Below are positions 1-64,000 of a stretch of 64,000 bases of DNA, in pieces. Within the stretch, counting starts at the first letter, position 1. Each line of letters starts with the position of its first letter. Below the pieces are notes generated by a model that saw only the letters and a program-made list of their open reading frames with translations, searched no databases and was not told the DNA's origin. The translations under genes were made by a program, and so were the position numbers. Source of the DNA: Sphingobium sp. HWE2-09 (lineage in GTDB: Bacteria; Pseudomonadota; Alphaproteobacteria; Sphingomonadales; Sphingomonadaceae); contig NZ_JAYKZX010000001.1 of the NCBI RefSeq assembly GCF_035989265.1, positions 434,001 to 498,000 on the forward strand, given 5' to 3'.

Positions 1-294
1 TTCCACCGGATTCTGGCAGAAACATACGCTCGTTACGGCCGCCCGATCTTCATCGCCGAGACCGGCATAGAGGGCGATCCGCGCCCGACTTGGTTCGCAC
101 ATATAATGGATGAAGTCCGCCTCGCTCGATCGCTTGGTATTCCGGTGGAGGGTATCTGCTTGTACCCGATCCTTGACCACCCGGGCTGGGACGATGACCG
201 CCCATGTCCTAACGGCTTGATAGCCGATGACAGACGTCTTTATGCTCCTCTCGCCCTGGCGATGCGTGCCTTGGGGACCACCATCACCAAATAA
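1..294 (+). CDS. Glycoside hydrolase (clan A, family 1-like), C-terminal part
   Basis: The gene enters from the left edge in frame 1 and ends at TAA 292-294, so only the last 97 codons are visible. The fragment contains an IAETG motif, typical of the strand carrying the catalytic glutamate in clan-A glycosidases, and later a GICLYPILDHPGWDDD stretch like that in sphingomonad and rhizobial proteins annotated as beta-glucosidase. The true start lies outside the window. The assignment rests on remembered family style; another clan-A glycosidase is possible. Confidence 0.6.
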   Translation, partial: FHRILAETYARYGRPIFIAETGIEGDPRPTWFAHIMDEVRLARSLGIPVEGICLYPILDHPGWDDDRPCPNGLIADDRRLYAPLALAMRALGTTITK

Positions 295-528
295 TGACTG
301 TAGGATTGTGCAGAATGTGGGGCTGAGCAAAGTGCAGCCAGCCTCTCAGATCGACCTTTCGGTGTCAGGATCACGACGGCAACTGCGTAGGTACAACGTT
401 CGCGGCCAATCCCAAGGGAGGCTTGGCATCCGCGGGGCGTTTCTCCTTTGCATGCCCGCAGCTGTCCAATGCGAGTGAGCCCCATCCATTTACATGGCGA
501 ATAGCCCCTAGATTTCTGGATGCTTTGG

Positions 529-545
529 GTCCTAATTTTTAGGAC
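529..545. promoter_or_regulatory. Perfect palindrome in the 295-630 intergenic gap
   Basis: GTCCTAA, a TTT spacer and TTAGGAC form a perfect 7-bp inverted repeat. It sits in the gap between the convergent ends of the glycosidase gene and the TIGR02588 gene. No T-run follows it, so it is not a convincing intrinsic terminator; it could be an operator or a small hairpin. The rest of the gap shows no gene I can support. Confidence 0.3.
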
Positions 546-630
546 GGCGCATTGTTGAAGTCACATCTTTTATATTAAGGTGCCGTAGCTTACATCCACG
601 CCTTGACCGGCCGCGACAGCGACCATTCAA

Positions 631-1032
631 TTATGGATCCTGAAATCCGGTCGCACGGGCCGACAGCGCATAGCGTCGGGGATCATGGCTGAATAACAGG
701 GCACCGCCTGCACCGCCATGTCCCGGCACATAGTCGATCGTCGCCTGGCTACGCTCTATAATCTTCTCTCCGCGTGCCACGGTGCCTTCGACAGTCAGAG
801 CGGCTGCCGTGCCATCGGCGCGGTTGATTGCCTCGAATGCCACCATGTACCCCGATGCCGATTGCCGGATCGCGCCGAGCTTGATTTCTATCGATGGAGG
901 CTCAGACTCCCGCTCGCGTAAAGCCTCGCGACCGATAACGAAGACAAGTGCAACTATCAAGGCAAGGCCGATCGCCGCTGCCACCCATTCGAGCATAGGC
1001 GTCTCGCTTTGTTCGACCTTGCGCGTCATCAT
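631..1032 (-). CDS. TIGR02588 family protein
   Basis: This 133-residue protein has one N-terminal membrane segment (about residues 13-33, EWVAAAIGLALIVALVFVIG) followed by a soluble domain. It matches my recollection of TIGR02588, a family of unknown function always found beside TIGR02587. It follows that gene by 6 nt, and the AGGAGG ribosome site overlaps the upstream gene's stop. Two ATGs are adjacent (1032 and 1029); the spacing favours the second. The soluble part is probably periplasmic. No catalytic motif is visible. Confidence 0.75.
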   Translation of the reverse strand: MMTRKVEQSETPMLEWVAAAIGLALIVALVFVIGREALRERESEPPSIEIKLGAIRQSASGYMVAFEAINRADGTAAALTVEGTVARGEKIIERSQATIDYVPGHGGAGGALLFSHDPRRYALSARATGFQDP

Positions 1033-1038
1033 GTCCTC

Positions 1039-1887
1039 CTAGACGACAAGCCGGGCGATGGCGGCGCCGACCGCCGCTGGGAAGCCAAGCACGACCATGC
1101 TTCCTGCCATCGCTTCCAGGCTTGCGCCATCGATGCTGCCGAATGTCCAGAGTATATAGAGGCTGACTATCGCAGCAATACCGTATCCGGGGACGGTGAA
1201 GGCGAGAAACAGCCGTCCGCTGCGATAGCCCTCTGGCTGTTCCTTCTGTCCAGCGAGTCCGACCGCGTAAACGAGCGCATGCAGCACCAAAATCGACGCT
1301 GCCAGCAAGACCAGGCTGTGCCACGGACTCATCTTGAAACCGATTAACCTGATCTCTTCGGTCGGCGCCATGTTGAACGCCAGGAAAAGCGCGCCAGCAA
1401 GCATCAGGAACAACTGCCCGCCATAGCCGTCGGCGCGAGCTTCCTGATCTTCGTCATCCTCGTTTTGGCCAGTGCTCAGTTGCTTGCGCGCCAAAATCGC
1501 ACCGAAGCTCGCCGGTACAGACTGGACGGCAACCATCCCTGCCAGTTCGTTGATCGGCGTGTCCAGCCCAACCAGTCCGAACAGGCCAAGCACGGCGGCA
1601 GCGGCGATGATGCCAACCGCATATGCGGCCAAAGCATCGAGCAAGTCCTCGGGCAAGCTATGGGTGCGCTCAAACCCGCCAAAGCGCGAGAGGGCGATCA
1701 GAATGCAGAAATTAAGCAGCAGAAACAACAGAAGACGCAGAGGATGGGTCGTGACGCCAAGCGACCACATTTCCATTGTCATGAGCAGAGGAAGGCCAAA
1801 GATGACCGCACCGCCAAACGCACGCGCGATGCCGACAGCATATGCTCTATTGCCCGAATCCGCCCACATATGTCCCTGTTCTTTCAT
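1039..1887 (-). CDS. TIGR02587 family integral membrane protein
   Basis: A hydrophobic protein of 282 residues with about seven membrane segments and a charged loop (NEDDEDQEARADGY) in the middle, as expected for TIGR02587, the constant partner of TIGR02588. The chosen start at 1887 forms an ATGA overlap with the stop of the SirB1-like gene, which suggests translational coupling; a second ATG lies at 1869. The frame stays open further upstream, but that would overlap the neighbouring gene heavily. Function is unknown. Confidence 0.75.
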   Translation of the reverse strand: MKEQGHMWADSGNRAYAVGIARAFGGAVIFGLPLLMTMEMWSLGVTTHPLRLLLFLLLNFCILIALSRFGGFERTHSLPEDLLDALAAYAVGIIAAAAVLGLFGLVGLDTPINELAGMVAVQSVPASFGAILARKQLSTGQNEDDEDQEARADGYGGQLFLMLAGALFLAFNMAPTEEIRLIGFKMSPWHSLVLLAASILVLHALVYAVGLAGQKEQPEGYRSGRLFLAFTVPGYGIAAIVSLYILWTFGSIDGASLEAMAGSMVVLGFPAAVGAAIARLVV

Positions 1888-2528
1888 GGCGAAGCTGGTG
1901 GTGCAAGCACGCCTGCCGCCTCGCCGAGCACAAAGCGAAAAGCCCGCAAATGCCGCGATATTCCTACAACCCGTTTCACGGTGGCCGTTCGTTCGGATCT
2001 GGAAAGACGATCGAGCATCGCGCTGATTCGCGCCCGCCGTTCGCTTTCCCGCGTGATTTCCAGCATCGCGCTCAGGCTGGTACGAGCGCCACCCACTTTG
2101 CCGTGGGTCAGATGAAGCCGGGCCAGTTCCCACCATCCTGCACCATGATCGGGCGCGATGATGGTCATGCGTTCATAGAGGATGGATGCGCGTACAGTAT
2201 CGCCGGCTTGTTCCGCGCGCATAGCCTGGTTGAGCAGCAGACGAACCAGGGTTATCCGATTGGACATGGGGGCAATATCATATGCACGCATCCCACCACC
2301 CGGACCCACAGCGCGATCCAGCAAAGCGGCATAGTCGTCCGCCTCTATCAGCGCGCCGCCGTGAAACGGGTCGATCAGCGCGGTTGAGTCCTCTGGCCCC
2401 ACGCGCACCAAAATATGGCTGGGCGTGTTGAGCACATCCGCCTGCCATCCCAGTCGCCGGGCGATGGCGACATAGAGAATGGAAAGGCTCACAGGCAGGC
2501 CTCTTCGGCGATCAAGGACGCGGATCAT
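1884..2528 (-). pseudogene. SirB1-like transglutaminase-fold/TPR protein with damaged 5' end
   Basis: The frame encodes the core of the SirB1-like family (IRVLDRRRGLPVSLSILYVAIARRLGW) and a C-terminal TPR-like segment. The conserved block that normally precedes this core (RDSYDAPLNAD) is in frame just upstream of the only usable ATG. About 20 codons further upstream the frame meets a TGA, while a plausible continuation (VGFE) lies in another frame. I infer a one-base frameshift near 2595-2600. A short product from the ATG at 2528 remains possible. It is coupled to the membrane gene downstream through ATGA. Confidence 0.55.
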
Positions 2529-2731
2529 GTCGGCATTGAGCGGCGCATCGTAACTGTCGCGATAAGCGTCCGGTATTGAATTGGTATCGCTTCAAAGCCG
2601 ACTGTCGCAAAAGTCCCAGTCTTTGCCGAAAGTCGGACTGGCCGACCCGCCCTTCCAACCGAAATAGAAAATGGCTTAGGCCACGCTCGTTGCTGTGCGG
2701 TTGATCCGTACCAGCCTCTTCAAGAGCAGGC

Positions 2732-3079
2732 TCAGCTCATATCTCGACGTTCCGCCACCATCGAGATCGCGTGACGAAAATGCCAGCAGACCCGCTCTTC
2801 ACTTATGCCAAACCTGCGCGACACCTGCGCCACGGTCATTCTGCGGCCAACCACTACCGCAAGGACAGCCCGCGTCAACGGCGGCATCTGAGCCAAGGCT
2901 TCCCTTACCCGCGCGCCTGCCTCGCCGCTTCCCAGACCGATCGGTTCGGCTATGTCGCCCGGAACGCATCGCGCAAGATATCGGTCGATCCGCGCGGCAC
3001 AGCGCTTGTCGCCAGCCAGGTTTCGTAACTCAACAAGGACATAAGCGAGAAGCCGGCTGGCATGCGGGAAGAAGGACAT
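2732..3079 (-). CDS. Small sigma-70 region 4-like protein
   Basis: About 115 residues. The C-terminal half (ALAQMPPLTRAVLAVVVGRRM, then TVAQVSRRFGISEERVCWHFRHAIS) has the helix-turn-helix layout of sigma region 4. A region 2 is not evident, so it may be a truncated sigma factor or a stand-alone DNA-binding protein. The start at 3079 is chosen because the upstream extension to 3151 is rich in basic and low-complexity residues; the ribosome site is weak for either choice. Confidence 0.5.
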   Translation of the reverse strand: MSFFPHASRLLAYVLVELRNLAGDKRCAARIDRYLARCVPGDIAEPIGLGSGEAGARVREALAQMPPLTRAVLAVVVGRRMTVAQVSRRFGISEERVCWHFRHAISMVAERRDMS

Positions 3080-3309
3080 GAAGGACACTTTCGAAAGGGA
3101 TTTCTTTCCCTTTCCAATCCTCACCTCCCCTTCGGCACGTCCGGATGGCACAGTTGATAGTGGTGTCGCCGCCGTGATCCCCGATCCAGTAGCATGTGCC
3201 TAAACCGCTCTCAGCATCACGTCTCGCACTCATTCCGCACCTCCATCACCAGCCCATCCTTGCGGCAGCGATCACAGCCCGAAGGGCCGGGATCGGCGCA
3301 GCCGAGCCC

Positions 3310-3338
3310 GGCCTGCGCGGCGGCACCCCGCGCAGGCC
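3310..3338. repeat. Strong stem-loop in the 3080-3654 gap
   Basis: GGCCTGCGCGG, a 7-nt loop and CCGCGCAGGCC make a perfect 11-bp stem, with no T-run on either side. It lies between the divergent sigma-like gene and the lasso-associated sigma factor gene. A second, imperfect hairpin is at about 3475-3501. No gene in this 575-bp gap can be supported. Confidence 0.4.
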
Positions 3339-3654
3339 AGAGCGCGATGACCGCGCAGAGGGCAGCCGCCCACCCCTCCATCCTCCATTCCAACTCATAC
3401 AGCGTGCATCCCCAAAAACGTCACAAATCCTCTCTTTAGGGTTGCACTCCCACGCCATTCCGGCACATTGGGACCGCTTTCGGAAAAAGCCCGGAAGCGG
3501 GGCGTGGAAACCCCTGCGTTACAACTCGGTCACAGTTTTACTGGGGCCGGGTGGCATGCGCGCATGTCCAGCCGGCAACGGTAAAGGCGCATGCGCCTGT
3601 GTGTACGCCAGGTTTCCAACATCCGGCTTTGGCCGTCGCCCCGAGTGGACATAG

Positions 3655-4230
3655 GTGCGACGAATGGGCCAAGGCGAACGAGAAGGTCGAAGGATCGATC
3701 TTCAGATCACAAGCACCGACAGCGGCGAACGCTTCAGCTTCTCCGATTTCTACCGTCGCGAGAAACCGCGCCTGTTGCGCTTCTTCAATCGGCAGCTCGG
3801 CAACTCAGCCGACGCCGACGACCTCAGCCAGGAAACGCTGACACGCTTCGTGCGTGCCGCCCCCCACCCTGACCTGGACAGCCCCCGCGCCTACCTAACT
3901 CGAATAGCCACCAATCTCCTGCGCAATCATTCAGCGCGCGGCTCAACCCGCCTGTCGCGCCGGTCAACCGAACTGCACGACGGCGTGCATGGCGTCTCCC
4001 GGATCGACCCGCACCGCGAACTGCAAGCCCGCCAGGAACTCGCCCACTGGAGTGCCATCCTCCAGCAACTCCCCCCGCGAACCCTGGAAATTTTCCTTCT
4101 GAATCGCGTCGAAGGGTTTAGCTACCGCCAGATTGCTACCGATCTTGGGGAGCCCCTTTGGGTCATTCAGAAACATATGCTGAAGGCCATTCGCCTGATC
4201 ACCGCCCACAAGGAGGCGGACAATGACTAA
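3655..4230 (+). CDS. FecI-type ECF sigma factor of the lasso locus
   Basis: This protein (191 codons from GTG 3655, or 188 from ATG 3664) has sigma region 2 at about residues 28-95 (DFYRREKPRLLRFFNRQLGN, then ADADDLSQETLTRFVR) and region 4 at about 135-185 (LPPRTLEIFLLNRVEGFSYRQIATDLG). FecI-type factors switch on a TonB-receptor operon when the receptor reports ligand. Its stop overlaps the FecR gene by 8 bp and the receptor follows, giving the classic fecI-fecR-receptor order. I infer that it controls the receptor and isopeptidase genes here. Confidence 0.9.
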   Translation: MRRMGQGEREGRRIDLQITSTDSGERFSFSDFYRREKPRLLRFFNRQLGNSADADDLSQETLTRFVRAAPHPDLDSPRAYLTRIATNLLRNHSARGSTRLSRRSTELHDGVHGVSRIDPHRELQARQELAHWSAILQQLPPRTLEIFLLNRVEGFSYRQIATDLGEPLWVIQKHMLKAIRLITAHKEADND

Positions 4231-5224
4231 CGTCCACGAGCACATCACTGCGGAGGACAAGAAGGCCGCCCAGATCTGGGTGCTGCGCATGCTGGACGAG
4301 CCCGACCTCCATGCGCGCGGTCTCGCCGACTGGATCGCTGAGAAACCGACCCGGCAGGCCCTCTACGCCGACTTCATGAACGATGTTCAGACCGCCGGAC
4401 AGGCGGCTGCGAGCTTCCAAACCCACGCCCTGCCCCCTCGCCAGCGGCAACGCCCCTGGTGGGCCAAGCCGATGCCGGTACTGGCCGCAGCATCCATACT
4501 CGGCCTGCTGGCTTCGGCGTCCATGGTCTGGCGGAGCCCATCCCACGTCGCTCCGCATGTGCAAGAAGCCAGCCTCACGTCCTCTGTTGTCACAAGGCTG
4601 GGCGAAGTGCGTACGGTCCACCTTGCCGACGGGAGCCGCGCGATCCTCGATACCGACACGGTCCTCGGGGTGTCCATGGTAGCCGACAGCAGGACGATCA
4701 GCCTCAAGCGCGGCCGGGCACGCTTCATCGTGGCCCATGACAGCGCCCGCCCTTTCTATGTTCGAGCCGGCGGCATTCAGGTGCGTGCCACCGGCACCGT
4801 TTTTGATGTTCTGTTTCGCAATACTGTCGCGGTGCATCTCGTAGAAGGTGGCGTGGAGGTCCAGGTTTTGGCCAACGCCGCACAACCAGCAAAGACCATT
4901 GCCCTCAAGCCCGGTCAGATTCTGACGCTACGCCATGGACAAAGCCCCCAATCTCTTGTCATGCCTGCACGAAGGTCAGACCAGCAGTGGGTGAGCGGCG
5001 TGAAGAGCTTCGACAATGTGCCGATCAGGGAAGTGATCGTGGAAGCGAACAGCTATAGCGATTCCAAGATCGAACTAGTCCCGCCCAGTCTTGGCGAGCG
5101 AGAGATTTTCGCCGAGATCGACATCAGGGATATCGAGCGGGTCGCCGAAGCGATCAGTGGCTATCTCGACCTCACTATCGATCGGTCGCAAAAGCACAGA
5201 CTTATCCTCGCCTCCAAAAAATAA
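4223..5224 (+). CDS. FecR-type anti-sigma factor / regulator
   Basis: This 333-residue protein has an N-terminal cytoplasmic DUF4880-like segment (AAQIWVLRMLDEPDLHARGL), one membrane helix at about residues 81-104 and a periplasmic FecR domain (about 120-215; TRLGEVRTVHLADGSRAILDT, then TGTVFDVL and VHLVEGGVEV). The C-terminal part resembles an STN-like domain (FDNVPIREVIVEANSYSDSKIEL). Such proteins hold the sigma factor until the receptor's N-terminal domain signals through the periplasm. The 8-bp overlap with the sigma gene supports coupled expression. Confidence 0.92.
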   Translation: MTNVHEHITAEDKKAAQIWVLRMLDEPDLHARGLADWIAEKPTRQALYADFMNDVQTAGQAAASFQTHALPPRQRQRPWWAKPMPVLAAASILGLLASASMVWRSPSHVAPHVQEASLTSSVVTRLGEVRTVHLADGSRAILDTDTVLGVSMVADSRTISLKRGRARFIVAHDSARPFYVRAGGIQVRATGTVFDVLFRNTVAVHLVEGGVEVQVLANAAQPAKTIALKPGQILTLRHGQSPQSLVMPARRSDQQWVSGVKSFDNVPIREVIVEANSYSDSKIELVPPSLGEREIFAEIDIRDIERVAEAISGYLDLTIDRSQKHRLILASKK

Positions 5225-5298
5225 TCTCGGGCCGTTAGCTTCAAATCTTTCCTGCCCTGTCTTTCCCTACCGAACCTCAAAAAGAGGCGGCTTGAAAG

Positions 5299-7884
5299 AT
5301 GGGGGCAGACATGGGTTTGGCTAGGAACGCACTTCTGGGCAGCGGCGCACTGTGCATGTGCGCGGCTGCGATGCCAGCGGCGGCGCAGGATGCAAAGCGT
5401 CATTATGAATTGCCCGCGCAGTCGCTTGGCGAAGGGTTGCGGGCAATCGCCCAGGCCAACGACTATCAACTGGTCGCAGACCCCAAAGCGCTGGATGGCC
5501 GCCGTTCGCCAGCACTCAAGGGCGAATTCACCCTGGAGGAAGCCGTCGCTGTCCTTCTGGCGCGATCCGGCCTCGAGGCCGAGGTCAGGGGGCGAACCAT
5601 CATCCTGCGGGGGCGAGTTGCACCGTCGCGCTCGGAAGAGATAGACGGCGCGGCGGACAATCAGCTGTTCGTAACGGGCTCGCGCATACGGGGCGCGCAA
5701 CCGACCTCTCCCGTCATCGCCGCCTCCCGCGAGAAAATTCGTGAACTAGGACATAGCGACCTCGGATCCTACGTCCGCAATATTCCGCAGAATTTCAGCG
5801 GCGGCCAAAATCCCGGCGTTATCTCCAGCCTGCAGACCGGGTCCGAAAACACGACCTCATCGTCGGCCCTCAACCTCCGCGGCCTCGGTGCCGATGCCAC
5901 GCTGACGCTGCTCAATGGCCATCGGGTCGCCTATGATGCAGTAAGCCAGGGGATCGACATCTCCGCCATCCCGCTGGCTGCCGTCGAGCGTGTCGAGGTC
6001 GTCGCTGACGGATCGTCCGCGCTGTACGGCTCGGATGCTGTGGGCGGCGTCGCCAACATCCTGCTCCGGCGCGATTATGATGGCCTTTTGACCACAGCGC
6101 GCTTGGGCGCCGCAACCGACGGCGGCGATGTGCAGCATCAGTTCAGCGCCGTTACGGGAAGCCGCTGGTCGGGTGGCGGGTTCATGATCGCGGGCGACTA
6201 TAACAAGGCGACGGACATCACGGCTTCGCAGCGTTCCTATATGCGCTCGCGCCAGCGCAGCATGACGCTCCTGCCCTCGCAGCGTCAGGTCAGCGCGGTC
6301 CTTGCCGCGCATCAGGCGCTGGGCGATGTAGTCCAATTCGAGATCGACGCGCATTACAACCGCCATAAGTCGGTTGCCGCCCTGCCCTTCACCGCAACGG
6401 GCGATGTGACGCAACTCGGAACAATCAGCCGGCCCGACATCGAGGGCTACTCGATCAGCCCTACGGTAAAGTTCAAGCTGCCCGGAGGCTGGGAGGTTGA
6501 TGCGCGAGCCACCCGCGCGATCAGCGACAGTCAGATTATCGCCGAGATCTATTCCGGCGGGTCCCGATCAGCCGTCAATCATGTCGGCTACAGGAACGAC
6601 CTCTGGTCGGCCGAACTCAGCGGAGAAGGATCGCTTTTTGCTTTGCCGGGCGGCGACGCCCGTCTGGCCTTTGGGGCGGGGCTTAGATCCAATGGACTGG
6701 CAGCGTCGATCCAGCGCGTCATCAGAGCAACGACCACCTCCCTGCTGCGCTATACCGATGCCCAGACTGCTACCTACGCCTATGGCGAGATATTTCTGCC
6801 TGTGATCGCGGACCGCAACGATATCGCCTTCATCCATTCGCTGCAGCTGTCAGGTGCGGTCCGGTATGAGCGCTATGACGAGGTCGGCGGTCTTGCAACG
6901 CCGAAGATCGGCGTCACTTATCAACCGATCCGAGACCTCACCCTTAAAGGCAGTTGGGGCAAATCCTTCAAGGCACCGACCCTCGGCCAGCAAAACACCG
7001 TCCGGCAAGGCGCGCTGCTCGCCCCTGACTTCTACCTACCCGCGCCGCCCACCGGCCAAAATGTTCTACAGATCAGCGGCGGCAGTCGGGATCTGGAGCC
7101 TGAAAAGGCGACCACCCTGACGCTGACCGCCGAGGTCAAACCTCAGAGCATCCCAGGTCTGCGGATCGAAGGCAGCTATTTCAACGTCCGCTACAAGAAC
7201 CGTGTCATCCGGCCAATTGCGGACAGCACACAGGCATTCAGGCCGGAATATGCCGACCTAATTCTGCTTAATCCAACGCTTGACCAGGTACTGGCGGCGA
7301 CCGCTTCGCTGCCCTTGGGCGTCCAGAACCAGACTGCCGGCGCATACGATCCGGCAAACCTTGCCGCTATCATCTTCAACCAGCTCCAGAACGCTGCCGA
7401 GCAGCATATTCGGGGGGTGGATGCTACAGCCTCCTACGAATTTTCGGCGGGCGGCAGCGCGTTCAATCTCGAAGCAAATGCCAGTTATCTTAAGAGCGAT
7501 CAGAAGTTGAGCGCGGGACAGCCAACCATCATTCGCGCGGGCACAATCTTCAACCCGCCACATTGGCGGGCACGTGCCAGCGCCGGCTGGCGGCGTGGCA
7601 GCGCTGGCGCGACGCTGGCCTATAATTATACCGGCGGCACCGACGACAATCGAACCACCACAGTCTACAAAGTCTCCGGCTTCCACAGCGCGGACGCAAC
7701 GATCAGTTGGCAGCCGGAACGCAGTGGCTTTGGAGGCGGCTGGTCCTTCCTGCTTGCGGCACAGAATCTCCTTAATGAGAAGCCATCGAGGATTGCTTCG
7801 AGTGCGACCAGCCCGACTTATGACGCCACCAACTATTCGGCGATCGGTCGTCTGATCAGCCTCACCGTCTCGAAAGCCTGGTAA
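5299..7884 (+). CDS. TonB-dependent receptor with STN signalling domain (predicted lasso peptide receptor)
   Basis: An 861-residue outer-membrane receptor: signal peptide ending near AAMPAAAQ (residue ~30), STN domain (~35-100, YELPAQSLGEGLRAIAQAND), plug (~130-260, with NLRGLGADATLTLLNGHR and SSALYGSDAVGGVANILLRR) and a C-terminal barrel ending in W. The STN domain fits signalling to the FecR protein encoded just upstream. The gene is fused by TAATG to the isopeptidase gene, so import and cleavage are co-translated. That the substrate is the locus's own lasso peptide is inference from this linkage, known in astexin-type clusters. A second possible start is ATG 5311. Confidence 0.92.
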   Translation: MGADMGLARNALLGSGALCMCAAAMPAAAQDAKRHYELPAQSLGEGLRAIAQANDYQLVADPKALDGRRSPALKGEFTLEEAVAVLLARSGLEAEVRGRTIILRGRVAPSRSEEIDGAADNQLFVTGSRIRGAQPTSPVIAASREKIRELGHSDLGSYVRNIPQNFSGGQNPGVISSLQTGSENTTSSSALNLRGLGADATLTLLNGHRVAYDAVSQGIDISAIPLAAVERVEVVADGSSALYGSDAVGGVANILLRRDYDGLLTTARLGAATDGGDVQHQFSAVTGSRWSGGGFMIAGDYNKATDITASQRSYMRSRQRSMTLLPSQRQVSAVLAAHQALGDVVQFEIDAHYNRHKSVAALPFTATGDVTQLGTISRPDIEGYSISPTVKFKLPGGWEVDARATRAISDSQIIAEIYSGGSRSAVNHVGYRNDLWSAELSGEGSLFALPGGDARLAFGAGLRSNGLAASIQRVIRATTTSLLRYTDAQTATYAYGEIFLPVIADRNDIAFIHSLQLSGAVRYERYDEVGGLATPKIGVTYQPIRDLTLKGSWGKSFKAPTLGQQNTVRQGALLAPDFYLPAPPTGQNVLQISGGSRDLEPEKATTLTLTAEVKPQSIPGLRIEGSYFNVRYKNRVIRPIADSTQAFRPEYADLILLNPTLDQVLAATASLPLGVQNQTAGAYDPANLAAIIFNQLQNAAEQHIRGVDATASYEFSAGGSAFNLEANASYLKSDQKLSAGQPTIIRAGTIFNPPHWRARASAGWRRGSAGATLAYNYTGGTDDNRTTTVYKVSGFHSADATISWQPERSGFGGGWSFLLAAQNLLNEKPSRIASSATSPTYDATNYSAIGRLISLTVSKAW

Positions 7885-9971
7885 TGCTTATCTCCCTTGT
7901 CATAAGCCTTGCCGGAGCAGGTGCGGTCGCAGTCCCGGCCGCACCTGCAATTCAGGACTGTGCCACGCTTCTTAGCCCGCGCATGTCTGCAGCACGCCGC
8001 CCCATCGAAGATCGAGACTTAATCGAGCTTCTTGATATTGGCCCTATTTCGCAGATGGAGGCTGGCCCATTTTATGCAGTGTCACCCGATCACACCATGA
8101 TCGCTGTAAGTCTCCGCCGGGCGAACATCGCGCATGACGATTATTGCACAGGGATAGTCCTTGTAAATGAAAGCGGCGAGGCCACAGTCCTAGATGCCGG
8201 GCCAGGCGCGGCTTTCTTCCGTTTGGATGAATTTTACGGCACGAACGGCTTTCCCACTGGCGTTACAAAGCTGATCACGCCCCGCTGGTCTGCCGATGGT
8301 CAGCGTCTAGCCTACCTTAAATTTGAAGATGGACGTCTGCGTCTGCGCGTTTGGGAAAAGATCGGGCGAGACATTCGCTCGGTCAAGAATGATGCGGGCA
8401 ACATCGTCGACTTTCAGTTCACGCCAGGGGGCGACAGCCTAGTTTACAAGATATGGGATGAGACTCGTCAGCAAGCGACCCTGCAGACGGAGTCGAAACG
8501 GGGATACCGGTTCGACGATCGCTATTTCCCATTCGCTTCATCCATCCCCTTTCCATCTGGCGCTCCGCTCTACCGATATGAGACTGTCGACTTGATCGAT
8601 GGCCGCGTCCGGACCGCGAGCGATGCCGAAGAAGCTCTGGTATCAACAGCGAGAAGGGATGATTCCTCCTTCCAGCGCGTTCGTGCGGTCACGGTTGCAG
8701 ACGAGCCGGGTGTAGAGCGGATTGCAGCCAACATTCAAGGCAAGGAAGAACGCTGTGAAAGCCCGCTCTGCTCTCGCACTGACGGACGGCCATGGCTATC
8801 ACTAAAGGGAAAAATACGGTTTGTGCGTCGTGACGCATGGGCTGGCAGCGCTATGTCTATTTACGAATGGGCGATCGGAACCAAGGCCCCTCACCGGCTT
8901 TATTCAACGCCAGACCTGCTGCTGAACTGCGGCCCGATCGGCGAGGATGTTCTTTGCGGCAGAGAGAGTAGCATGCAACCGCGTCGTCTCGACCGCATAG
9001 ACCTGACAACCCAAAAATCCTCCACCGTCTTTGACCCAAACCCTGCCTTTGCCAATCTGATCATCGGCCGCGCTGAACGCTTGAAGTGGAAAAATGATCA
9101 GGGCGTCGAATGTTTTGGAGACCTCGTCTATCCGCCCGATTTCAGACCGGGACATCGCTATCCGTTGATCGTGGTACAATATGAAAGCCGTGGATTTCTC
9201 CGGGGCGGCACGGGCGACGAATATCCCATCCAGCTCTTCGCTCGCGAGGGCTATCTCGTCCTTAGCATGCAACGCCCGCGATCACCGTTATTTGGCAAAG
9301 GGCTGTCGTCTATGGAGAGGCAACGCCTGCAAAATGAGGGCTTTCTTGAACGTCGCGGCATCTTGTCGGCGATCGAAACCAAGGTGCGGCAACTTATCGA
9401 TATGGGACTGGCGGACCCAGACCGCATCGGTATCACAGGCCTCAGTGATGGATCTACCACCGTTCAATATGCAGCATCGCACAGCGATCTGTTCAGCGCC
9501 GCGGCCATAAGCGGCTGCTGCTGGGAACCGTCCCAGACCTGGCTGCTTGGCCCTTCTCTTCAGACCGCTTATGAACGGGTAGGATGGCCCAGATCACCAG
9601 AGGAGCAAGCCGCAAAGTGGGGGGAAATCTCCCTGGCGCGCAATGCGTCGCACATCGCCTTTCCTCTTCTCGTGCAAGCAGCAGATGGCGAGTATCTGGT
9701 TGCGCTCGAAGCCGTTCGTGCCTTGCGTGAGGCCGGCAGTCCGGTGGACCTGTTTGTCTATCCTGATGAACTGCACATCAAACGGCATCCGGCCCATAGA
9801 GCCAGCGTCTATCACCGCAACCTTTTATGGTTCGATTTCTGGCTTCGCGGAAAAAAGCCACCGGCCGACGATCCTGGCGCAGCGGAAGTCGATCGCTGGG
9901 CACTGATGCAGCAGAAGTGGAAAAATTCCAAAGCGCGAGCCTTGATCCCACGTCAACCAGGAGGGGGCTGA
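7884..9971 (+). CDS. Lasso peptide isopeptidase (S9 prolyl-oligopeptidase-like)
   Basis: A 695-residue exported serine hydrolase with a signal peptide (residues 1 to ~22), a beta-propeller region (~60-390) and a C-terminal alpha/beta-hydrolase domain. The nucleophile is Ser521 in GLSDG; Asp601 (QAADGEY) and His631 (DELHIKRH) complete the likely triad. Length and order match the AtxE family, which hydrolyses the isopeptide bond of imported lasso peptides. It starts inside the receptor stop (TAATG) and ends 10 bp from the end of the convergent cyclase gene. A general dipeptidyl peptidase is the alternative, made unlikely by context. Confidence 0.9.
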   Translation: MLISLVISLAGAGAVAVPAAPAIQDCATLLSPRMSAARRPIEDRDLIELLDIGPISQMEAGPFYAVSPDHTMIAVSLRRANIAHDDYCTGIVLVNESGEATVLDAGPGAAFFRLDEFYGTNGFPTGVTKLITPRWSADGQRLAYLKFEDGRLRLRVWEKIGRDIRSVKNDAGNIVDFQFTPGGDSLVYKIWDETRQQATLQTESKRGYRFDDRYFPFASSIPFPSGAPLYRYETVDLIDGRVRTASDAEEALVSTARRDDSSFQRVRAVTVADEPGVERIAANIQGKEERCESPLCSRTDGRPWLSLKGKIRFVRRDAWAGSAMSIYEWAIGTKAPHRLYSTPDLLLNCGPIGEDVLCGRESSMQPRRLDRIDLTTQKSSTVFDPNPAFANLIIGRAERLKWKNDQGVECFGDLVYPPDFRPGHRYPLIVVQYESRGFLRGGTGDEYPIQLFAREGYLVLSMQRPRSPLFGKGLSSMERQRLQNEGFLERRGILSAIETKVRQLIDMGLADPDRIGITGLSDGSTTVQYAASHSDLFSAAAISGCCWEPSQTWLLGPSLQTAYERVGWPRSPEEQAAKWGEISLARNASHIAFPLLVQAADGEYLVALEAVRALREAGSPVDLFVYPDELHIKRHPAHRASVYHRNLLWFDFWLRGKKPPADDPGAAEVDRWALMQQKWKNSKARALIPRQPGGG

Positions 9972-9981
9972 AGCGCGATCC

Positions 9982-11742
9982 TTAGCTTTCTAATCCCTGC
10001 CAGTGGGAAATCCAGGCCTCAAGATCAAGGAGCATAAGCAAGCGGACGTAACTGCGTCCCGTGACACTGCCTTTCGGAATCGCCGCTTCCAGAACCTCTG
10101 CATCTAACAGCCCCCGTCGCACGAGTACTCCGTCGAAAAGCCGTTCCCGCACTTCACGTTCTTTGTTCAAAATGAGGGAAATAGCGAACCCACTAGGGCT
10201 GCCCTTTCGACGACGGTCGCGCACGAGGGGTGGGAGGGCATCCGCAAAAGCGAGACGAACCACCGCCCTGTCTCGCCCTCCTTCCAACATGCGCCAGGTG
10301 GGTATGCTAAGGGCAAGTTCCATCACAGGCTGGGACATGAGGGGATTGATCATCGGCAGCCCGAAGGGGCGAAGATAGCCTTCCAGATGGTTCTGCACTT
10401 TGAGCAGGTGCGCGACATGACCGATTTTGCCGGGCCGACCCTTTGGCTGACTGTCTAGCCAGGCATGCGTAGCCGGACGCGTCATGACGTCCGCTGCCAG
10501 ATCGGCAGCCAGCATCGAAATGTCCCTATGCCAGACATAAGGGCGGCGCACCACAGCACGAAACTTTACTGTTTCGCGCAGTGCGGAGACCCAGCTCGTC
10601 TGGGTAACATCGCATATATTCCCGAATGTCCGCAAAGCTTGCAGCCCTGGACCCTGGCCATAGAGGACATCGAAGAGGGGCCGGAGGGACGCGCTGTTGT
10701 AGAATATGCTGTCGCCGCCATTGCCGGTAAATACAGCGTCCGCTCCGATGCCGTCCGCGGAGCGGACAACAGCGGCATGATAGGCCGTTTCGTGGATCGT
10801 GCCGATCGGCTTTGGAAAATGTCGCGATACGGATTGCGATAGATCGGCGTCTGCCAGATCAAAATAGGGCTCGTGCAAGGCGGCGCCGACATGCGCCGAC
10901 ATAGCACGCGCATATTCCCGCTCGTCTCCGAGCCGGTCTTGCGTAACAAGGGTTATGCATTGCTGATCTGCGTTGGCGCGCGCCAGGGCTGCCACGACGA
11001 CGGAGGAGTCCAAACCGCCCGAAAGGGTCGAAACAATTTGGTCCGCAGTGGAAGCCCATGACGCCGCGCAGTGATCGATGGCCCGCCGCAGGCGGTGCGC
11101 CATGTCCGCGCCATCCCACACGTCGGCTTCGCCTACATAATCCCAAGGGGACCAAAAGCCGGACGGATCACTTGCGTGCGCTCCGAGTTTGATGGATGTC
11201 CCGGCCAACAATTCGTGCAAGCCTTCAATCGCGGTCCGTGTGGACGGGAGATCCTTGGCAGTGAGATAGCGCGGCATTTCCGCCCAGGCGATGCGTGGCC
11301 GCAAGAGGCCCGCGCGGACAAGCGCCTCTGCATCAGAAGCTATAGCCCATCCCGTCGATGTCGCCATGAAATAGCATGGCATCGCGCCACCTGGATCGCG
11401 GATCAGCTCAAGCCCCTCGTCGCGCGCCAACACTGCGATGAAGCCGCCCCAATATTGGTCGCGCAAGATTTTGAGTGGCTCCGGACCGTCCAGCTCTTCT
11501 GTCCACTGACGGTCGTTGTGATCGATCCGCTTCGCTGCACCATGGCGCGGGAAAATGGTTCCGATCGCCACGCCCTTTCCGCCGGGAAGTCGAAGCGCCT
11601 CGCCCTCGACGTTCATGAGGATCAGACAATGATGTTCGGCCAATGTGACGTGGAAAGGAAATGTCTCCTGCAGCCTTGAGGCTAGCTGCGGCAGCGATGC
11701 CCCGGACTGATCGACCAGGATGAGATAGCGCAAGAGCGTCAT
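9982..11742 (-). CDS. Lasso cyclase (C protein, asparagine synthetase-like)
   Basis: This 586-residue protein has an N-terminal glutaminase-like domain without a catalytic Cys2 (it starts MTLLRYLILVDQSG) and an ATP-pyrophosphatase domain with the PP-loop SGGLDSS at 241-247. Lasso C proteins adenylate the Asp or Glu side chain of the core, which the new N-terminal amine then attacks to close the ring. Its ATG overlaps the stop of the B gene (ATGA, 4 bp), so the two are translationally coupled. The gene next to it encodes a B protein, which rules out a primary asparagine synthetase. Confidence 0.93.
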   Translation of the reverse strand: MTLLRYLILVDQSGASLPQLASRLQETFPFHVTLAEHHCLILMNVEGEALRLPGGKGVAIGTIFPRHGAAKRIDHNDRQWTEELDGPEPLKILRDQYWGGFIAVLARDEGLELIRDPGGAMPCYFMATSTGWAIASDAEALVRAGLLRPRIAWAEMPRYLTAKDLPSTRTAIEGLHELLAGTSIKLGAHASDPSGFWSPWDYVGEADVWDGADMAHRLRRAIDHCAASWASTADQIVSTLSGGLDSSVVVAALARANADQQCITLVTQDRLGDEREYARAMSAHVGAALHEPYFDLADADLSQSVSRHFPKPIGTIHETAYHAAVVRSADGIGADAVFTGNGGDSIFYNSASLRPLFDVLYGQGPGLQALRTFGNICDVTQTSWVSALRETVKFRAVVRRPYVWHRDISMLAADLAADVMTRPATHAWLDSQPKGRPGKIGHVAHLLKVQNHLEGYLRPFGLPMINPLMSQPVMELALSIPTWRMLEGGRDRAVVRLAFADALPPLVRDRRRKGSPSGFAISLILNKEREVRERLFDGVLVRRGLLDAEVLEAAIPKGSVTGRSYVRLLMLLDLEAWISHWQGLES

Positions 11743-12392
11743 AGGGCGAGGATCGGTTCGAACGTACGGATATTCTCTATCCGGTCATTAAGAACATAGT
11801 CGCCGGCCTGAACCCAGCAATGGGCGGAGAAGGGCGCGGCGCAGACGCCCAGAATGAGCTGCGGCTTGTAGCCCAATGACCTGGCAACGCGCATGAAGGC
11901 GATCGAGTTTGTGAGGCAATGACCGCTTCTGGGTCGCAAATGCGACGATGCGAAGAAGGCGGCAACCAATGGCTGCCAGCGCGGTTCGGGTCCATCGCCA
12001 GCAGCGTCCTTCGTCGCAGCAGCGCGTTGGTCGATCCCTTGCAGTACCTCGGCCAGCGCTTTGGTGCGAAGCGCGCTCGCAGCGCGAATTTGCGCTACAA
12101 CGAATTTAGCGATGAGGCGCAGGCTTGGCTTCAGCGCGCCTGAGACCATTTCCTGGTTCGCTGCCACTATTACTGGCGCAGTGAATTCAGCCTCGATTTC
12201 CGCCTCAACCAGAATGCCGGCATTAACAAGTGCGCTAAGCTGAGGACCTGTCGACCCAGCAGCCACCAGCGCCTGAAAGGCAAGGTCCCAGTCGTGCTGG
12301 AGGCCGAAATATCGATCAGCCTCGACATCCAGGAAGATCGAACGACCCCCCGCGATACAGTAGGCAAGTCCCTCTCTCATCCGATATCCCAT
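11739..12392 (-). CDS. Lasso peptide leader peptidase, fused B1-B2 protein
   Basis: From ATG 12392 the protein has 217 residues. Residues 1-80 look like a PqqD-type RiPP recognition element (YCIAGGRSIFLDVEADRYFGL) that binds the leader. Residues ~130-217 form the transglutaminase-like cysteine protease with Cys159 (SGHCLTN), His191 (FSAHCWV) and Asp203 (LNDRIEN). It cuts the leader so the cyclase can close the ring. The frame is open to 12524, but that would overlap the precursor gene; ATG 12380 is a further alternative start. It lies 73 bp after the precursor stop. Confidence 0.92.
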   Translation of the reverse strand: MGYRMREGLAYCIAGGRSIFLDVEADRYFGLQHDWDLAFQALVAAGSTGPQLSALVNAGILVEAEIEAEFTAPVIVAANQEMVSGALKPSLRLIAKFVVAQIRAASALRTKALAEVLQGIDQRAAATKDAAGDGPEPRWQPLVAAFFASSHLRPRSGHCLTNSIAFMRVARSLGYKPQLILGVCAAPFSAHCWVQAGDYVLNDRIENIRTFEPILAL

Positions 12393-12431
12393 GGCGAAGC
12401 TCTCGAAGATATGGTGCCACCCGCTCGCAAA

Positions 12432-12458
12432 GGCGCGCGCCACGTGTGGGCGCGCGCC
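12432..12458 (-). terminator. Hairpin between precursor and B gene (attenuator or mRNA stabiliser)
   Basis: Two copies of the self-complementary GGCGCGCGCC flank a 7-nt loop, giving a perfect 10-bp GC stem in the 73-bp gap between the precursor stop and the B start. There is no T-run. From what is known of proteobacterial lasso operons, a hairpin here allows much more precursor mRNA than enzyme mRNA. Confidence 0.7.
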
Positions 12459-12465
12459 CCGAGGG

Positions 12466-12612
12466 TCAGTCGTCGGCGATGCCCATATCGAGCTGCTGAA
12501 GGCCGATCTGATCGAAATCACCACGGACGGATCCTTGCGTTTCCACCGAAGCGATACCCAGATCGACGATCACCTCGTCATTGTCATGGATGTTCTGCAT
12601 CTTCATCTCCAT
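12466..12612 (-). CDS. Lasso peptide precursor (A gene)
   Basis: A 48-codon gene immediately upstream of B and C. The leader (residues 1-26) ends DLGIASVETQ, with Thr25 at the -2 position that lasso proteases require; the LG-x-AS-x-ET pattern also occurs in the astexin leader. The core begins at Gly27: ring GSVRGDFD, then tail QIGLQQLDMGIADD. The only acidic residue at ring position 7-9 is Asp8, so a Gly1-Asp8 macrolactam of eight residues is predicted. Three in-frame ATGs (12612, 12606, 12600) are possible; GGAG six nt before 12600 and GGTGG before 12612 are both acceptable. The calculated monoisotopic mass of the full cyclised core is 2331.08 Da. Confidence 0.93.
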   Translation of the reverse strand: MEMKMQNIHDNDEVIVDLGIASVETQGSVRGDFDQIGLQQLDMGIADD

Positions 12613-12661
12613 CGAACTACCACCGGGATTGGCGGCACGGTCGATTGTAAAGATGGATTAG

Positions 12662-12704
12662 CTTATATCCGACCTTATAAGTCCTCAAATTGGGCGCTTA
12701 TAAG
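12662..12704 (-). promoter_or_regulatory. Tandem CTTATAAG palindromes upstream of the lasso precursor
   Basis: The self-complementary octamer CTTATAAG occurs at 12674-12681 and 12697-12704 (centres 23 bp apart, about two helical turns), with a related CTTATATC at 12662. They lie 60-90 bp upstream of the precursor start, in an AT-rich stretch between the GntR stop and the precursor. I infer an operator, probably for the adjacent GntR or XRE protein, and the TATAAG cores may also include the -10 element. I noticed no other copy in the window. Confidence 0.55.
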
Positions 12705-12773
12705 CCGGATGCACCCTGCAACTTAATTCAATCTCAAGTCCATGTGACAGGATCAGAGGATTTCTGGGTCAAA

Positions 12774-13403
12774 TTATGACGACATCCATTTCGACGCAGC
12801 ATCAGCAATCTCTGGCGCACGCAGTAAACGTCGGCGATGATATTGCCACATGGCACCTTGTATAGCGCTTTTATTTCCTTTCTCAGTCAGATTCCATAGT
12901 GCGATAAGCTCTGCGGCATGGCGCTTTGCTGCGCCTTCGCATAAGCGGCGGACAGCGAGTCGTTCGCCTAGCCCCTTGATCGCGTCTTGCAATTCCATGT
13001 TGGAAGAGCAGCCGGCCAACCGGATGAAAAAGCTTGTCGTGGCATCCGCGACACTATGGTGATCTGGCTCGCGCGCAACAATCTGCGCAGACGGCTGCCC
13101 CACTGCTGCAAAACTCTCCGCATCTTTGACCGCCGCCCGTATCAGTTCGGCATGAAGGGCATAAAGATCAAAGGTATTCCGTGCGGTGATGGCCGGTATC
13201 GCAAAGCCGCCGCCCCCCTGCATCTCGACCAATCCTTGGCCCACCAGTCGATTGAGTGCATCCCGGACAGGCGAGATGCTCGTGCCAAACGCCTCTGCCA
13301 TGGCGTGAACCGTGAGTGGCAAACCTGCCCCGAAATAGCCGCGCAGGATAAGCGCCTTGATGTCGCGGTGGAGCCGGTCGGCCGTCAGTGCTTCAGGTGC
13401 CAT
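12774..13403 (-). CDS. GntR-family transcriptional regulator of the lasso locus
   Basis: This 209-residue protein has a winged-helix domain at residues ~8-70 (LHRDIKALILRGYFGAGLPL, then AEAFGTSISPVRDALNRLVGQGLVE), the FadR/FCD subgroup signature. The C-terminal half is helical but only loosely FCD-like. It begins 9 bp after the XRE gene stop and ends about 160 bp before the precursor start, so it probably regulates precursor expression. GntR genes are known companions of isopeptidase-type lasso clusters. Confidence 0.85.
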   Translation of the reverse strand: MAPEALTADRLHRDIKALILRGYFGAGLPLTVHAMAEAFGTSISPVRDALNRLVGQGLVEMQGGGGFAIPAITARNTFDLYALHAELIRAAVKDAESFAAVGQPSAQIVAREPDHHSVADATTSFFIRLAGCSSNMELQDAIKGLGERLAVRRLCEGAAKRHAAELIALWNLTEKGNKSAIQGAMWQYHRRRLLRAPEIADAASKWMSS

Positions 13404-13412
13404 GCCGGCTAC

Positions 13413-13832
13413 TCATCCGGCCGGTCCGGAACCAGTTCGCGCTCGCGCTCCGCCTCCGGGCTGGAGGAAGGTCCGCAGCTTCAGGTTCGAAATGAATTCG
13501 ATGCAGAGGCGTTCGATCTCATGCATGTCGTCAACGAAGAAATGTCGCGGAAAGTGCATATGATGCTCCAAGAACAGCATGGGGATGAGAAGATGCGCGG
13601 CAGACAGCCCAAGGGCGTGCGCGCACGCAATGTGATCATCAAACCGGGACTTCGGGTTACCCGATTCAATTTCGCGCAACCATCGCACGCCGATCCCGAC
13701 ATCGGCGGCCAGTTGCCGTTGGGTAATGCGATGCCGCCTGCGACGTTCTTCAATACGGCGACCTGAGATCGACTTGACCTCAGCCAATATCGACGCACCT
13801 TCTTCTAAGGCGTCGCCCTGATATGAGGTCAT
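13413..13832 (-). CDS. XRE-family helix-turn-helix regulator
   Basis: 139 residues with a Cro/C1 helix-turn-helix at ~25-80 (RRIEERRRRHRITQRQLAADVGIGVRWLREIE). The middle contains HFFVDDMHEIERLCIEFISN and the C-terminus is low-complexity. It starts at ATG 13832 behind AGGGAGGA and is the first gene of the minus-strand lasso operon, 9 bp before GntR. Its binding site and signal cannot be read from the sequence. Confidence 0.8.
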   Translation of the reverse strand: MTSYQGDALEEGASILAEVKSISGRRIEERRRRHRITQRQLAADVGIGVRWLREIESGNPKSRFDDHIACAHALGLSAAHLLIPMLFLEHHMHFPRHFFVDDMHEIERLCIEFISNLKLRTFLQPGGGARARTGSGPAG

Positions 13833-14050
13833 CAGGTCCTCCCTGATTGGGCCTCAAAGCATCCATTCACATTCCGACTCGGCCAATGTTGAGTGAAATG
13901 TTAAGCAGGTCAAATATTATCGCTCCCATTTTGACAGTTGGGATAGCGCGGCTTTGTTCAGAATTTACCCGGCATTTGTCCATTCGAAGGCTCGCAAGTG
14001 CATCTGCGCTACTTCAATGCCTTGGGATGTACAGGTGGACCCAAGGCCGA

Positions 14051-17000
14051 TCAATGAAAGTCCCCGCTTTTGCCTAGCCGGGCTTCCTTCATCCCATCGA
14101 TATGGAGATCAGCTATGAGAATGTCCCGTCCACTGGGCATGCCTCTTGGGTCAGGGCCACCACCATTTTTAGCGCCATCCCCGCGCCCGCGCGACAGGGG
14201 GAATGCCTCGCCTCTCTGTCCCAGCGATCCCAGCAGCGACGACAGATCGATGAGCTTCTTGACGATCACATGCACGACTTTGCCTTCGCGCTGCACCTGA
14301 CCGTAGAGCCCCAGCATCCGCGCACCCATGACGATCCGCCGGTTCTGCTCGAACATGCTGGGCCACAGGATCAGATTGGCGATCCCGCTTTCATCCTCGA
14401 TGGTGATGAACATGACGCCCTTGGCCGATCCGGGCCGCTGCCGCACCAGCACCAGTCCGGCCAACCAGATATAGCGCCCATCCCTGATCGTCTCGATCGC
14501 GCTGCAGGGCATCATCTTCTGCCGCAAAAGATCGTCGCGCAGGAAGGAAACAGGATGCTGGCGCAGGGTGAGCTCGACATGGCCATAATCTTCGACCACC
14601 TCCCTCCCCTCGCTCATCGGCCGCAACGCGACCGGCTGCTCGTCAATCTCTTCTACAAACCCATTCTCCCGCGCATCGGCCGCGGCAAACAAAGGCAGTT
14701 GCTCATCCCTCAGTGCCTTGATCGTCCAAAGCGCTTCGCGACGGCGCAAGCGCATGGACGCTCGATAAGCGTCGGCCTCCGCCAACCGGTTGAGCGAACC
14801 GCCCCCCACGCCTGCCCGGCGCCAGAGCTCTTCAATAGAGACAAACGGCGCGTCGGCCCGCGCCATGACGATCCGCGCCGCATCGGCTTCCTTGAGCCCG
14901 GTTACCATCCGCATCCCAAGCCATACCGCGAACCGATCGTCGCCGGCATCTTCCAAGGTGCAGTCGCAGCGCGAAGCGTTGATGCAGACGGGCCGGATTT
15001 CGACCCGATGCGCCCGCGCGTCCGCCACGATCTGAGCGGGCGCATAAAAGCCCATGGGCTGCGGGTTCAACAGGCTGGCGCAGAAGATTTCAGGATGCCA
15101 GCATTTCATCCAAACCGAGGCATAGGCAATCAGCGCAAAGGAGGCGGCATGGCTTTCCGGAAAGCCGTAGCTGCCAAAGCCTTCGAGCTGACCGAAGGTC
15201 TTCTCTGCAAACTCGGAAGTGTAGCCGCGCTCGACCATGCCGCTTACCAGCTTCTCCTTGAATTTCGAAACCCCGCCGGTGAACTTGAATGTCGCCATCG
15301 CGCGGCGCAGCTGATTCGCCTTTGACGCGGTGAAGCCTGCACATTCAGTCGCGACCCGCATAGCCTGTTCCTGAAACAGCGGCACGCCCAGCGTCTTGCC
15401 CAGCACCTTCTCCAGTTCAGGCTTGGGATATTCGACCTTCTCCTTGCCAGCGCGACGCCGAAGATAGGGGTGCACCATGTCGCCCTGGATCAGGCCGGGG
15501 CGAACGATCGCCACCTCGATCACCAGATCGTAGAATGTGCGCGGCCTGATGTGCGGAAGCATCGCCATCTGCGCGCGGCTTTCGATCTGGAAGGTACCCA
15601 GCGTGTCGGCCGCGCGGATCATGGCATAGGTGCGCGGATCTTCGGGCGGGATGGATGCCAAGTCCATGCCTATACCCTTATGAGCTTCCAGAAAATCGAA
15701 CCCGCGCTTCATCGCGGTCAGCATGCCCAGCGCGAGGCAATCAACCTTCATGAACTTGAGTGCGTCGATATCATCCTTGTCCCACTCGATCACCTGGCGA
15801 TCGGCCATCGCCGCCAGCTCGATCGACACCAGTTCATCGAGACGGTCGTGGGTGAGAACGAACCCTCCGGGATGTTGGGAAAGGTGGCGCGGCGTCCCAA
15901 TCAACTCTTTGGCAAGATCGATGGCGAGCCGAAGGCGGCGATCGGTCAGATTGAGGCCAAGCTCGTCGACATGCTTTTCCTGGACGCCCTCCTCGCTCCA
16001 GCCCCATATCTGGCAGGAAAGAGCTGTAATCAGATCTTCCGACAGCCCCAGGGCCTTGCCGACGTCGCGGATGGCGCCCTTGGCTTTGTAGCGGATGACC
16101 GTCGAACACAGCGCCGCATGATCGCGGCCGTAGGTATCGAACACCCACTGCATGACGATCTCGCGCCGCTCATGCTCGAAATCGACGTCGATATCGGGCG
16201 GCTCCTTGCGCTCCTGGCTGATGAACCGCTCGAAAAGCAGGTCCGAGCGCTCGGGGTCGATCGATGTGATGCCGAATACATAGCAAACCGCGCTGTTGGC
16301 GGCCGAACCCCGACCCTGGCACAGAATGTCCCGGCTTCGCGCAAAGCGGACGATGGCATTTACCGTCAGAAAATAGGGCGCATAGCCAAGCTCCCCGATG
16401 AGCCGCAACTCATGGGCAATCAGCCGGGATACCTTGTCAGGTACGCCGCCAGGGTAACGCGCCATTGCCGCTTCCCAGCTCAGTTCCTCGAGCGTTGCCT
16501 GCGGCGTCATGCCCGCAACGCTCACCTCCTGGGGATATTGATATTTGAGTTCATCGAGTGAGAAGCGGCAGCGCTCAGCGATCTCCAGCTTTCGGGCGAG
16601 CGCCTCGGGATAGCGGCCGTAGAGCCGGTGCATTTCGGCGGCGGGCATCAGATAGCGGTCGGCATGAAGTTCGCGACGAGCGCCCAGTTCATCGATCGTG
16701 CATCGATGACGGGTGCATGTGATGACCTCCTGGAGCACACGGCGGTGAGGATGATGGTAGAGGACATCTCCGGTAATGACGGTCGGCACGCGATGCCGGG
16801 CCACGAGATTGGAAAGTGTGTGGAGGTGCATCTGATCGCCCGGTCGCCGCCGCAGTGTCAGCGTAAGATAGGCCCGGCTCAAGAAAATTCCGGCAAAGCG
16901 CGCCAGCACAGCTTCTACCTCTGGCACCTGCCCGGCAGCAGGATGGCAAGCACGCCCTCGGCATGGTCTGCCACATCATCCCAGTCAATGATGCATTTTC

Positions 17001-17304
17001 CCTTGCCTCCGCGCTTCTTCCCAAGGCTGAGCAGCCGACAAAGCCGCGCGTAGCCCGGCCGATCCATCGGATAGACGAGGAGAGAATGCCCTTCGACCAG
17101 ATCCAGACGGCAGCCAACAATCAGCCGGACGCCGGTGACCTTGGCGGCTTCATGCGCCCGGTCGATGCCCGCCAGACTATTGCGGTCTGTGATGGCAAGG
17201 GCATCACGGCCGCAGGCATGCGCTTCTCCAAATAATTCCTCGCAGCTCGATGCGCCGCGCAGAAAGGAGAAATGCGAAGCGCATTGCAGCTCAGCATATC
17301 GCAA
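14051..17304 (-). pseudogene. dnaE2: Error-prone DNA polymerase DnaE2, one-base frameshift
   Basis: Translation from ATG 17304 gives the PHP-domain start (MRYAELQCASHFSFLRGASS) and runs to [11 protein letters not shown], where a TAG stops it at about 16915. The rest continues in another frame from [14 protein letters not shown] to the end at 14051, including the catalytic PDIDVDF motif. The join (ccgggcaggtgcc) is explained by loss of one G from a short G run. Together the pieces make about 1080 residues, normal for DnaE2, the translesion polymerase working with ImuA and ImuB. Either the gene is dead or this is a sequencing indel. Confidence 0.88.
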
Positions 17305-17469
17305 GATGGCACCTGCCGACCCTCATTCTGATCGAAAGCATTTGTTCTTTATTTGTTCCATAATAGTTTTAAGTCAATCTGCCTGTGCGAGGAACCGATC
17401 AGATCAATCGCCGTTGAGGCAATACCGGGTCACATTACTTGCCCCCCGCATGAACGCCCGGTGCATCAA

Positions 17470-17506
17470 GCCCCGTCAGCTCCCCCGCTGGCGGGGCATT
17501 TTGTTT
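17470..17506 (+). terminator. Hairpin with trailing T-rich tract
   Basis: GCCCCGTCAGC, loop TCCCCC-like, then GCTGGCGGGGC (one G-T wobble), followed by ATTTTGTTT. It is the clearest feature of the gap between the dnaE2 start and the acidic protein (17305-17727), which holds no gene I can support. The T-run orientation favours the plus strand, though no plus-strand gene precedes it. Confidence 0.5.
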
Positions 17507-17727
17507 CCGGCCTGGTCGCGGAACTCGCGCTTCCCCGCTTCGCTTGTGTGATATGGATATACGTCACGCTTCGTCTGACCGCCAAAAAGCCAGCCACAAT
17601 GCAGCGGCCATGACATTGCCCGATATAGGATGCAGGCGGCCCACAAAGGACCGTACGGATACGAAATGACGGGAACATGCGGGCATCCGACTTATTGGCC
17701 TCGCTTCACGGCTAATAGGAGAGAGCC

Positions 17728-17940
17728 ATGCCCCCCGAAGACTTCCCCGGTGAAAATGATCAGGGTGACATGACGGGCACATCGATGAACGATCTGCCAG
17801 GGACCGACCAAGCCAATGGCACTGACGAAGATGTCGATGTTGACGTGGATGCCGGTGATGAAGGCCAGGATGCCGACGATCTCGAGGACGCGCAGCGCGA
17901 CGCCGCTGAAAAACGCGAACAGGAAGGCGGCTATCAGTAA
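17728..17940 (+). CDS. Small highly acidic protein
   Basis: 70 residues, dominated by Asp and Glu (DEDVDVDVDAGDEGQDADDLEDAQRD is the core; its repeating VDVD unit is obvious). The start is supported by GGAGAG seven nt upstream of ATG. It is probably intrinsically disordered and cytoplasmic. Similar short acidic proteins are common, uncharacterised, in sphingomonads. It sits alone between dnaE2 and the imuB remains. The 17941-18176 stretch after it shows no gene. Confidence 0.6.
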   Translation: MPPEDFPGENDQGDMTGTSMNDLPGTDQANGTDEDVDVDVDAGDEGQDADDLEDAQRDAAEKREQEGGYQ

Positions 17941-18176
17941 GGCAAGTTTTAGGGCGGCCGCGATTCCAAGCGTGTGCCGCCCCCAGGCTGAAGCCTGCTA
18001 CTGAACGGCCAGATAAAGCAGAGCATGCGCCGTTGGCAATCCCAGAATATATCGAATTGCAAACTGCAATTTCACTTTCTGATAGGATGGGAACGACGCT
18101 GCCGTGAGCATGTAAGCCCATCCCTTGAAGCCTCACCATCACCCTGATTAGCGAACCTGAGGCCATGTCCGGTGCG

Positions 18177-18213
18177 GAAAGAAAACCCCGCCGGAGCGCA
18201 CTTCACGGCGGGG
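18177..18213 (-). terminator. Intrinsic terminator for leftward transcription
   Basis: On the minus strand CCCCGCCG, a 12-nt loop and CGGCGGGG form a perfect 8-bp stem followed by TTTTCTTTC. It lies about 145 bp downstream of the small minus-strand gene at 18358-18525 and would end transcripts coming from the imuB side. Confidence 0.7.
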
Positions 18214-18357
18214 CCAAGGTTCAGGGAGGTGTCGCTCAAAGGGGGAAGAGCGACGTTGCTAACTTAGGTGTTTATAAGCTTCTTACAAGACCGGATTTAC
18301 CCAAAATGGTGCGAGATCAGTGCCGTAGCATTCGAGCTTGCTTAGCGCCCCGTAGAT

Positions 18358-18525
18358 TCAGTCTGACGATGGGTCGTTTGAAGCCAGAGCATCGGCGATC
18401 ATCGCGGCCAGAGTCTCCTCGGCCCGTGCCCGTACGCCAGCCTGTTTTGCTTCCAGATCGTGCCGAAGCCATTGCGGCGCCCGTTCGATGACACGCAGAA
18501 TCGTCGAATTTGTTTTTTCGTCCAT
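18358..18525 (-). CDS. Small DUF6771-like protein
   Basis: 55 residues from ATG 18525 (MDEKTNSTILRVIERAPQWL, then RHDLEAKQAGVRARAEETLAAMIADAL). The pattern 'RAPQW-RHDL...ARAEE-LAAMIA' matches my memory of the sphingomonad DUF6771 family of unknown function. It lies 82 bp downstream of the original imuB stop on the same strand. It is predicted helical and cytoplasmic. Confidence 0.6.
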   Translation of the reverse strand: MDEKTNSTILRVIERAPQWLRHDLEAKQAGVRARAEETLAAMIADALASNDPSSD

Positions 18526-18606
18526 GCGAGCCAGCCTATGACTGCTTGGCTTCGGCAGCGCAATCGTGCCGCAGCGCGCCACTCCGGGCATCGCCGCTGT
18601 TTGCTG

Positions 18607-19765
18607 TCAGGCGAACAACCTATGCAGAAACCAGCCCTGGCAACCGGTCGCGCTGTCGATGCCATCGCCCTGACGGAACAGCCATTAGCGCGCGCCGGTC
18701 TCGTTCTCGACGAGAAAATAATCGCGGACGCTGAGCCACTCTTCATCGCTCACATGCCATTCGCCATAAATCCGCTCGGGCCCGTCCGCGCGCTTCACCT
18801 TCCGGCGCATGCCGCGCCACACGAGTTGAACCGGTGGGTGGTCGGGCAACAGAGCTATGGTATTGATCGGTTGAGGGCGTTTGAAGAGGCGCGCTGGGCG
18901 CGGCCAGTGCGCAGGCCAGCGCAGCAAGGTCGGATCCGCCATGGGGGCAATGCGGGTAACGGAACGCTCGGGAATATCGCTCTCACGCGCGGCGACCCGA
19001 TAAAGCCTGTCCTCCCCTACCCTGTTCCCCAATATGTCGACGAGCGCTGCCACATCAGGCACCGGCGCCTCACCCAGATACCAAATGGTGCGGAGCCCAA
19101 GCGGCTCGACCTGGGGGGCGGCCAGCACCATCTTCTCCACCCCAAAGCCCGGATCGACCGTCTCGATCCGATCGCAAAGCAGCCGTCCAATCTGCTTCTT
19201 GTCCCGACTAGGTTTGGCAAGCCCGGCACGAATCGCCTCGATCCGGTTGTCGACGCGGTGAAAGCGCAGGTCCAGCCGTCGCGCCCCTATACGCCCGCTT
19301 CCTCCAGTTGCTGACACAGAGCGTCCACCAGCTTGTGCGTGTAGCGGGCAAGGGTCTCGGGCGCGCCGATCGGTTCGGCAAAGCAGCGCTCCACCGCAAT
19401 CGTTTCGGGCGGCGCGACCGGCGCGAAAGGTTCGGACACGCGGCCATAGACCTGGTCGAGCCGCAGGCCGGGCGCCGACCCGAACCGCAGCGCGAGCGAG
19501 GCGCGCGGCATGGCTTCAAGATCGGCAATCGTTTCGAGGCCCAATTTGCCAAGATTAGAGACGATCGCAGGCTCCAGGCGAAGAGCGGCAAGTGGCAACT
19601 CGGCAATTGCCTCGGCAATGAAATAGCATCGATGACCCGCAGCGGCTCGGCGCCATAACGCGCCATCGCATGAGCAGCGCCAGTGATGTCGAGCATCAAC
19701 CCGTCGGGCGGATCAAGCGCTCCATGTACGGTCGGGCGAACCTCGACCTACTCCGGGCGCGTATC
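18607..19765 (-). pseudogene. imuB: ImuB (Y-family polymerase-like) remnant
   Basis: Only the C-terminal part of ImuB survives. Reading leftwards: DPPDGLMLDITGAAH, joined directly to AMARYGAEPLRVI by an apparent internal deletion; a one-base frameshift into AELPLAALRLEPAIVSNLGK; a further frame change near 19287-19317; and a TAA at 18685-18687 interrupting VENETGAR-stop-WLFRQGDG before the natural TGA at 18607. The N-terminal half is gone, cut off by IS66 debris. ImuB normally tethers DnaE2 to the sliding clamp, so the mutasome is non-functional here. Confidence 0.85.
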
Positions 19766-19798
19766 ATGGCATAACACCTGCACCGAAATTGCGGGAGA

Positions 19799-19818
19799 GC
19801 CCCGTTCCGGGGCATTTT
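19799..19818 (+). terminator. Short GC hairpin with T tract
   Basis: GCCCCG, TTC, CGGGGC, then ATTTTA. It sits at the junction of the imuB remnant and the IS66 remnant and has the same style as the hairpin at 17470. Confidence 0.4.
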
Positions 19819-19825
19819 ACTCCGC

Positions 19826-20032
19826 CATCAACACATGCTCAAGGCATGGCCTGCATTTACCGCCTTCCTCGGCGACGGCCGCATCTGCCTCACGAACAAT
19901 GCAGCGGAACGGGCGCTCAGAGGCATTGCCCTTGGAAGAAAATCATGGCTCTTCGCTGGTTCAGATCGCGGCGGTCAGCGCACCGCCTTCATGCTGAGCC
20001 TTATCGCCACGGCAAAGCTCAACGATATAGAT
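19826..20032 (+). mobile_element. IS66 transposase (TnpC) remnant, left part
   Basis: The reading frame gives HMLKAWPAFTAFLGDGR, then LTNNAAERALRGIALGRKSW and AGSDRGGQRTAFMLSLIATAKLNDID, the standard IS66 transposase segment with the final catalytic Glu in the NNAAERALRG motif. It is cut at 20032 by an IS5-family element and resumes at 21322 (PQAWLADVLSRIAD). The upstream three quarters of the gene are missing. Confidence 0.85.
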
Positions 20033-21321
20033 GGACACCTCGAAAAACCATCAGATTTCGGCGTGATGGCGGCGGTATGGACCGCAGAGGTATAACGGGG
20101 CTGGCGTGGTTGCGCATTCTGGGGTGATTTCCATATCACCGGTGCCGTTAGGGAGCCGCTTGGTATCAAGCGGGCGCAGTTCGCCCTTCGAGCCAAGCCA
20201 GACGCTGGAAGTTATAGGCAAGGTTGGCCATACCGATCTTGATGGTGGCGCGGGCGATGCCGATGGTGCGCACGACCAGCCCCATCCGGTGCTTTTGCCC
20301 GGCGAAAACATGCTCGACCTGGGCGCGGATCTTGGACCGCCGGGTATTAGCCTTGGCGATCCGCTCAGGCAACGGTCGCCGCGGCTTGCGCCTCTGATGA
20401 ATGTGGCTCGTGAACATGCCACCAGCCAGGAACGCCTCGTTCTTCTTGGATCGATAGGCGGTATCAGCCCAAACGCCGGAGGCAGTGTTGTCCTTACTGA
20501 TCAGAACCGGCAGCCGTGCGCCGTCATGGGCATTGGCGGCGCTGGCATCCCAGGTGCGGATCAGCCCATGGGTTTTGTCGATGCCGATATGGTTCTTGTA
20601 CCCGAACATCGAGATGGCGAGATCAACCGGCTTGGCCGCCTTGGGATCGGTGCCTAGCCTGACCTTGGCCTTGCTGTACTTGATCGACCAGCGCGCATCA
20701 CGGTCCTTTTGCCGGGTCTTGGCCGGCTTCCAGTCCTCCGGCACGCGTCCCTCCTTGATCGCTGCTTTCTCCGCTTCGGTATTGCGCTGCTTGGGTGCCG
20801 GCACGACAGTGGCGTCGATGATCTGCCCGCCCATAGCGAGATAGCCCCGCTCCTTGAGCGCGGCATCAAAGCAAGTAAATAGCCGGTCGATCGCTCTGGC
20901 CTGCACGAGCCGTTCCCGGAACAGCCAGACGGTCGTCGCATCGGGCACCGTGCCGTCGAGCCCACGCCCCAGGAAGCGCTGGAACGACAGCCGGTCCTTG
21001 ATCTGGAACTCGGTGGCTCGTCCGACAGCGAGTAAAGCGCCTGCAGAACCAAGATCTTGAACATGAGCACCGCGTCGAATGGCGGCCGACCGCCCTTGCC
21101 ACGAACGCTACGTCGCAACGCCGCAGTCAACGAACTCCGAAAAAACCTCGAAATCCACGACAGCCGCCAATCGCTCCAGCGGATCACCCACCGCGCTCAG
21201 CGCCTCGTACCGGTCCGAAAGATCGAAAAAACCCGGCTGCACCGCCATTATCGCCTCCGCCACATCGCCGGCGAAGTGAATCAAATCTGCCCCTCAAAGG
21301 CCAGAGTTTTTCGAGGCGTCC
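20033..21321 (-). mobile_element. IS5-family insertion sequence inside the IS66 remnant
   Basis: A 1289-bp element with ends GGACACCTCGAAAAAC and GTTTTTCGAGGCGTCC (one mismatch as inverted repeats). It is flanked by AGAT at 20029-20032 and 21322-21325, a 4-bp target duplication. Removing it and one AGAT restores the IS66 reading frame (KLNDID-PQAWLADV), so the boundaries are exact. Confidence 0.92.
20166..21248 (-). pseudogene. IS5-family transposase, frameshifted
   Basis: The frame opens at ATG 21248 (MAVQPGFFDLSDRYEALSAV), breaks after VFSEFVDCGVAT, continues as GGRPPFDAVLMFKILVLQALYSLSDE in a second frame and as RLSFQRFLGRGLDGTVPDATTVW in a third, then stays open to 20166. The catalytic region is recognisable (IIDATVVPAPKQRNTE, VWADTAYRSKKNEAF, RAQVEHVFAGQKHR). 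At least two frameshifts make this copy inactive unless they are sequencing errors. Confidence 0.88.
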
Positions 21322-21540
21322 AGATCCGCAGGCTTGGCTAGCCGATGTGCTCAGCCGCATCGCCGACATCCCCAGAACCGTCTCCATGAACTGCTTCCAT
21401 GGAATTGGCGCGCCACCGATCATCGACGCAAAGCCGCCTGATCCGCGGCCTTCACCGAATGCTTACGCTGCCCTGGAAATGGCGCGCAAAAGACGATCAA
21501 CGCAAAGCCGCCTGATCTGCGGTTCTCACCGGATGCATAC
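21322..21540 (+). mobile_element. IS66 transposase remnant, right part, with duplicated C-terminus
   Basis: PQAWLADVLSRIADIP continues the interrupted IS66 gene, then a frame change leads to RLHELLPWNWRATDHRRKAA and stop. About 75 bp later a second version of the same terminus appears (LPWKWRAKDDQRKAA and stop), with similar DNA at 21424-21463 and 21502-21540. Two diverged IS66 copies seem to have recombined here. Confidence 0.7.
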
Positions 21541-21584
21541 TTTCCAAGCAACTGCATGGCCATTGAGCAATGAGCGAGAATGCG

Positions 21585-21700
21585 ATCGGCTGCCTGCTCG
21601 ACCGCGCCGGCTATCTTAGCCACCACGTCCCGCAAGGCTTCCGCGCGGCCTTCTCGACCAGAAGACCAGAATGAATGAGTGGGCCGAACGCGCACGCGGA
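21585..21700 (+). pseudogene. Tyrosine-type integrase C-terminal relic
   Basis: The frame from 21585 reads GCLLDRAGYLSHHVPQGFRAAFST and, after a frameshift, MNEWAERA at 21671. This is the box-II region of phage/island tyrosine integrases (VPHGFRAAFST-IMNEWAER, with the catalytic H-x-x-R). Nothing else of the gene remains. It marks an old integrative element beside the IS66 debris. Confidence 0.55.
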
Positions 21701-21768
21701 GCGACATGCGGTAGAACGGATTGGCTGTTCACGCTCGACCCGATGAGATATAGGAAATGCGTAAGTAA

Positions 21769-22992
21769 CTATTCGGGTTGTTCTTCCAGCGGAGGAGACG
21801 ACTGCATGGTCGCCAATAGTACAGCCGCAATGCCGAGCGCGGCTGCTGCCATCAAAAGTGCCGGAGCATAGGTCCCTGTTCGATCGTAGGTCCAACCGAA
21901 AATAAGGGGTGACATGCCCGAGCCCACAAGGAGAATGCTATAAAATATACCGAAGATCCTGCCATAGGATTTCAAACCAAAGTAGCGGGCGGTAAGGTAT
22001 CCTACGAGATCGATCTCCGCGCCTATAGCAAGGCCAGTACCGAGCGCCCCAACGAACGCATATTCGCTTCCCCCAAGTGACAGCAGAAGCATTGCCGCAG
22101 CCGAAATCGTAAGAAGCGTCGCACCGACGTGGGGCGCAAAGAAGCGGTCGATAAGGAGGCCCGTCGCCAGTCTTGCGACGACGACGGCGATCCCAATGCC
22201 GCTCGCACGCAACGCTGACTGCGCTGGGGATAGTCCTGCCTCTAACAGTAGAGGCATCAGGTGGGTAATTAGGCCAGCTACGCCCAATGGAATAAGGAAA
22301 AACGTAACCGCCATTTTCCACGCTAAGGGGTCGTGGAACGCGGCACGAAACGATGATCCTTCGCGCGTTATCGACAGCGGGGAGTTCGCAGGCGAAGCGC
22401 TAGCTGGCATACGAGCGAGTGCTACCACGATCGGGGCAGCAAAAAGCGTAATAACCGCGAGCAGCACGTAGCCAGGCCTCCAGCCATGAGCGGCTATAAA
22501 TGGAGCAAGAATCAGCGGGGTAAGTATACTAGCGAATCCGTTTCCCGTAGCCGCTATACCGAGCGCAGTGCCGCGACCTATCGAGAAATGAGCTGAAACG
22601 ATGCGGCTGTAGGTCAGCGTTGAGCAGGCACCGCCACAGAACGCAATAAACGCCAGCGCAAGGTAAAATCCGCGAATGTCAGGGCCGATCAATGAAAGAA
22701 GATAAAAGCCGCAGGCCATGGAAAGGGCCGACGCGCCTATAACCCATCCTAGCTTAAACTTGTCGACCATATAGCCAGCTAACGGCGCTGAGATAGCAAG
22801 CGAAAAGATTACGATCGTCGACCCTAACGATATCTGCAAACGCGACCAGCCAAACTCGTTTGCAAGCGGTGTAATAAAGATAGACTGCCCGTAAATCGGC
22901 AGTGAGTGAACGCCAAGCATGTTGCCAATGAAACAACCAAGCAACACCCATTTGCCAGCCAGCCATTCATTATCGACCTTATCAGATCTCAT
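21769..22992 (-). CDS. Major facilitator superfamily transporter (MCT/OFA-like)
   Basis: 407 residues with about twelve membrane segments. The N-terminal GVHSLPIYGQSIFITPLANEFGWSRLQIS and loop GYMVDKFKLG are typical of the monocarboxylate/oxalate-formate branch, suggesting an organic acid substrate. It is 72 bp downstream of the LVIVD-repeat gene on the same strand. Codon use is visibly more AT-rich than in the lasso region. The substrate cannot be deduced. Confidence 0.85.
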   Translation of the reverse strand: MRSDKVDNEWLAGKWVLLGCFIGNMLGVHSLPIYGQSIFITPLANEFGWSRLQISLGSTIVIFSLAISAPLAGYMVDKFKLGWVIGASALSMACGFYLLSLIGPDIRGFYLALAFIAFCGGACSTLTYSRIVSAHFSIGRGTALGIAATGNGFASILTPLILAPFIAAHGWRPGYVLLAVITLFAAPIVVALARMPASASPANSPLSITREGSSFRAAFHDPLAWKMAVTFFLIPLGVAGLITHLMPLLLEAGLSPAQSALRASGIGIAVVVARLATGLLIDRFFAPHVGATLLTISAAAMLLLSLGGSEYAFVGALGTGLAIGAEIDLVGYLTARYFGLKSYGRIFGIFYSILLVGSGMSPLIFGWTYDRTGTYAPALLMAAAALGIAAVLLATMQSSPPLEEQPE

Positions 22993-23064
22993 CGTAACTC
23001 TCGTTCGCTGTAGACCGTTTGGTTCGCGGGTCGCCGCGAACTCGAAGCGAGTGCGAAAACAAAA

Positions 23065-24624
23065 TCACTTCGCACCCACATTTATGCTGGGAAGGGCCCA
23101 TTGTGTTACCGGCATAGGTGCCAGATTGGGCTTGCCTAAAGCTGGAGCGGACAAAAGGTAAATGCCGGTGTCCGTAGCCACCCAGATCAGCTTCCGATCC
23201 CATTCGATGAAAACTTCGTCTACGGTACGGGAGTGCTTCGCGAGCGCACCGTCGCCGAGTTGGCCCTCAGGCTGCTCAGGGACAAAATAAGCCGCGATGG
23301 TCGGCCGGCGTGGGTCCTTTATGTCGAAGCACTGAAGGCCGGCGTTGAAGTAGGTGTGGCAAAGGAAGTTGGGATCGACCTTGCCTGGCGCTTTCAGATG
23401 CGGCGGGTTGTGAGGAGAAAAGCGGCCAGCCCGTTGGCAAAAGTCTTTATATGGCGCTGCGGCAGGCGGCACGGGCCGCGGCAAACGAGCGAGCTCCTTT
23501 GGCTTAGCCGGATCCGTGACGTCGATAATGAAGGATCCATTACGCGGCGTCACGCAGCCGCTAAACAGCGCTTCTGGTGTTAGCACCACAAAGCCCCGGT
23601 CCAATCTACTGATGTCAACAGTGTGGGCAGCGATCGCAGGCCCTGGTTCATAAGGCGTAGGCCGCCATTCACTTAGCAACCGGGGCGCCTGGAGGTTCGT
23701 GAGGTCATAGATCAACAACCCGAATGCCCCGCCGCCGATGAACCCGAGCTTTCCCCCGGATTCCAGTCGTTGAGGAACGTAAAGCGGCCCGTGCATCATC
23801 GTGTACGCGAGGTCGTCGGTCCAAGGCTCGACATTGCGAGCCTCTTCCTCATCTACGCGCTGTCCGGGGTAGTGGATGTTGGTTACGAGCTTGGGCTGTG
23901 TCGGATCGGAGATGTCCAAAATCTGGATTCCATGCTTGTAGCCCACGTAGCCGATCGTTTTCACCGTCGGGTTTTTAGGTTCGAAGTAGAAATTGTTGTC
24001 CGCCGCGGTGGTCAGATAAAGATACCGGCCACCATCCCAATAATTTCGATGGGGTCCCGATCCGGTTTGGATGACGCGATCGGGCGAGCCGCCATCGACG
24101 GACCATTTGGACAGAAGCTTCACCGCCGCAGGGTCCGATACATCGTAAATGAAAATGCCACGGAGCCCACGCTGATCAAGGTCGTACTTCTGCGACGACT
24201 GGATCATCAACCAACGGCCCGAGGCCTCGTGATAGGCCACTTGGAGCTGCTGACACGGACCCTTGCACTCGGGAGTGGCGTCGGAATTCACTATTTCCGG
24301 CTTAAGCGGATCAGATACTTCGATAATCTTTGTTCCACTGGCCTGTCCCTGAAGCAGATAGCGGCGATTACCCCGTACCATAAACTGTAGTTTTTCTCCC
24401 GCATCTGTCCCTGCAAACAGCCGACCCAGAACTTTCATGTTTTTGATATACTGATGGTGTTCGAGCGGAATCTTTTCCTTCGGTTCGAACGGCGTTGGAG
24501 ACGTAAAGCGCACCATAGGCGATTTTGCTGGTGGTAGCTCTGTCAGCGGTTGATGCTCCTGCGCAGAGGCACCAAGAGAAGATGCTGCAAGAAAAGCGAG
24601 AATGCTTGGAGCAATCATTCGCAT
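23065..24624 (-). CDS. Exported LVIVD-repeat beta-propeller protein
   Basis: 519 residues with a signal peptide (residues 1-21, ending SSLGASA). Repeated blades have the form 'I-D-SDP-P' (IIEVSDPLKPEIV, IFIYDVSDPAAVKLL, IQILDISDPTQPKLV, FIIDVTDPAKPKELA, CFDIKDPRRPTIA). Such LVIVD proteins are periplasmic or surface proteins of unknown function. It lies between a TonB receptor and an MFS carrier on the same strand, suggesting a joint uptake role. The start ATG 24624 has GGAAGG upstream; 24618 is an alternative. Confidence 0.85.
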   Translation of the reverse strand: MRMIAPSILAFLAASSLGASAQEHQPLTELPPAKSPMVRFTSPTPFEPKEKIPLEHHQYIKNMKVLGRLFAGTDAGEKLQFMVRGNRRYLLQGQASGTKIIEVSDPLKPEIVNSDATPECKGPCQQLQVAYHEASGRWLMIQSSQKYDLDQRGLRGIFIYDVSDPAAVKLLSKWSVDGGSPDRVIQTGSGPHRNYWDGGRYLYLTTAADNNFYFEPKNPTVKTIGYVGYKHGIQILDISDPTQPKLVTNIHYPGQRVDEEEARNVEPWTDDLAYTMMHGPLYVPQRLESGGKLGFIGGGAFGLLIYDLTNLQAPRLLSEWRPTPYEPGPAIAAHTVDISRLDRGFVVLTPEALFSGCVTPRNGSFIIDVTDPAKPKELARLPRPVPPAAAPYKDFCQRAGRFSPHNPPHLKAPGKVDPNFLCHTYFNAGLQCFDIKDPRRPTIAAYFVPEQPEGQLGDGALAKHSRTVDEVFIEWDRKLIWVATDTGIYLLSAPALGKPNLAPMPVTQWALPSINVGAK

Positions 24625-24728
24625 ATTATGAACCTTCCAATATAGGAGAACAATTCACACCGTCGACTAACAATAGTGCATGAATAAACTACATACCTAT
24701 CAGATAATCTTTACTTTTTGCGAACAAC

Positions 24729-27632
24729 TTACAACTTCATTCTGACCCCTGTTGTAAAGTAGCGACCAACCACATCGTAGACGCTTCTTGCAGTCGGGTA
24801 GAGAATTCCAGGGTTTGTATTGTCAGGAGGAACAAGCCTAAACTTGTCAAAGACGTTATTAACGCTGAGGAACCACTCGAAATCGTGAGCTCGCGCTTTA
24901 ATGTTATAGGACAACGTCACGTCCGAGATAAAATACGGCTTAAGATACTGCCATTTAGGGTCCCAGACGGCGTTTCTGTTGGCAGTGACACGCTTGAGTT
25001 TTCCAATATAGCGTTGCTGGTACGTCAAGCTAAACGGGCCACTTGCGTAAGTAGCGCTGAGTACACCGCGTAGCCGTGGCAATGCAGTAGTTAGAAAGAC
25101 TGTTCCTGCATCGTCAATGTTCATTGCGCTCGGTGAAGTCTGAGTTTTGAACGACATCAGATAGTTCGCGAGCAGGCGGAACGACAAGCTGTTAGCACCG
25201 AGCGGCAGGACATAGGACGTTTCGATATCAAAGCCGTCAGTGAACTGTGATGCGACGTTGACGGCGGGAAGGCGGATATTAGTTGGCAGGTTTGCCAGCG
25301 TTTTGTCAGAGAACGGCAGCGGCCGTGTGATTTGGTCACACAAGGGACCCGTCCCGCCGGCGGCCTCGCACTCCTGAAGCACCGTCGATGAATCTAGTGT
25401 GCCGATGCCATCCTTGATATCGACCCTGTAATAATCGATGCTCACTGCTAGGCGAGGCGCCCATGTTGGCTGATAAACAGCTCCGATGGTGAGAGTGTTT
25501 GCCACTTCGGGTCTGAGGTCTTTGTTTCCGCCAGACTCTTGATTGACCAGAACAGAAGCACTTGTGTGTGGGTCGAATACGGTAAGGTCAGAGTTGGTTG
25601 TCCCAGCATAGAGTTCATAAAGCGACGGTGCCCGTATATCACGCGACCGGGTCGTCCGGATGCGTAGACCATCGAAGGGCTCGTAATTCAGTCCCAGCTT
25701 CCATGTGACAACGCCACCGCTAGTGCTGTAATGGGTATAACGCGCTGCGCCGTTCACGCTAAGCGACTTTCCAAGTGCTGAGTTTTTGAGGAGTGGTATA
25801 TCTACCTCTCCGTAGACTTCCTTGACGGTGTAATCCCCCGAAGCCGATCCGACGTTGTCCGTCAAGAAGCGCAGGGGAGTCCCAAAAACGCCTCGAATGC
25901 CTGTGTAGTCGATGACATCCGACGGGTCCGAATTACTGGTCAAGTCGAGCGTCTGGCGCCTGATTTCGCCGCCAATGGCAAATCCTACGGGGCCTGCCCA
26001 CAACGAGAATGGCTGACCAGAAATGTTCACGCTGCCAATGTCCATTTTGGTGGTGGCACGGTATGTCGAGGTACCGAGAACATACGCTATGGATTCAGGC
26101 GATGCCGCATTTGGCCCGAAAAGATTTATTGGTACGCAGCCGGGCAATAGGCCAGGGTTAACGAGCGTCACTCGACAGACAGCCTGATTAGTCGCGGGAT
26201 CGCGTACCGCATCGACCGCAGCGTAAAAGCGCTGATTAATTGACTGGCCGGAAACCTGACTTTTCAGCTTTGAAGAGCCGTGAACGTAGCTTGCGTCCCA
26301 ATTAAAGTCGCCAATCTTGCCTTCCACGCCGAGCTGGGTGAGCAGTGATGACGTCTCAACGTCGGTGAATTTCCGGGGGAAATCGTCGTTAAGGCGACCA
26401 AAGAAGAAGGGTTGTCCGCCGGTTGCGGCGCTTACTTCGGGACGAAGGAACGCATTGTCCGGGAAGATCGTCATCCGGAGTGGCGGCACATTACCGAACC
26501 GATAATCAGGCTGCGGCGACTGTCGGTTATGAGCGCGGCCATACAGAACCTGTCCAAACAGGTTTAGACCATCGGTTGGCTCAAATGAAACCCGGCCATA
26601 AAACTGATCGGTCTTGATCGCGGATGAAAGGGTCTTGTCACGCGTGTACGCACCGTCGCCACCCGTTGAAACGTTGGCGCTGCCTGTTGGTGATCCGGGA
26701 TTGTAAGGCGCAAGAACACCGTTCTCCAAAAACTGGTTATTATTTAATGGTCCACTTGTGATCAAACCGGTGAAATTTGTACGTGTATATCGCGTGTTAA
26801 AGGAGGCTGTGAACGGGTTCGTCGCCGTGCCAGCTCCAGTAATAGCAGCTTGTAAGTCGCCAAATGGCCGATCCTGTAAGAGATCGATACCATCATTTTC
26901 ATAGTGTTCGATGCTTCCAGTCAAGTGCAACCGCCCATCGAGAAACGAAGATCCTGCTGCCGCGCCGGCTCGGAATGAGGGTGAATCGCCCCGTGAAGAA
27001 ATTCCGCGCTGTATAACGCCTTTGAGGCCTGAGAACTTGGTGTCTAGTACAAAATTTACAACACCACTAACAGCGTCGGAACCATAGGCGGCAGATGCAC
27101 CTCCCGTTACCAGATCAACACGTTCGATTAAGAGTTGCGGGAATATGCTTGAATCAACATCGCCGGCAAAACTGGTGGGTGGCACCCGAGTGCCGTTCAA
27201 CAAGATAAGAGTGCGTGGGGAGCCTAGGCTGCGCAGGTTAAGATAGTTCCCGGTGTTGGGACGGTCGCTATTGACGCCTGAGTCCTGTGTTGGGCTTCGC
27301 GAATTCTGAAGCTGCGGTAGCTGGTTAAGGGCGTCGGGGATGCTCGTTGGAGCGGATCGGACAAGCGCTGCCTGACTGATGACGGTGACGGGGGTGGGCG
27401 CAGCGCTGCCGTCGCGCACGACCCTCGACCCGGTAACAACGATATCCGATACACTGGTTTCTTGGCTACTCTCCGAGATAGTGGGTGACTCAGCCCCCGC
27501 GGGCGTCGATGCGTTTGGAACCGCATTTTGAGATTGAGCGGCCGTAGCTGTTGCCGGCAACATTGCCAGCGCAGTGCCCGCTAGTAGCAAGCCGTGGGTT
27601 GCAAATGTCCGGTGACGGAGATGACACTTCAT
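24729..27632 (-). CDS. TonB-dependent receptor, large
   Basis: 967 residues: signal peptide (to ~residue 32, ATATAAQS), TonB-box-like segment (SDIVVTGSRVV), plug (~70-190, with LNLRSLGSPRTLILLNGTR and GGASAAYGSDAVSGVVNFVLD) and a long barrel ending GVRMKL. There is no STN domain, so it transports without sigma signalling. The ATG has an excellent AGGGAGGA site. It is the promoter-proximal gene of the leftward set with the LVIVD protein and MFS carrier and shares their lower GC content. Confidence 0.92.
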   Translation of the reverse strand: MKCHLRHRTFATHGLLLAGTALAMLPATATAAQSQNAVPNASTPAGAESPTISESSQETSVSDIVVTGSRVVRDGSAAPTPVTVISQAALVRSAPTSIPDALNQLPQLQNSRSPTQDSGVNSDRPNTGNYLNLRSLGSPRTLILLNGTRVPPTSFAGDVDSSIFPQLLIERVDLVTGGASAAYGSDAVSGVVNFVLDTKFSGLKGVIQRGISSRGDSPSFRAGAAAGSSFLDGRLHLTGSIEHYENDGIDLLQDRPFGDLQAAITGAGTATNPFTASFNTRYTRTNFTGLITSGPLNNNQFLENGVLAPYNPGSPTGSANVSTGGDGAYTRDKTLSSAIKTDQFYGRVSFEPTDGLNLFGQVLYGRAHNRQSPQPDYRFGNVPPLRMTIFPDNAFLRPEVSAATGGQPFFFGRLNDDFPRKFTDVETSSLLTQLGVEGKIGDFNWDASYVHGSSKLKSQVSGQSINQRFYAAVDAVRDPATNQAVCRVTLVNPGLLPGCVPINLFGPNAASPESIAYVLGTSTYRATTKMDIGSVNISGQPFSLWAGPVGFAIGGEIRRQTLDLTSNSDPSDVIDYTGIRGVFGTPLRFLTDNVGSASGDYTVKEVYGEVDIPLLKNSALGKSLSVNGAARYTHYSTSGGVVTWKLGLNYEPFDGLRIRTTRSRDIRAPSLYELYAGTTNSDLTVFDPHTSASVLVNQESGGNKDLRPEVANTLTIGAVYQPTWAPRLAVSIDYYRVDIKDGIGTLDSSTVLQECEAAGGTGPLCDQITRPLPFSDKTLANLPTNIRLPAVNVASQFTDGFDIETSYVLPLGANSLSFRLLANYLMSFKTQTSPSAMNIDDAGTVFLTTALPRLRGVLSATYASGPFSLTYQQRYIGKLKRVTANRNAVWDPKWQYLKPYFISDVTLSYNIKARAHDFEWFLSVNNVFDKFRLVPPDNTNPGILYPTARSVYDVVGRYFTTGVRMKL

Positions 27633-28191
27633 TGCTTCCTCCCTGTAATTTTGTTGTTATGCAAACCTGATGAAAACCGCTTTAGAGCTGGCCAAGCGCG
27701 CTGTTCAAAAGAGGTCACTTTCCGAATTAATGAGCCCAAACGCTCGCACACCAGATTTCCGTGGATCTGAATTGATGCCTAGGCCACGCCAGACCATCCT
27801 AGAGGTCAGTGGGAACGAAACAGCTAGTGAGCAAACGGCAGCCGACGCGACATCAGCCCACCGGATTTTCTTCATTGCCTCTCCCTTCGACCGCTGTGTC
27901 CGGCAATCTCTCGCTCGCTTGTAGGCTGGCAATGCCGGTGCTCCCTACCTGCGGCCCATTAAGGAGGCTGCTTCGAGCTTTCAGGAGCCAAATATCCCAC
28001 CGCGATAACGGTGTCTGTCCCCAGTCTTGTGGACTGATTTGACCCAGCTTTCGCTCTAGGTTCCACCCGACAATGAGTAGCCCACCGGGGTATTGGGGCG
28101 CTGAGCGTTCTCGGAACACCCGGCAGGCTGGCGCTGCTAATTGCGCCGCTCGCACGGTTCGGTGGTCGGAAACTTAGGCTGAGAGAATCCC
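27633..28191. other. Gap between receptor and FAH fragment: no supported gene
   Basis: This 559-bp stretch holds the promoter of the leftward receptor gene and scattered open frames without family resemblance. One minus-strand frame contains MKKIRWADVASAAVCSLAVSFP, which could be a leftover signal peptide, but I cannot support a gene. Confidence 0.4.
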
Positions 28192-28311
28192 ATGAAGCTG
28201 CTGACATTCGAGGCAGCCGCCGGTCCCAGGCTCGGAGCCATCAGGGACCATGGCCGAGTGATCGATCTGACCGCGCACGATCGCGACCCACTGGCCTCGA
28301 TGCAGGCTCTT
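28192..28311 (+). pseudogene. Fumarylacetoacetate hydrolase-family N-terminal fragment
   Basis: ATG 28192, behind GAGAGAA, opens MKLLTFEAAAGPRLGAIRDH, then GRVIDLTAHDRDP, the typical N-terminus of FAH-family proteins (C-C bond hydrolases of aromatic meta-cleavage pathways). After SMQAL the frame runs into the IS3 inverted repeat at 28312. The remaining ~230 residues are absent on the far side of the IS stack, so flanking DNA was deleted. Confidence 0.7.
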
Positions 28312-28348
28312 TGGACTTGTAACGGTTTTGTGCCGGTCACCTATCTCA

Positions 28349-29476
28349 TTATGCCACGTTGGCTTCGAACGCGAGTGGGCTAACGCCGCCGAGATATGAA
28401 TGGCGGCGGCGGGTGTTGTAGAAGCCGTTGATGTACTGGAAGATGGCAGCTTCCGCCTGACGCCGCGTTGGCCAACTTTGGCGCCAGATGAGTTCGGCCT
28501 TCAGGCTTTTGAAGAACGTCTCGACAGATTCATTATCATAGCAATTGCCCTTGCCGCTCATCGATGGCTGCAGGCCATAGGCCTGCAGTTTCTTCTTATA
28601 ATCGTAAGAACAATACTGGCTGCCGCGATCCGAATGGAAAAGGCAACCTTCTGGAGGCTGACGCAGGCGCACCGCCATATCTAGGGCCCTGATCGTCAGA
28701 TCCTTTTTCATCCTATCGCTGACAGCCAAACCCACGACGCGACGGCTATGCAGGTCGAGAATGACGGCGAGGTAGAGCCAGCCCTCCGACGTCCAGATAT
28801 AGGTGATCTCGCCTGCCCATTTACGGTTGGGAGCATCAGCGGCAAAATCCCCGTCCAGCCATTTCGCCGCTACACCCAGGCGATGTTGGCTATCCGTCGT
28901 AACCTTGTGCTTGCGCGTGCGGACCGGCTTGATCCCGTTGATCTTCATCAGCCGCCCGACTCGGCGCTCGCCAACGTCGAGCCCAACCTCCTTCAACTCC
29001 ATCGTCATCCTCGGACGACCATAGCTGCCGAGGCTAAGGCTGTATTGTTCCCGGATATGGGCCAGCACTTTCATGTCCGTCCGCTCCCGCCGACTGATCG
29101 GTCGCGAGCGCCAGGAACGATATCCGCGCTCACTGACAAGCGTGACACGGCAGAGCAACTCAACAGGCCAGCGATGTCGCCAGCTATGCACAAAAGCGAA
29201 CTTCGCCGCTTTTGGCTCGCGAAGAACTGCGTGGCCTTTTTTTAGGATTTCCCTCTCCTCCCGGAGCACACGATTCTCAAGGCGAAGGCGTTCATTCTCA
29301 CGTGCCAGATCTGCCTGCGGCGCTGAAGCCAGATCACTGGGCCGATACTGCGACACCCATTTGCCGAGCGTCGATTTCCCTACCCCTAAATCAGATGCAA
29401 CTCGGTCGCGCGGCAACCCGCTGGTCAGCGCTATACGAACCGCCTCTTGCTTAAACTCTTCGCTATGTTTGATCAT
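28349..29476 (-). CDS. IS3-family transposase, OrfA and OrfB in one frame
   Basis: 375 residues. Residues 1-90 are the OrfA helix-turn-helix and leucine zipper (MIKHSEEFKQEAVRIALTSG), running without a break into the OrfB rve integrase domain; IS3 elements usually need a -1 frameshift here, and an A7 run (29240 region) is present. The second Asp (HSDRGSQYCS) and Glu (NESVETFFKSLK) are present. The first catalytic Asp appears replaced by Glu (WAGEITYIWT; normally WAGDITY), so activity is doubtful. Confidence 0.88.
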   Translation of the reverse strand: MIKHSEEFKQEAVRIALTSGLPRDRVASDLGVGKSTLGKWVSQYRPSDLASAPQADLARENERLRLENRVLREEREILKKGHAVLREPKAAKFAFVHSWRHRWPVELLCRVTLVSERGYRSWRSRPISRRERTDMKVLAHIREQYSLSLGSYGRPRMTMELKEVGLDVGERRVGRLMKINGIKPVRTRKHKVTTDSQHRLGVAAKWLDGDFAADAPNRKWAGEITYIWTSEGWLYLAVILDLHSRRVVGLAVSDRMKKDLTIRALDMAVRLRQPPEGCLFHSDRGSQYCSYDYKKKLQAYGLQPSMSGKGNCYDNESVETFFKSLKAELIWRQSWPTRRQAEAAIFQYINGFYNTRRRHSYLGGVSPLAFEANVA

Positions 29477-29505
29477 CTCGTTGGTCTCCTGTTGCGAGCT
29501 CTAAT

Positions 29506-30626
29506 GAGACCTGTGCGCGGGTGGACGTAGACATTGGCTTTAATTGCTGATTCTATGGGCTTTCTAAAGAGGAGGGCCTAACGTGGCGCATCGTTCGATT
29601 GGTCAGGAGCGGTTCGGTTTCGCTGGGCGGGCGCGGCCAGCATCGTCGCTCGACGAGCTTGGCAAGCTGATCGATTGGGGCCCCGTCGCTTCGCTACTTG
29701 AACCGCTTTATTCGGCCGCCAAGGGTGAGCCCGCCTGGCCGCCGCTCGCAATGTTCAAGGCGCTACTTCTTTCGATCTGGTACGACCTGTCTGAAGTGAA
29801 GCTGGCCGAAGCGCTCGACGATCGAGCCTCCTTCCGTCGCTTCTGTGGGTTTTCGGGAACAGAAGCGACACCCGAACGGACAGCATTCGTGCGCTTTCGC
29901 AAGGAAATGGTCACCCATAAGCTGGATCGACTGCTGTTCACGACTGTGACAGCGCAGCTCACATCCAAGGCAGTAACGGTCAAAGCAGGCATGCTGGTCG
30001 ATGCGACCATCATTACCTCCGCCAGCGAGGGCGATGGAGATGCGCGCTGGGTCAAGCACAAGGGAAAGCGAGCCGTTCACGGCTTCAAGGCCCATGTTGG
30101 GGCAGATGCCGATACGGCGCTGGTCGAGGAAGTGTCGATCACATCTGCCAATGTCAATGACGGCAGAGCAGGCCCCGAAGCGCTGCCCGACAATCCCGGC
30201 GAGGTGTTTGCCGACAGTGCCTATCGCGGCACTCACTCTCGTGATGCCGTGCGTGCAAAGGGTGGAGTGCCGCGGATCGTGGCCACCGGCATGTGGGGCC
30301 GCGACGAACAGGAAACGCTGCGCAGACTCAAAGAATGGAACCAACCGATCCATAGGGTGAGGGGCCGGATCGAGAAGATCTTCGGGACATGGAAGCGCTG
30401 CTACGGCTTGCGGCGAATGCGATGGCGAGGTCTCGCCAAAGCCGCCGTCCAGGTCCACCTCACCGCCATCGCCTACAACCTCAAGCGCTCCATGAACATT
30501 CTCGCGGCCCAAGCATGAAGGGCGCCACCGCTCTGATCAAACCGACGGCGATCTGGCCCAATCGTGACCCGAAATTGATAGAAACAAAATGTTTCAGTGA
30601 CCTACGCCCACCCGCGCACAGGTCTC
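29506..30626 (+). mobile_element. IS5-type element inserted in the IS3 element
   Basis: 1121 bp bounded by GAGACCTGTGCGCGGGTGG (29506) and its inverted copy ending at 30626 (25-bp repeats with one mismatch). It sits between the IS3 transposase start and the IS3 right end. The target duplication is not clear; TAAT occurs near both junctions but not symmetrically. Confidence 0.82.
29583..30518 (+). CDS. IS5-family transposase
   Basis: 311 residues from GTG 29583 behind GAGGAGG. It has the DUF772 N-terminal domain (AWPPLAMFKALLLSIWYDLS) and a DDE domain with Asp in VDATIITSAS, Asp in VFADSAYRGTH and Glu in RGRIEKIFGTWKR. The frame is intact and of full length, so this copy may be active. Confidence 0.9.
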   Translation: MAHRSIGQERFGFAGRARPASSLDELGKLIDWGPVASLLEPLYSAAKGEPAWPPLAMFKALLLSIWYDLSEVKLAEALDDRASFRRFCGFSGTEATPERTAFVRFRKEMVTHKLDRLLFTTVTAQLTSKAVTVKAGMLVDATIITSASEGDGDARWVKHKGKRAVHGFKAHVGADADTALVEEVSITSANVNDGRAGPEALPDNPGEVFADSAYRGTHSRDAVRAKGGVPRIVATGMWGRDEQETLRRLKEWNQPIHRVRGRIEKIFGTWKRCYGLRRMRWRGLAKAAVQVHLTAIAYNLKRSMNILAAQA

Positions 30627-30671
30627 CTTTATAATCGCTCAGGTGACCGGCGCAAATCCGTTACAAGTCCA

Positions 30672-30899
30672 CAGCTCCCGGCGCCAAGTGTAGAGCAACG
30701 ACGTGCGAATATCGTGCTGGCGGGAGAATTCGGCGATGTTGCCGCAACGCGCCATCTCCCCGACTATCGCCAGCTTCTGTTCCAGCGTCCAGATCCGTCG
30801 CCGACCTGCCATGCTGCGGAGCACCTCAGGGCGGCGGATAGGCTCCAGACCAACTCCAGTGCGGGTGTCCAGTGCGCTCGTAAGACTGTGGGCTTCCAT
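30672..30899 (-). pseudogene. IS66 TnpA fragment
   Basis: From ATG 30899 the frame encodes RRRIWTLEQKLAIVGEMARC, then GNIAEFSRQHDIRTSLLYTWR, the helix-turn-helix of the IS66 accessory protein TnpA. It is truncated where the IS3 terminal repeat begins at 30671. It is another IS66 remnant, about 9 kb from those next to imuB. Confidence 0.75.
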
Positions 30900-31223
30900 A
30901 CCGCCCGTCCTCTGCCTCAATCACCACGTCGCGCAAGGTGGGTGGAAAACACCGCTCTGATGTCCGTTTTCAACCTTTAAGTTACGCGCCATCGTCCGCG
31001 CAGGAGCGCGGCACCGTTTATGGCCGCGTACAGGTGGAGGCGGGACCTGAAGGACGTCGGTGATCAAGCTCTGATACGCGGGTTGAATACCGCATTTCCG
31101 TGTACGCGTCCCGGGGCTGATCCGATCTTACAACGGGCGTCGGCTGTGCCGGCCACAAGGCGTGTGACGGATATTCCCCTGCCGTGGTCCCGCCCCCGCC
31201 TGTGCGCGGGAGCTGCTATTCCA

Positions 31224-32333
31224 TCAGGCTGGCTGCACCTCTCTGGCGACAGCCCACATGAAGCCTGCAAGTTCGCGAGCTATTGCCGTGCAAACGATCG
31301 GAGTTTTCTTACCCTTGGCGATAAGCGACCGATATCGCGCCGTCAGTCGGCTCTGCGCTTTCCAAGCGATCTCGCGGACCTTCGGCGTGGTTTGCTCGAG
31401 GCGATACAGTTTGGCTTTTCCAACACGCGGCGAGTGACGGTAAGTCCAGGCGCTTTCGACAAGCATATGGCGAACCCGACCGTTGCCTGCCTTTGTGATC
31501 CCGCCGCGGCGCACCGTGTCGCCGGAGGATCGCTCCCCAGGCACGAGACCAAGATAGCCCATCAACTGGCGTGGATTGTCGAACCGGCGCATGTCGCCGA
31601 TCTCGGTTACGAACGTCACAGCGACGATGAGTTCAACACCACGCAGTGCCTGAAGCGCTCGAACGACGGGTGCTAGCGACCAGCCTGGCAGGAACTCCTC
31701 GATCGCCGCCTCGATACGTCCGATCCGTTCCTTGGCCACCCTGACCGCATCGACCAGTTCCTGCAAAGCGATTTGATGAGCGGGATGATCGAAGTGCTGT
31801 TCTTGTAGCCAGCGAAAGTGGCGGGCGCCCCACGTCGTCTTGCGCGGAAAGATGCGGCCGTGCTTCAGCATGAACGCGCTGACCTGTTGCCGGTGAATGC
31901 GCTGGGTCTCGACCGCAGCAGCGCGGGCGCGTACGAGATCGCGCATCGCTTCATGCCCCGCATCGGGCACCCATACCGCCGTCAGTTCGCCGGCTCGTAG
32001 CAGTCTAGCGAGCATCATTGCATCGCGCCGATCCGTCTTCACCCTATCGCCTGCGCGCTTCGGGATCAGCGATGGCGCGACCACCATGCAGGAATGGCCC
32101 AGCTCGACTATCAGGCGGTAAAGCCCATAACCGGTTGGGCCGGCCTCATAACAGAAATGCACCACGCTATATTTGGCGGTGATCTGCTGTAGGGTGCGCC
32201 TCATCGCGTCCAGTGACGCATCGACCTCGCCAAAGAAGCGTACCTCGCCACCGCGCCCACCATCCGCGATCGCAATGGCATTACGGGCCTTTGCGACATC
32301 GATTCCGATGAAAACTTCTGTAGAATGTTCCAC
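31224..32333 (-). CDS. IS110-family transposase
   Basis: 369 residues from GTG 32333, supported by GAGGAGG nine nt upstream. The DEDD RuvC-like domain is complete (FIGIDVAK, CYEAGPTGYG, VKTDRRDAMMLARLL) and the C-terminal Transposase_20 domain has the catalytic serine region (LVPGERSSGDTVRRGGITKAG). About 200 bp of non-coding DNA follows the stop (31020-31223), where IS1111-type elements keep their guide RNA; the 5' side is short. No terminal repeats were identified. It may be active. Confidence 0.9.
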   Translation of the reverse strand: MEHSTEVFIGIDVAKARNAIAIADGGRGGEVRFFGEVDASLDAMRRTLQQITAKYSVVHFCYEAGPTGYGLYRLIVELGHSCMVVAPSLIPKRAGDRVKTDRRDAMMLARLLRAGELTAVWVPDAGHEAMRDLVRARAAAVETQRIHRQQVSAFMLKHGRIFPRKTTWGARHFRWLQEQHFDHPAHQIALQELVDAVRVAKERIGRIEAAIEEFLPGWSLAPVVRALQALRGVELIVAVTFVTEIGDMRRFDNPRQLMGYLGLVPGERSSGDTVRRGGITKAGNGRVRHMLVESAWTYRHSPRVGKAKLYRLEQTTPKVREIAWKAQSRLTARYRSLIAKGKKTPIVCTAIARELAGFMWAVAREVQPA

Positions 32334-32409
32334 GGTTCGTCCTCCTCGTGTGAGGATAGGCTCGGCCCACCCGAGCAACCCTCGGAGCACCAGTGTAGGG
32401 CGAACCAAC

Positions 32410-33040
32410 CTCTTTCACGAAACGGACATACGGCCTTACCCTGATCACGCGAGATCAGCTGGTCGGTATGAGCACCGCTCTCATCAACAAGATATGCGGT
32501 CTGGCGAACACTTTCGGTATTTTGGTCGGACCTGGCAAAGGGGGCACCTTCGAGCGTCAGGTCCGGGCGATCCTACCGGATCCGGTCGTTGCCGCCCTGT
32601 TCGAGAGCTTGCTGGCGATGCCGGGGACGTTGCGGGAGCGACAGCATGCCATCGCCAAGTAGCTCGGCAGAGTGGCGCCTGCCGCTTGATGATGACGATG
32701 CCGGGAGTGGGTCCACTGACGGCGGTCAGCTCCATGACCACCATCGAGGATCCTCACTGGTTCCGGGCGCTCGCAGGATGTTGGCGCCTATCTTGGGTCT
32801 TACCCCCCGTCGCTATCAGTCGGGCGAGGTGGACTTCAACGGCCGCATCTCTAAGTGCAAAGATCGCCCGCAAACTGCAGTTCGAAGCGCGGCCAATGTC
32901 ATGCTGTCGAGGACCTTGCAGGTGTTAGCGTTGAAGGACTGGGGTGCCGCCGTCGGCCGGAGATTGGGATTCTGTAAGGCGCTCGTTGCGCTGGCCTGTA
33001 AGCTGGCGGTGGGGCGAGGAAACTGCCCGCACCCATCATG
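32410..33040 (+). pseudogene. Degenerate IS110/IS1111-type transposase
   Basis: Pieces in several frames: QLVGMSTALINKICGLANTF with FGILVGPGKGG, then MTMPGVGPLTAVSSMTTIEDP, LGLTPRRYQSGEVDFNGRIS and LGFCKALVALACKLAVG. The order is that of an IS110-type C-terminal half, with multiple frameshifts. It is transcribed opposite to the intact IS110 copy beside it and belongs to a different subgroup. Confidence 0.8.
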
Positions 33041-33305
33041 AAGCCGCCTATGCGACGAAGCACGAGGCGACCGCCGACAGCGATCGAAAGGTCGTTGCTG
33101 CGGTAGGTCAGATCGCGGAGGAACGCGCCACGACCATGGCGGCGTGGCCTATGCCTGGCTGCGACGGCATCCCGTCGCGGCGACGCCGCTCGTGGGTGCG
33201 CTCAAGATCAAGCACATCGACGGTGTTGTCGACGCTCTCTCGCTGCCCGGCGAGGAGACGGCACGGCTGGATCCGGATTACACCCCGCGCCGCGATAGTC
33301 ACTGC
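33036..33305 (+). pseudogene. Aldo/keto reductase C-terminal relic
   Basis: One frame gives YATKHEATADSDRKVVAAVG with QIAEERATTMAA, and the next VAYAWLRRHPVAATPLVGAL with KIKHIDGVVDALSL and DYTPR. This is the end of an aldo/keto reductase barrel including the NADP-binding loop, split by a frameshift near 33142. The first 200 or so residues are missing, replaced by IS110 debris. Confidence 0.7.
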
Positions 33306-33463
33306 GTATCGGGCCGGGCCATGCTGGCCCGCGCATCGGAGACAGCGACCGGTTTTACCGCGTTGATCGTCGCTCTGCCGTAGGCTACGATGCGCGCAAT
33401 CATCAGGTGATGCTGTTATTCCGCAAGTACTTCCCAGGGTACCAGTGTGGTGCCGCGGCGTCG

Positions 33464-33862
33464 TCATCGATCGACCCCTTTGGCATCAAAGGACGCCTGT
33501 GCGGCCGCTATCTGCCTTAGGTTCTGAAACGCCCACTCGCCGAGCATTTTGACCGGTCCCGCGAGGGAATGGCCGGTTTCGGTCAGTTCATAATCGACGC
33601 GGGGCGGGATCGATGGCGTGAGAGTCCGCGTGACCAGGCCATCGCGCTCCATGTTCCGAAGCGTCAGCGTAAGCATTCGCTGCGAGATGCCGTCGATTCC
33701 GCGCTTAAGCTCATTGAAGCGGTAGCCGCGCTCGCGCAGCACGATGATGACGAGCACGGTCCACTTGTCGCCGATGCGACTGAGCACCTGCGTCACCTTG
33801 AGGCATTCGCTTGGTGGCCGGCGCACCGACGGATCTTCAACGGCGATATCAGTCACATTCAT
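33464..33862 (-). CDS. HxlR-family transcriptional regulator
   Basis: 132 residues with the HxlR winged helix (CLKVTQVLSRIGDKWTVLVI, then RFNELKRGIDGISQRMLTLTLRNMERDGLVTR). Such regulators respond to aldehydes or quinones, often with oxidised cysteines; one Cys (residue 20, PSECLK) is at the usual position. It is divergent from azoR with an 88-bp shared control region, so it probably regulates azoR and the dioxygenase. Confidence 0.9.
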   Translation of the reverse strand: MNVTDIAVEDPSVRRPPSECLKVTQVLSRIGDKWTVLVIIVLRERGYRFNELKRGIDGISQRMLTLTLRNMERDGLVTRTLTPSIPPRVDYELTETGHSLAGPVKMLGEWAFQNLRQIAAAQASFDAKGVDR

Positions 33863-33950
33863 GTGCCTTTAGTATCAAACGTGTGCGTTCTTGTGCGATC
33901 ATCTTGGCGGGCACATAACATAACCGACGCAACAATCGGAACCATTTTCC

Positions 33951-34700
33951 ATGAAAATCCTCCACATTGACAGCAGCATCACCGGCGCCGGCTCGGTCTC
34001 GCGCGAACTCTCGGCTCTGGTCGTCTCGCAAATCGAGGACGATGGCCAGCATGCGGTGACCTACCGGGATATCGTGGCGGAGGACCTGCCACACTTCACC
34101 GCCGTCACAGCGCCTTCCGCCCATCCAATCTCGAAAGCTGTGCCGGTGCTCGACGCTGCACAGCAGGCCAAGCGCGACACTAGCAATGCGATCTTGGCGG
34201 AGTTCCTGGCAGCGGATGTCGTCGTCGTCGGCGTACCAATGTACAATTTTACGGTGCCGTCCGAGCTCAAGGCGTGGATCGACCGGATCATCATCCCGGG
34301 AACTACATTCGAGCCTGGTCCGAACGGCCCCGAGGGCCTTGCCGGGGACAAGCGGGTCATCCTCGCGATCGCGCGCGGTGGCTATTATGGCGAAGAATCA
34401 GCGTTCCGGGCGGCGGAGCATGCGGAATCGCTGCTGCGCACCGCGCTGGGTTTCATCGGCATCAAGAACGTCGAGACGGTGACCGCGGAAGGCCTTAACT
34501 TCGCGGATGCCCGCGAGAAGGCCGTCGCCTCCGCGCGCTACGCCGCGCAGCAGATCGCTGCCTGCCCCCCGGGCCCGGCGCGGCCGAGCCCACCATCTCC
34601 TTCGGACAAGAACCATGACCCATCGATTGCCGACCTACTTCCTGTCTCACGGCGGCGGCCCCTGGCCGTGGCTGAAGGACCTCCGACCGGGCGTCTATGA
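33951..34700 (+). CDS. azoR: FMN-dependent NADH-azoreductase/quinone reductase, C-terminus out of frame
   Basis: The first ~200 residues are a complete flavodoxin-like AzoR ([23 protein letters not shown]-binding [25 protein letters not shown]). After AAQQIAAC the frame enters a Pro/Arg-rich tail that overlaps the next gene by 86 bp. In another frame the same DNA reads [18 protein letters not shown] and stops at a TGA overlapping the dioxygenase ATG (ATGA), so a one-base loss near the C6 run at 34563-34570 is likely. The catalytic body is intact. It reduces quinones or azo compounds with NADH. Confidence 0.85.
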
Positions 34701-35520
34701 CAGGCTGGAGCAGTCGCTCCACGATGTCCGCACCGAGCTCGGCGAACTGCCGCGTGCGGTGTTGATGGTCTCCGGCCATTGGGAGGCGGATCGCTTCCTG
34801 CTCTCCTCTGCGGCCCAACCGCCGATGTATTATGACTATTCCGGCTTCCCGCCGCACACCTATCAGATCCGCTACGATGCGCCCGGCGAACCGGCTCTGG
34901 CCGAAACGGTCCGGTTGATGATCGCCCAGGGTGGGCTGCCGAACGGCGCCGATCCTCGCCGCGGCTACGATCATGGCACCTTCTCGCTGATGCACGTGCT
35001 CTATCCAGAGGCGGAGCTGCCCTTGGTCCAGCTCGCCATGAAGGCGGACTTCGACCCGGCCGAGCATATCCGCGTCGGCGAGCTGCTGGCGCCGCTTCGC
35101 GACCAGGGTGTGCTGATCGTGGGCAGCGGCTTCAGCTTCCACGACACGCGCAGCATCATCAGCGGAGCCGGCAAAGTGCCGTCGGCCAAGTTCGACGCTT
35201 GGCTCGATGAGACGTTGGTCCATTCGACTCCCGAAGACCGCAGGCAGCGTCTGATCGAATGGGAGCGCGCGCCCATGGCGCGAGCCGCCCACCCGCGTGA
35301 GGATCATTTTATCCCGCTCATGGTCGCCGCCGGCGCTGCCGGCGACGATGCCGCTACCCGCGTCTATCACGAAAGCGCCTTCATGGGGTCGATCACGGCA
35401 TCGGGCTATCGCTTCGGCGCGCCAGTGATCTCGTCCGATAGCCAGATGACCGGGCGGAAAAAGCGCCATTGGAGAGAAAAACGCTGGCTTGTAGAGTCTC
35501 CGCATCATCCTCGGCCTTAG
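34615..35520 (+). CDS. DODA-type extradiol ring-cleavage dioxygenase
   Basis: 301 residues from ATG 34615 (GGA eight nt upstream). It has the LigB/DODA fold signature: [40 protein letters not shown] and GSGFSFHD, with the conserved histidines for non-haem Fe(II) (HGG, GHW, YDHG). It opens catechol-type rings. The last ~30 residues after GYRFG are Arg/Lys-rich and may be an out-of-frame tail. It follows azoR and precedes a DoxX relic, a grouping common in sphingomonads. Confidence 0.88.
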
Positions 35521-35823
35521 CGTTCCTCTTCTTTGCGTTCATGAAGCTTAGCGAGCAGGCGAAAATGGTCGCAGAGTTCGATGTCGTCGCCTTGGGCCAG
35601 TAGTTCCGCTACTTCACCGGGATATTCGAGCTGGTAGGCGGCCTAGCAATCCTCGTGCCCCGCACTTCCGTACTTGGCGCGCTTCTATAGCTGCTCGTCG
35701 TCTGCGGCGCGTGCATCGCGCAGGCCGCAGTCCTGCACATGGACTGGATCCATTGGGTTGGCATCGCTGCTCGGCTTGGTGATTTATTTCCAGCGCGCGC
35801 AGCTTCGGGCCGTTCTGCCCTAG
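35521..35823 (+). pseudogene. DoxX-family membrane protein with two nonsense codons
   Basis: One continuous frame reads FLFFAFMKLSEQAKMVAEFD, VALGQ-stop-FRYFTGIFELVGGLAILVPR, TSVLGALL-stop-LLVVCGACIAQAAVL. This is a DoxX-type protein with in-frame TAGs at 35601 and 35688. The two stops are not explained by a single indel and mark real decay. Confidence 0.75.
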
Positions 35824-35858
35824 CCGATACGCGCCCGTTTTTTTGAGAGGAGAACGAC

Positions 35859-36164
35859 ATGTCCGACGTCGCGGGGCAGGTGTCGCGCGTCATTGCCAAA
35901 GAGGAGCATGCCTGGCGCCCCGGACTTCGCGAAGCACTTCTGAACGCAGGTGGGGACGAAACCATCAGCGCATGGAGCAGTCAGCAAGTGACGAGCCGCC
36001 AGCTGCTGGACGTGGGCGACGAACGCATTGCGCGGATGGATACGGTGGGCGTCGATTTCCAAGTGCTGTCCGTCACCGCCCCCGGCACGCAGAAGCTGAG
36101 CGCGCCCGCAACAGGTAGATCGAGCGCATCGCGCGGGATAAGTACGGTGACCTTGAGACCATAG
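35859..36164 (+). pseudogene. Amidohydrolase (metal-dependent, amidohydro_2) N-terminal fragment
   Basis: ATG 35859 follows GAGAGGAGA. The sequence IAKEEHAWRPGLREALL, RQLLDVGDERIARMDTVGVD and FQVLSVTAPGTQKL matches the first ~90 residues of the amidohydrolase-2/ACMSD-like family; the 'EEH' may be the start of the metal site. Past residue 82 the sequence loses resemblance, and about 200 residues are missing. It is a truncated gene. Confidence 0.65.
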
Positions 36165-36570
36165 GAAAAGGGCGCTCAGTTTCCGGGGGGCCTCGTGACA
36201 CAGATCGCTAGGAGGGTTACCGGCTGCCTTGCGTCGCACACTCTTCAAGCCGTCCACAAGCAGTCCAGAACCCGGACGCTCGGTTCACTATCTGGCCCTT
36301 GTCAACAACTAGGCAGGCAGCATTACGCTCTAACACGATGCCGACATCATGGGCGATTAACCGCGCCGGTCGCTTGCCGCTTTCGCGGGCTGCGTCCCGC
36401 GTTGAGGTGCCACGGCGTTGCCCGCTCGTCGATACCGACAGCCTTCCCTGACCGGCCGCATTAACTGGCGCTGATGTCCACAAGTCATAGGACAGACATG
36501 GACGACTCATCCCCTCATTGTGCCGTGTCACAGCCGGATATCGCGCAATGTGATTGAAACAGGGCAACCC
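36165..36570. other. Unassigned stretch in the decaying island
   Basis: About 400 bp with no gene I recognise. Minus-strand frames contain LIAHDVGIVLERNAACLVVD, which looks protein-like but matches nothing I can name. It is probably the remains of one or more deleted genes. Confidence 0.3.
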
Positions 36571-37366
36571 ATGTCGCTGGCGATCCGCAACCTTGTCCGC
36601 GGAGGCTCAGGAAGCACAGAGGAAAACGCCGCCATAGACAACCGACGGATCATCGACATCTCGATGCGGATTAGCAACGACGTGATCACCGATCCGGCGA
36701 TGCCGCGGCCACGCATCAAGTATTCGGTGCATGTCGACGGGGCCCTGCAGATGCTCCCCTTCTTCCCAGGTCTGACGGTGGACGACCTGCCAGACCGGGA
36801 AGGCTGGGCCTCAGAGGTAGTGCGCTCAGCACGCATAGCGGTAGTCACATGGACGCTCCATGGAATTGCTCGATTTATTTCTGGGAGCAGCGGTGAAGCT
36901 GGACTTTCGTCATTTTGAGAACGGGTACGTCGCCGCCGCGTCGGACGTTGAGGACGAGCGGGTGCGCATCGGTCACGTGCTCGAAGAAAAGGACATAGTC
37001 CTTGTGAACACCGCGGCCGGCGTCGCCTACGGCGGGCCCGACTATTTTGAAAGCGGTTGCGCTCTCGGCGTGGAGGCAACGTTATATCTCACGGAACGCG
37101 GGATACAGGTGGTCGGTACTGCCGCATGGTCTTGGGACGCGCCGTTTAGCTACACCGCCGAGAAGTACGCGCGATCAGGCGACGCCTCGTTGATTTGGGA
37201 AGGCCGCAAGGCTGGGCGCATCCGACCACACTATCAGCTGGAGGAGCTGCACAAGTTGGAGGAGCTCCCTGCGACGGGCTTTACCGTCGCCTGCTTTGTG
37301 GTCAAGATCAAGCGCGCGTCCGCCGGCTGGGTTCGCGCGGTTGCACTCATCGATCAACCAACATGA
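36571..37366 (+). pseudogene. Cyclase family (kynurenine formamidase-like) gene, frameshifted
   Basis: Three frames are needed: RRIIDISMRISNDVITDPAM with GLTVDDLPDREGWASEVVR; then STHSGSHMDAPW, the metal-binding HxGSHxDxP motif; then VKLDFRHFENGYVAAASDVE through GTAAWSWDAPFSYTAEKY and LEELPATGFTVACFVVKI to the stop at 37366. About 20 residues between motif and third block also seem deleted. The intact enzyme would hydrolyse an amide or lactone. Confidence 0.8.
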
Positions 37367-37524
37367 GCGCGGGCCTGCGGATTCTTTCACGTCGCTTTCA
37401 ATCATTCGTGGGCCGTTTTGACCTCAATCGTTGAAGATCTCCATGCATCGGTTTTCGAATTCAGACTTTCAGCACTCGAAGGGTCCGACACGCCGATAGA
37501 GCACCCGGCCGCACCATTCATGGC

Positions 37525-37743
37525 GCCGTCCACGACCATATCCCGACCAACGGCATGCAACTCCACTGTGTATCGCTTGGCACCGGCGGGCTGCCGATCC
37601 TGCTAGTCCACGGCTTTCTAAAAACCTGATGGCCTTTTCACACAGTGATCCCGATGATGGCCGAACGCCACGGCGTCCACGCGATCGATCTGTGTGGTTT
37701 CGGAGATTCCGACGTCGCCGACGGCAATTTGACCGCACGATAA
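37525..37743 (+). pseudogene. Alpha/beta-hydrolase N-terminal relic with nonsense codon
   Basis: The frame reads IPTNGMQLHCVSLGTGGLPI, LLVHGFLKT-stop-WPFHTVIPMM, then AERHGVHAIDLCGFGDSD and a stop. This is the first third of an alpha/beta-hydrolase up to the oxyanion HGF and the DLxGFGDS strand. The TGA at 37627-37629 is internal, and everything after 37743, including the nucleophile, is missing. Confidence 0.7.
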
Positions 37744-37902
37744 TTCTCTTTCGATGCTTCAGGTCTACCACAGAAATAAGGCTTCCGACCTCGCGACGCG
37801 TCTTGACGCATAGGAAGATCCTAGCGGGCGAGCGGTTGGGCGCGGCTTTCGCGGTTAGGCAGGCATGAGCCCGGAACTATCTGCCGGCATAACGCACGAC
37901 AA

Positions 37903-39240
37903 TCAGAACAGAACGGTAAGATTGACGGATCCATAAGCGCTCACTCCTCGAGAAGACGCATTAGGAGCATTCTCCAAGAAGCGTCCTCTGACTAGCAGCA
38001 CGCCGTCAACTTCAAGCCTCAACTTCTCGGGACGGATCCACCACCTTATACGCCCGTCGAATTGCTGGCCCGCGAACGACCCCGAACGTCCACCGGCGTC
38101 CTGCACGCCAGTGGTCGAAAAGCTGTCCGTTTTCGCGGCCAGCCAAAGCGCCCGGTATGCTATAAAGGCATCCCACCGCCTGGAAGGGGCAATCTCGGCC
38201 CGCACGCCTGGCGTGGATATATTGGCTCGGCCCACGGCGTTGTAGAGCCCCGATGGCGCCAGCTCCGCCCGCCGCATCCCAAACAGCGTGTCGAACCGGC
38301 TATATTTTCCACCATCACGGTCGCCGCTGGCCCGATCATATTGCGCGGATAGGCGCGCCTTGAGCCTGCCAAGGAATGTATAGCCGACACTAACATGTAT
38401 GAAAGATGCAGCCACCGACAGCCTAGGTGCGTCGGCGACAGTGGACCGACTGAGCGATCCGGATTGGCGCAAGGCTTCGATCTCAGCGTCGACCTTACCG
38501 GCTAGGGGCTCGCGAACGAGCCTGACTCCATAGGTGTTCAACGAGCGGTCCCGGGTCGAACGTCTTGGATGGTCCTTCTCAGCCAGATGGTAGAAACTAG
38601 CTTCCGCGGTAAAAGGCCCTAACGCGTTCGCCTTCGCGGCTGTGCCGCCCCAAACAACGAGGTCGAAGCCTTCATGATCAATCTTCTGTTCGTTTTTGCG
38701 TAAAGATGGGAGATCGTCAGGCCGACGTTGCTGCGGAAGGACATAGATCGCGGTAGCGGTGATACCTGTTACGGTTGTTATATCTCCACGCAGACCCGTG
38801 TAGCCATTGATCGTGTTCCGGTAATCGTCGGCTGCGACCAACCGGCGTGAGCCCAAATTCAAAAGGAACCGGCCGGCCTGTGCGGAAACCTTCGTGGCGC
38901 CGGCAGCATCGCTAAAACGGACCCACGCCTGAACGAACTCCAGCGTGTTCACCTCTCCAGTCGTGACCTGTGCCGCCGCATCGTCACTGTAGACCCGGCT
39001 ATCCCAAAGCTCGGCACCTATGGTGAATGGGCCCGATCGATAGCCTGCGAGCAGGGTCGTCCGAAGATTGATCAGCCCATCGTCATTATTGTAACCGAGG
39101 CGCGGCTGTCCTGAGATGCCTTCGTAGCGCACCCTCATTGTGCCAGAGAGGTCGAGCCCCTCGGACCGCTCGCTAAGGGCCGGCGTAGCTGACGCTATAT
39201 AGGCTGTAAGACATAGTCTCCGAGCACACTCAAAACGCAT
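37903..39240 (-). CDS. Alginate-export-like outer-membrane porin
   Basis: 445 residues with a signal-like N-terminus (residues 1-22) and a beta-barrel pattern ending in F. The start LDLSGTMRVRYEGISGQPR with RLVAADDYRNTINGYTGLRG is typical of the Alginate_exp (AlgE-like) family, used in sphingomonads for outer-membrane passage of aromatic or sugar-acid substrates. It lies 3 bp downstream of the acyl-CoA dehydrogenase remnant on the same strand. The frame is intact. The substrate is unknown. Confidence 0.8.
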   Translation of the reverse strand: MRFECARRLCLTAYIASATPALSERSEGLDLSGTMRVRYEGISGQPRLGYNNDDGLINLRTTLLAGYRSGPFTIGAELWDSRVYSDDAAAQVTTGEVNTLEFVQAWVRFSDAAGATKVSAQAGRFLLNLGSRRLVAADDYRNTINGYTGLRGDITTVTGITATAIYVLPQQRRPDDLPSLRKNEQKIDHEGFDLVVWGGTAAKANALGPFTAEASFYHLAEKDHPRRSTRDRSLNTYGVRLVREPLAGKVDAEIEALRQSGSLSRSTVADAPRLSVAASFIHVSVGYTFLGRLKARLSAQYDRASGDRDGGKYSRFDTLFGMRRAELAPSGLYNAVGRANISTPGVRAEIAPSRRWDAFIAYRALWLAAKTDSFSTTGVQDAGGRSGSFAGQQFDGRIRWWIRPEKLRLEVDGVLLVRGRFLENAPNASSRGVSAYGSVNLTVLF

Positions 39241-39243
39241 TAG

Positions 39244-39954
39244 TCACGAGCGCCATGACGGTTCCGCTCCAGCGCCGATACCCGCGGCGAGCCCCCGCGC
39301 CTGCGACAGGATACGCGCAGCGTAATAATCGGCGACCTTGATTTTGCTCTCGTGTTGCAATGTGTCGCCCTTCGCGGCGACGGCCATACGCGACCACATC
39401 CAGCCGAAGCTGGCCCAGGCGAAAAGCCGAAGATAGTCGACATCTGCGGCGCTCAGTTCATCCTGGCCGACACCCTCAACGGCCTCCGTTGCTTCGCGAG
39501 GAAGCCCGAGCGCATTCGCGGTGGTTTTCGCGATGCGTACAGCCCTGGTTTTGAGCAGCGCCAAATCGGTGCCGGCCCCACTTTCGGCCAGCGCCATTGC
39601 CCCGGTCCATTCGCCGCTTATCATGCGCCGCAGAAGAGTGAAAGGCAGTCCCTGCCCGCCATGCTCGAGGCTCGCCGAGAGGGTAGTCCAACCGGCCTTT
39701 CTAGATTCGCGATATGCGTCGGCAAATCCGGGAGGCGTCGTCACCTGGCCGTTAACAAGCTTGCTGCCCTGTTCGTCGCCGCTGCAATTGGGCGGCTGCC
39801 ACGACCGCGCGCAAAGGTCGCCCGCAGCCTCCAGAACGGTCGATGCCAGGCCCGCATCCACATCGCTGCCGATCTCTATCAATGCCGAGTTGAAGTTTAG
39901 CACCCCGTCTAGCAGGAAGCGATAATCGTCAATCGGCGGTGCATAGGCCTGCAT
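39244..39954 (-). pseudogene. Acyl-CoA dehydrogenase with large in-frame internal deletion
   Basis: From ATG 39954 (AGGAGAAACC upstream) the protein has 236 residues. Residues 1-110 match the N-terminal domain of the ~590-residue FadE-like dehydrogenases (MQAYAPPIDDYRFLLDGVLN, GWTTLSASLEHGGQGLPFTL) and the next part GEWTGAMALAESGAGTDLAL the FAD-binding strand. The C-terminal block (DYLRLFAWASFGWMWSRMAV) belongs ~300 residues later. The catalytic Glu and substrate pocket are lost, so no activity is expected. Confidence 0.82.
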
Positions 39955-40163
39955 CGGTTTCTCCTGGTATTTTTTACGCAAATGCTTTTGTGACTGGCTG
40001 GGCATTGACGTTTCGAACGCGTGTGTTGACTGACGCCAACCTAGAAGGTGCTCGCAGAGCACGATTCGCAGCAGGGATTCAGCTTCGTTGCTGAATTGCG
40101 ATCGCAAGCAAGCGCGCCCGCCTCATTAAGCTAGCGTCGCGCTCTGCGCGAACCCACTCGTTA

Positions 40164-41618
40164 TCAAGCCGGATTTACCAGAGATGATGGTGAGCGTCCT
40201 TCGGCTCGGGCCATAGTCCAACCGCCGAAGACCCGTTCCAGATGGCCAGCTATGGCCAGCGCGACTTCGTCCCGCCAAGGATGCGCGGCGATCTGAACGC
40301 CGACTGGCAGACCATCTGGTGAGGTGCCGACGCGGACTGCAACCGCAGGCCAGCCGGTCAAATTATGTAATTCACTGTAACCGACACCGCGCACGCTAGT
40401 CTCGTCAAACCCTTCGCCGTGATGAAGCGCGATGAAAGGGGCTATCGGAGAAATGAGGGCATCGTAAGGTTGCAGATAAGCCGTCATCGCAAAGCGGAAC
40501 ATGTCCCAGCGGTTGAAAGCGCCAAGAGCTTCGGTGATCGAATTCATCGGCGGCGAGAGAATGTGCGCGAGAGTTTGTTTCAACAGAGGCGAAAAGGACG
40601 TCGTGCCGATGCTGCCCAGAAAGCCCCTTACGCCGAGCCCACCATCACCGCGACTAATGTCGTGATAAAGATCGGCGGCTTGGGCCGCTGCGGCGGGTAC
40701 GTCATGCGTGACGACGGCTCCGGCATTCGCCAGCGCTTCCACAGTATTCTCGATAGCCGAGACGATATCGGACGTTGGCATCGTGACACCGTCATCTGCG
40801 AAATAAGCAATTTTGAGCCTGCGAATGGATACAGCACTCATGTATCCGAGAGGCATCGGCACGATCGACGGATCACGACCGTCAGGGCCGCCGATGACCC
40901 TAAGCCCGACCTCGAGATCTTCGACATGTCGGGCAATCAGACTGACGTGGAACAAGGCACTACGAACGCCCAAAGGCGGTGGGAACTGCCCTGTGCGCGG
41001 AACCCTCCCCGCTGTCGGCTTGATCGCAGCCAAGCCGCAGAAATGGGCGGGAATACGGATGCTCCCACCCGCATCGGTTCCCACGCTCATGGGCGAACCA
41101 CCTGCTGCAATAATGGCTGCGTCACCGCCGCTGCTACCGCCGGGCGTCCGACTCAGATCGAATGGGTTATTGGTGCGTCCATAAATCAGATTATCAGTTT
41201 CGATGGCGCCTGCCATTTCCGGCACATTGGTTTTGCCGAGGATGATCGCACCGGCATCCCGCATCCTGCGAACCGCCGATGCATCCGCCGCCGCGACAAA
41301 ATCCTTTCGCCCGATGGTCCCGGCCGTCGTCTTGAGTCCGGCTGCGTCAAGCGTGTCTTTGATCGTGATGGGAACGCCATGAAATGGCCCCCGTACGTGG
41401 CCCCGCGCGCGATCTGCATCGGCGGCATCCGCATCTTTCCGCGCTGATTCTGCTGCAAGCTCCACAATGGCATTGATGTGGCCATTAACGATCCCAATCC
41501 GGTCGAGATGAGCTTCGACTACATCTCGGGAAGAGACTTCTCCGTCCGTAATCGCTTTGCCTATTTTCTTCGCTGATGACCAGCACAGCTCAGAATCGAT
41601 TGCTTTTGAGTGCGTCAT
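40164..41618 (-). CDS. Amidase signature family hydrolase
   Basis: 484 residues with the complete Ser-cisSer-Lys triad: Lys87 (PITIKDTLD), cis-Ser in GGSSGGDAA (162-163) and nucleophile Ser186 in GTDAGGSIRIP. The C-terminus GLPVGVQIAAHPWRDE is typical of amidases rather than GatA. It cleaves a carboxamide, cytoplasmic (no signal peptide). It lies about 65 bp downstream of the MFS gene's end on the same strand and may act on the compound that carrier imports. Confidence 0.9.
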   Translation of the reverse strand: MTHSKAIDSELCWSSAKKIGKAITDGEVSSRDVVEAHLDRIGIVNGHINAIVELAAESARKDADAADADRARGHVRGPFHGVPITIKDTLDAAGLKTTAGTIGRKDFVAAADASAVRRMRDAGAIILGKTNVPEMAGAIETDNLIYGRTNNPFDLSRTPGGSSGGDAAIIAAGGSPMSVGTDAGGSIRIPAHFCGLAAIKPTAGRVPRTGQFPPPLGVRSALFHVSLIARHVEDLEVGLRVIGGPDGRDPSIVPMPLGYMSAVSIRRLKIAYFADDGVTMPTSDIVSAIENTVEALANAGAVVTHDVPAAAAQAADLYHDISRGDGGLGVRGFLGSIGTTSFSPLLKQTLAHILSPPMNSITEALGAFNRWDMFRFAMTAYLQPYDALISPIAPFIALHHGEGFDETSVRGVGYSELHNLTGWPAVAVRVGTSPDGLPVGVQIAAHPWRDEVALAIAGHLERVFGGWTMARAEGRSPSSLVNPA

Positions 41619-41683
41619 TGACTTTACCTCGGTCGATTGTTCAGAAGGCGCGGTCCACTAGCGGGCGGGCATGCGCGGTGAGG

Positions 41684-42991
41684 TTAGGCCGAGGCGGCGG
41701 ATGGCGCGTTGGCGATCGCTTTGAGGAAGGCAAAAAAGGAAATCACGCTGATCGTCGTCGTAGTGATGGCAAGTGCGGCACCCAAATGCTGTTCGCCGCC
41801 CATGATCGAACTGATCCACGTTACGAGCGTCGGCGCCACGCCATAGCCAACCAGTCCGGCCACCGTCAGCGTTATGCTGATCGCAATGCCGCGTATTTCG
41901 TTAGGGACCATTATCGAGAGAGCAGCGGTGGTGACGAGAGCGATCACGGCGCCGCACAACAATAATATCGCCAGCATGACGCCAAAGATCGGCGCGCTCG
42001 GAGCCAGCGAAAAGAGCGAAGCCGGAACTGAGATGGCTACGGCGGCCACCGCAGCAAACAGAATCCCGCCTCGCCGAGCAGAATGCTGGCCCAGGTCAGC
42101 GAAAAAGCCTCCCGACACCGTCCCGATCATGCCCGAACCGAACACGACAGCGCCCATCCAACCACCGAATTGGTCGGGTCCCAAGCCGAACTTGCGAGCA
42201 AGAAGCGGCGCTGCCCAGATGCTCGCTCCGATATCAGCCATGATGGCAGCGGTGTAACCGATGAACAGCGGCAGAAGGAACGTGCGACGGTCGCGCAGTT
42301 CGATCCATACCTGAGCCAGAGAGGCGTTAGTCAGCGTCTGCTCCTGGCGGGCAGGCTCACGCAACACGAGTAGCGGCAAGAGCAAGGCAACGCCAAACAG
42401 AACTAGAAACAGGTGCGTGCTGCGCCAGGGCGCCATGTCCGCCAGAAACTCGATCTGATCAGAATGCTTGAGCAGGCCAAACAGCCAACCGGTGAGAACG
42501 AACCCCCCGGCTGCCCCCAGCCACCGCCCGGTCACCGGCAGCAGAAGCCCCCGACCTCTTGTTTTTGGGCTACAAAAATCCGCGACGAGGGAGATGCCCA
42601 CCGGTATCGAGCACATTACGCCAAAGCCAACGAGCATTCTGGCGACGAACAGCATGGCCAAGCCGCTCGCGAAAGCGGTCAGAAATGTCCCCACTGTCCA
42701 GGACAGGGCCATGATGCTGAGCAGTCGAACGCGGTTGGAACGGTCGGCCAGTCGCCCGATCGGGATCTGGAACAACGCGATTGGAAGGGCCGTCGCAAGC
42801 CCTTGCACGAGACTTAGTTGGAAGTCGGTGAGCTTCATATCGGCTTTGACCGCCTCCTGCACCGGGCTGAACGATCCCATCAGGGCCGCGCTGATCGCCA
42901 TCATCGCTGCGAGCGCAAGTAGCGGAACGAACGGAAATCGCGACGACGCTTGCGGTGTTGCGGGCGCTATCGAGCCTGCCACGACGGTCAT
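41684..42991 (-). CDS. MFS transporter
   Basis: 435 residues from ATG 42991, with twelve predicted membrane segments and the loop-2 motif GRLADRSNRVRLL. N-terminal KLTDFQLSLVQGLATALPIA is characteristic of the spinster-like MFS branch common in sphingomonad catabolic clusters. It is followed by the amidase and preceded by a cupin gene, all leftward. An upstream extension to 43021 is less likely. Confidence 0.87.
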   Translation of the reverse strand: MTVVAGSIAPATPQASSRFPFVPLLALAAMMAISAALMGSFSPVQEAVKADMKLTDFQLSLVQGLATALPIALFQIPIGRLADRSNRVRLLSIMALSWTVGTFLTAFASGLAMLFVARMLVGFGVMCSIPVGISLVADFCSPKTRGRGLLLPVTGRWLGAAGGFVLTGWLFGLLKHSDQIEFLADMAPWRSTHLFLVLFGVALLLPLLVLREPARQEQTLTNASLAQVWIELRDRRTFLLPLFIGYTAAIMADIGASIWAAPLLARKFGLGPDQFGGWMGAVVFGSGMIGTVSGGFFADLGQHSARRGGILFAAVAAVAISVPASLFSLAPSAPIFGVMLAILLLCGAVIALVTTAALSIMVPNEIRGIAISITLTVAGLVGYGVAPTLVTWISSIMGGEQHLGAALAITTTTISVISFFAFLKAIANAPSAASA

Positions 42992-43035
42992 CGAACGCAC
43001 TGCGCCGCGAGGCGGCGGCAAGCAAGTTCGGCGGG

Positions 43036-43634
43036 GCGACTGCGCTTATGCATCGTGTCGGCTGGCATCGAAGGAGAAGCCGACCTTCTTGAAATAGTCG
43101 AGGGCATCGGGGAACTGCCCGCCGAGCTTTTCGCCGACGGTGCGGGAGAATGCGATATCATTCATGTCGTGCACGCCACCGGTGATGATCGCCTGCAGCA
43201 TGCCTTCGCTGTCGCTGATATTCTTGAAGGCACGGCAGACGCCCGGGGGGATCGAGATGGTATCGAACTGCTCGAGAATGAGGCTTTCGCTGCCGTCATC
43301 GTTCCAGCGAATCTCAAAACGGCCCTTGAGAACGGTAAAGGTCTCATAGGTGTTGAGATGCGCGTGGAGGTCCGGGCCATTGCCGGGAGGGCACACGCCG
43401 ATACCCATCGCCATACCGCCCGCGCCCTGGATCAGCGCTCCCTGGCTGACCGGCGTCTCATCATTCTCCAGGCCGATCACCGACAGGATCTTGCGCGCGA
43501 AGATCGTGTCCATCGCCTCGCTCGGCACCGCTTCATTCTGCTGGTTCGGCAACGGCTTAAGATCCTGGAACCGCGCGACACGCCGCTCCATCTCCGCCCG
43601 CGTAAATTCAATCGTCTTCACATTCGCCTCCGAA
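43036..43634. repeat. Inverted duplication, copy A (599 bp)
   Basis: This segment is the reverse complement of 55395-55993. Identity starts at TTCGGAGGCGAATG, 13 bp before the cupin start codon, and ends at TAAGCGCAGTCGC, 10 bp after the stop; flanks differ immediately outside. No IS or terminal repeats adjoin either copy. Confidence 0.92.
43046..43621 (-). CDS. Cupin-domain protein, copy A
   Basis: 191 residues from GTG 43621. The cupin core has GPDLHAHLNTYETFTVLKGR (His-x-His and Glu metal ligands) and ILEQFDTISIPPGVCRAFKNI. An N-terminal helical extension (MERRVARFQDLKPLPNQQNE) and the C-terminal FKKVGFSFDASRHDA are outside the fold. The protein is identical to copy B at 55408. Its role, dioxygenase, isomerase or binding protein, cannot be told. 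It heads the leftward cupin-MFS-amidase set. Confidence 0.85.
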   Translation of the reverse strand: MKTIEFTRAEMERRVARFQDLKPLPNQQNEAVPSEAMDTIFARKILSVIGLENDETPVSQGALIQGAGGMAMGIGVCPPGNGPDLHAHLNTYETFTVLKGRFEIRWNDDGSESLILEQFDTISIPPGVCRAFKNISDSEGMLQAIITGGVHDMNDIAFSRTVGEKLGGQFPDALDYFKKVGFSFDASRHDA

Positions 43635-43646
43635 AGCGCAAGCCAG

Positions 43647-43663
43647 CTGAGGACTAACCTCAG
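43647..43663. promoter_or_regulatory. Palindrome in the divergent cupin / oxidoreductase control region
   Basis: CTGAGG, ACTAA, CCTCAG is a perfect 6-bp inverted repeat in the gap between cupin copy A (leftward) and the Gfo/Idh gene (rightward), next to an AT-rich TAATAACAATAATG stretch. It is a candidate operator; no T-run suits a terminator. Confidence 0.35.
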
Positions 43664-43902
43664 TAATAACAATAATGTTGCTATTTTCTGGAACGTTCGG
43701 CGGCCAATTCATTGATGGAATAGGCGCCTCGCCGTCGGAATGGCGATCAATCACACACCCAGTGCGAGGCCTGTGGGTCGTCAGCGCGCGCAAAGCTATT
43801 CCTGATGCGACTATCTTCGTTCCGAAAAGACTTTCCCGTTCCAGGCGGCTCGCGGCAGAGCGGCGAATACACGCCACCAACGGCCTAAAAGGAAAACCAT
43901 AA

Positions 43903-44883
43903 ATGAGTAGCTCTTTACCGCTGCGTATCGGTGTCGTCGGCGCCAGTAACATCGCCGTCCGTACGATCATCACCCCCGCGCAGAAGCGAGACGATGTCGT
44001 CGTTCAGGCTGTGGCTGCACGCGACTCTGCGCGCGCCGCCGCCTATGCGGAGAAGCATGGCATCGCCAATGTGGCGGCAAGTTATGCCGAACTGTTTGCA
44101 CGCGACGATATCGACCTCGTCTATATCGGTCTGCCTCCAGTTGAACATGCCAAGGTATCGATCGCTGCTTTGCAGGCTGGCAAGGCTGTACTTTGCGAAA
44201 AGGTGTTCGCAATGAATGCCGACGAAGCCATTTCGATGGTGGGAGCGGCCACGGCTGCAGGGCGACCGCTCATAGAAGCTATGCTTCAGCGGTTTCATCC
44301 GCTAGTAACGCGGGCGATAGATCTGGTTCAGGGTGGTGCGCTCGGCACTATCCAATCGGCTCGGGCCAGCGGCAAGGCGCCAATAGCCAAAGTTGAAGGC
44401 GGCATCGGCTGGTCCCCCAAGCTCGGCGGTGGCGCTTTGCTGGAACTAGGATGTTTTCCCGTCCATCTTCTGCGCTCGGTTCTAGCCACAGAGCCGCAGG
44501 TGATCAACGCGAGCGCCGTGGAGGAAGAGGGCGTTGATGTTTCGGTCGAGGCAACGCTGCGCTTTGGTGACGCGATCGCTGAAATATCGACGGCCATAAA
44601 CTCCGCACCAAACGTGAATCTGGTTGTCGAAGGCAGCCGCGGCAAGCTCGAGATCACCAACTATCTGCTGCCGGCGATGGGCTACCGTTTCCGGGTAACG
44701 ACTGACGAACTGTCCATCGACGAGATGGACCCGGTGCCATCACCCTACGACACGCAGATGGCCTATGTCGTCGATGTGATGGCGGGACGCACCACGAACG
44801 TGACCGGCGGTGCTGATGCAATCGCCAATATGACCGTGCTCGACGCCATTCGCGCGAAGGCGCAGATCGCGACGGCAACCTGA
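43903..44883 (+). CDS. Gfo/Idh/MocA-family oxidoreductase
   Basis: 326 residues with an N-terminal Rossmann fold (IGVVGASNIAVRTIITPA; the family's GxGxxG is here GASNIA) and the EKVFAMNADEA motif (Lys in CEK-like LCEKVFA). The C-terminal part is an OxRDTase_C2-like domain. These enzymes oxidise sugar, inositol or related alcohols with NAD(P). It starts behind AAAAGGAAAA and ends 2 bp before the next gene. Confidence 0.85.
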   Translation: MSSSLPLRIGVVGASNIAVRTIITPAQKRDDVVVQAVAARDSARAAAYAEKHGIANVAASYAELFARDDIDLVYIGLPPVEHAKVSIAALQAGKAVLCEKVFAMNADEAISMVGAATAAGRPLIEAMLQRFHPLVTRAIDLVQGGALGTIQSARASGKAPIAKVEGGIGWSPKLGGGALLELGCFPVHLLRSVLATEPQVINASAVEEEGVDVSVEATLRFGDAIAEISTAINSAPNVNLVVEGSRGKLEITNYLLPAMGYRFRVTTDELSIDEMDPVPSPYDTQMAYVVDVMAGRTTNVTGGADAIANMTVLDAIRAKAQIATAT

Positions 44884-44885
44884 CG

Positions 44886-45530
44886 ATGTCAACAGGACGA
44901 GTCATCTCCATCGTTGGAACGGGTACTGTCGGCAGGGCGCTCGCAAGCGCCCTGCACGATGCTGGCGAAACGATCCGTTTTGGCGCTCGCGCACCTGCAG
45001 CGGCGCGCGATGCGCTGCAACGGGCGAGTCCGGCGCTGGCAGCGATTCCGGTAAGCGACATCGCTCAGGCGGTTCGATGTGCATCGACCATTATCCTGGC
45101 CGTTCCGTTCGCCGCCGCGCTCAAGATAGTGGCTATGGTCGAAGACTGGACCGATAGAATTCTGGTCGATGCGACCAACCCTGTGATCCTGCCCGACCAC
45201 AGCGGCCTGCTCCTGGGAACGATTACGTCGGGTGCCGAACGAATTGCAGAAATCGCTCCGTCGGCCAAAGTCGTCAAGGCGTTCAGCTGCGCTTTTCCGG
45301 AAGTGCTCGTACAGCCCTCTCTCATGTCGGCCGCACCATTCATGCCGATCTGCGGCGATGATCGTGCTGCAGTCAACATGGTCATCGAAATTGCGCGTCG
45401 GCTTGGCTTCGACGGTGCAGATTGCGGGAGCCTGAAGTCCGCACGTTACATCGAGCCTTTCACCATGCTCAGCGTTTCCCTGCTTCTAGCAGGTGAGCCT
45501 CGCGGCTTTGCATTTACACGAATCAGGTAG
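44886..45530 (+). CDS. NADP-dependent F420-reductase-like Rossmann protein
   Basis: 214 residues: GTGTVGRALASALHDAGETIRFG (dinucleotide site), ILAVPFAAALKIVAMV, ILVDATNPV and VKAFSCAFPEVL are hallmarks of the NADPH:F420 oxidoreductase-like family, which in non-F420 bacteria acts as general reductases. It begins 2 bp after the Gfo/Idh stop and so is probably coupled to it. The C-terminal ~20 residues deviate slightly from the family pattern. Confidence 0.78.
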   Translation: MSTGRVISIVGTGTVGRALASALHDAGETIRFGARAPAAARDALQRASPALAAIPVSDIAQAVRCASTIILAVPFAAALKIVAMVEDWTDRILVDATNPVILPDHSGLLLGTITSGAERIAEIAPSAKVVKAFSCAFPEVLVQPSLMSAAPFMPICGDDRAAVNMVIEIARRLGFDGADCGSLKSARYIEPFTMLSVSLLLAGEPRGFAFTRIR

Positions 45531-45620
45531 CCGTTGGCGTGCAGGGCTCTCCATCGATCCTTAGTCGATTCGCCAAGGCGTGCGGGACGGCTTCCTCCAG
45601 CACATTTGACAAGACCCAAT

Positions 45621-46376
45621 ATGAACATTGCATCTGAAAATGAGGTTGGCGAAGTCACACGGCCTTCCACATGTAGCCGTCGAATGCGAAACCTTCTGTT
45701 CCTTGCCGCTCCAATCGTTGCAACCGCCGTGGCGCTTTACGTTTATCTTTTAAGCGGCCGTTACGAAACAACGGACAATGCGTATCTACAGCGGCCATTG
45801 ATCGCGATCAGCTCAGAGGTCAGCGGTCAAATTGTCTCGGTCGACGTGAAAGAGAACCAGGCCGTCGCAGCTGGTCAGATCCTGTTTCACATTGCACCCA
45901 TGCCGTCTCGCGACGGGACAGCGGAACAAGCGGTCCGTGCGCCGCAGGATGGCGTCGTCACGAAGACGAACCAGCTTCAGGTCGGAAGTTTCGCATTGGC
46001 CATGAGGCCGCTCTTCATGCTGGTGGGCAACCGCAGCTGGATCGAAGCGAACTTCAAGGAAAGCCAGCTTCGCTACATGTGCATCGGCCAGTCGGCCGAG
46101 CTTAGTGTGGATGCGCTTCCTGACCTCGAGTTGCGTGGCCGATTGGTGAGTTTCAGTCCGGGCACTGGCAACAGCTTCGCCGTGCTGCCACCGGAAAACG
46201 CCACCGGTAATTGGGTGAAGGTGGTGCAGCGATTGCCTGTCCAATTTGCCATCACAGGCGGGACGCGAAAGATGGTGCTGCCGGCGGGCCTGAGCTTGAA
46301 GGTCACGGTTAAAACTGACCGCGGACGAAACTGCGTGCAGAGCATGGGCACACGCTCGCGCCGAATACCGAGATGA
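45621..46376 (+). CDS. EmrA/HlyD-type efflux adaptor lacking the coiled-coil hairpin
   Basis: 251 residues from ATG 45621: one N-terminal membrane helix (NLLFLAAPIVATAVALYVYL), then YETTDNAYLQRPLIAISSEV with the first lipoyl half (GQIVSVDVKENQAVAAGQIL) and directly the second half (VRAPQDGVVTKTNQLQVGSF). The ~100-residue coiled-coil hairpin that normally separates them is missing at PMPSRDGTAEQ, an internal in-frame deletion. The protein may not reach its outer-membrane partner. The gene overlaps emrB by 4 bp. Confidence 0.82.
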   Translation: MNIASENEVGEVTRPSTCSRRMRNLLFLAAPIVATAVALYVYLLSGRYETTDNAYLQRPLIAISSEVSGQIVSVDVKENQAVAAGQILFHIAPMPSRDGTAEQAVRAPQDGVVTKTNQLQVGSFALAMRPLFMLVGNRSWIEANFKESQLRYMCIGQSAELSVDALPDLELRGRLVSFSPGTGNSFAVLPPENATGNWVKVVQRLPVQFAITGGTRKMVLPAGLSLKVTVKTDRGRNCVQSMGTRSRRIPR

Positions 46377-47874
46377 GGGACGACTACCCGACGCACGATA
46401 AGCGCAGGCTCATCACGCTTTCGGTGATGGGAGCGACCTTCATGCAGTCGCTTGACACGACAATCGCCAACGTCGCCCTGCCCCATATCCAAGGCGGTCT
46501 GTCGGCCTCGTCGGAAGAAATTATCTGGGTGCTGACGTCCTACATCGTGGCTGCGGCGATTTTCACGCCTCTGTCAGGTTGGCTCGCCAGTCGCTTCGGC
46601 CGAAAGATCGTCATCCAGCTATCGATCACCGGCTTTACCATCGCGTCGATATTGTGCGGGCTCGCGACTAACATAGAAGAACTGGTGATCTTTCGACTGC
46701 TGCAAGGAGTCAGTGGAGCTGCTCTCCAACCTTTGAGCCAAGCCGTGCTGCTGGATATCAATCCGCTTCACCGGCACGGCCAGGCGATGGCGCAATGGGG
46801 GATAGGGGGAATGCTCGCGCCTATCCTCGGGCCTGCACTGGGGGGGTGCTAACAGAGACTCTTTCCTGGCACTGGGTATTTTTCATCAATCTGCCGATTG
46901 GACTGGCGGCATTGATCGGCGTCACGGCCTGTCTGAAGGACAAGGCGCGCTCAACGCCAATCCGGCTGGATGTTTTCGGGTTTTCGATGCTCGCCTTGGC
47001 GTTGGCCAGCATGCAACTTGTGCTTGATCGTGGACAGTCGCAGGACTGGTTCGATTCCAGGGAAATTCAGCTGGAAGCTGCGGCAGCCATATTGTTCAGC
47101 TATTTGTTTGTCGTTCAAATGGTTACGGCAGAACGGCCCTTCATCAACATGTCGCTATTCGCCGATCGCAATTTTCTGGTCGCAACGGTATTCGGCTTCT
47201 TTGTGAACATGATCCTGTATTCGGTCCTTGCGCTCCTCCCGCCGTTACTAGCCCAACTGATGGGATATCCCGTAGTACTGGTCGGTCTCGTTACCGCCCC
47301 TCGCGGTATCGGCATGTTGATCTCGATGATGTTTGTCGGGCAACTGATGAAAAGAATTGATGCTCGCCTGCTCATTCTCGCCGGCTTTTTGTTGATGGCG
47401 GTGGCCCAGTACCGAATGAGCGGTTTCGCGCTCAACATGCATCAATCACTGGTTATCAGCTCCGGCTTCCTTCAAGGTATAAGCACTGGGCTCATCTTTG
47501 TACCGTTGACGACCATGTCATTCGCAACGCTCAACCCTGCCTTTCGCAACGAGGGCGCGGCGATGTACACGCTTGTCCGCAACATGGGCTCTGCAGCAGG
47601 CGTTGCCCTCCTCCAGAGCATCAGCATTCGCAATACCGAAACCGTGTCAGCGCGCCTCGCAGAGGGCATCAGGCCCGATAATCCGACACTGCTCTATGCC
47701 CTGCCCGATATCGATCTCAGTGCGGCGCTCGACGTTGCCAGGATGAATGCGATGGTTGCCCGACAGGCTGCGATGGTCGGTTATGTGGATGCTTTCTACA
47801 TGTTGTTCGTGATCGCACTGGCCGCCGCCCCGATGCTACTGCTCCTGCGCGCTTCACCGCGCAGCGGCCGTTGA
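46373..47874 (+). pseudogene. emrB: EmrB-type DHA2 drug exporter, frameshift in a G7 run
   Basis: The first frame (MRDDYPTHDKRRLITLSVMG, with DTTIANVALPHIQG) stops at 46852 right after GPALGGC. The rest (GGVLTETLSWHWVFFINLPI to the end at 47874) is in another frame. The break is exactly at a run of seven G (46840-46846); eight would restore a ~500-residue, 14-TM DHA2 exporter. It is either a slippage mutation or a homopolymer sequencing error. Paired with the adaptor gene it would form an EmrAB pump. Confidence 0.88.
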
Positions 47875-48747
47875 TCCAGCGACCAAGAACCATTGAGCTT
47901 CCAAACACACAGTCGTCCGCAGCGCTCGCCCGTTCCCGCCGATCTGCTTTCTTTGGCGTTGAAGTTGCGGACCGCCACAGAGGGGTGTCCGACACACTGG
48001 CCTATCGAACAGCTACGCTTAGCCTCATCCCGATCTGACGCCCGCGCGAGTAAGTGCCGAGGACCGCCGTGGCCTGTGCCGGCGGTGTCAAGGCGAAATC
48101 CAGATAACGCTTGTCGGTGAGGTTGCGGCTGAACACCGTCAAGCGCCACGGACCTGCTACCGGGCTTAGATCGGCATGTGCATCGATCAGCCCGAGGCCC
48201 TTTTGCTCCATGCGCAGATCGCTGTAGGCGCCCGCATTGAACTTCGAGCGGGCGAAGATCGAAACGCCGCCGCCGAGCTGATATTTGCCCGAACCTACCG
48301 GTCGAGCGTAGTCGAGGCTCGCTGAACCGGTCCATTTTGAGGCATATTGGGTCGGTTGACCGAGAGGTCCTGCGCCGAATTGGCGCACCCCATGGTGACG
48401 CCGGCATTCTGCCCACTCGAGCAGGCGGCGCCGTTGAAGTCGATATATTTCGCGTCGAGATAGCTGGATGCCCGCAAGAACCGGCGTTTTGATGCTGCCG
48501 TTGCGGTAATGGCGGGATGAACGCGGCACTGGGCGCTCTGGCTGACGGTTTTCGATGATCGAATGGGCATTTCAAGGTCGTTTCCGGGTTTCGGGGCAAA
48601 CTCATACTGTGGCGACGCGTCGTTCGTGGAAGATCAGGCGATCGAAGTTATGGGCCAGATTGGCCAGGGTGAGTTTCGCCTCGGCCCGCTTGATGCCGAT
48701 GGTACGGATGAACAGCCCGAACCGGTTTTTCTGATGCGCGAACACTC

Positions 48748-49885
48748 CTGAGCAACTGTGTTCATGCATTGCGATATTTGGTGTTGTTTTTGACCATAGC
48801 GTTGAGCGTGATGAGGAGCTTTCGCATGGTGGCGACGATCGCAAGCTTGAAAGGTTTGCCGGCGGCGCGCAGCCGGCTGGTTGTTGCGGCGAGGTCCCCT
48901 TTGCCTGAGCGCGCGATGGTGAGCGCTGCTAGGTAGAGGGAGCGTCTGACGCTTGGCCTGCCGCCCGAGCAGCGTCCAGGCCGGCAAGGGCTGCAACCTG
49001 TCGGCTGGAAAGGCGTCCGAGTTCGGGCATGCGCGCCAGAAGGCATGCAGCTACGATCGGCCCTACACCAGGTGCGGTGCGTAGCAATACCTCTCGTGCT
49101 GCCAGATCGGGTGAGGCAGCGATGACGGTGGCGATGGCTTTTTCGATCCGCAGTGCCAAAGCCTTGAGCCGGGCGACCTGGGTGACGATGAGGCGACGCA
49201 TAGCGGTATCAGCAATGCTTTCGAGCTGGTTGCCTAGTTGGACCGCTTGGGCAACGGCGAGGTCGCGCAGGCGAACATGCTCGGCAAGCCGGATGGCTTG
49301 GGGGTCGTGAACATGGGGCGTCAGTTCGGCATGTAGCGCAGCAAGGCACCGTGCGATTAGTGCGGCATCTAGAGGATCGGTCTTGGCCAGTTGTCGCTCG
49401 GCGCGGGCAAAGCTACGCACCCGTGCCGGGTCCAGGAGATAGGCGACAAGCGCCAGTCTATGAAGCAGGATAGCAAGTTTGCGCTCGTAACCGCCCGACG
49501 CCTCAAAGCCGATCCGCAGGCAGGTGGTACCAGCAAGTCGGGTGAGCTTACGGCCGAGCATGGCAAGACCGGTCTTGTTGTTGGCGACGCGCCAAAGCGT
49601 TCCGGTCGGATGAAGGTGAATAACGAGTTCGTCCTTGGCAACATCGATGCCGACAAAGAGGTCTAGTTGTGACATAATCCGGTCTCCCAAGCTTGTCATG
49701 CGGGGTCCGTGGACACGGCCCCTGGCAACTGTCCGGGGTTTGGGAATACGGATGCGGCCCTGCTCAGGAACGGTCTTTGATGACCAGCCTGTTGAACGGC
49801 CTTACATCCGTCGCCTGAGCGGAGTGGCCACCCCGCTCAGGCACCTCCTGAATACACCATTTTCGACAGACAAGCCTGTCGAAGG
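48748..49885 (-). mobile_element. IS110-family element inside the IS5 transposase
   Basis: The boundaries are approximate, inferred from where IS5 homology stops and resumes (about 49885 and 48748). About 210 bp upstream of the transposase start is non-coding and contains two clear hairpins: CCTGAGCGG...CCGCTCAGG at 49814-49842 and TTCGACAG...CTGTCGAA at 49861-49882. In IS110-group elements this non-coding end encodes the bridge RNA. Confidence 0.75.
48762..49675 (-). pseudogene. IS110-family transposase, frameshifted near the C-terminus
   Basis: From ATG 49675 (GGGAGACC upstream) the protein reads MSQLDLFVGIDVAKDELVIH, with FEASGGYE and AKTDPLDAALIARCL (DEDD residues), then APGVGPIVAACLLARMPELG and AALAGLDAA, where the frame is lost. 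The remaining part (RRSLYLAALTIARSGKG, then LRAAGKPFKLAIVATMRKLL) is in another frame and ends at 48762. One indel near 48960-48990 explains this and probably removes the catalytic serine domain. Confidence 0.87.
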
Positions 49886-52800
49886 ATCGATCCTGGCCCG
49901 GATCGCGGACTTTGCGGCATTGGCGCGAGCGGTGGCCCTGGTCATCGGCTTCCCCTTGGGCTTGCGACGGTGGATACGACTGGTCAGCATGCGATCGGCC
50001 AACCCTGTTTCGTTCGTCCTGGAGCGGTATGCTGTGTCGGCCCAGACCTCGCTGCTGCTATTCTCTGCGATCACATGGCGTAACATGCGCCCATCGGCGT
50101 GGGCCGCCGATGTGACCTCTCCGGCGCGAATGAACCCGTACCGGCGGTCGATGCTGATATGGCTTTTATACCCGAATACAGGCAAGGCGATCATCGGCAG
50201 CGGCTTGCCATCCTTGTAGCGCACCTTCCCGCCGATCTTGAGCGTCCAGCGCGCATCTGTGTCCTTCTGTGCCGCTTTGGCCGGGGCATCGGGCCAGATA
50301 TCCTGCGCCGACTTTCCATCTTTGATGGCTTGCCGCTCGTCATCGGTGTTGCGCTGCTTGGGCGCTGGCACCAGGCTGGCATCGATGATCTGATCCGACA
50401 AGGGGATGTAGCCCTTCTTGTGTAGTTGCCAGTCGAAGGCCTTCATCACCCGCTTGAGCGTCCCGGTCTCCGTCATCCGGTTGCGGAAGTGCCGGATGGT
50501 GTTCTCGTCGGGGGTGCGGTCACCCAACGCAAAACCCAGAAACCGCATCCAGCTCAGCCGGTCCCGGATCATATACTCCATTCGGGCATCGGACAGATTA
50601 TGCTGGGCCTGCAAAATCAGAATCTTGAACATCGCAACAGGGTCAAACGGCGGACGGCCGCCCTTGCTGCCATCGCCATAGCCCAGCCCCTCGACCAGCC
50701 AGGCCCGGAAATATTCAAAGTCCACGGTCCGTTCCAGAACCTCAAGCGGATCGCCATGGCGACTCAGCATCTCAAGATGATCGTTCAGGCTGAAAAGCGA
50801 CTTGGGGTCCATGGCTCATCACCTACAATGGCTACCCAATCAATGAATCACGAATGACTCAAATCCGCCAGGGTTCTTGCGGGTGTCCAGCTGCCTGTCA
50901 GATCGAGATACAGCCCTTCGCTCGGTTCTGCCTGCACTTCGACCTCGATACCCTGAGGCCGCGGCTTGCCGATATTCGAGACGATGAAAGCCAGGTTCTG
51001 CAGCACCGATTGCTGCAAGGAGGTGAAGGTTGTGCGGAATGCGGCCAACGAATATTGAACTCTGTTATTGAGCAGGCCGCCTTTCAAACCCCCTTCAAAT
51101 GTAGAGGCGAATTCCGTTTAAAGGCTGCCTGCGCGGGGATGTTGCCCGTGTAAAGAAAGTCGAATCCGGCGACCTTGGCACCGCGTGCATATTTGAGATA
51201 GGCTTTCGTACGGGGTGCCAGCTCATATTGGACTATCGCCTACGGCTGCCAATGGCCCTCGCTGATCGAAAGTGAGCCGTAGGGGAAATCATGCACCGTT
51301 GACCGAAAGATCGCGCCGAACGCGGTGGCAAGCGCCGTAGTTCTGTAGGATTGCAATTCGGCGCGGTCGTGCCGACTGACCAGCCCTCTTCTGCGTATCG
51401 GAATAACGAACTCCGCCGCTGATGCTGAGGCGATCGACGATATGATAGGTCGCATCGACGAAGCAGGACAATGTGCGCGTGCCCTGATCGTAATTGGAGA
51501 CGCGGCCGACGGGGGTTGCCGCCACCCCCGTTCTTCGGAAGCCGCCCAACGTGAATTCTTGGATCAGATCGATCGCAAGAGTATAGCGCTGATAATAGCC
51601 GCCGGCCGTTAAGTCCAGAGCACCATATCGGCCAGAGAAGCGTAGCTCCTGGCTGAACTGTCGATAATGCTGCCACAGCGCGTTGAAATAGGTTTGCGCA
51701 TGATCGACGCCGTCGGTCCCGAACTGGACATCGGAATCGCTGTGCCGCCAGGCAGTCGTCGAACTCAATGTGCCGCCGAGCATCCGATAGGTGATGTCTG
51801 ACTGATAGACTTCCGCGTCGAGCCGGGTGAATTCATTGGAGAAATAGGGGGCGACATTATAAGTCGCATAGCGTGTGTTTCGGTCGCCTGCGACGGGGTA
51901 GGGCAGAGTTCCGGCACCCAGGGGCTGCGCGACGGGCACGAAAGCGCTTCCCTTGTCATGGACACGGTCGATTTCGGCGTAGAGCAGGATTTCGAGATCA
52001 TCTGCCGGGGCGAGGCGTAGCGAGGGACGTACCGCCCAATTGTGCGTGGAGGGTTCATGCGTTCCCTTGATGGGATTGTCGAGCCGCCCTTTGGCAAGAT
52101 CCTGATATAGTCCGGCGACGCGTAATGACGCCCAGGATGCAAGTGGTGTCGTCAGCCCGCCCTGACTTTGAATCTCGTGATTATAGGCTTCGTAGGCGGC
52201 GACACCGTCGGCTGCGAATCTTGTGCCAGGCTTGACGGTCGTGGTGTTGATCGCGCCGACAGTCGCACTATTGCCGAAGGTCAGAACCTGGGGCCCCCGC
52301 AATATTTCCACACGCTCGACATCGAAAATCGGGATTCGGCCGTCCTGGTCGCGGCCAAAAGATACATTGTTGACGAACTTGCCAACCGATTGCTCGAACG
52401 ATGCGTTGGCCTCTGATCCGAAGCCGCGTATGAAGGTATAAGGTTGTACCGCGCCATAGCTGATCTGGACATTTGACGTGATGGTGGCGAGATCAACCAG
52501 TGTGATGATGTTCTTATCGCGCAGCTTCGTGCCGGTTATCGCCGTCACAGAGGCCGAAACGTCTCGCAATGTCTCTGATCGCTTGCGCGCGGTCACGACG
52601 ATATCATTGGGACCTGGAACCGCCCCGGAGCCCAGAGCCTGATCCCCCTTGGCGCCTACTGACCCGGACTGCGCCCAAGCGGGCGCAGTTGCGGTAAGGG
52701 CGATGACAGACGTCCTAGTCAGTGTCTTCGCACAGTGCAATAAAGAGCGGTGGTAAAGTCCGGCGCGATCGTCGCTGGGATTGTCGATGGGTTGAATCAG

Positions 52801-52960
52801 ACTTTGTCTGCCAAAATGACGAACGACGCGCATTAAATTTCCTCCGAACTTGATCAGTCAGGCTTGATGCGAACTCAAACTCCTTACCAATCAAAACTTG
52901 TGCGACGGCATGCCCCCCCCGGAATGAGGTCACGTCCAAGACACCGAAAACCGTGAGCGC

Positions 52961-53734
52961 CTATTTAGCGGTCAAGCGAGCTCCGCCATCGAGGTCGATC
53001 GTCGTGGCATTCAGATAGGTGTTCTCCACAACGTGCCGAACAAGGCCGCCGAACTCCGAAGGATTTCCCATACGATGCGGAAAGAGGACCGTTTTCATGA
53101 TCAATGACTCGACGACATGTTCGGGCAGGCCTGCCACGAGCGGAGTCGCGAACAAGCCAGGCGAGATGCTCACCACGCGAATTCCAAAAGCGGCAAGATC
53201 CCGCGCAATCGGCAGCGTCATTCCGATTATTCCGGCTTTGCTCGCGCTATAGGCTGCCTGCCCCATCTGGCCCTGAGTTGCTGCACCGGACGCCGTATTG
53301 ATGATCACGCCGCGCTCACCGGTTTGCGGATCGGGGGCATTTTTCTCCATGTGGACCGCCGAGTGCCGGATTATATTGAAGGTTCCCGTCAGATTGACGG
53401 CAACTACCTTGTTCCACGTATCGAGCGGAAAGGGCTTTCCCTTGGAGAGCGTCTTGGCGGCATCGGCGACGCCGGCACAATTCACCGCAGCATGAATTTC
53501 TCCAAAGGCATCCATTCCCGCTTGCAGGCCCTGGATGACGCTATGCTCGTCGGCCACGTCTACACGAGCCGTGAGACAGCTGTCCCAAAGCTCTTTCTGG
53601 AGATCTTCCAGCCGAATCAGGTCCAGGTCGAACGCGATAATACGCGCGCCACCAGAGGCCAGTGCTCGACATGCTTCAAGTCCCAGACCCGACGCCGCGC
53701 CCGTGACAACAGCCACTTTACCTTCGAGTTTCAT
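52961..53734 (-). CDS. SDR-family 3-hydroxyacyl-CoA dehydrogenase (HSD10-like)
   Basis: 257 residues. TGAASGLGLEACRALASGGA is the NAD-binding motif; NCAGVA, the catalytic Ser (INTASGAA), Tyr and Lys (YSASKAG) are all present. The insert NIIRHSAVHMEKNAPDPQTG with ERGVIINTASG is the signature of the type-II hydroxyacyl-CoA dehydrogenase/HSD17B10 group, which oxidises 3-hydroxyacyl-CoA in branched-chain, fatty-acid or steroid side-chain degradation. It follows the thiolase stop by 18 bp... in gene order thiolase lies directly downstream, so they share an operon. Confidence 0.88.
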   Translation of the reverse strand: MKLEGKVAVVTGAASGLGLEACRALASGGARIIAFDLDLIRLEDLQKELWDSCLTARVDVADEHSVIQGLQAGMDAFGEIHAAVNCAGVADAAKTLSKGKPFPLDTWNKVVAVNLTGTFNIIRHSAVHMEKNAPDPQTGERGVIINTASGAATQGQMGQAAYSASKAGIIGMTLPIARDLAAFGIRVVSISPGLFATPLVAGLPEHVVESLIMKTVLFPHRMGNPSEFGGLVRHVVENTYLNATTIDLDGGARLTAK

Positions 53735-53752
53735 GAACGTCCCTATCCTTGT

Positions 53753-55012
53753 TCAGGCGGCGGCGCCGCCTTCCAATATCGTGATGCAGGCGACGGCTTC
53801 CTCGACTCCGACCAGTCCTCCGCCATTTTCCGCAAGGGCGATCCTGGCTCCCTCGACTTGCCTTGCCCCGGCTTCACCGCGCAGTTGCGTAACCAGTTCG
53901 AAGATTTGCGCGAGACCGGTAGCTGAAATTGGGTGCCCCTTGGACTCAAGGCCGCCCGACGGATTAACCGGGACGCGTCCACCGATCCGGGTAGCACCAC
54001 TTTCGGCAAAGACACCGCCGTCGCCGAACGCGCAAAGGCCCAGATTTTCCGTCTGGATGATCTCGCCGATAGCCGTCGCATCATGGACCTCGACCACTGA
54101 AATATCTTCGGGGCCGACGCCGGCGCGTGCGTAAGCACGTTGAGCGGCCAGCGTGGTTATATGGTCGCTTGCCGCTTGCGGATCGCGGTCCGAACCGGTC
54201 TGGATGACCGTGGCGCGCACCAGTACAGCGCGTTTGGTGCTTATACCCATCCGCTTGAGACCCGCGCGTGTAACGACAATCGCGGCGGCAGCGCCGTCGG
54301 AGATCGGCGAGCACATCGGAAGGGTGAACGGATAGGTTATGGGTGGCGCGGCGAGGATGTCATCGACGCTATACGTGTCGCGAAATTGAGCGAGTTCGTT
54401 GTGCACCGAGTGGCCATGGTTCTTGGATGCCACCACGGCAAGCTGGCGCTGCGTCGTTCCGTATTGCAGCATATGTTGCCGCGCGAAGGCCGCATAGACG
54501 TCCATGAACATACTGTAGGGCCGCGGCGACGTAGAACCCTCTGGGGCCTCAATGCCTTCTCCCAACCCCATCAAGCGATCACGAATAGCAACATGGTCGG
54601 TCACATCGCAGGCGCTATCGAATGCCGACATCATCCGATCGCGATCCGGCGAGAAGAGCTTTTCCGTACCGAGCGCCAAGGCAACATCGGTCTCGCCTGC
54701 GCGCAATTGCGTAACGGCCAGGGCAAAAGCGCTGCTGCCGCTTGCGCAAGCATTCTCAACGTTGACGACCGGGATACCCTGTATGCCCATGTGGCGGAGG
54801 GCAACCTGCCCCCGGATCATATGCTGGCCTTCCATATGTCCTTGCGTCGCGTTGGCGAAGAAAGCTGCGCCGATTTCGGACTGGCTGATATCGGCGTCGG
54901 CCAGTGCTGCTCTGACCGCCAGCCCGCTCAAGTGACCAATGTCTGCTTCCGGCCGTCGACCAAACGGCGTCATGCCAACGCCTACTACAAAGATATCGTC
55001 CTGGGTACTCAC
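53753..55012 (-). CDS. Thiolase (SCP-x/acetyl-CoA acetyltransferase-like)
   Basis: 419 residues from GTG 55012 (GGGAG eight nt upstream); the frame is open to 55354 but without family resemblance there. The nucleophile Cys is in VVNVENACASGSSAF; the C-terminal NPSGGLESKGHPISATG holds the conserved His. The VHDATAIGEIIQTENLGLC stretch marks the SCP-x-type branch acting on bulky or branched 3-ketoacyl-CoAs. It is transcribed upstream of the SDR gene (18 bp apart), giving the last two steps of a beta-oxidation cycle. Confidence 0.9.
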   Translation of the reverse strand: MSTQDDIFVVGVGMTPFGRRPEADIGHLSGLAVRAALADADISQSEIGAAFFANATQGHMEGQHMIRGQVALRHMGIQGIPVVNVENACASGSSAFALAVTQLRAGETDVALALGTEKLFSPDRDRMMSAFDSACDVTDHVAIRDRLMGLGEGIEAPEGSTSPRPYSMFMDVYAAFARQHMLQYGTTQRQLAVVASKNHGHSVHNELAQFRDTYSVDDILAAPPITYPFTLPMCSPISDGAAAAIVVTRAGLKRMGISTKRAVLVRATVIQTGSDRDPQAASDHITTLAAQRAYARAGVGPEDISVVEVHDATAIGEIIQTENLGLCAFGDGGVFAESGATRIGGRVPVNPSGGLESKGHPISATGLAQIFELVTQLRGEAGARQVEGARIALAENGGGLVGVEEAVACITILEGGAAA

Positions 55013-55394
55013 GTCATTATCTCCCTTGTCCCAGCGTCCTGCCGGCGCCCGGAAACCTGCGTGTGGCGAAGTCCAAGCTGGAGCCGATTCAAGCCGCCTC
55101 ACCGGCGACGTCATCTCACAATCCGATAAAAAACCATGGCCCGGCGCGGTGGGAGCCGCCTTCTCCAGTGCGGCACTAGGGGCCACCATAGAATTTGGTC
55201 CAATTCCTAGTCGTGACGGTCCATCACCGCGACGACTGGCAGCCTCTGCCGGTCTCGAGCTTACCATTGCACATCCGCCGCAATCACCACGAGGAATGCC
55301 TTGCCCGGCCTTTGAATTGGACCGTTCAGATAGCCGCGGCCTAAGCCCGATCATCGAGAATTCTCACGGCGGACATGCAGTGGGGCAGCTGATC

Positions 55395-55993
55395 TTCGGA
55401 GGCGAATGTGAAGACGATTGAATTTACGCGGGCGGAGATGGAGCGGCGTGTCGCGCGGTTCCAGGATCTTAAGCCGTTGCCGAACCAGCAGAATGAAGCG
55501 GTGCCGAGCGAGGCGATGGACACGATCTTCGCGCGCAAGATCCTGTCGGTGATCGGCCTGGAGAATGATGAGACGCCGGTCAGCCAGGGAGCGCTGATCC
55601 AGGGCGCGGGCGGTATGGCGATGGGTATCGGCGTGTGCCCTCCCGGCAATGGCCCGGACCTCCACGCGCATCTCAACACCTATGAGACCTTTACCGTTCT
55701 CAAGGGCCGTTTTGAGATTCGCTGGAACGATGACGGCAGCGAAAGCCTCATTCTCGAGCAGTTCGATACCATCTCGATCCCCCCGGGCGTCTGCCGTGCC
55801 TTCAAGAATATCAGCGACAGCGAAGGCATGCTGCAGGCGATCATCACCGGTGGCGTGCACGACATGAATGATATCGCATTCTCCCGCACCGTCGGCGAAA
55901 AGCTCGGCGGGCAGTTCCCCGATGCCCTCGACTATTTCAAGAAGGTCGGCTTCTCCTTCGATGCCAGCCGACACGATGCATAAGCGCAGTCGC
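55395..55993. repeat. Inverted duplication, copy B (599 bp)
   Basis: Reverse complement of 43036-43634 in every stretch I compared, including all codons of the cupin gene. The distance between copies is 11.8 kb. The copy is inserted between the thiolase promoter side and the gamma-glutamyltransferase gene. Confidence 0.92.
55408..55983 (+). CDS. Cupin-domain protein, copy B
   Basis: Identical 191-residue product to copy A, here rightward, starting at GTG 55408 behind GGAGGCGAAT. It is followed after 24 bp by the gamma-glutamyltransferase gene, so the duplicate is now linked to a different downstream gene. The complete absence of change suggests a recent copy or gene conversion. Confidence 0.85.
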   Translation: MKTIEFTRAEMERRVARFQDLKPLPNQQNEAVPSEAMDTIFARKILSVIGLENDETPVSQGALIQGAGGMAMGIGVCPPGNGPDLHAHLNTYETFTVLKGRFEIRWNDDGSESLILEQFDTISIPPGVCRAFKNISDSEGMLQAIITGGVHDMNDIAFSRTVGEKLGGQFPDALDYFKKVGFSFDASRHDA

Positions 55994-56007
55994 GACAGGA
56001 TTATCCA

Positions 56008-57601
56008 ATGCTAGCAACCACGCGAGGCCTGCGCGGCATCGTCACATCGCCCCATCATGCAGCTAGTCAAGCTGGCCTCGATATCCTCCGCGACGGCGGC
56101 TCCGCCGTCGAAGCCGTGGTAGCGACCGCCGCTGCATTGGCCGTGGTTTACCCGCAGATGAATAGCATCGGCGGCGATGGATTTTGGCTCATCTCGCCTC
56201 CCGGTGGGGGAGCGCCGGTCGGAATCGAATCGGCTGGACGTGCCGGCCGTGCCGTATCTCTGGATTTATACGCGCGTCAGGGCATGTCCGAGATTCCACG
56301 GCGCGGGCCCCTCGCAGCCAACACGGTTGCGGGAACCGTCGCTGGATGGGCTCGCGCGTTGGAGGTCGACAACCGCGGGAGCAACGCCCTGCCGGTGAGG
56401 AGATTGCTGCGCGACGCGATTGATTATGCTGCACAGGGTGTCTCGATCGCCACATCTACTGCTCAGACCATTGCAGATAAGCTGGATGAATTGAGGGATC
56501 AGCACGGTTTCGCGGAAACATTCCTCCGAGGAAATCGGGCCCCGGCACCTGGAGCTGTCATAAAACAGCCTGCCCTCGCTGCGAGCCTCACACGGCTCGC
56601 GGATGACGGTCTGGACAGCTTCTACCGTGGCCCCTTGGCCAAGATCATCGCTGATGAAATGGAGGCCATCGGGACACCACTGTCGTTGTACGACCTCCAG
56701 AGCTTCAACGCAAATATTGTACAACCCTTGCGAGCGCGATATCAGGGCGCCGAGGTTTTTAACCTCCCCCCCAACTCAGGGGATAGCTTCGCTATTGATA
56801 CTGGCGATCTACGGTCGCAGCGTAGCCCCGCAGGGTGATAGCTTCGCCCACCTTCATGGTCTCATCGAGGCGACAAAAAGGGCCTTTCGCGTTCGTGACA
56901 CTCATGTCGGAGATCCTGAAGATCTGACGATTAACCTGCAGGCACTGCTCGACGACGACGCGGCGCTTGACGGCATCGCAAATGGGATCGATCCCAACCG
57001 CGCCGAGCCTTGGCCGCTAGCGCCATCTGGTGGAGATACTGTCTGGATGGGAGCGATCGATGACGACGGGCAGGCCGTCAGCATGATCCAGAGTACTTTC
57101 TTCGAATTTGGTTCAGGAATTGTGCTCAAGGACAGCGGCATCATCTGGCAAAACAGGGGCTCAAGCTTCCGGTTGGTAGAAGAAGGTATCAATCGACTTC
57201 GTCCCGGAGCACGGCCATTTCACACGCTCAATCCAGCTCTCGCTCGCTTCAGCGACGGACGACAGATGTGCTATGGCACCATGGGCGGAGAAGGGCAGCC
57301 TCAAACCCAGGCTACTGTATTCACCCGATATGCATCCTACGGCCAGGAACTGCAGCGAGCTGTCACTGCGCCGCGCTTCCTCCTCGGCCGAACATGGGGT
57401 GATCCAAGCACCACCCTGAAAGTCGAGAGCGATATTGGGGAAGAGGTGATTGCCGCGCTGGTGACGGCTGGACATGATCCGGTGCTTGTACCCGCACTCA
57501 ACGAGATGATGGGACATGCGGGCGCCGTTGTACGACATCCTGATGGCCGCCTCGAAGGTGCGACCGACCCGCGAAGCGACGGAGCTGTCGCCGCGCTTTG
57601 A
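56008..57601 (+). pseudogene. Gamma-glutamyltransferase family gene, frameshift in a C7 run
   Basis: The first frame (MLATTRGLRGIVTSPHHAAS, with GGSAVEAVVATAAALAVVYP and GGDGFWL) ends at 56838 after FNLPPNSGDSFAIDT. The other part (TQGIASLLILAIYGRSVAPQ onward; catalytic-site-like GGDTVWMGAIDDDGQAVSMI and GTMGGEGQPQTQATVF) is in another frame to 57601. The break coincides with a run of seven C (56766-56772); eight would restore one ~530-residue Ntn-hydrolase proenzyme. The role would be transfer or hydrolysis of a gamma-glutamyl or related amide group. Confidence 0.85.
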
Positions 57602-57677
57602 CACTACGGATGCCTTTGTCATGGTAAATTGTATAGCAGGAGCATCAGGACGAGATTTGATTGGCGACGGACTGGAT

Positions 57678-58343
57678 ATGATAACGGAAAAGGTGAACAA
57701 GGCGGACTTCAACAGCCGGCGTGCGGATGCCCGCACGGCGCCTACTGGATATGGTCTTTTGCCTGCTGATCCCCTGCCTGCCACTGCACTGGATAATGAG
57801 TTTAATCTTGGCGCCTACATCAAACGCGCTAGGCAGGCGCGAAACATGCGTCTTCGAGACCTGGCCGATCAGGCGGGATGCTCGGAAAGCCTGATTTCCA
57901 AGTTGGAGAACAACAAGGCATCCGCCTCGGTTAGGTTGCTTACCCGCGTCTGCAGCGCGCTCAATATCACCGTCGGGGACCTATTCACCTGGGCGCAGCA
58001 TGGTGATGAAGTGGTCAACCGGGCGGCAGACCGCGTGGAGAAGCGCTTTGCCGAAGACCACGGCCCCGCGATCTTCATGCAATATCTCGGGCCGCCCCGC
58101 CTCAGCCTTGAGGCATTCCTCCATGTCATCGAACCAGGCTGGTCTAGCGAGACCATGCAACACGAGGGCGAAGAAATCGGATATGTCATCGAAGGCTCGA
58201 TAGAATTGCGGCTTAACGACGCTGAATATTCCATGTCCGCCGGTGACTCCTTCTCTTTCCAATCTGATACACCGCACGTCTATCGCAACACCTCAAGCGC
58301 CAACGCTCGGGTCATCATCGTGAATTCGCCGCCGTCGCTGTAA
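57678..58343 (+). CDS. XRE-family regulator with C-terminal cupin sensor domain
   Basis: 221 residues from ATG 57678: helix-turn-helix at ~38-95 (YIKRARQARNMRLRDLADQA, then GCSESLISKLENNKASASVR) and a cupin_2 domain at ~140-218 (EEIGYVIEGSIELRLNDAEY, SMSAGDSFSFQSDTPHVYRN). This layout is typical of local repressors such as PuuR that bind a small ligand in the cupin. An upstream start at 57621 is possible. It directly follows the gamma-glutamyltransferase gene and probably controls it and the carrier gene downstream. Confidence 0.87.
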   Translation: MITEKVNKADFNSRRADARTAPTGYGLLPADPLPATALDNEFNLGAYIKRARQARNMRLRDLADQAGCSESLISKLENNKASASVRLLTRVCSALNITVGDLFTWAQHGDEVVNRAADRVEKRFAEDHGPAIFMQYLGPPRLSLEAFLHVIEPGWSSETMQHEGEEIGYVIEGSIELRLNDAEYSMSAGDSFSFQSDTPHVYRNTSSANARVIIVNSPPSL

Positions 58344-58530
58344 GATTGGTCGCTCGTGGAGTTTGTTACGGGACAGCGACGTCCGCCGACCCCCGCTCCA
58401 TTCCTTCGCTTCATTGCCCTGCCGCCCATTGAATTAGACGGTTCGCGGCGCTGCAGCCAACACATGGCTACGCGCCAGGCGGTCTCGACGGAACGCGCCT
58501 GGAATTGACCCCTTCAATTTCGAGCAACCC

Positions 58531-59541
58531 GTGAACCCATTGTCTCTTGCCCGACGCCTCAAGCTTGATCCGTATATTCTTGCCATATTGTGCATGGTCG
58601 GCCTGGCGTCGCTCTTACCTGCTCGCGGCATTGCGACGGAAGGCTTGGGCTATCTGACGAAGATCGCGATCGGCTGTCTGTTTTTTCTGCACGGGGCACG
58701 ATTGCCTCGCGAGACGGTCCTGGGCGGCTTGCGAAACTGGCGGCTGCATGTGGTAGTGCTGGCCTTCACATTCCTGATGTTCCCGATCATAGGTTTTGGA
58801 ATAACGCACCTGCCGACGGTCGTGCTGCCTGCGGTATTTTCCTCGGGCATGCTCTTCCTAACCTGCCTGCCCTCGACGGTCCAATCGTCCATCGCTTTTA
58901 CCTCGATCGCTCGGGGCAATATCGCCGGAGCCATAGTAAGCGCTTCGGCATCAAACCTTATCGGCATCTTCATCACCCCCCTGCTCGTCAGCTTCCTGAT
59001 GGGTCAAAGCGGTGCCGAAGTCTCACTGGAGGCGGCAGGCCGGATCGTCATGCAGTTGCTGCTGCCTTTCATCGCCGGCCAGATCGCTCGCCTGTGGATG
59101 GCTGAATGGGCGGCAAGGCAGAAGAAGATGCTGGGCCTGTTTGATCGTGGGACCATCCTGCTTGTCGTCTATTCCGCCTTTAGCGAAGCTGTTGTCGGCG
59201 GCATTTGGCATACGATCAATGTGGCAGACTTCGGCCGACTGCTTCTCGTGTGTGTCGTGTTCCTTGCCGCTGTGCTCACGGTTACAACCTTGGCTGCCAG
59301 GTGGCTGGGTTTCGCTAAGGCTGACGAAATCGCCATCGTCTTCTGCGGCTCGAAGAAAAGCCTCGCTTCCGGCGTGCCCATGGCCGGCATTCTGTTTCCG
59401 GGGGCGGCTGTGGGAGTGGTCATACTTCCGCTGATGCTTTTCCATCAGGTGCAGCTGATGGCCTGCGCCATGCTCGCCCAGCGTTATGCAACCCGGTCAA
59501 AAGACGATCCAGCGCGGGCGAATACAGAAGTCGTAGTCTGA
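58531..59541 (+). CDS. Bile acid:sodium symporter-like (SBF-like) membrane carrier
   Basis: 336 residues from GTG 58531, about ten membrane segments. The TKIAIGCLFFLHGARLPRET motif, FSSGMLFLTCLPSTVQSSIA and CGSKKSLASGVPMAGILFPG are characteristic of the PF13593 SBF-like branch of the sodium/bile acid symporter superfamily. It transports an organic anion, identity unknown. It stands 187 bp after the XRE-cupin gene, with the gap showing no other gene. Confidence 0.88.
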   Translation: MNPLSLARRLKLDPYILAILCMVGLASLLPARGIATEGLGYLTKIAIGCLFFLHGARLPRETVLGGLRNWRLHVVVLAFTFLMFPIIGFGITHLPTVVLPAVFSSGMLFLTCLPSTVQSSIAFTSIARGNIAGAIVSASASNLIGIFITPLLVSFLMGQSGAEVSLEAAGRIVMQLLLPFIAGQIARLWMAEWAARQKKMLGLFDRGTILLVVYSAFSEAVVGGIWHTINVADFGRLLLVCVVFLAAVLTVTTLAARWLGFAKADEIAIVFCGSKKSLASGVPMAGILFPGAAVGVVILPLMLFHQVQLMACAMLAQRYATRSKDDPARANTEVVV

Positions 59542-59625
59542 AAAGAACGCTGCGGCACGTTCTGCCGTCCGCAGCACAGCGCGGCTCGGCGATGCTGCAA
59601 GACAATCCTAGGAAAGGAATCCGTC

Positions 59626-59694
59626 ATGACGAGCCTAAACGAGATGCTCGATCTCGGGATCATCAAGGTTCTAACGGATCACGGGCCTAACTAA
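59626..59694 (+). CDS. Possible 22-codon peptide upstream of the oxidoreductase
   Basis: ATG 59626 follows AGGAAAGGA and reads MTSLNEMLDLGIIKVLTDHG, then PN and TAA, 53 bp before the next gene's start. It could be a leader peptide or the remaining N-terminus of a deleted gene. Only the good ribosome site and tidy stop support it. Confidence 0.3.
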   Translation: MTSLNEMLDLGIIKVLTDHGPN

Positions 59695-59747
59695 AGTCTC
59701 CTTAGCTCCGTTCTTTGCTCTCTCCGACACAAGACTGGTTTCTTACT

Positions 59748-62700
59748 ATGACCCTCGAACGCGCACTCCGCTCTGAAATCATTTACAACAAAGAGTCAGG
59801 GCCTGTCCTGATGACGGGAATCCAAGCATTGGTCCGTCTGCCGATGGCGCAAAGGCGTCTGGACCGGCACGCTGGGCTCAACACTGCGGGGCTTGTGTCG
59901 GGATACCGCGGATCTCCGCTTGGAGGATATGATCAACAGCTCTGGAAGGCCGAAAAGCTTCTTGCAGACCACGACGTCGTTTTCCAACCGGGCCTTAACG
60001 AAGATCTGGCCGCGACCGCCCTGTGGGGTGCGCAGATGCACCGCGCTTACGGCCCTGCCAAGGTCGACGGAATTTTCGGGATCTGGTACGGCAAGGGGCC
60101 GGGCGTAGATCGCACCGGAGATGTCTTTCGCAACGCCAACATATTCGGAACGTCCGCGCTTGGCGGTGTCCTTGTAGTAGCCGGTGACGACCACGCGGCG
60201 CAGTCTTCCACTTTTCCCCATCAAACTGACGGTATTTTTACGTCAACACATATTCCGATCCTGCAGCCGGCTGACGTTTCCGAGATTCTGAGCTTGGGCC
60301 TCGCGGGTATCGCACTATCGCGCTTCTCGGGATTGTGGGTCGCGCATAAGGCCATCACCGAAGTCGTCGAAACCGCATCAACGTTTACGCTGCCGCCGCC
60401 GCCGATCTTCGTGACTCCATCAGACAGCGTTCCCGCCCATGGACTGAACTGGGACCCTGGTCTCAAGTGGCCTGCTCAGCGTGCAGAACTGGAGCGCCGC
60501 CTGCTTGAAGAGCGCTTGCCCGCTGCTTTGGCGTGGGCTCGAGCAAACCGCCTGGATGCGCCCATCATTTCTAATCGACGGCGCAAGCTTTGCTTCGTCA
60601 CCGTAGGGAAAGCGCATTTCGACTTGCTGCAAGCCTTTGACGATCTTGAATTGCGGCCGGCGGATCTGGGCGTTCTGGGGATCTCAGTCTACAAGGTCGC
60701 AATGAGCTGGCCGCTTGATACGGTCAGCCTAATGGCTTTCACCGAGCATTTCGAAGAAATCGTCATTGTCGAAGAAAAGCAGGGCATTGTCGAAACCCAG
60801 CTTAAGGAAGCACTCTATCACCATCCGGACAAGCGTCGACCTCGGATCAGTGGCAAAGCCAAGGCCGAAGGCGGGATGCTTCTCCCGGCGACCGGAGAGT
60901 TTTCTGCGGCACTAGTAGCATCCGCTGTGGTCGATAGGTTGGGTGACGCGGCAGGAGACCTCAGTCAGAAGCTGGCGGCCCTACGCGCCCGTACAACCAG
61001 CAATATCCTGGCCCTTCCTCCACGCAAGCCGTATTTCTGCGCCGGTTGCCCGCATAACAGTTCAACGAAAACGCCCGAAGGATCCGTGGCCGGCGCTGGT
61101 ATCGGCTGTCACGGGATGGCGGTCTCGATGCCTTGGCTCAACACGCCGATCTTCAGCCAGATGGGCGGCGAGGGCATGCAATGGGTCGGTGCGCAGCCCT
61201 TCTCCAAACAGCAACACATTTTCCAAAATCTCGGAGATGGGACCTATCAACATTCCGGGCTCCTCGCGATCCGCGCGGCAGTTGCGGCCAACACACCGAT
61301 CACGTTCAAGATCCTGTATAACGACGCCGTCGCGATGACGGGCGGCCAACCGGCGGAGGGGAATTTGAAGCCCGACGCCATCAGCCGGCAACTCGCAGCT
61401 GAAGGCGTTGGACATGTCCACTTGGTCAGCGACGATCCGGAGAAGTGGCAAGGCCTTTCCAGCCTAGCTGCCGGCACGCAGGTGCATCATCGAGATGCCC
61501 TCAACAACGTGCAGCGGGAACTGGCACTGAAACCCGGTGTCACGGCGATCATCTATGAACAGACCTGCGCGGCAGAAAAACGACGTCGGCGCAAGCGCAA
61601 CCAGTTCCCGGACCCTGATCGCCGCCTATTCATCAATCCACGGGTTTGCGAGGGCTGTGGCGACTGCTCGGTTCAATCGAACTGCATAGCGGTGGAGCCT
61701 ATCGAGACACCCTTCGGTCGTAAGCGCCGCATCAATCAGTCGAGCTGCAATAAGGATTTCTCGTGCGTGAAAGGATTTTGTCCGAGCTTTGTCGATATCG
61801 AAGGGCCCGTTCTGCGCAAACCCGACCTAAACTATGTCGAGCAACTCGAGCGAGAGAGATTTTCAGCTTTGCCGCTGCCGGACCGCGCGGGACTGTACGG
61901 CGTCTATACGATCTACATCAGCGGCATTGGGGGGCTGGGCGTTCTCACCGTCGGCGCCCTGCTCGGGGCCGCTGCCTATCTCGACGGGAATGAGGCAACC
62001 GTCCTCGACTTTACCGGGCTCTCGCAGAAGAACGGTGCTGTGGTCAGCCAGATCAAGCTCGCGCCCGCGGGCGAGCCCATTCACGCTACGCGGATCGGCG
62101 ACGGCACGGCAGATCTGATGATCGCAGCGGATAATCTCGTCGCGGTCATGCCAGAAGGACAGCTGAAGTTTTCGGCGGGGCGCACTTCGGTCATCGTAAA
62201 TGGCGACGAGGCACCGACCTCCGATGGCGTGATGGATCGCGATATGACGCTGCCTACCGCAACAATTTTGAAAAAGCTTGTAAGCGAGGCGAAGAGCGGC
62301 GGCGGATTCAGCCTCAGGTCCACGAGTATCGCAGAGGGTCTCTTTGGCGACGCGGTTGCGGCCAATGTGCTGTTGCTCGGATTCGCTTGGCAAAAAGGGC
62401 TCATTCCCCTTTCGCTCGAGGCAATTCACGGTGCGATCAGGGCCGGTGTGCAGGTCAAGCTCAATGAGCGCGCGTTCGCATGGGGGCGGCTCGCAGCCAT
62501 CGATCTGGCTGAGGTCGAACGTCTCGCGCGTCTCGAACCGACCACAAAACCTGCAGAGTCGACAATCGAGCTGATCGACCGTCGGACAACCGACCTGATC
62601 GACTATCAAAACGAGGCTTACGCCGACCGCTACCGAACCCTCTTGGGCCGGCTGTCCTCGGCGGCGGCAAATCTCGGCGCCGATGGCGAAAAGCTTGTCC

Positions 62701-63230
62701 GCACGGTCGCTTTGCAGGCCTACCGCGTCATGGCATTCAAGGACGAATATGAAGTCGCCAGGCTCTATTCCGAACCCGCCTTCATGGCGACATTGTCCGC
62801 GCAGTTCGAGCGGACTGGAAAGATTGCCGTATGGCTGGCCCCGCCAATGCTGTCCCGAATGGATCCGAAGACAGGCCGTCCGGCCAAACGTAAATTTGGG
62901 CCTTGGGTATTCACTCTCTTCAGGCTACTGAGCCGGATGAAAGGCCTGCGTGGCGGCTGGGCGGATCCCTTCGGCTACACTTCGGAGCGCCGTATCGAAC
63001 GCGAGCTGCGAGATTATTATCTGGCTTCCATGAACAGGGTAGCCGGCGAACTGGACGTCACCCGATTAAAAGCGGCCCAAGCCCTGGCCGAGTTGCCCGC
63101 ATCCGTCCGGGGCTTTGGTCCGGTCAAAGAAGCTGCGCTGGACGCGATGCTGCAACGCCGGACAGTCCTTGAAGCGGAATATGAGGCTCTATCGCAGATC
63201 GACGGCGTGCGTTTGGCCAAGCAGGCATAG
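59748..63230 (+). CDS. Fused indolepyruvate ferredoxin oxidoreductase family protein
   Basis: 1160 residues from ATG 59748 (33 nt inside a longer frame). Order: PFOR-type pyrimidine domain (~20-240, GLVSGYRGSPLGGYDQQLW), TPP-binding domain (~430-600, CAGCPHNSSTKTPEGSVAGA and ILYNDAVAMTGGQPAEG), a cysteine-rich iron-sulfur region (~630-690, CEGCGDCSVQSNC), and the gamma domain (~720-910, ISGIGGLGVLTVGALLGAAA). These IorAB fusions decarboxylate aryl-pyruvates or related 2-oxoacids to acyl-CoA with ferredoxin. The product would feed the beta-oxidation genes nearby. Confidence 0.92.
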   Translation: MTLERALRSEIIYNKESGPVLMTGIQALVRLPMAQRRLDRHAGLNTAGLVSGYRGSPLGGYDQQLWKAEKLLADHDVVFQPGLNEDLAATALWGAQMHRAYGPAKVDGIFGIWYGKGPGVDRTGDVFRNANIFGTSALGGVLVVAGDDHAAQSSTFPHQTDGIFTSTHIPILQPADVSEILSLGLAGIALSRFSGLWVAHKAITEVVETASTFTLPPPPIFVTPSDSVPAHGLNWDPGLKWPAQRAELERRLLEERLPAALAWARANRLDAPIISNRRRKLCFVTVGKAHFDLLQAFDDLELRPADLGVLGISVYKVAMSWPLDTVSLMAFTEHFEEIVIVEEKQGIVETQLKEALYHHPDKRRPRISGKAKAEGGMLLPATGEFSAALVASAVVDRLGDAAGDLSQKLAALRARTTSNILALPPRKPYFCAGCPHNSSTKTPEGSVAGAGIGCHGMAVSMPWLNTPIFSQMGGEGMQWVGAQPFSKQQHIFQNLGDGTYQHSGLLAIRAAVAANTPITFKILYNDAVAMTGGQPAEGNLKPDAISRQLAAEGVGHVHLVSDDPEKWQGLSSLAAGTQVHHRDALNNVQRELALKPGVTAIIYEQTCAAEKRRRRKRNQFPDPDRRLFINPRVCEGCGDCSVQSNCIAVEPIETPFGRKRRINQSSCNKDFSCVKGFCPSFVDIEGPVLRKPDLNYVEQLERERFSALPLPDRAGLYGVYTIYISGIGGLGVLTVGALLGAAAYLDGNEATVLDFTGLSQKNGAVVSQIKLAPAGEPIHATRIGDGTADLMIAADNLVAVMPEGQLKFSAGRTSVIVNGDEAPTSDGVMDRDMTLPTATILKKLVSEAKSGGGFSLRSTSIAEGLFGDAVAANVLLLGFAWQKGLIPLSLEAIHGAIRAGVQVKLNERAFAWGRLAAIDLAEVERLARLEPTTKPAESTIELIDRRTTDLIDYQNEAYADRYRTLLGRLSSAAANLGADGEKLVRTVALQAYRVMAFKDEYEVARLYSEPAFMATLSAQFERTGKIAVWLAPPMLSRMDPKTGRPAKRKFGPWVFTLFRLLSRMKGLRGGWADPFGYTSERRIERELRDYYLASMNRVAGELDVTRLKAAQALAELPASVRGFGPVKEAALDAMLQRRTVLEAEYEALSQIDGVRLAKQA

Positions 63231-63307
63231 GAAGTGTATCGCCCGCCCGCATACCGAAACAGACATGGCGGGCCGGGCGACACCTCTTCCGGTTTGACGC
63301 GAGGCGA

Positions 63308-64000
63308 TCAGTGCCCGCTGAACACGGGCTTCCGTCGCTCATTGAAGGCGGCGATTCCTTCTGCGCGATCGTGGCTGCTCGCGTAGCTCCGGTTGATCGC
63401 TTGCTCAAGGTCGAGCGCCTGAGAAAGCGATACGTCAAAAGCGCTGTTTGCAAGATTCTTCATGTGCCGAAGGCCAAGCGGGCTTTTGACGGCGATCTTC
63501 CGAGCCAACTGCTCAACAGCAACGAGGAGCTCTTGATCCGGGACGACCTCGTTGATCAGCTGAGCGAATATGGGATCGCCGGCGCTAATGAGGTCGGCGG
63601 TGAAGAACAGATATTTTGCGCGCGTCAAACCGAGTTTTCTTGGGAGGCGTACAGACGCACCCGCACCAGGCAGCAGACCGAAATTGGCGTGTCCGTCCGA
63701 GATCTTCGCTGTCTCGGCGGCGATGACGAGATCACAGCTTAGCAGCAGTTCCAGCCCCCCACCGATCGCGAGCCCATTAACGGCCGCGATGACCGGCTTC
63801 GACAGGCATTCGATGCGAAGCATGAGGGCGTTGATGTCGTGCAGGAATGCCTCGATCGCTGCGTTTCTCTTGTCGCCAGCCGGAAGCGCGCTTACGAACT
63901 TAAGGTCGGCCCCGGCGCAAAAGGCCCGCCCCGCTCCCGTAATGATTACGCACCGGATGTCCGGATCGTGTTCGGCTCGAGCAAGCGCAGCGGTCATTTC
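63308..64000 (-). CDS. Enoyl-CoA hydratase/isomerase family protein (5' end outside window)
   Basis: At least 230 residues; the first ~30 lie beyond the right edge. Crotonase-fold oxyanion loops are visible (GAGRAFCAGADLKF and NGLAIGGGLELLLSCDLVIA), with a Glu in GGGLELL and ANFGLLPGAGASVRLPR as active-site region. The C-terminus FNERRKPVFSGH is the family's usual ending. It converges on the indolepyruvate oxidoreductase gene with a 77-bp gap and belongs to the same CoA-ester catabolism. Confidence 0.92.
   Translation of the reverse strand, partial: EMTAALARAEHDPDIRCVIITGAGRAFCAGADLKFVSALPAGDKRNAAIEAFLHDINALMLRIECLSKPVIAAVNGLAIGGGLELLLSCDLVIAAETAKISDGHANFGLLPGAGASVRLPRKLGLTRAKYLFFTADLISAGDPIFAQLINEVVPDQELLVAVEQLARKIAVKSPLGLRHMKNLANSAFDVSLSQALDLEQAINRSYASSHDRAEGIAAFNERRKPVFSGH

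Follow-up and report, generated by a model that had tools for sequence, protein, structure and literature searches.

How is the making side of an isopeptidase-type lasso peptide locus switched, and what might its control region reveal about the purpose of the peptide? The function of isopeptidase-type lasso peptides is called enigmatic in the accessible text of PMC9266682, and the candidate operator pair described here makes this open question testable. The GntR/XRE control region is the most informative part of the locus, and it is likely that synthesis is switched there by a GntR regulator acting on palindromes together with an XRE regulator acting on a CA-N3-TG inverted repeat.

Gene content and layout of the locus

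Positions 3655-13832 of the window (the whole 64-kb stretch of DNA that was analysed) hold a complete isopeptidase-type lasso peptide locus, in which the reading frames of all genes are intact:

3655..4230, + strand: ECF (FecI-like) sigma factor (PF04542, PF08281 and TIGR02937 above cut-off)
4223..5224, + strand: FecR-like anti-sigma factor (PF04773, 55.7 bits, above cut-off)
5299..7884, + strand: TonB-dependent receptor with N-terminal STN domain (PF07660, PF07715 and PF00593 above cut-off, for STN, plug and barrel)
7884..9971, + strand: lasso peptide isopeptidase, AtxE2 family (NF033523, 675.6 bits, cut-off 400; GLSDG serine motif)
9982..11742, - strand: C protein, asparagine-synthetase-like lasso cyclase (PF00733, 98.6 bits, cut-off 21)
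11739..12392, - strand: B protein, leader binding and B2 peptidase (PF13471 and NF033537 above cut-off, longer frame scanned)
12466..12612, - strand: lasso precursor, 48 aa (PF24178, 48.8 bits, and NF033522, 54.3 bits, both above cut-off)
12774..13403, - strand: GntR regulator, FadR/FCD fold, with Ile43 at the base-reading position
13413..13832, - strand: XRE/HTH_31 regulator (PF13560, 31.9 bits; beside GntR in 38 of 40 XRE neighbourhoods)

The preliminary description had proposed a complete lasso locus arranged as two convergent operons, and both points hold: every gene that it named, the GntR and XRE regulators included, was located and its family confirmed by domain scans, and the sigma-FecR-receptor-isopeptidase operon (+ strand) converges on the XRE-GntR-precursor-B-C operon (- strand) with a gap of 10 bases. 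Its comparison with astexin-type clusters was borne out by the scores of PF24178, NF033522 and NF033523 above their cut-offs, as was the reported lack of an exporter, since family scans of the locus proteins and ten flanking ORFs (three of which matched no family at all) gave no ABC transporter family. The B protein scored 70.2 bits with NF033537 (cut-off 33). Its true start is very probably 12392 (217 aa, MGYRMREG...) rather than the GTG at 12524, which lies within the precursor, because the B proteins of relatives start alike. Lasso-type C models stayed below their cut-offs for the C protein (112.8 of 300 and 53 of 525). The B-type transglutaminase domain PF13471 occurs once in the whole genome, which by this test makes the locus its sole lasso cluster. 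A plasmid search returned one record, which is a replicon of 1.25 Mb from Sphingobium sp. V4.

Within the 48-residue precursor, the core consists of 22 residues, GSVRGDFDQIGLQQLDMGIADD, following ...ETQ with Thr at -2, both lengths being those described earlier. The junction ETQ followed by GSVRGDFD places an Asp at core position 8, inside the expected range of 7-9 for the ring-forming acid, and an eight-residue Gly1-Asp8 ring is predicted; the cores of loci L138, L139 and L143 likewise have Asp at position 8. The XRE-GntR-A-B-C side would make a lasso peptide of this composition, for which the predicted mass of 2331.08 Da was reproduced on recomputation (2331.0801 Da). That the peptide sequence was not a recognised one also found support: the one relative of the precursor in the protein database (44 residues, 91% identity across 92% of the query) is not the same peptide, and the core string had no occurrence in the open-access literature searched. 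The precursor matches the subterisin/benenodin precursor family (PF24178, NF033522) above cut-off over leader and core, whereas its core sequence was found in none of the clusters compared.

According to the accessible text of the review PMC9266682, isopeptidase clusters are near-constant in architecture, with a GntR gene before the precursor and, next to the isopeptidase gene, those for a TonB transporter and a sigma/anti-sigma pair. The astexin-2/3 locus (Asticcacaulis excentricus, AtxE2) and the other isopeptidase-type clusters, among them those of sphingopyxin I and benenodin-1, as presented there, share with the window the precursor-B-C order, an AtxE2-family isopeptidase, a TonB receptor, the sigma/anti-sigma pair, GntR before the precursor and the lack of an ABC exporter. 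The window differs from them in its core and in having an XRE gene that precedes GntR, a gene unmentioned for those clusters in that text.

The isopeptidase cut-off was passed by 60 of 397 genomes of the same family, the window's own included. For comparison, 76 loci were assembled (70 listed places above the isopeptidase cut-off, five further loci and the window); the contigs named in the search yielding the five further loci were from Sphingobium and one Sphingopyxis. In 72 of these loci the C gene points towards the isopeptidase gene; a GntR was identified by profile on the B side of 42 and on the sigma side of eight others; and nine have, on the far side of GntR, an XRE gene with a score of more than 100 bits. 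These counts are lowered by several stretches stopping at contig ends. A GntR gene on the B side is thus frequent, not universal, among the 76 family loci. The locus is a sound, complete addition to the established isopeptidase-type lasso class.

Proposed import, cleavage and signalling

The solved sequence nearest to the isopeptidase is AtxE2 (5txc, E 3.5e-112). The N-terminus of the isopeptidase is hydrophobic and signal-like, as in relatives, which would fit a periplasmic enzyme. The STN domain of the receptor is of the kind used in FecR/FecI signalling, as in Fec systems. The sigma-FecR-receptor-isopeptidase side would re-import the threaded peptide across the outer membrane, its arrival would be signalled from the STN domain through FecR to the sigma factor, and the isopeptidase would open the ring, probably in the periplasm. 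The preliminary description took the system for a loop that serves scavenging or signalling, and not for the source of an antibiotic, a tentative reading that the literature also offers.

The receptor and isopeptidase genes overlap by TAATG, from which the preliminary description had concluded that import and linearisation are stoichiometrically tied. The overlap is real, but short overlaps are usual between these two genes, with an offset of -1 in 18 of 104 clusters and of -4 in another 18; the most frequent offset, -7 (54/104), is partly due to start-codon choice, and only -1 and -4 were relied on. Since the overlap is widespread among the 104 clusters, the stoichiometric tie was dropped, and the short overlap would at most reflect translational coupling.

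Ahead of the receptor gene one further feature was read:

5237..5263, + strand: candidate ECF sigma promoter, AGCTTCA-N13-CTGTCTT

This pattern, derived from the same site, occurs once in the window and in none of 100 shuffles, and a similar AGCTTYA...CCCGTCTT is aligned in several close relatives, making it a plausible target of the sigma factor. The idea that the ECF sigma factor also drives the precursor promoter was rejected, as the single copy of the pattern precedes the receptor gene and none lies at the precursor promoter.

Palindromes of the precursor promoter and residue 43 of GntR

Between the GntR and precursor genes, three sites can be distinguished:

12674..12681, - strand: palindrome CTTATAAG, promoter-near, proposed GntR operator (2 copies in 64 kb)
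12697..12704, - strand: palindrome CTTATAAG, promoter-far, proposed GntR operator (pair unique in the genome)
12662..12669, - strand: third site GATATAAG, imperfect and lying 12 bp away from the second palindrome, read from the sequence

Two copies of CTTATAAG in the window compare with a chance mean of 0.19, and three of 100 shuffles reach two; no other pair of this kind, 23 bp apart, exists in the genome. Among 30 representative XRE-type precursor promoters, similar palindromic 8-mers lie exactly 23 bp apart in ten, against 0-3 at other distances from 12 to 40 bp, and minor peaks at 12 and 35 bp fit a third half-site.

Structures were modelled for both regulators. The GntR protein combines a winged helix-turn-helix with an FCD-like helical domain and belongs to the FadR subfamily. 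It can be compared with Atu1419 (VanR, Agrobacterium fabrum), an FCD-type GntR regulator of the same fold whose target, in the accessible text of PMC7797058, is the 10-bp palindrome ATGTATACAT, of which G3 is read by Arg45. Ile43 of the window's GntR aligns with this base-3-reading residue (profile positions 10-83 on Atu1419 12-85), and its SIS-PVR stretch aligns on SRT-PVR of 7u5q. The two systems differ in spacing, the palindromes being 23 bp apart in the window and 190 bp apart for Atu1419, and in the residue, Ile as against Arg.

Across relatives, the base at position 3 and the residue at position 43 tend to go together. In the 21 clusters with a 23-bp pair, Ile-class sites carry T3/A8 in 21 of 26 cases and A8 in all 26, and Thr/Val-class sites carry T8 in 10 of 12. 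Lys-class clusters, in which the boxes lie 21 bp apart in nine of 11 (the other two being without the 21-bp pattern), have G3 in 9/9 promoter-near sites and in only 4/9 promoter-far ones. No 23-bp pair was found in the Gly/Ser/Pro-class clusters. In all of 21 clusters the class of the site matches residue 43, an agreement that derives from only two to three independent changes among clusters many of which are closely related, and an independent-pairs sign test comprises two pairs only (p 0.5). In clusters without XRE, TATAAR sites occur in 19 of 29 promoters (shuffle mean 1.7, maximum 6), with T3 in only three of six Ile/Leu sites and G3 in 13 of 14 others; outside the genus the TATAAR pattern itself fixes the letter at base 8, and the agreement there is partial and bears on base 3 alone.

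The making side would be switched at the precursor promoter, by activation or repression, with GntR dimers sitting on a pair of 10-bp palindromes separated by some two turns of the helix and residue 43 reading base 3. The candidate sites are short, unique in the genome and variable among relatives, properties that suit an exchange of base and residue. It could also be argued that the TATA elements belong to the core promoter or form the site of a general DNA-binding protein, and that the 23-bp pair simply follows from the conservation of promoters within one genus, as the elements are A/T-rich, lie upstream of the likely transcription start and recur as TATAAR in clusters across the family, and as the relatives are not independent. 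Perfect palindromes at an exact spacing of 23 bp, absent elsewhere in window and genome, and a base change that accompanies a change of protein residue make this explanation very unlikely.

The XRE gene and the CA-N3-TG inverted repeat

A search with the XRE protein gave matches in 57 of 94 genomes of the genus, with 107 places listed, the window's own included. From the other 106, 40 places were taken, mostly the stronger ones, and it is to those 40 that the counts apply: GntR adjoins XRE in 38, and the lasso B gene is present as well in 37. Near-identical pairs such as L147/L148, L150/L151 and L152/L153 occur among these loci, and the counts are not independent; L139, L142 and L143 were taken as the same loci as L036, L032 and L033, whose contigs are equal in length to theirs, and the latter three were dropped from later tables. 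L149 is without both GntR and B, and L171 and L165 end at contig ends. One open frame of some 360 residues holds both XRE and GntR in L146, where either a fusion that arose naturally or an error in the frame may be the cause. In close loci the XRE protein is 82-86% identical to that of the window and GntR 56-58%. For the C-terminal part of XRE, Foldseek found no match at E <=0.001, the top-ranked hits being helix-turn-helix proteins.

Three elements relate to this regulator:

13921..13937, - strand: inverted repeat CTGTCA-AAA-TGGGAG-CG, proposed XRE operator (E1; found in 43 of 46 XRE promoters)
13909..13914, - strand: TTGACC, putative -35 box of the XRE-GntR operon (aligned in relatives)
12682..12696, - strand: 15-bp spacer whose centre holds a CA-N3-TG core, a weak candidate site for XRE (core present, arms at chance level)

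The CA-N3-TG repeat lies shortly upstream of the TTGAC box in those 43 promoters and is missing in L149, L174 and L177; some repeats are perfect (e.g., GCTTTCA-N3-TGAAAGC), and the arms differ between groups and also between GntR classes. We assign E1 to XRE because the RWLRE helix is invariant in 52 XRE sequences (R50, W51, L52, R53, E54, together with E56), bearing in mind that the E1 and XRE sequences are related and the counts not independent. XRE would bind the repeat in the promoter of its own gene, and in many relatives a copy between the GntR sites as well. A genome search with the window's E1 returned an exact match only at 13921..13937 and seven others with three mismatches, a total of eight that equals the reversed-control count; further genomic targets were therefore not retained.

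Of 41 precursor promoters, 17 match the E1 of their own locus in at least 10 of the 12 arm positions, and 12 reach p 0.01 against shuffles. The CA-N3-TG core is exactly centred in 10 of 16 distinct 23-bp spacers, the window's among them, and is represented by one half only in the other six; all nine Lys-class spacers contain it. The window's own precursor promoter reaches at best 8/12, outside the spacer and at chance level (p 0.53). Such a weak E1-like site might be expected of a silent remnant that no longer functions, which we regard as extremely unlikely for a locus with complete reading frames throughout, each above at least one family cut-off, and with a 91% identical precursor known in the protein database.

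The two assignments might also be exchanged, GntR acting on the CA-N3-TG repeat of both promoters, thereby regulating itself and the precursor, and XRE or another factor acting on CTTATAAG. FadR-type GntR sites typically have three nucleotides between GT and AC (PMC4494728, accessible text), which is the E1 spacing; E1 lies upstream of the operon for both regulators, and its arms vary between GntR classes. We consider the exchange unlikely, however, as GntR clusters without XRE give E1 scores close to the mean of the shuffles in the majority of their 29 promoters, with at least 10/12 in six, as against the 19 that hold TATAAR; as base 3 of the palindromes follows the GntR residue whose Atu1419 counterpart contacts base 3 (PMC7797058, accessible text); and as TA-rich palindromes are read by some GntR regulators, e.g., BioR, according to the accessible text of PMC4494728. 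XRE as the reader of the palindromes was judged less likely on the same grounds, namely that base 3 follows the GntR residue and TATAAR is also present without XRE. In L037, which has no XRE gene, an 11/12 match to E1 lies close to the start codon.

The accessible parts of PMC9266682, PMC10368454, PMC13352647, PMC12670498, PMC4494728 and PMC7797058 describe neither an XRE gene nor a mapped operator in isopeptidase-type clusters, and the dedicated XRE gene with a two-element promoter is a variant not found described in the open-access literature searched.

If GntR and XRE do control the precursor promoter, the factor that releases them would be a strong lead to the role of the peptide. The accessible text of PMC7797058 gives Asn137, His141, His192 and His214 as the metal ligands of Atu1419, and from this protein the Asp-x3-His pair of TM0439 is taken, by its pattern, as metal-binding. 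In a sequence alignment of the GntR family, Thr122 (28/34) and Phe126 (32/34) stand at the TM0439 Asp-x3-His positions, so that Phe replaces the metal-site-type His in nearly all, and His189 is present in 31/34; a single His at the Phe126 position is found in P0039, the one match annotated PF07729. The GntR pocket is thus probably without the usual metal site, and its ligand therefore need not be a small carboxylic acid; one may speculate that it is the peptide or its linear form. Extending this further, XRE and GntR could form a dedicated two-key lock that senses, within the cytoplasm, a product of import and cleavage (e.g., the linearised peptide), so that uptake feeds back on synthesis, and multi-cluster genomes would keep separate channels through a joint drift of base 3 and residue 43. 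We put this forward tentatively and hold it to be unlikely. In each of the seven tabulated multi-cluster genomes of the genus, co-resident GntR proteins differ at position 43, with two or more residues represented, and two of these genomes, G473 and G399, each also hold two Ile43 GntR copies.

Genes flanking the lasso locus

Genes flanking the lasso locus in the window include:
1884-2528, transglutaminase-core-2/TPR protein (PF13369), flanking the locus
14051-16927, DNA polymerase III alpha-type gene (PF07733, PF17657), adjoining the locus
The polymerase is possibly of the error-prone type. The transglutaminase-core-2/TPR protein and the lasso B protein (leader peptidase) belong to different families.

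Precursors and their cores

The window precursor (12466-12612) carries the tripeptide RGD within its predicted ring, G-S-V-R-G-D-F-D, and the same tripeptide is found in P0001, its single relative in the protein database. The presence of RGD in the window core is probably a coincidence. Among the loci fetched from other genomes, the L098 precursor (5836-5985, as oriented) has a core starting with GPPGDRIEFGVLAQLPG, the sequence of subterisin, and this core extends four residues further. Tandem pairs of precursor-like genes were observed in clusters L046, L047, L067, L078, L093, L095, L096 and L104.

Isopeptidases and regulators in other genomes

No B or C (cyclase) gene was found within the fetched stretches of L045, L050, L087 and L092, and in all four the isopeptidase is present together with receptor and sigma/FecR genes; these loci may possibly belong to takers of lasso peptides made by others. 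Among the genomes of the same family, the isopeptidase genes of G007, G201, G342, G123 and G385 appear to be broken or split.

In L146, located on a 1.25 Mb replicon (NZ_CP081002.1), a single open frame (9924-11006, as oriented) spans the XRE and GntR regulators. The 1.25 Mb plasmid record of Sphingobium sp. V4 is predicted by PLSDB to be conjugative.
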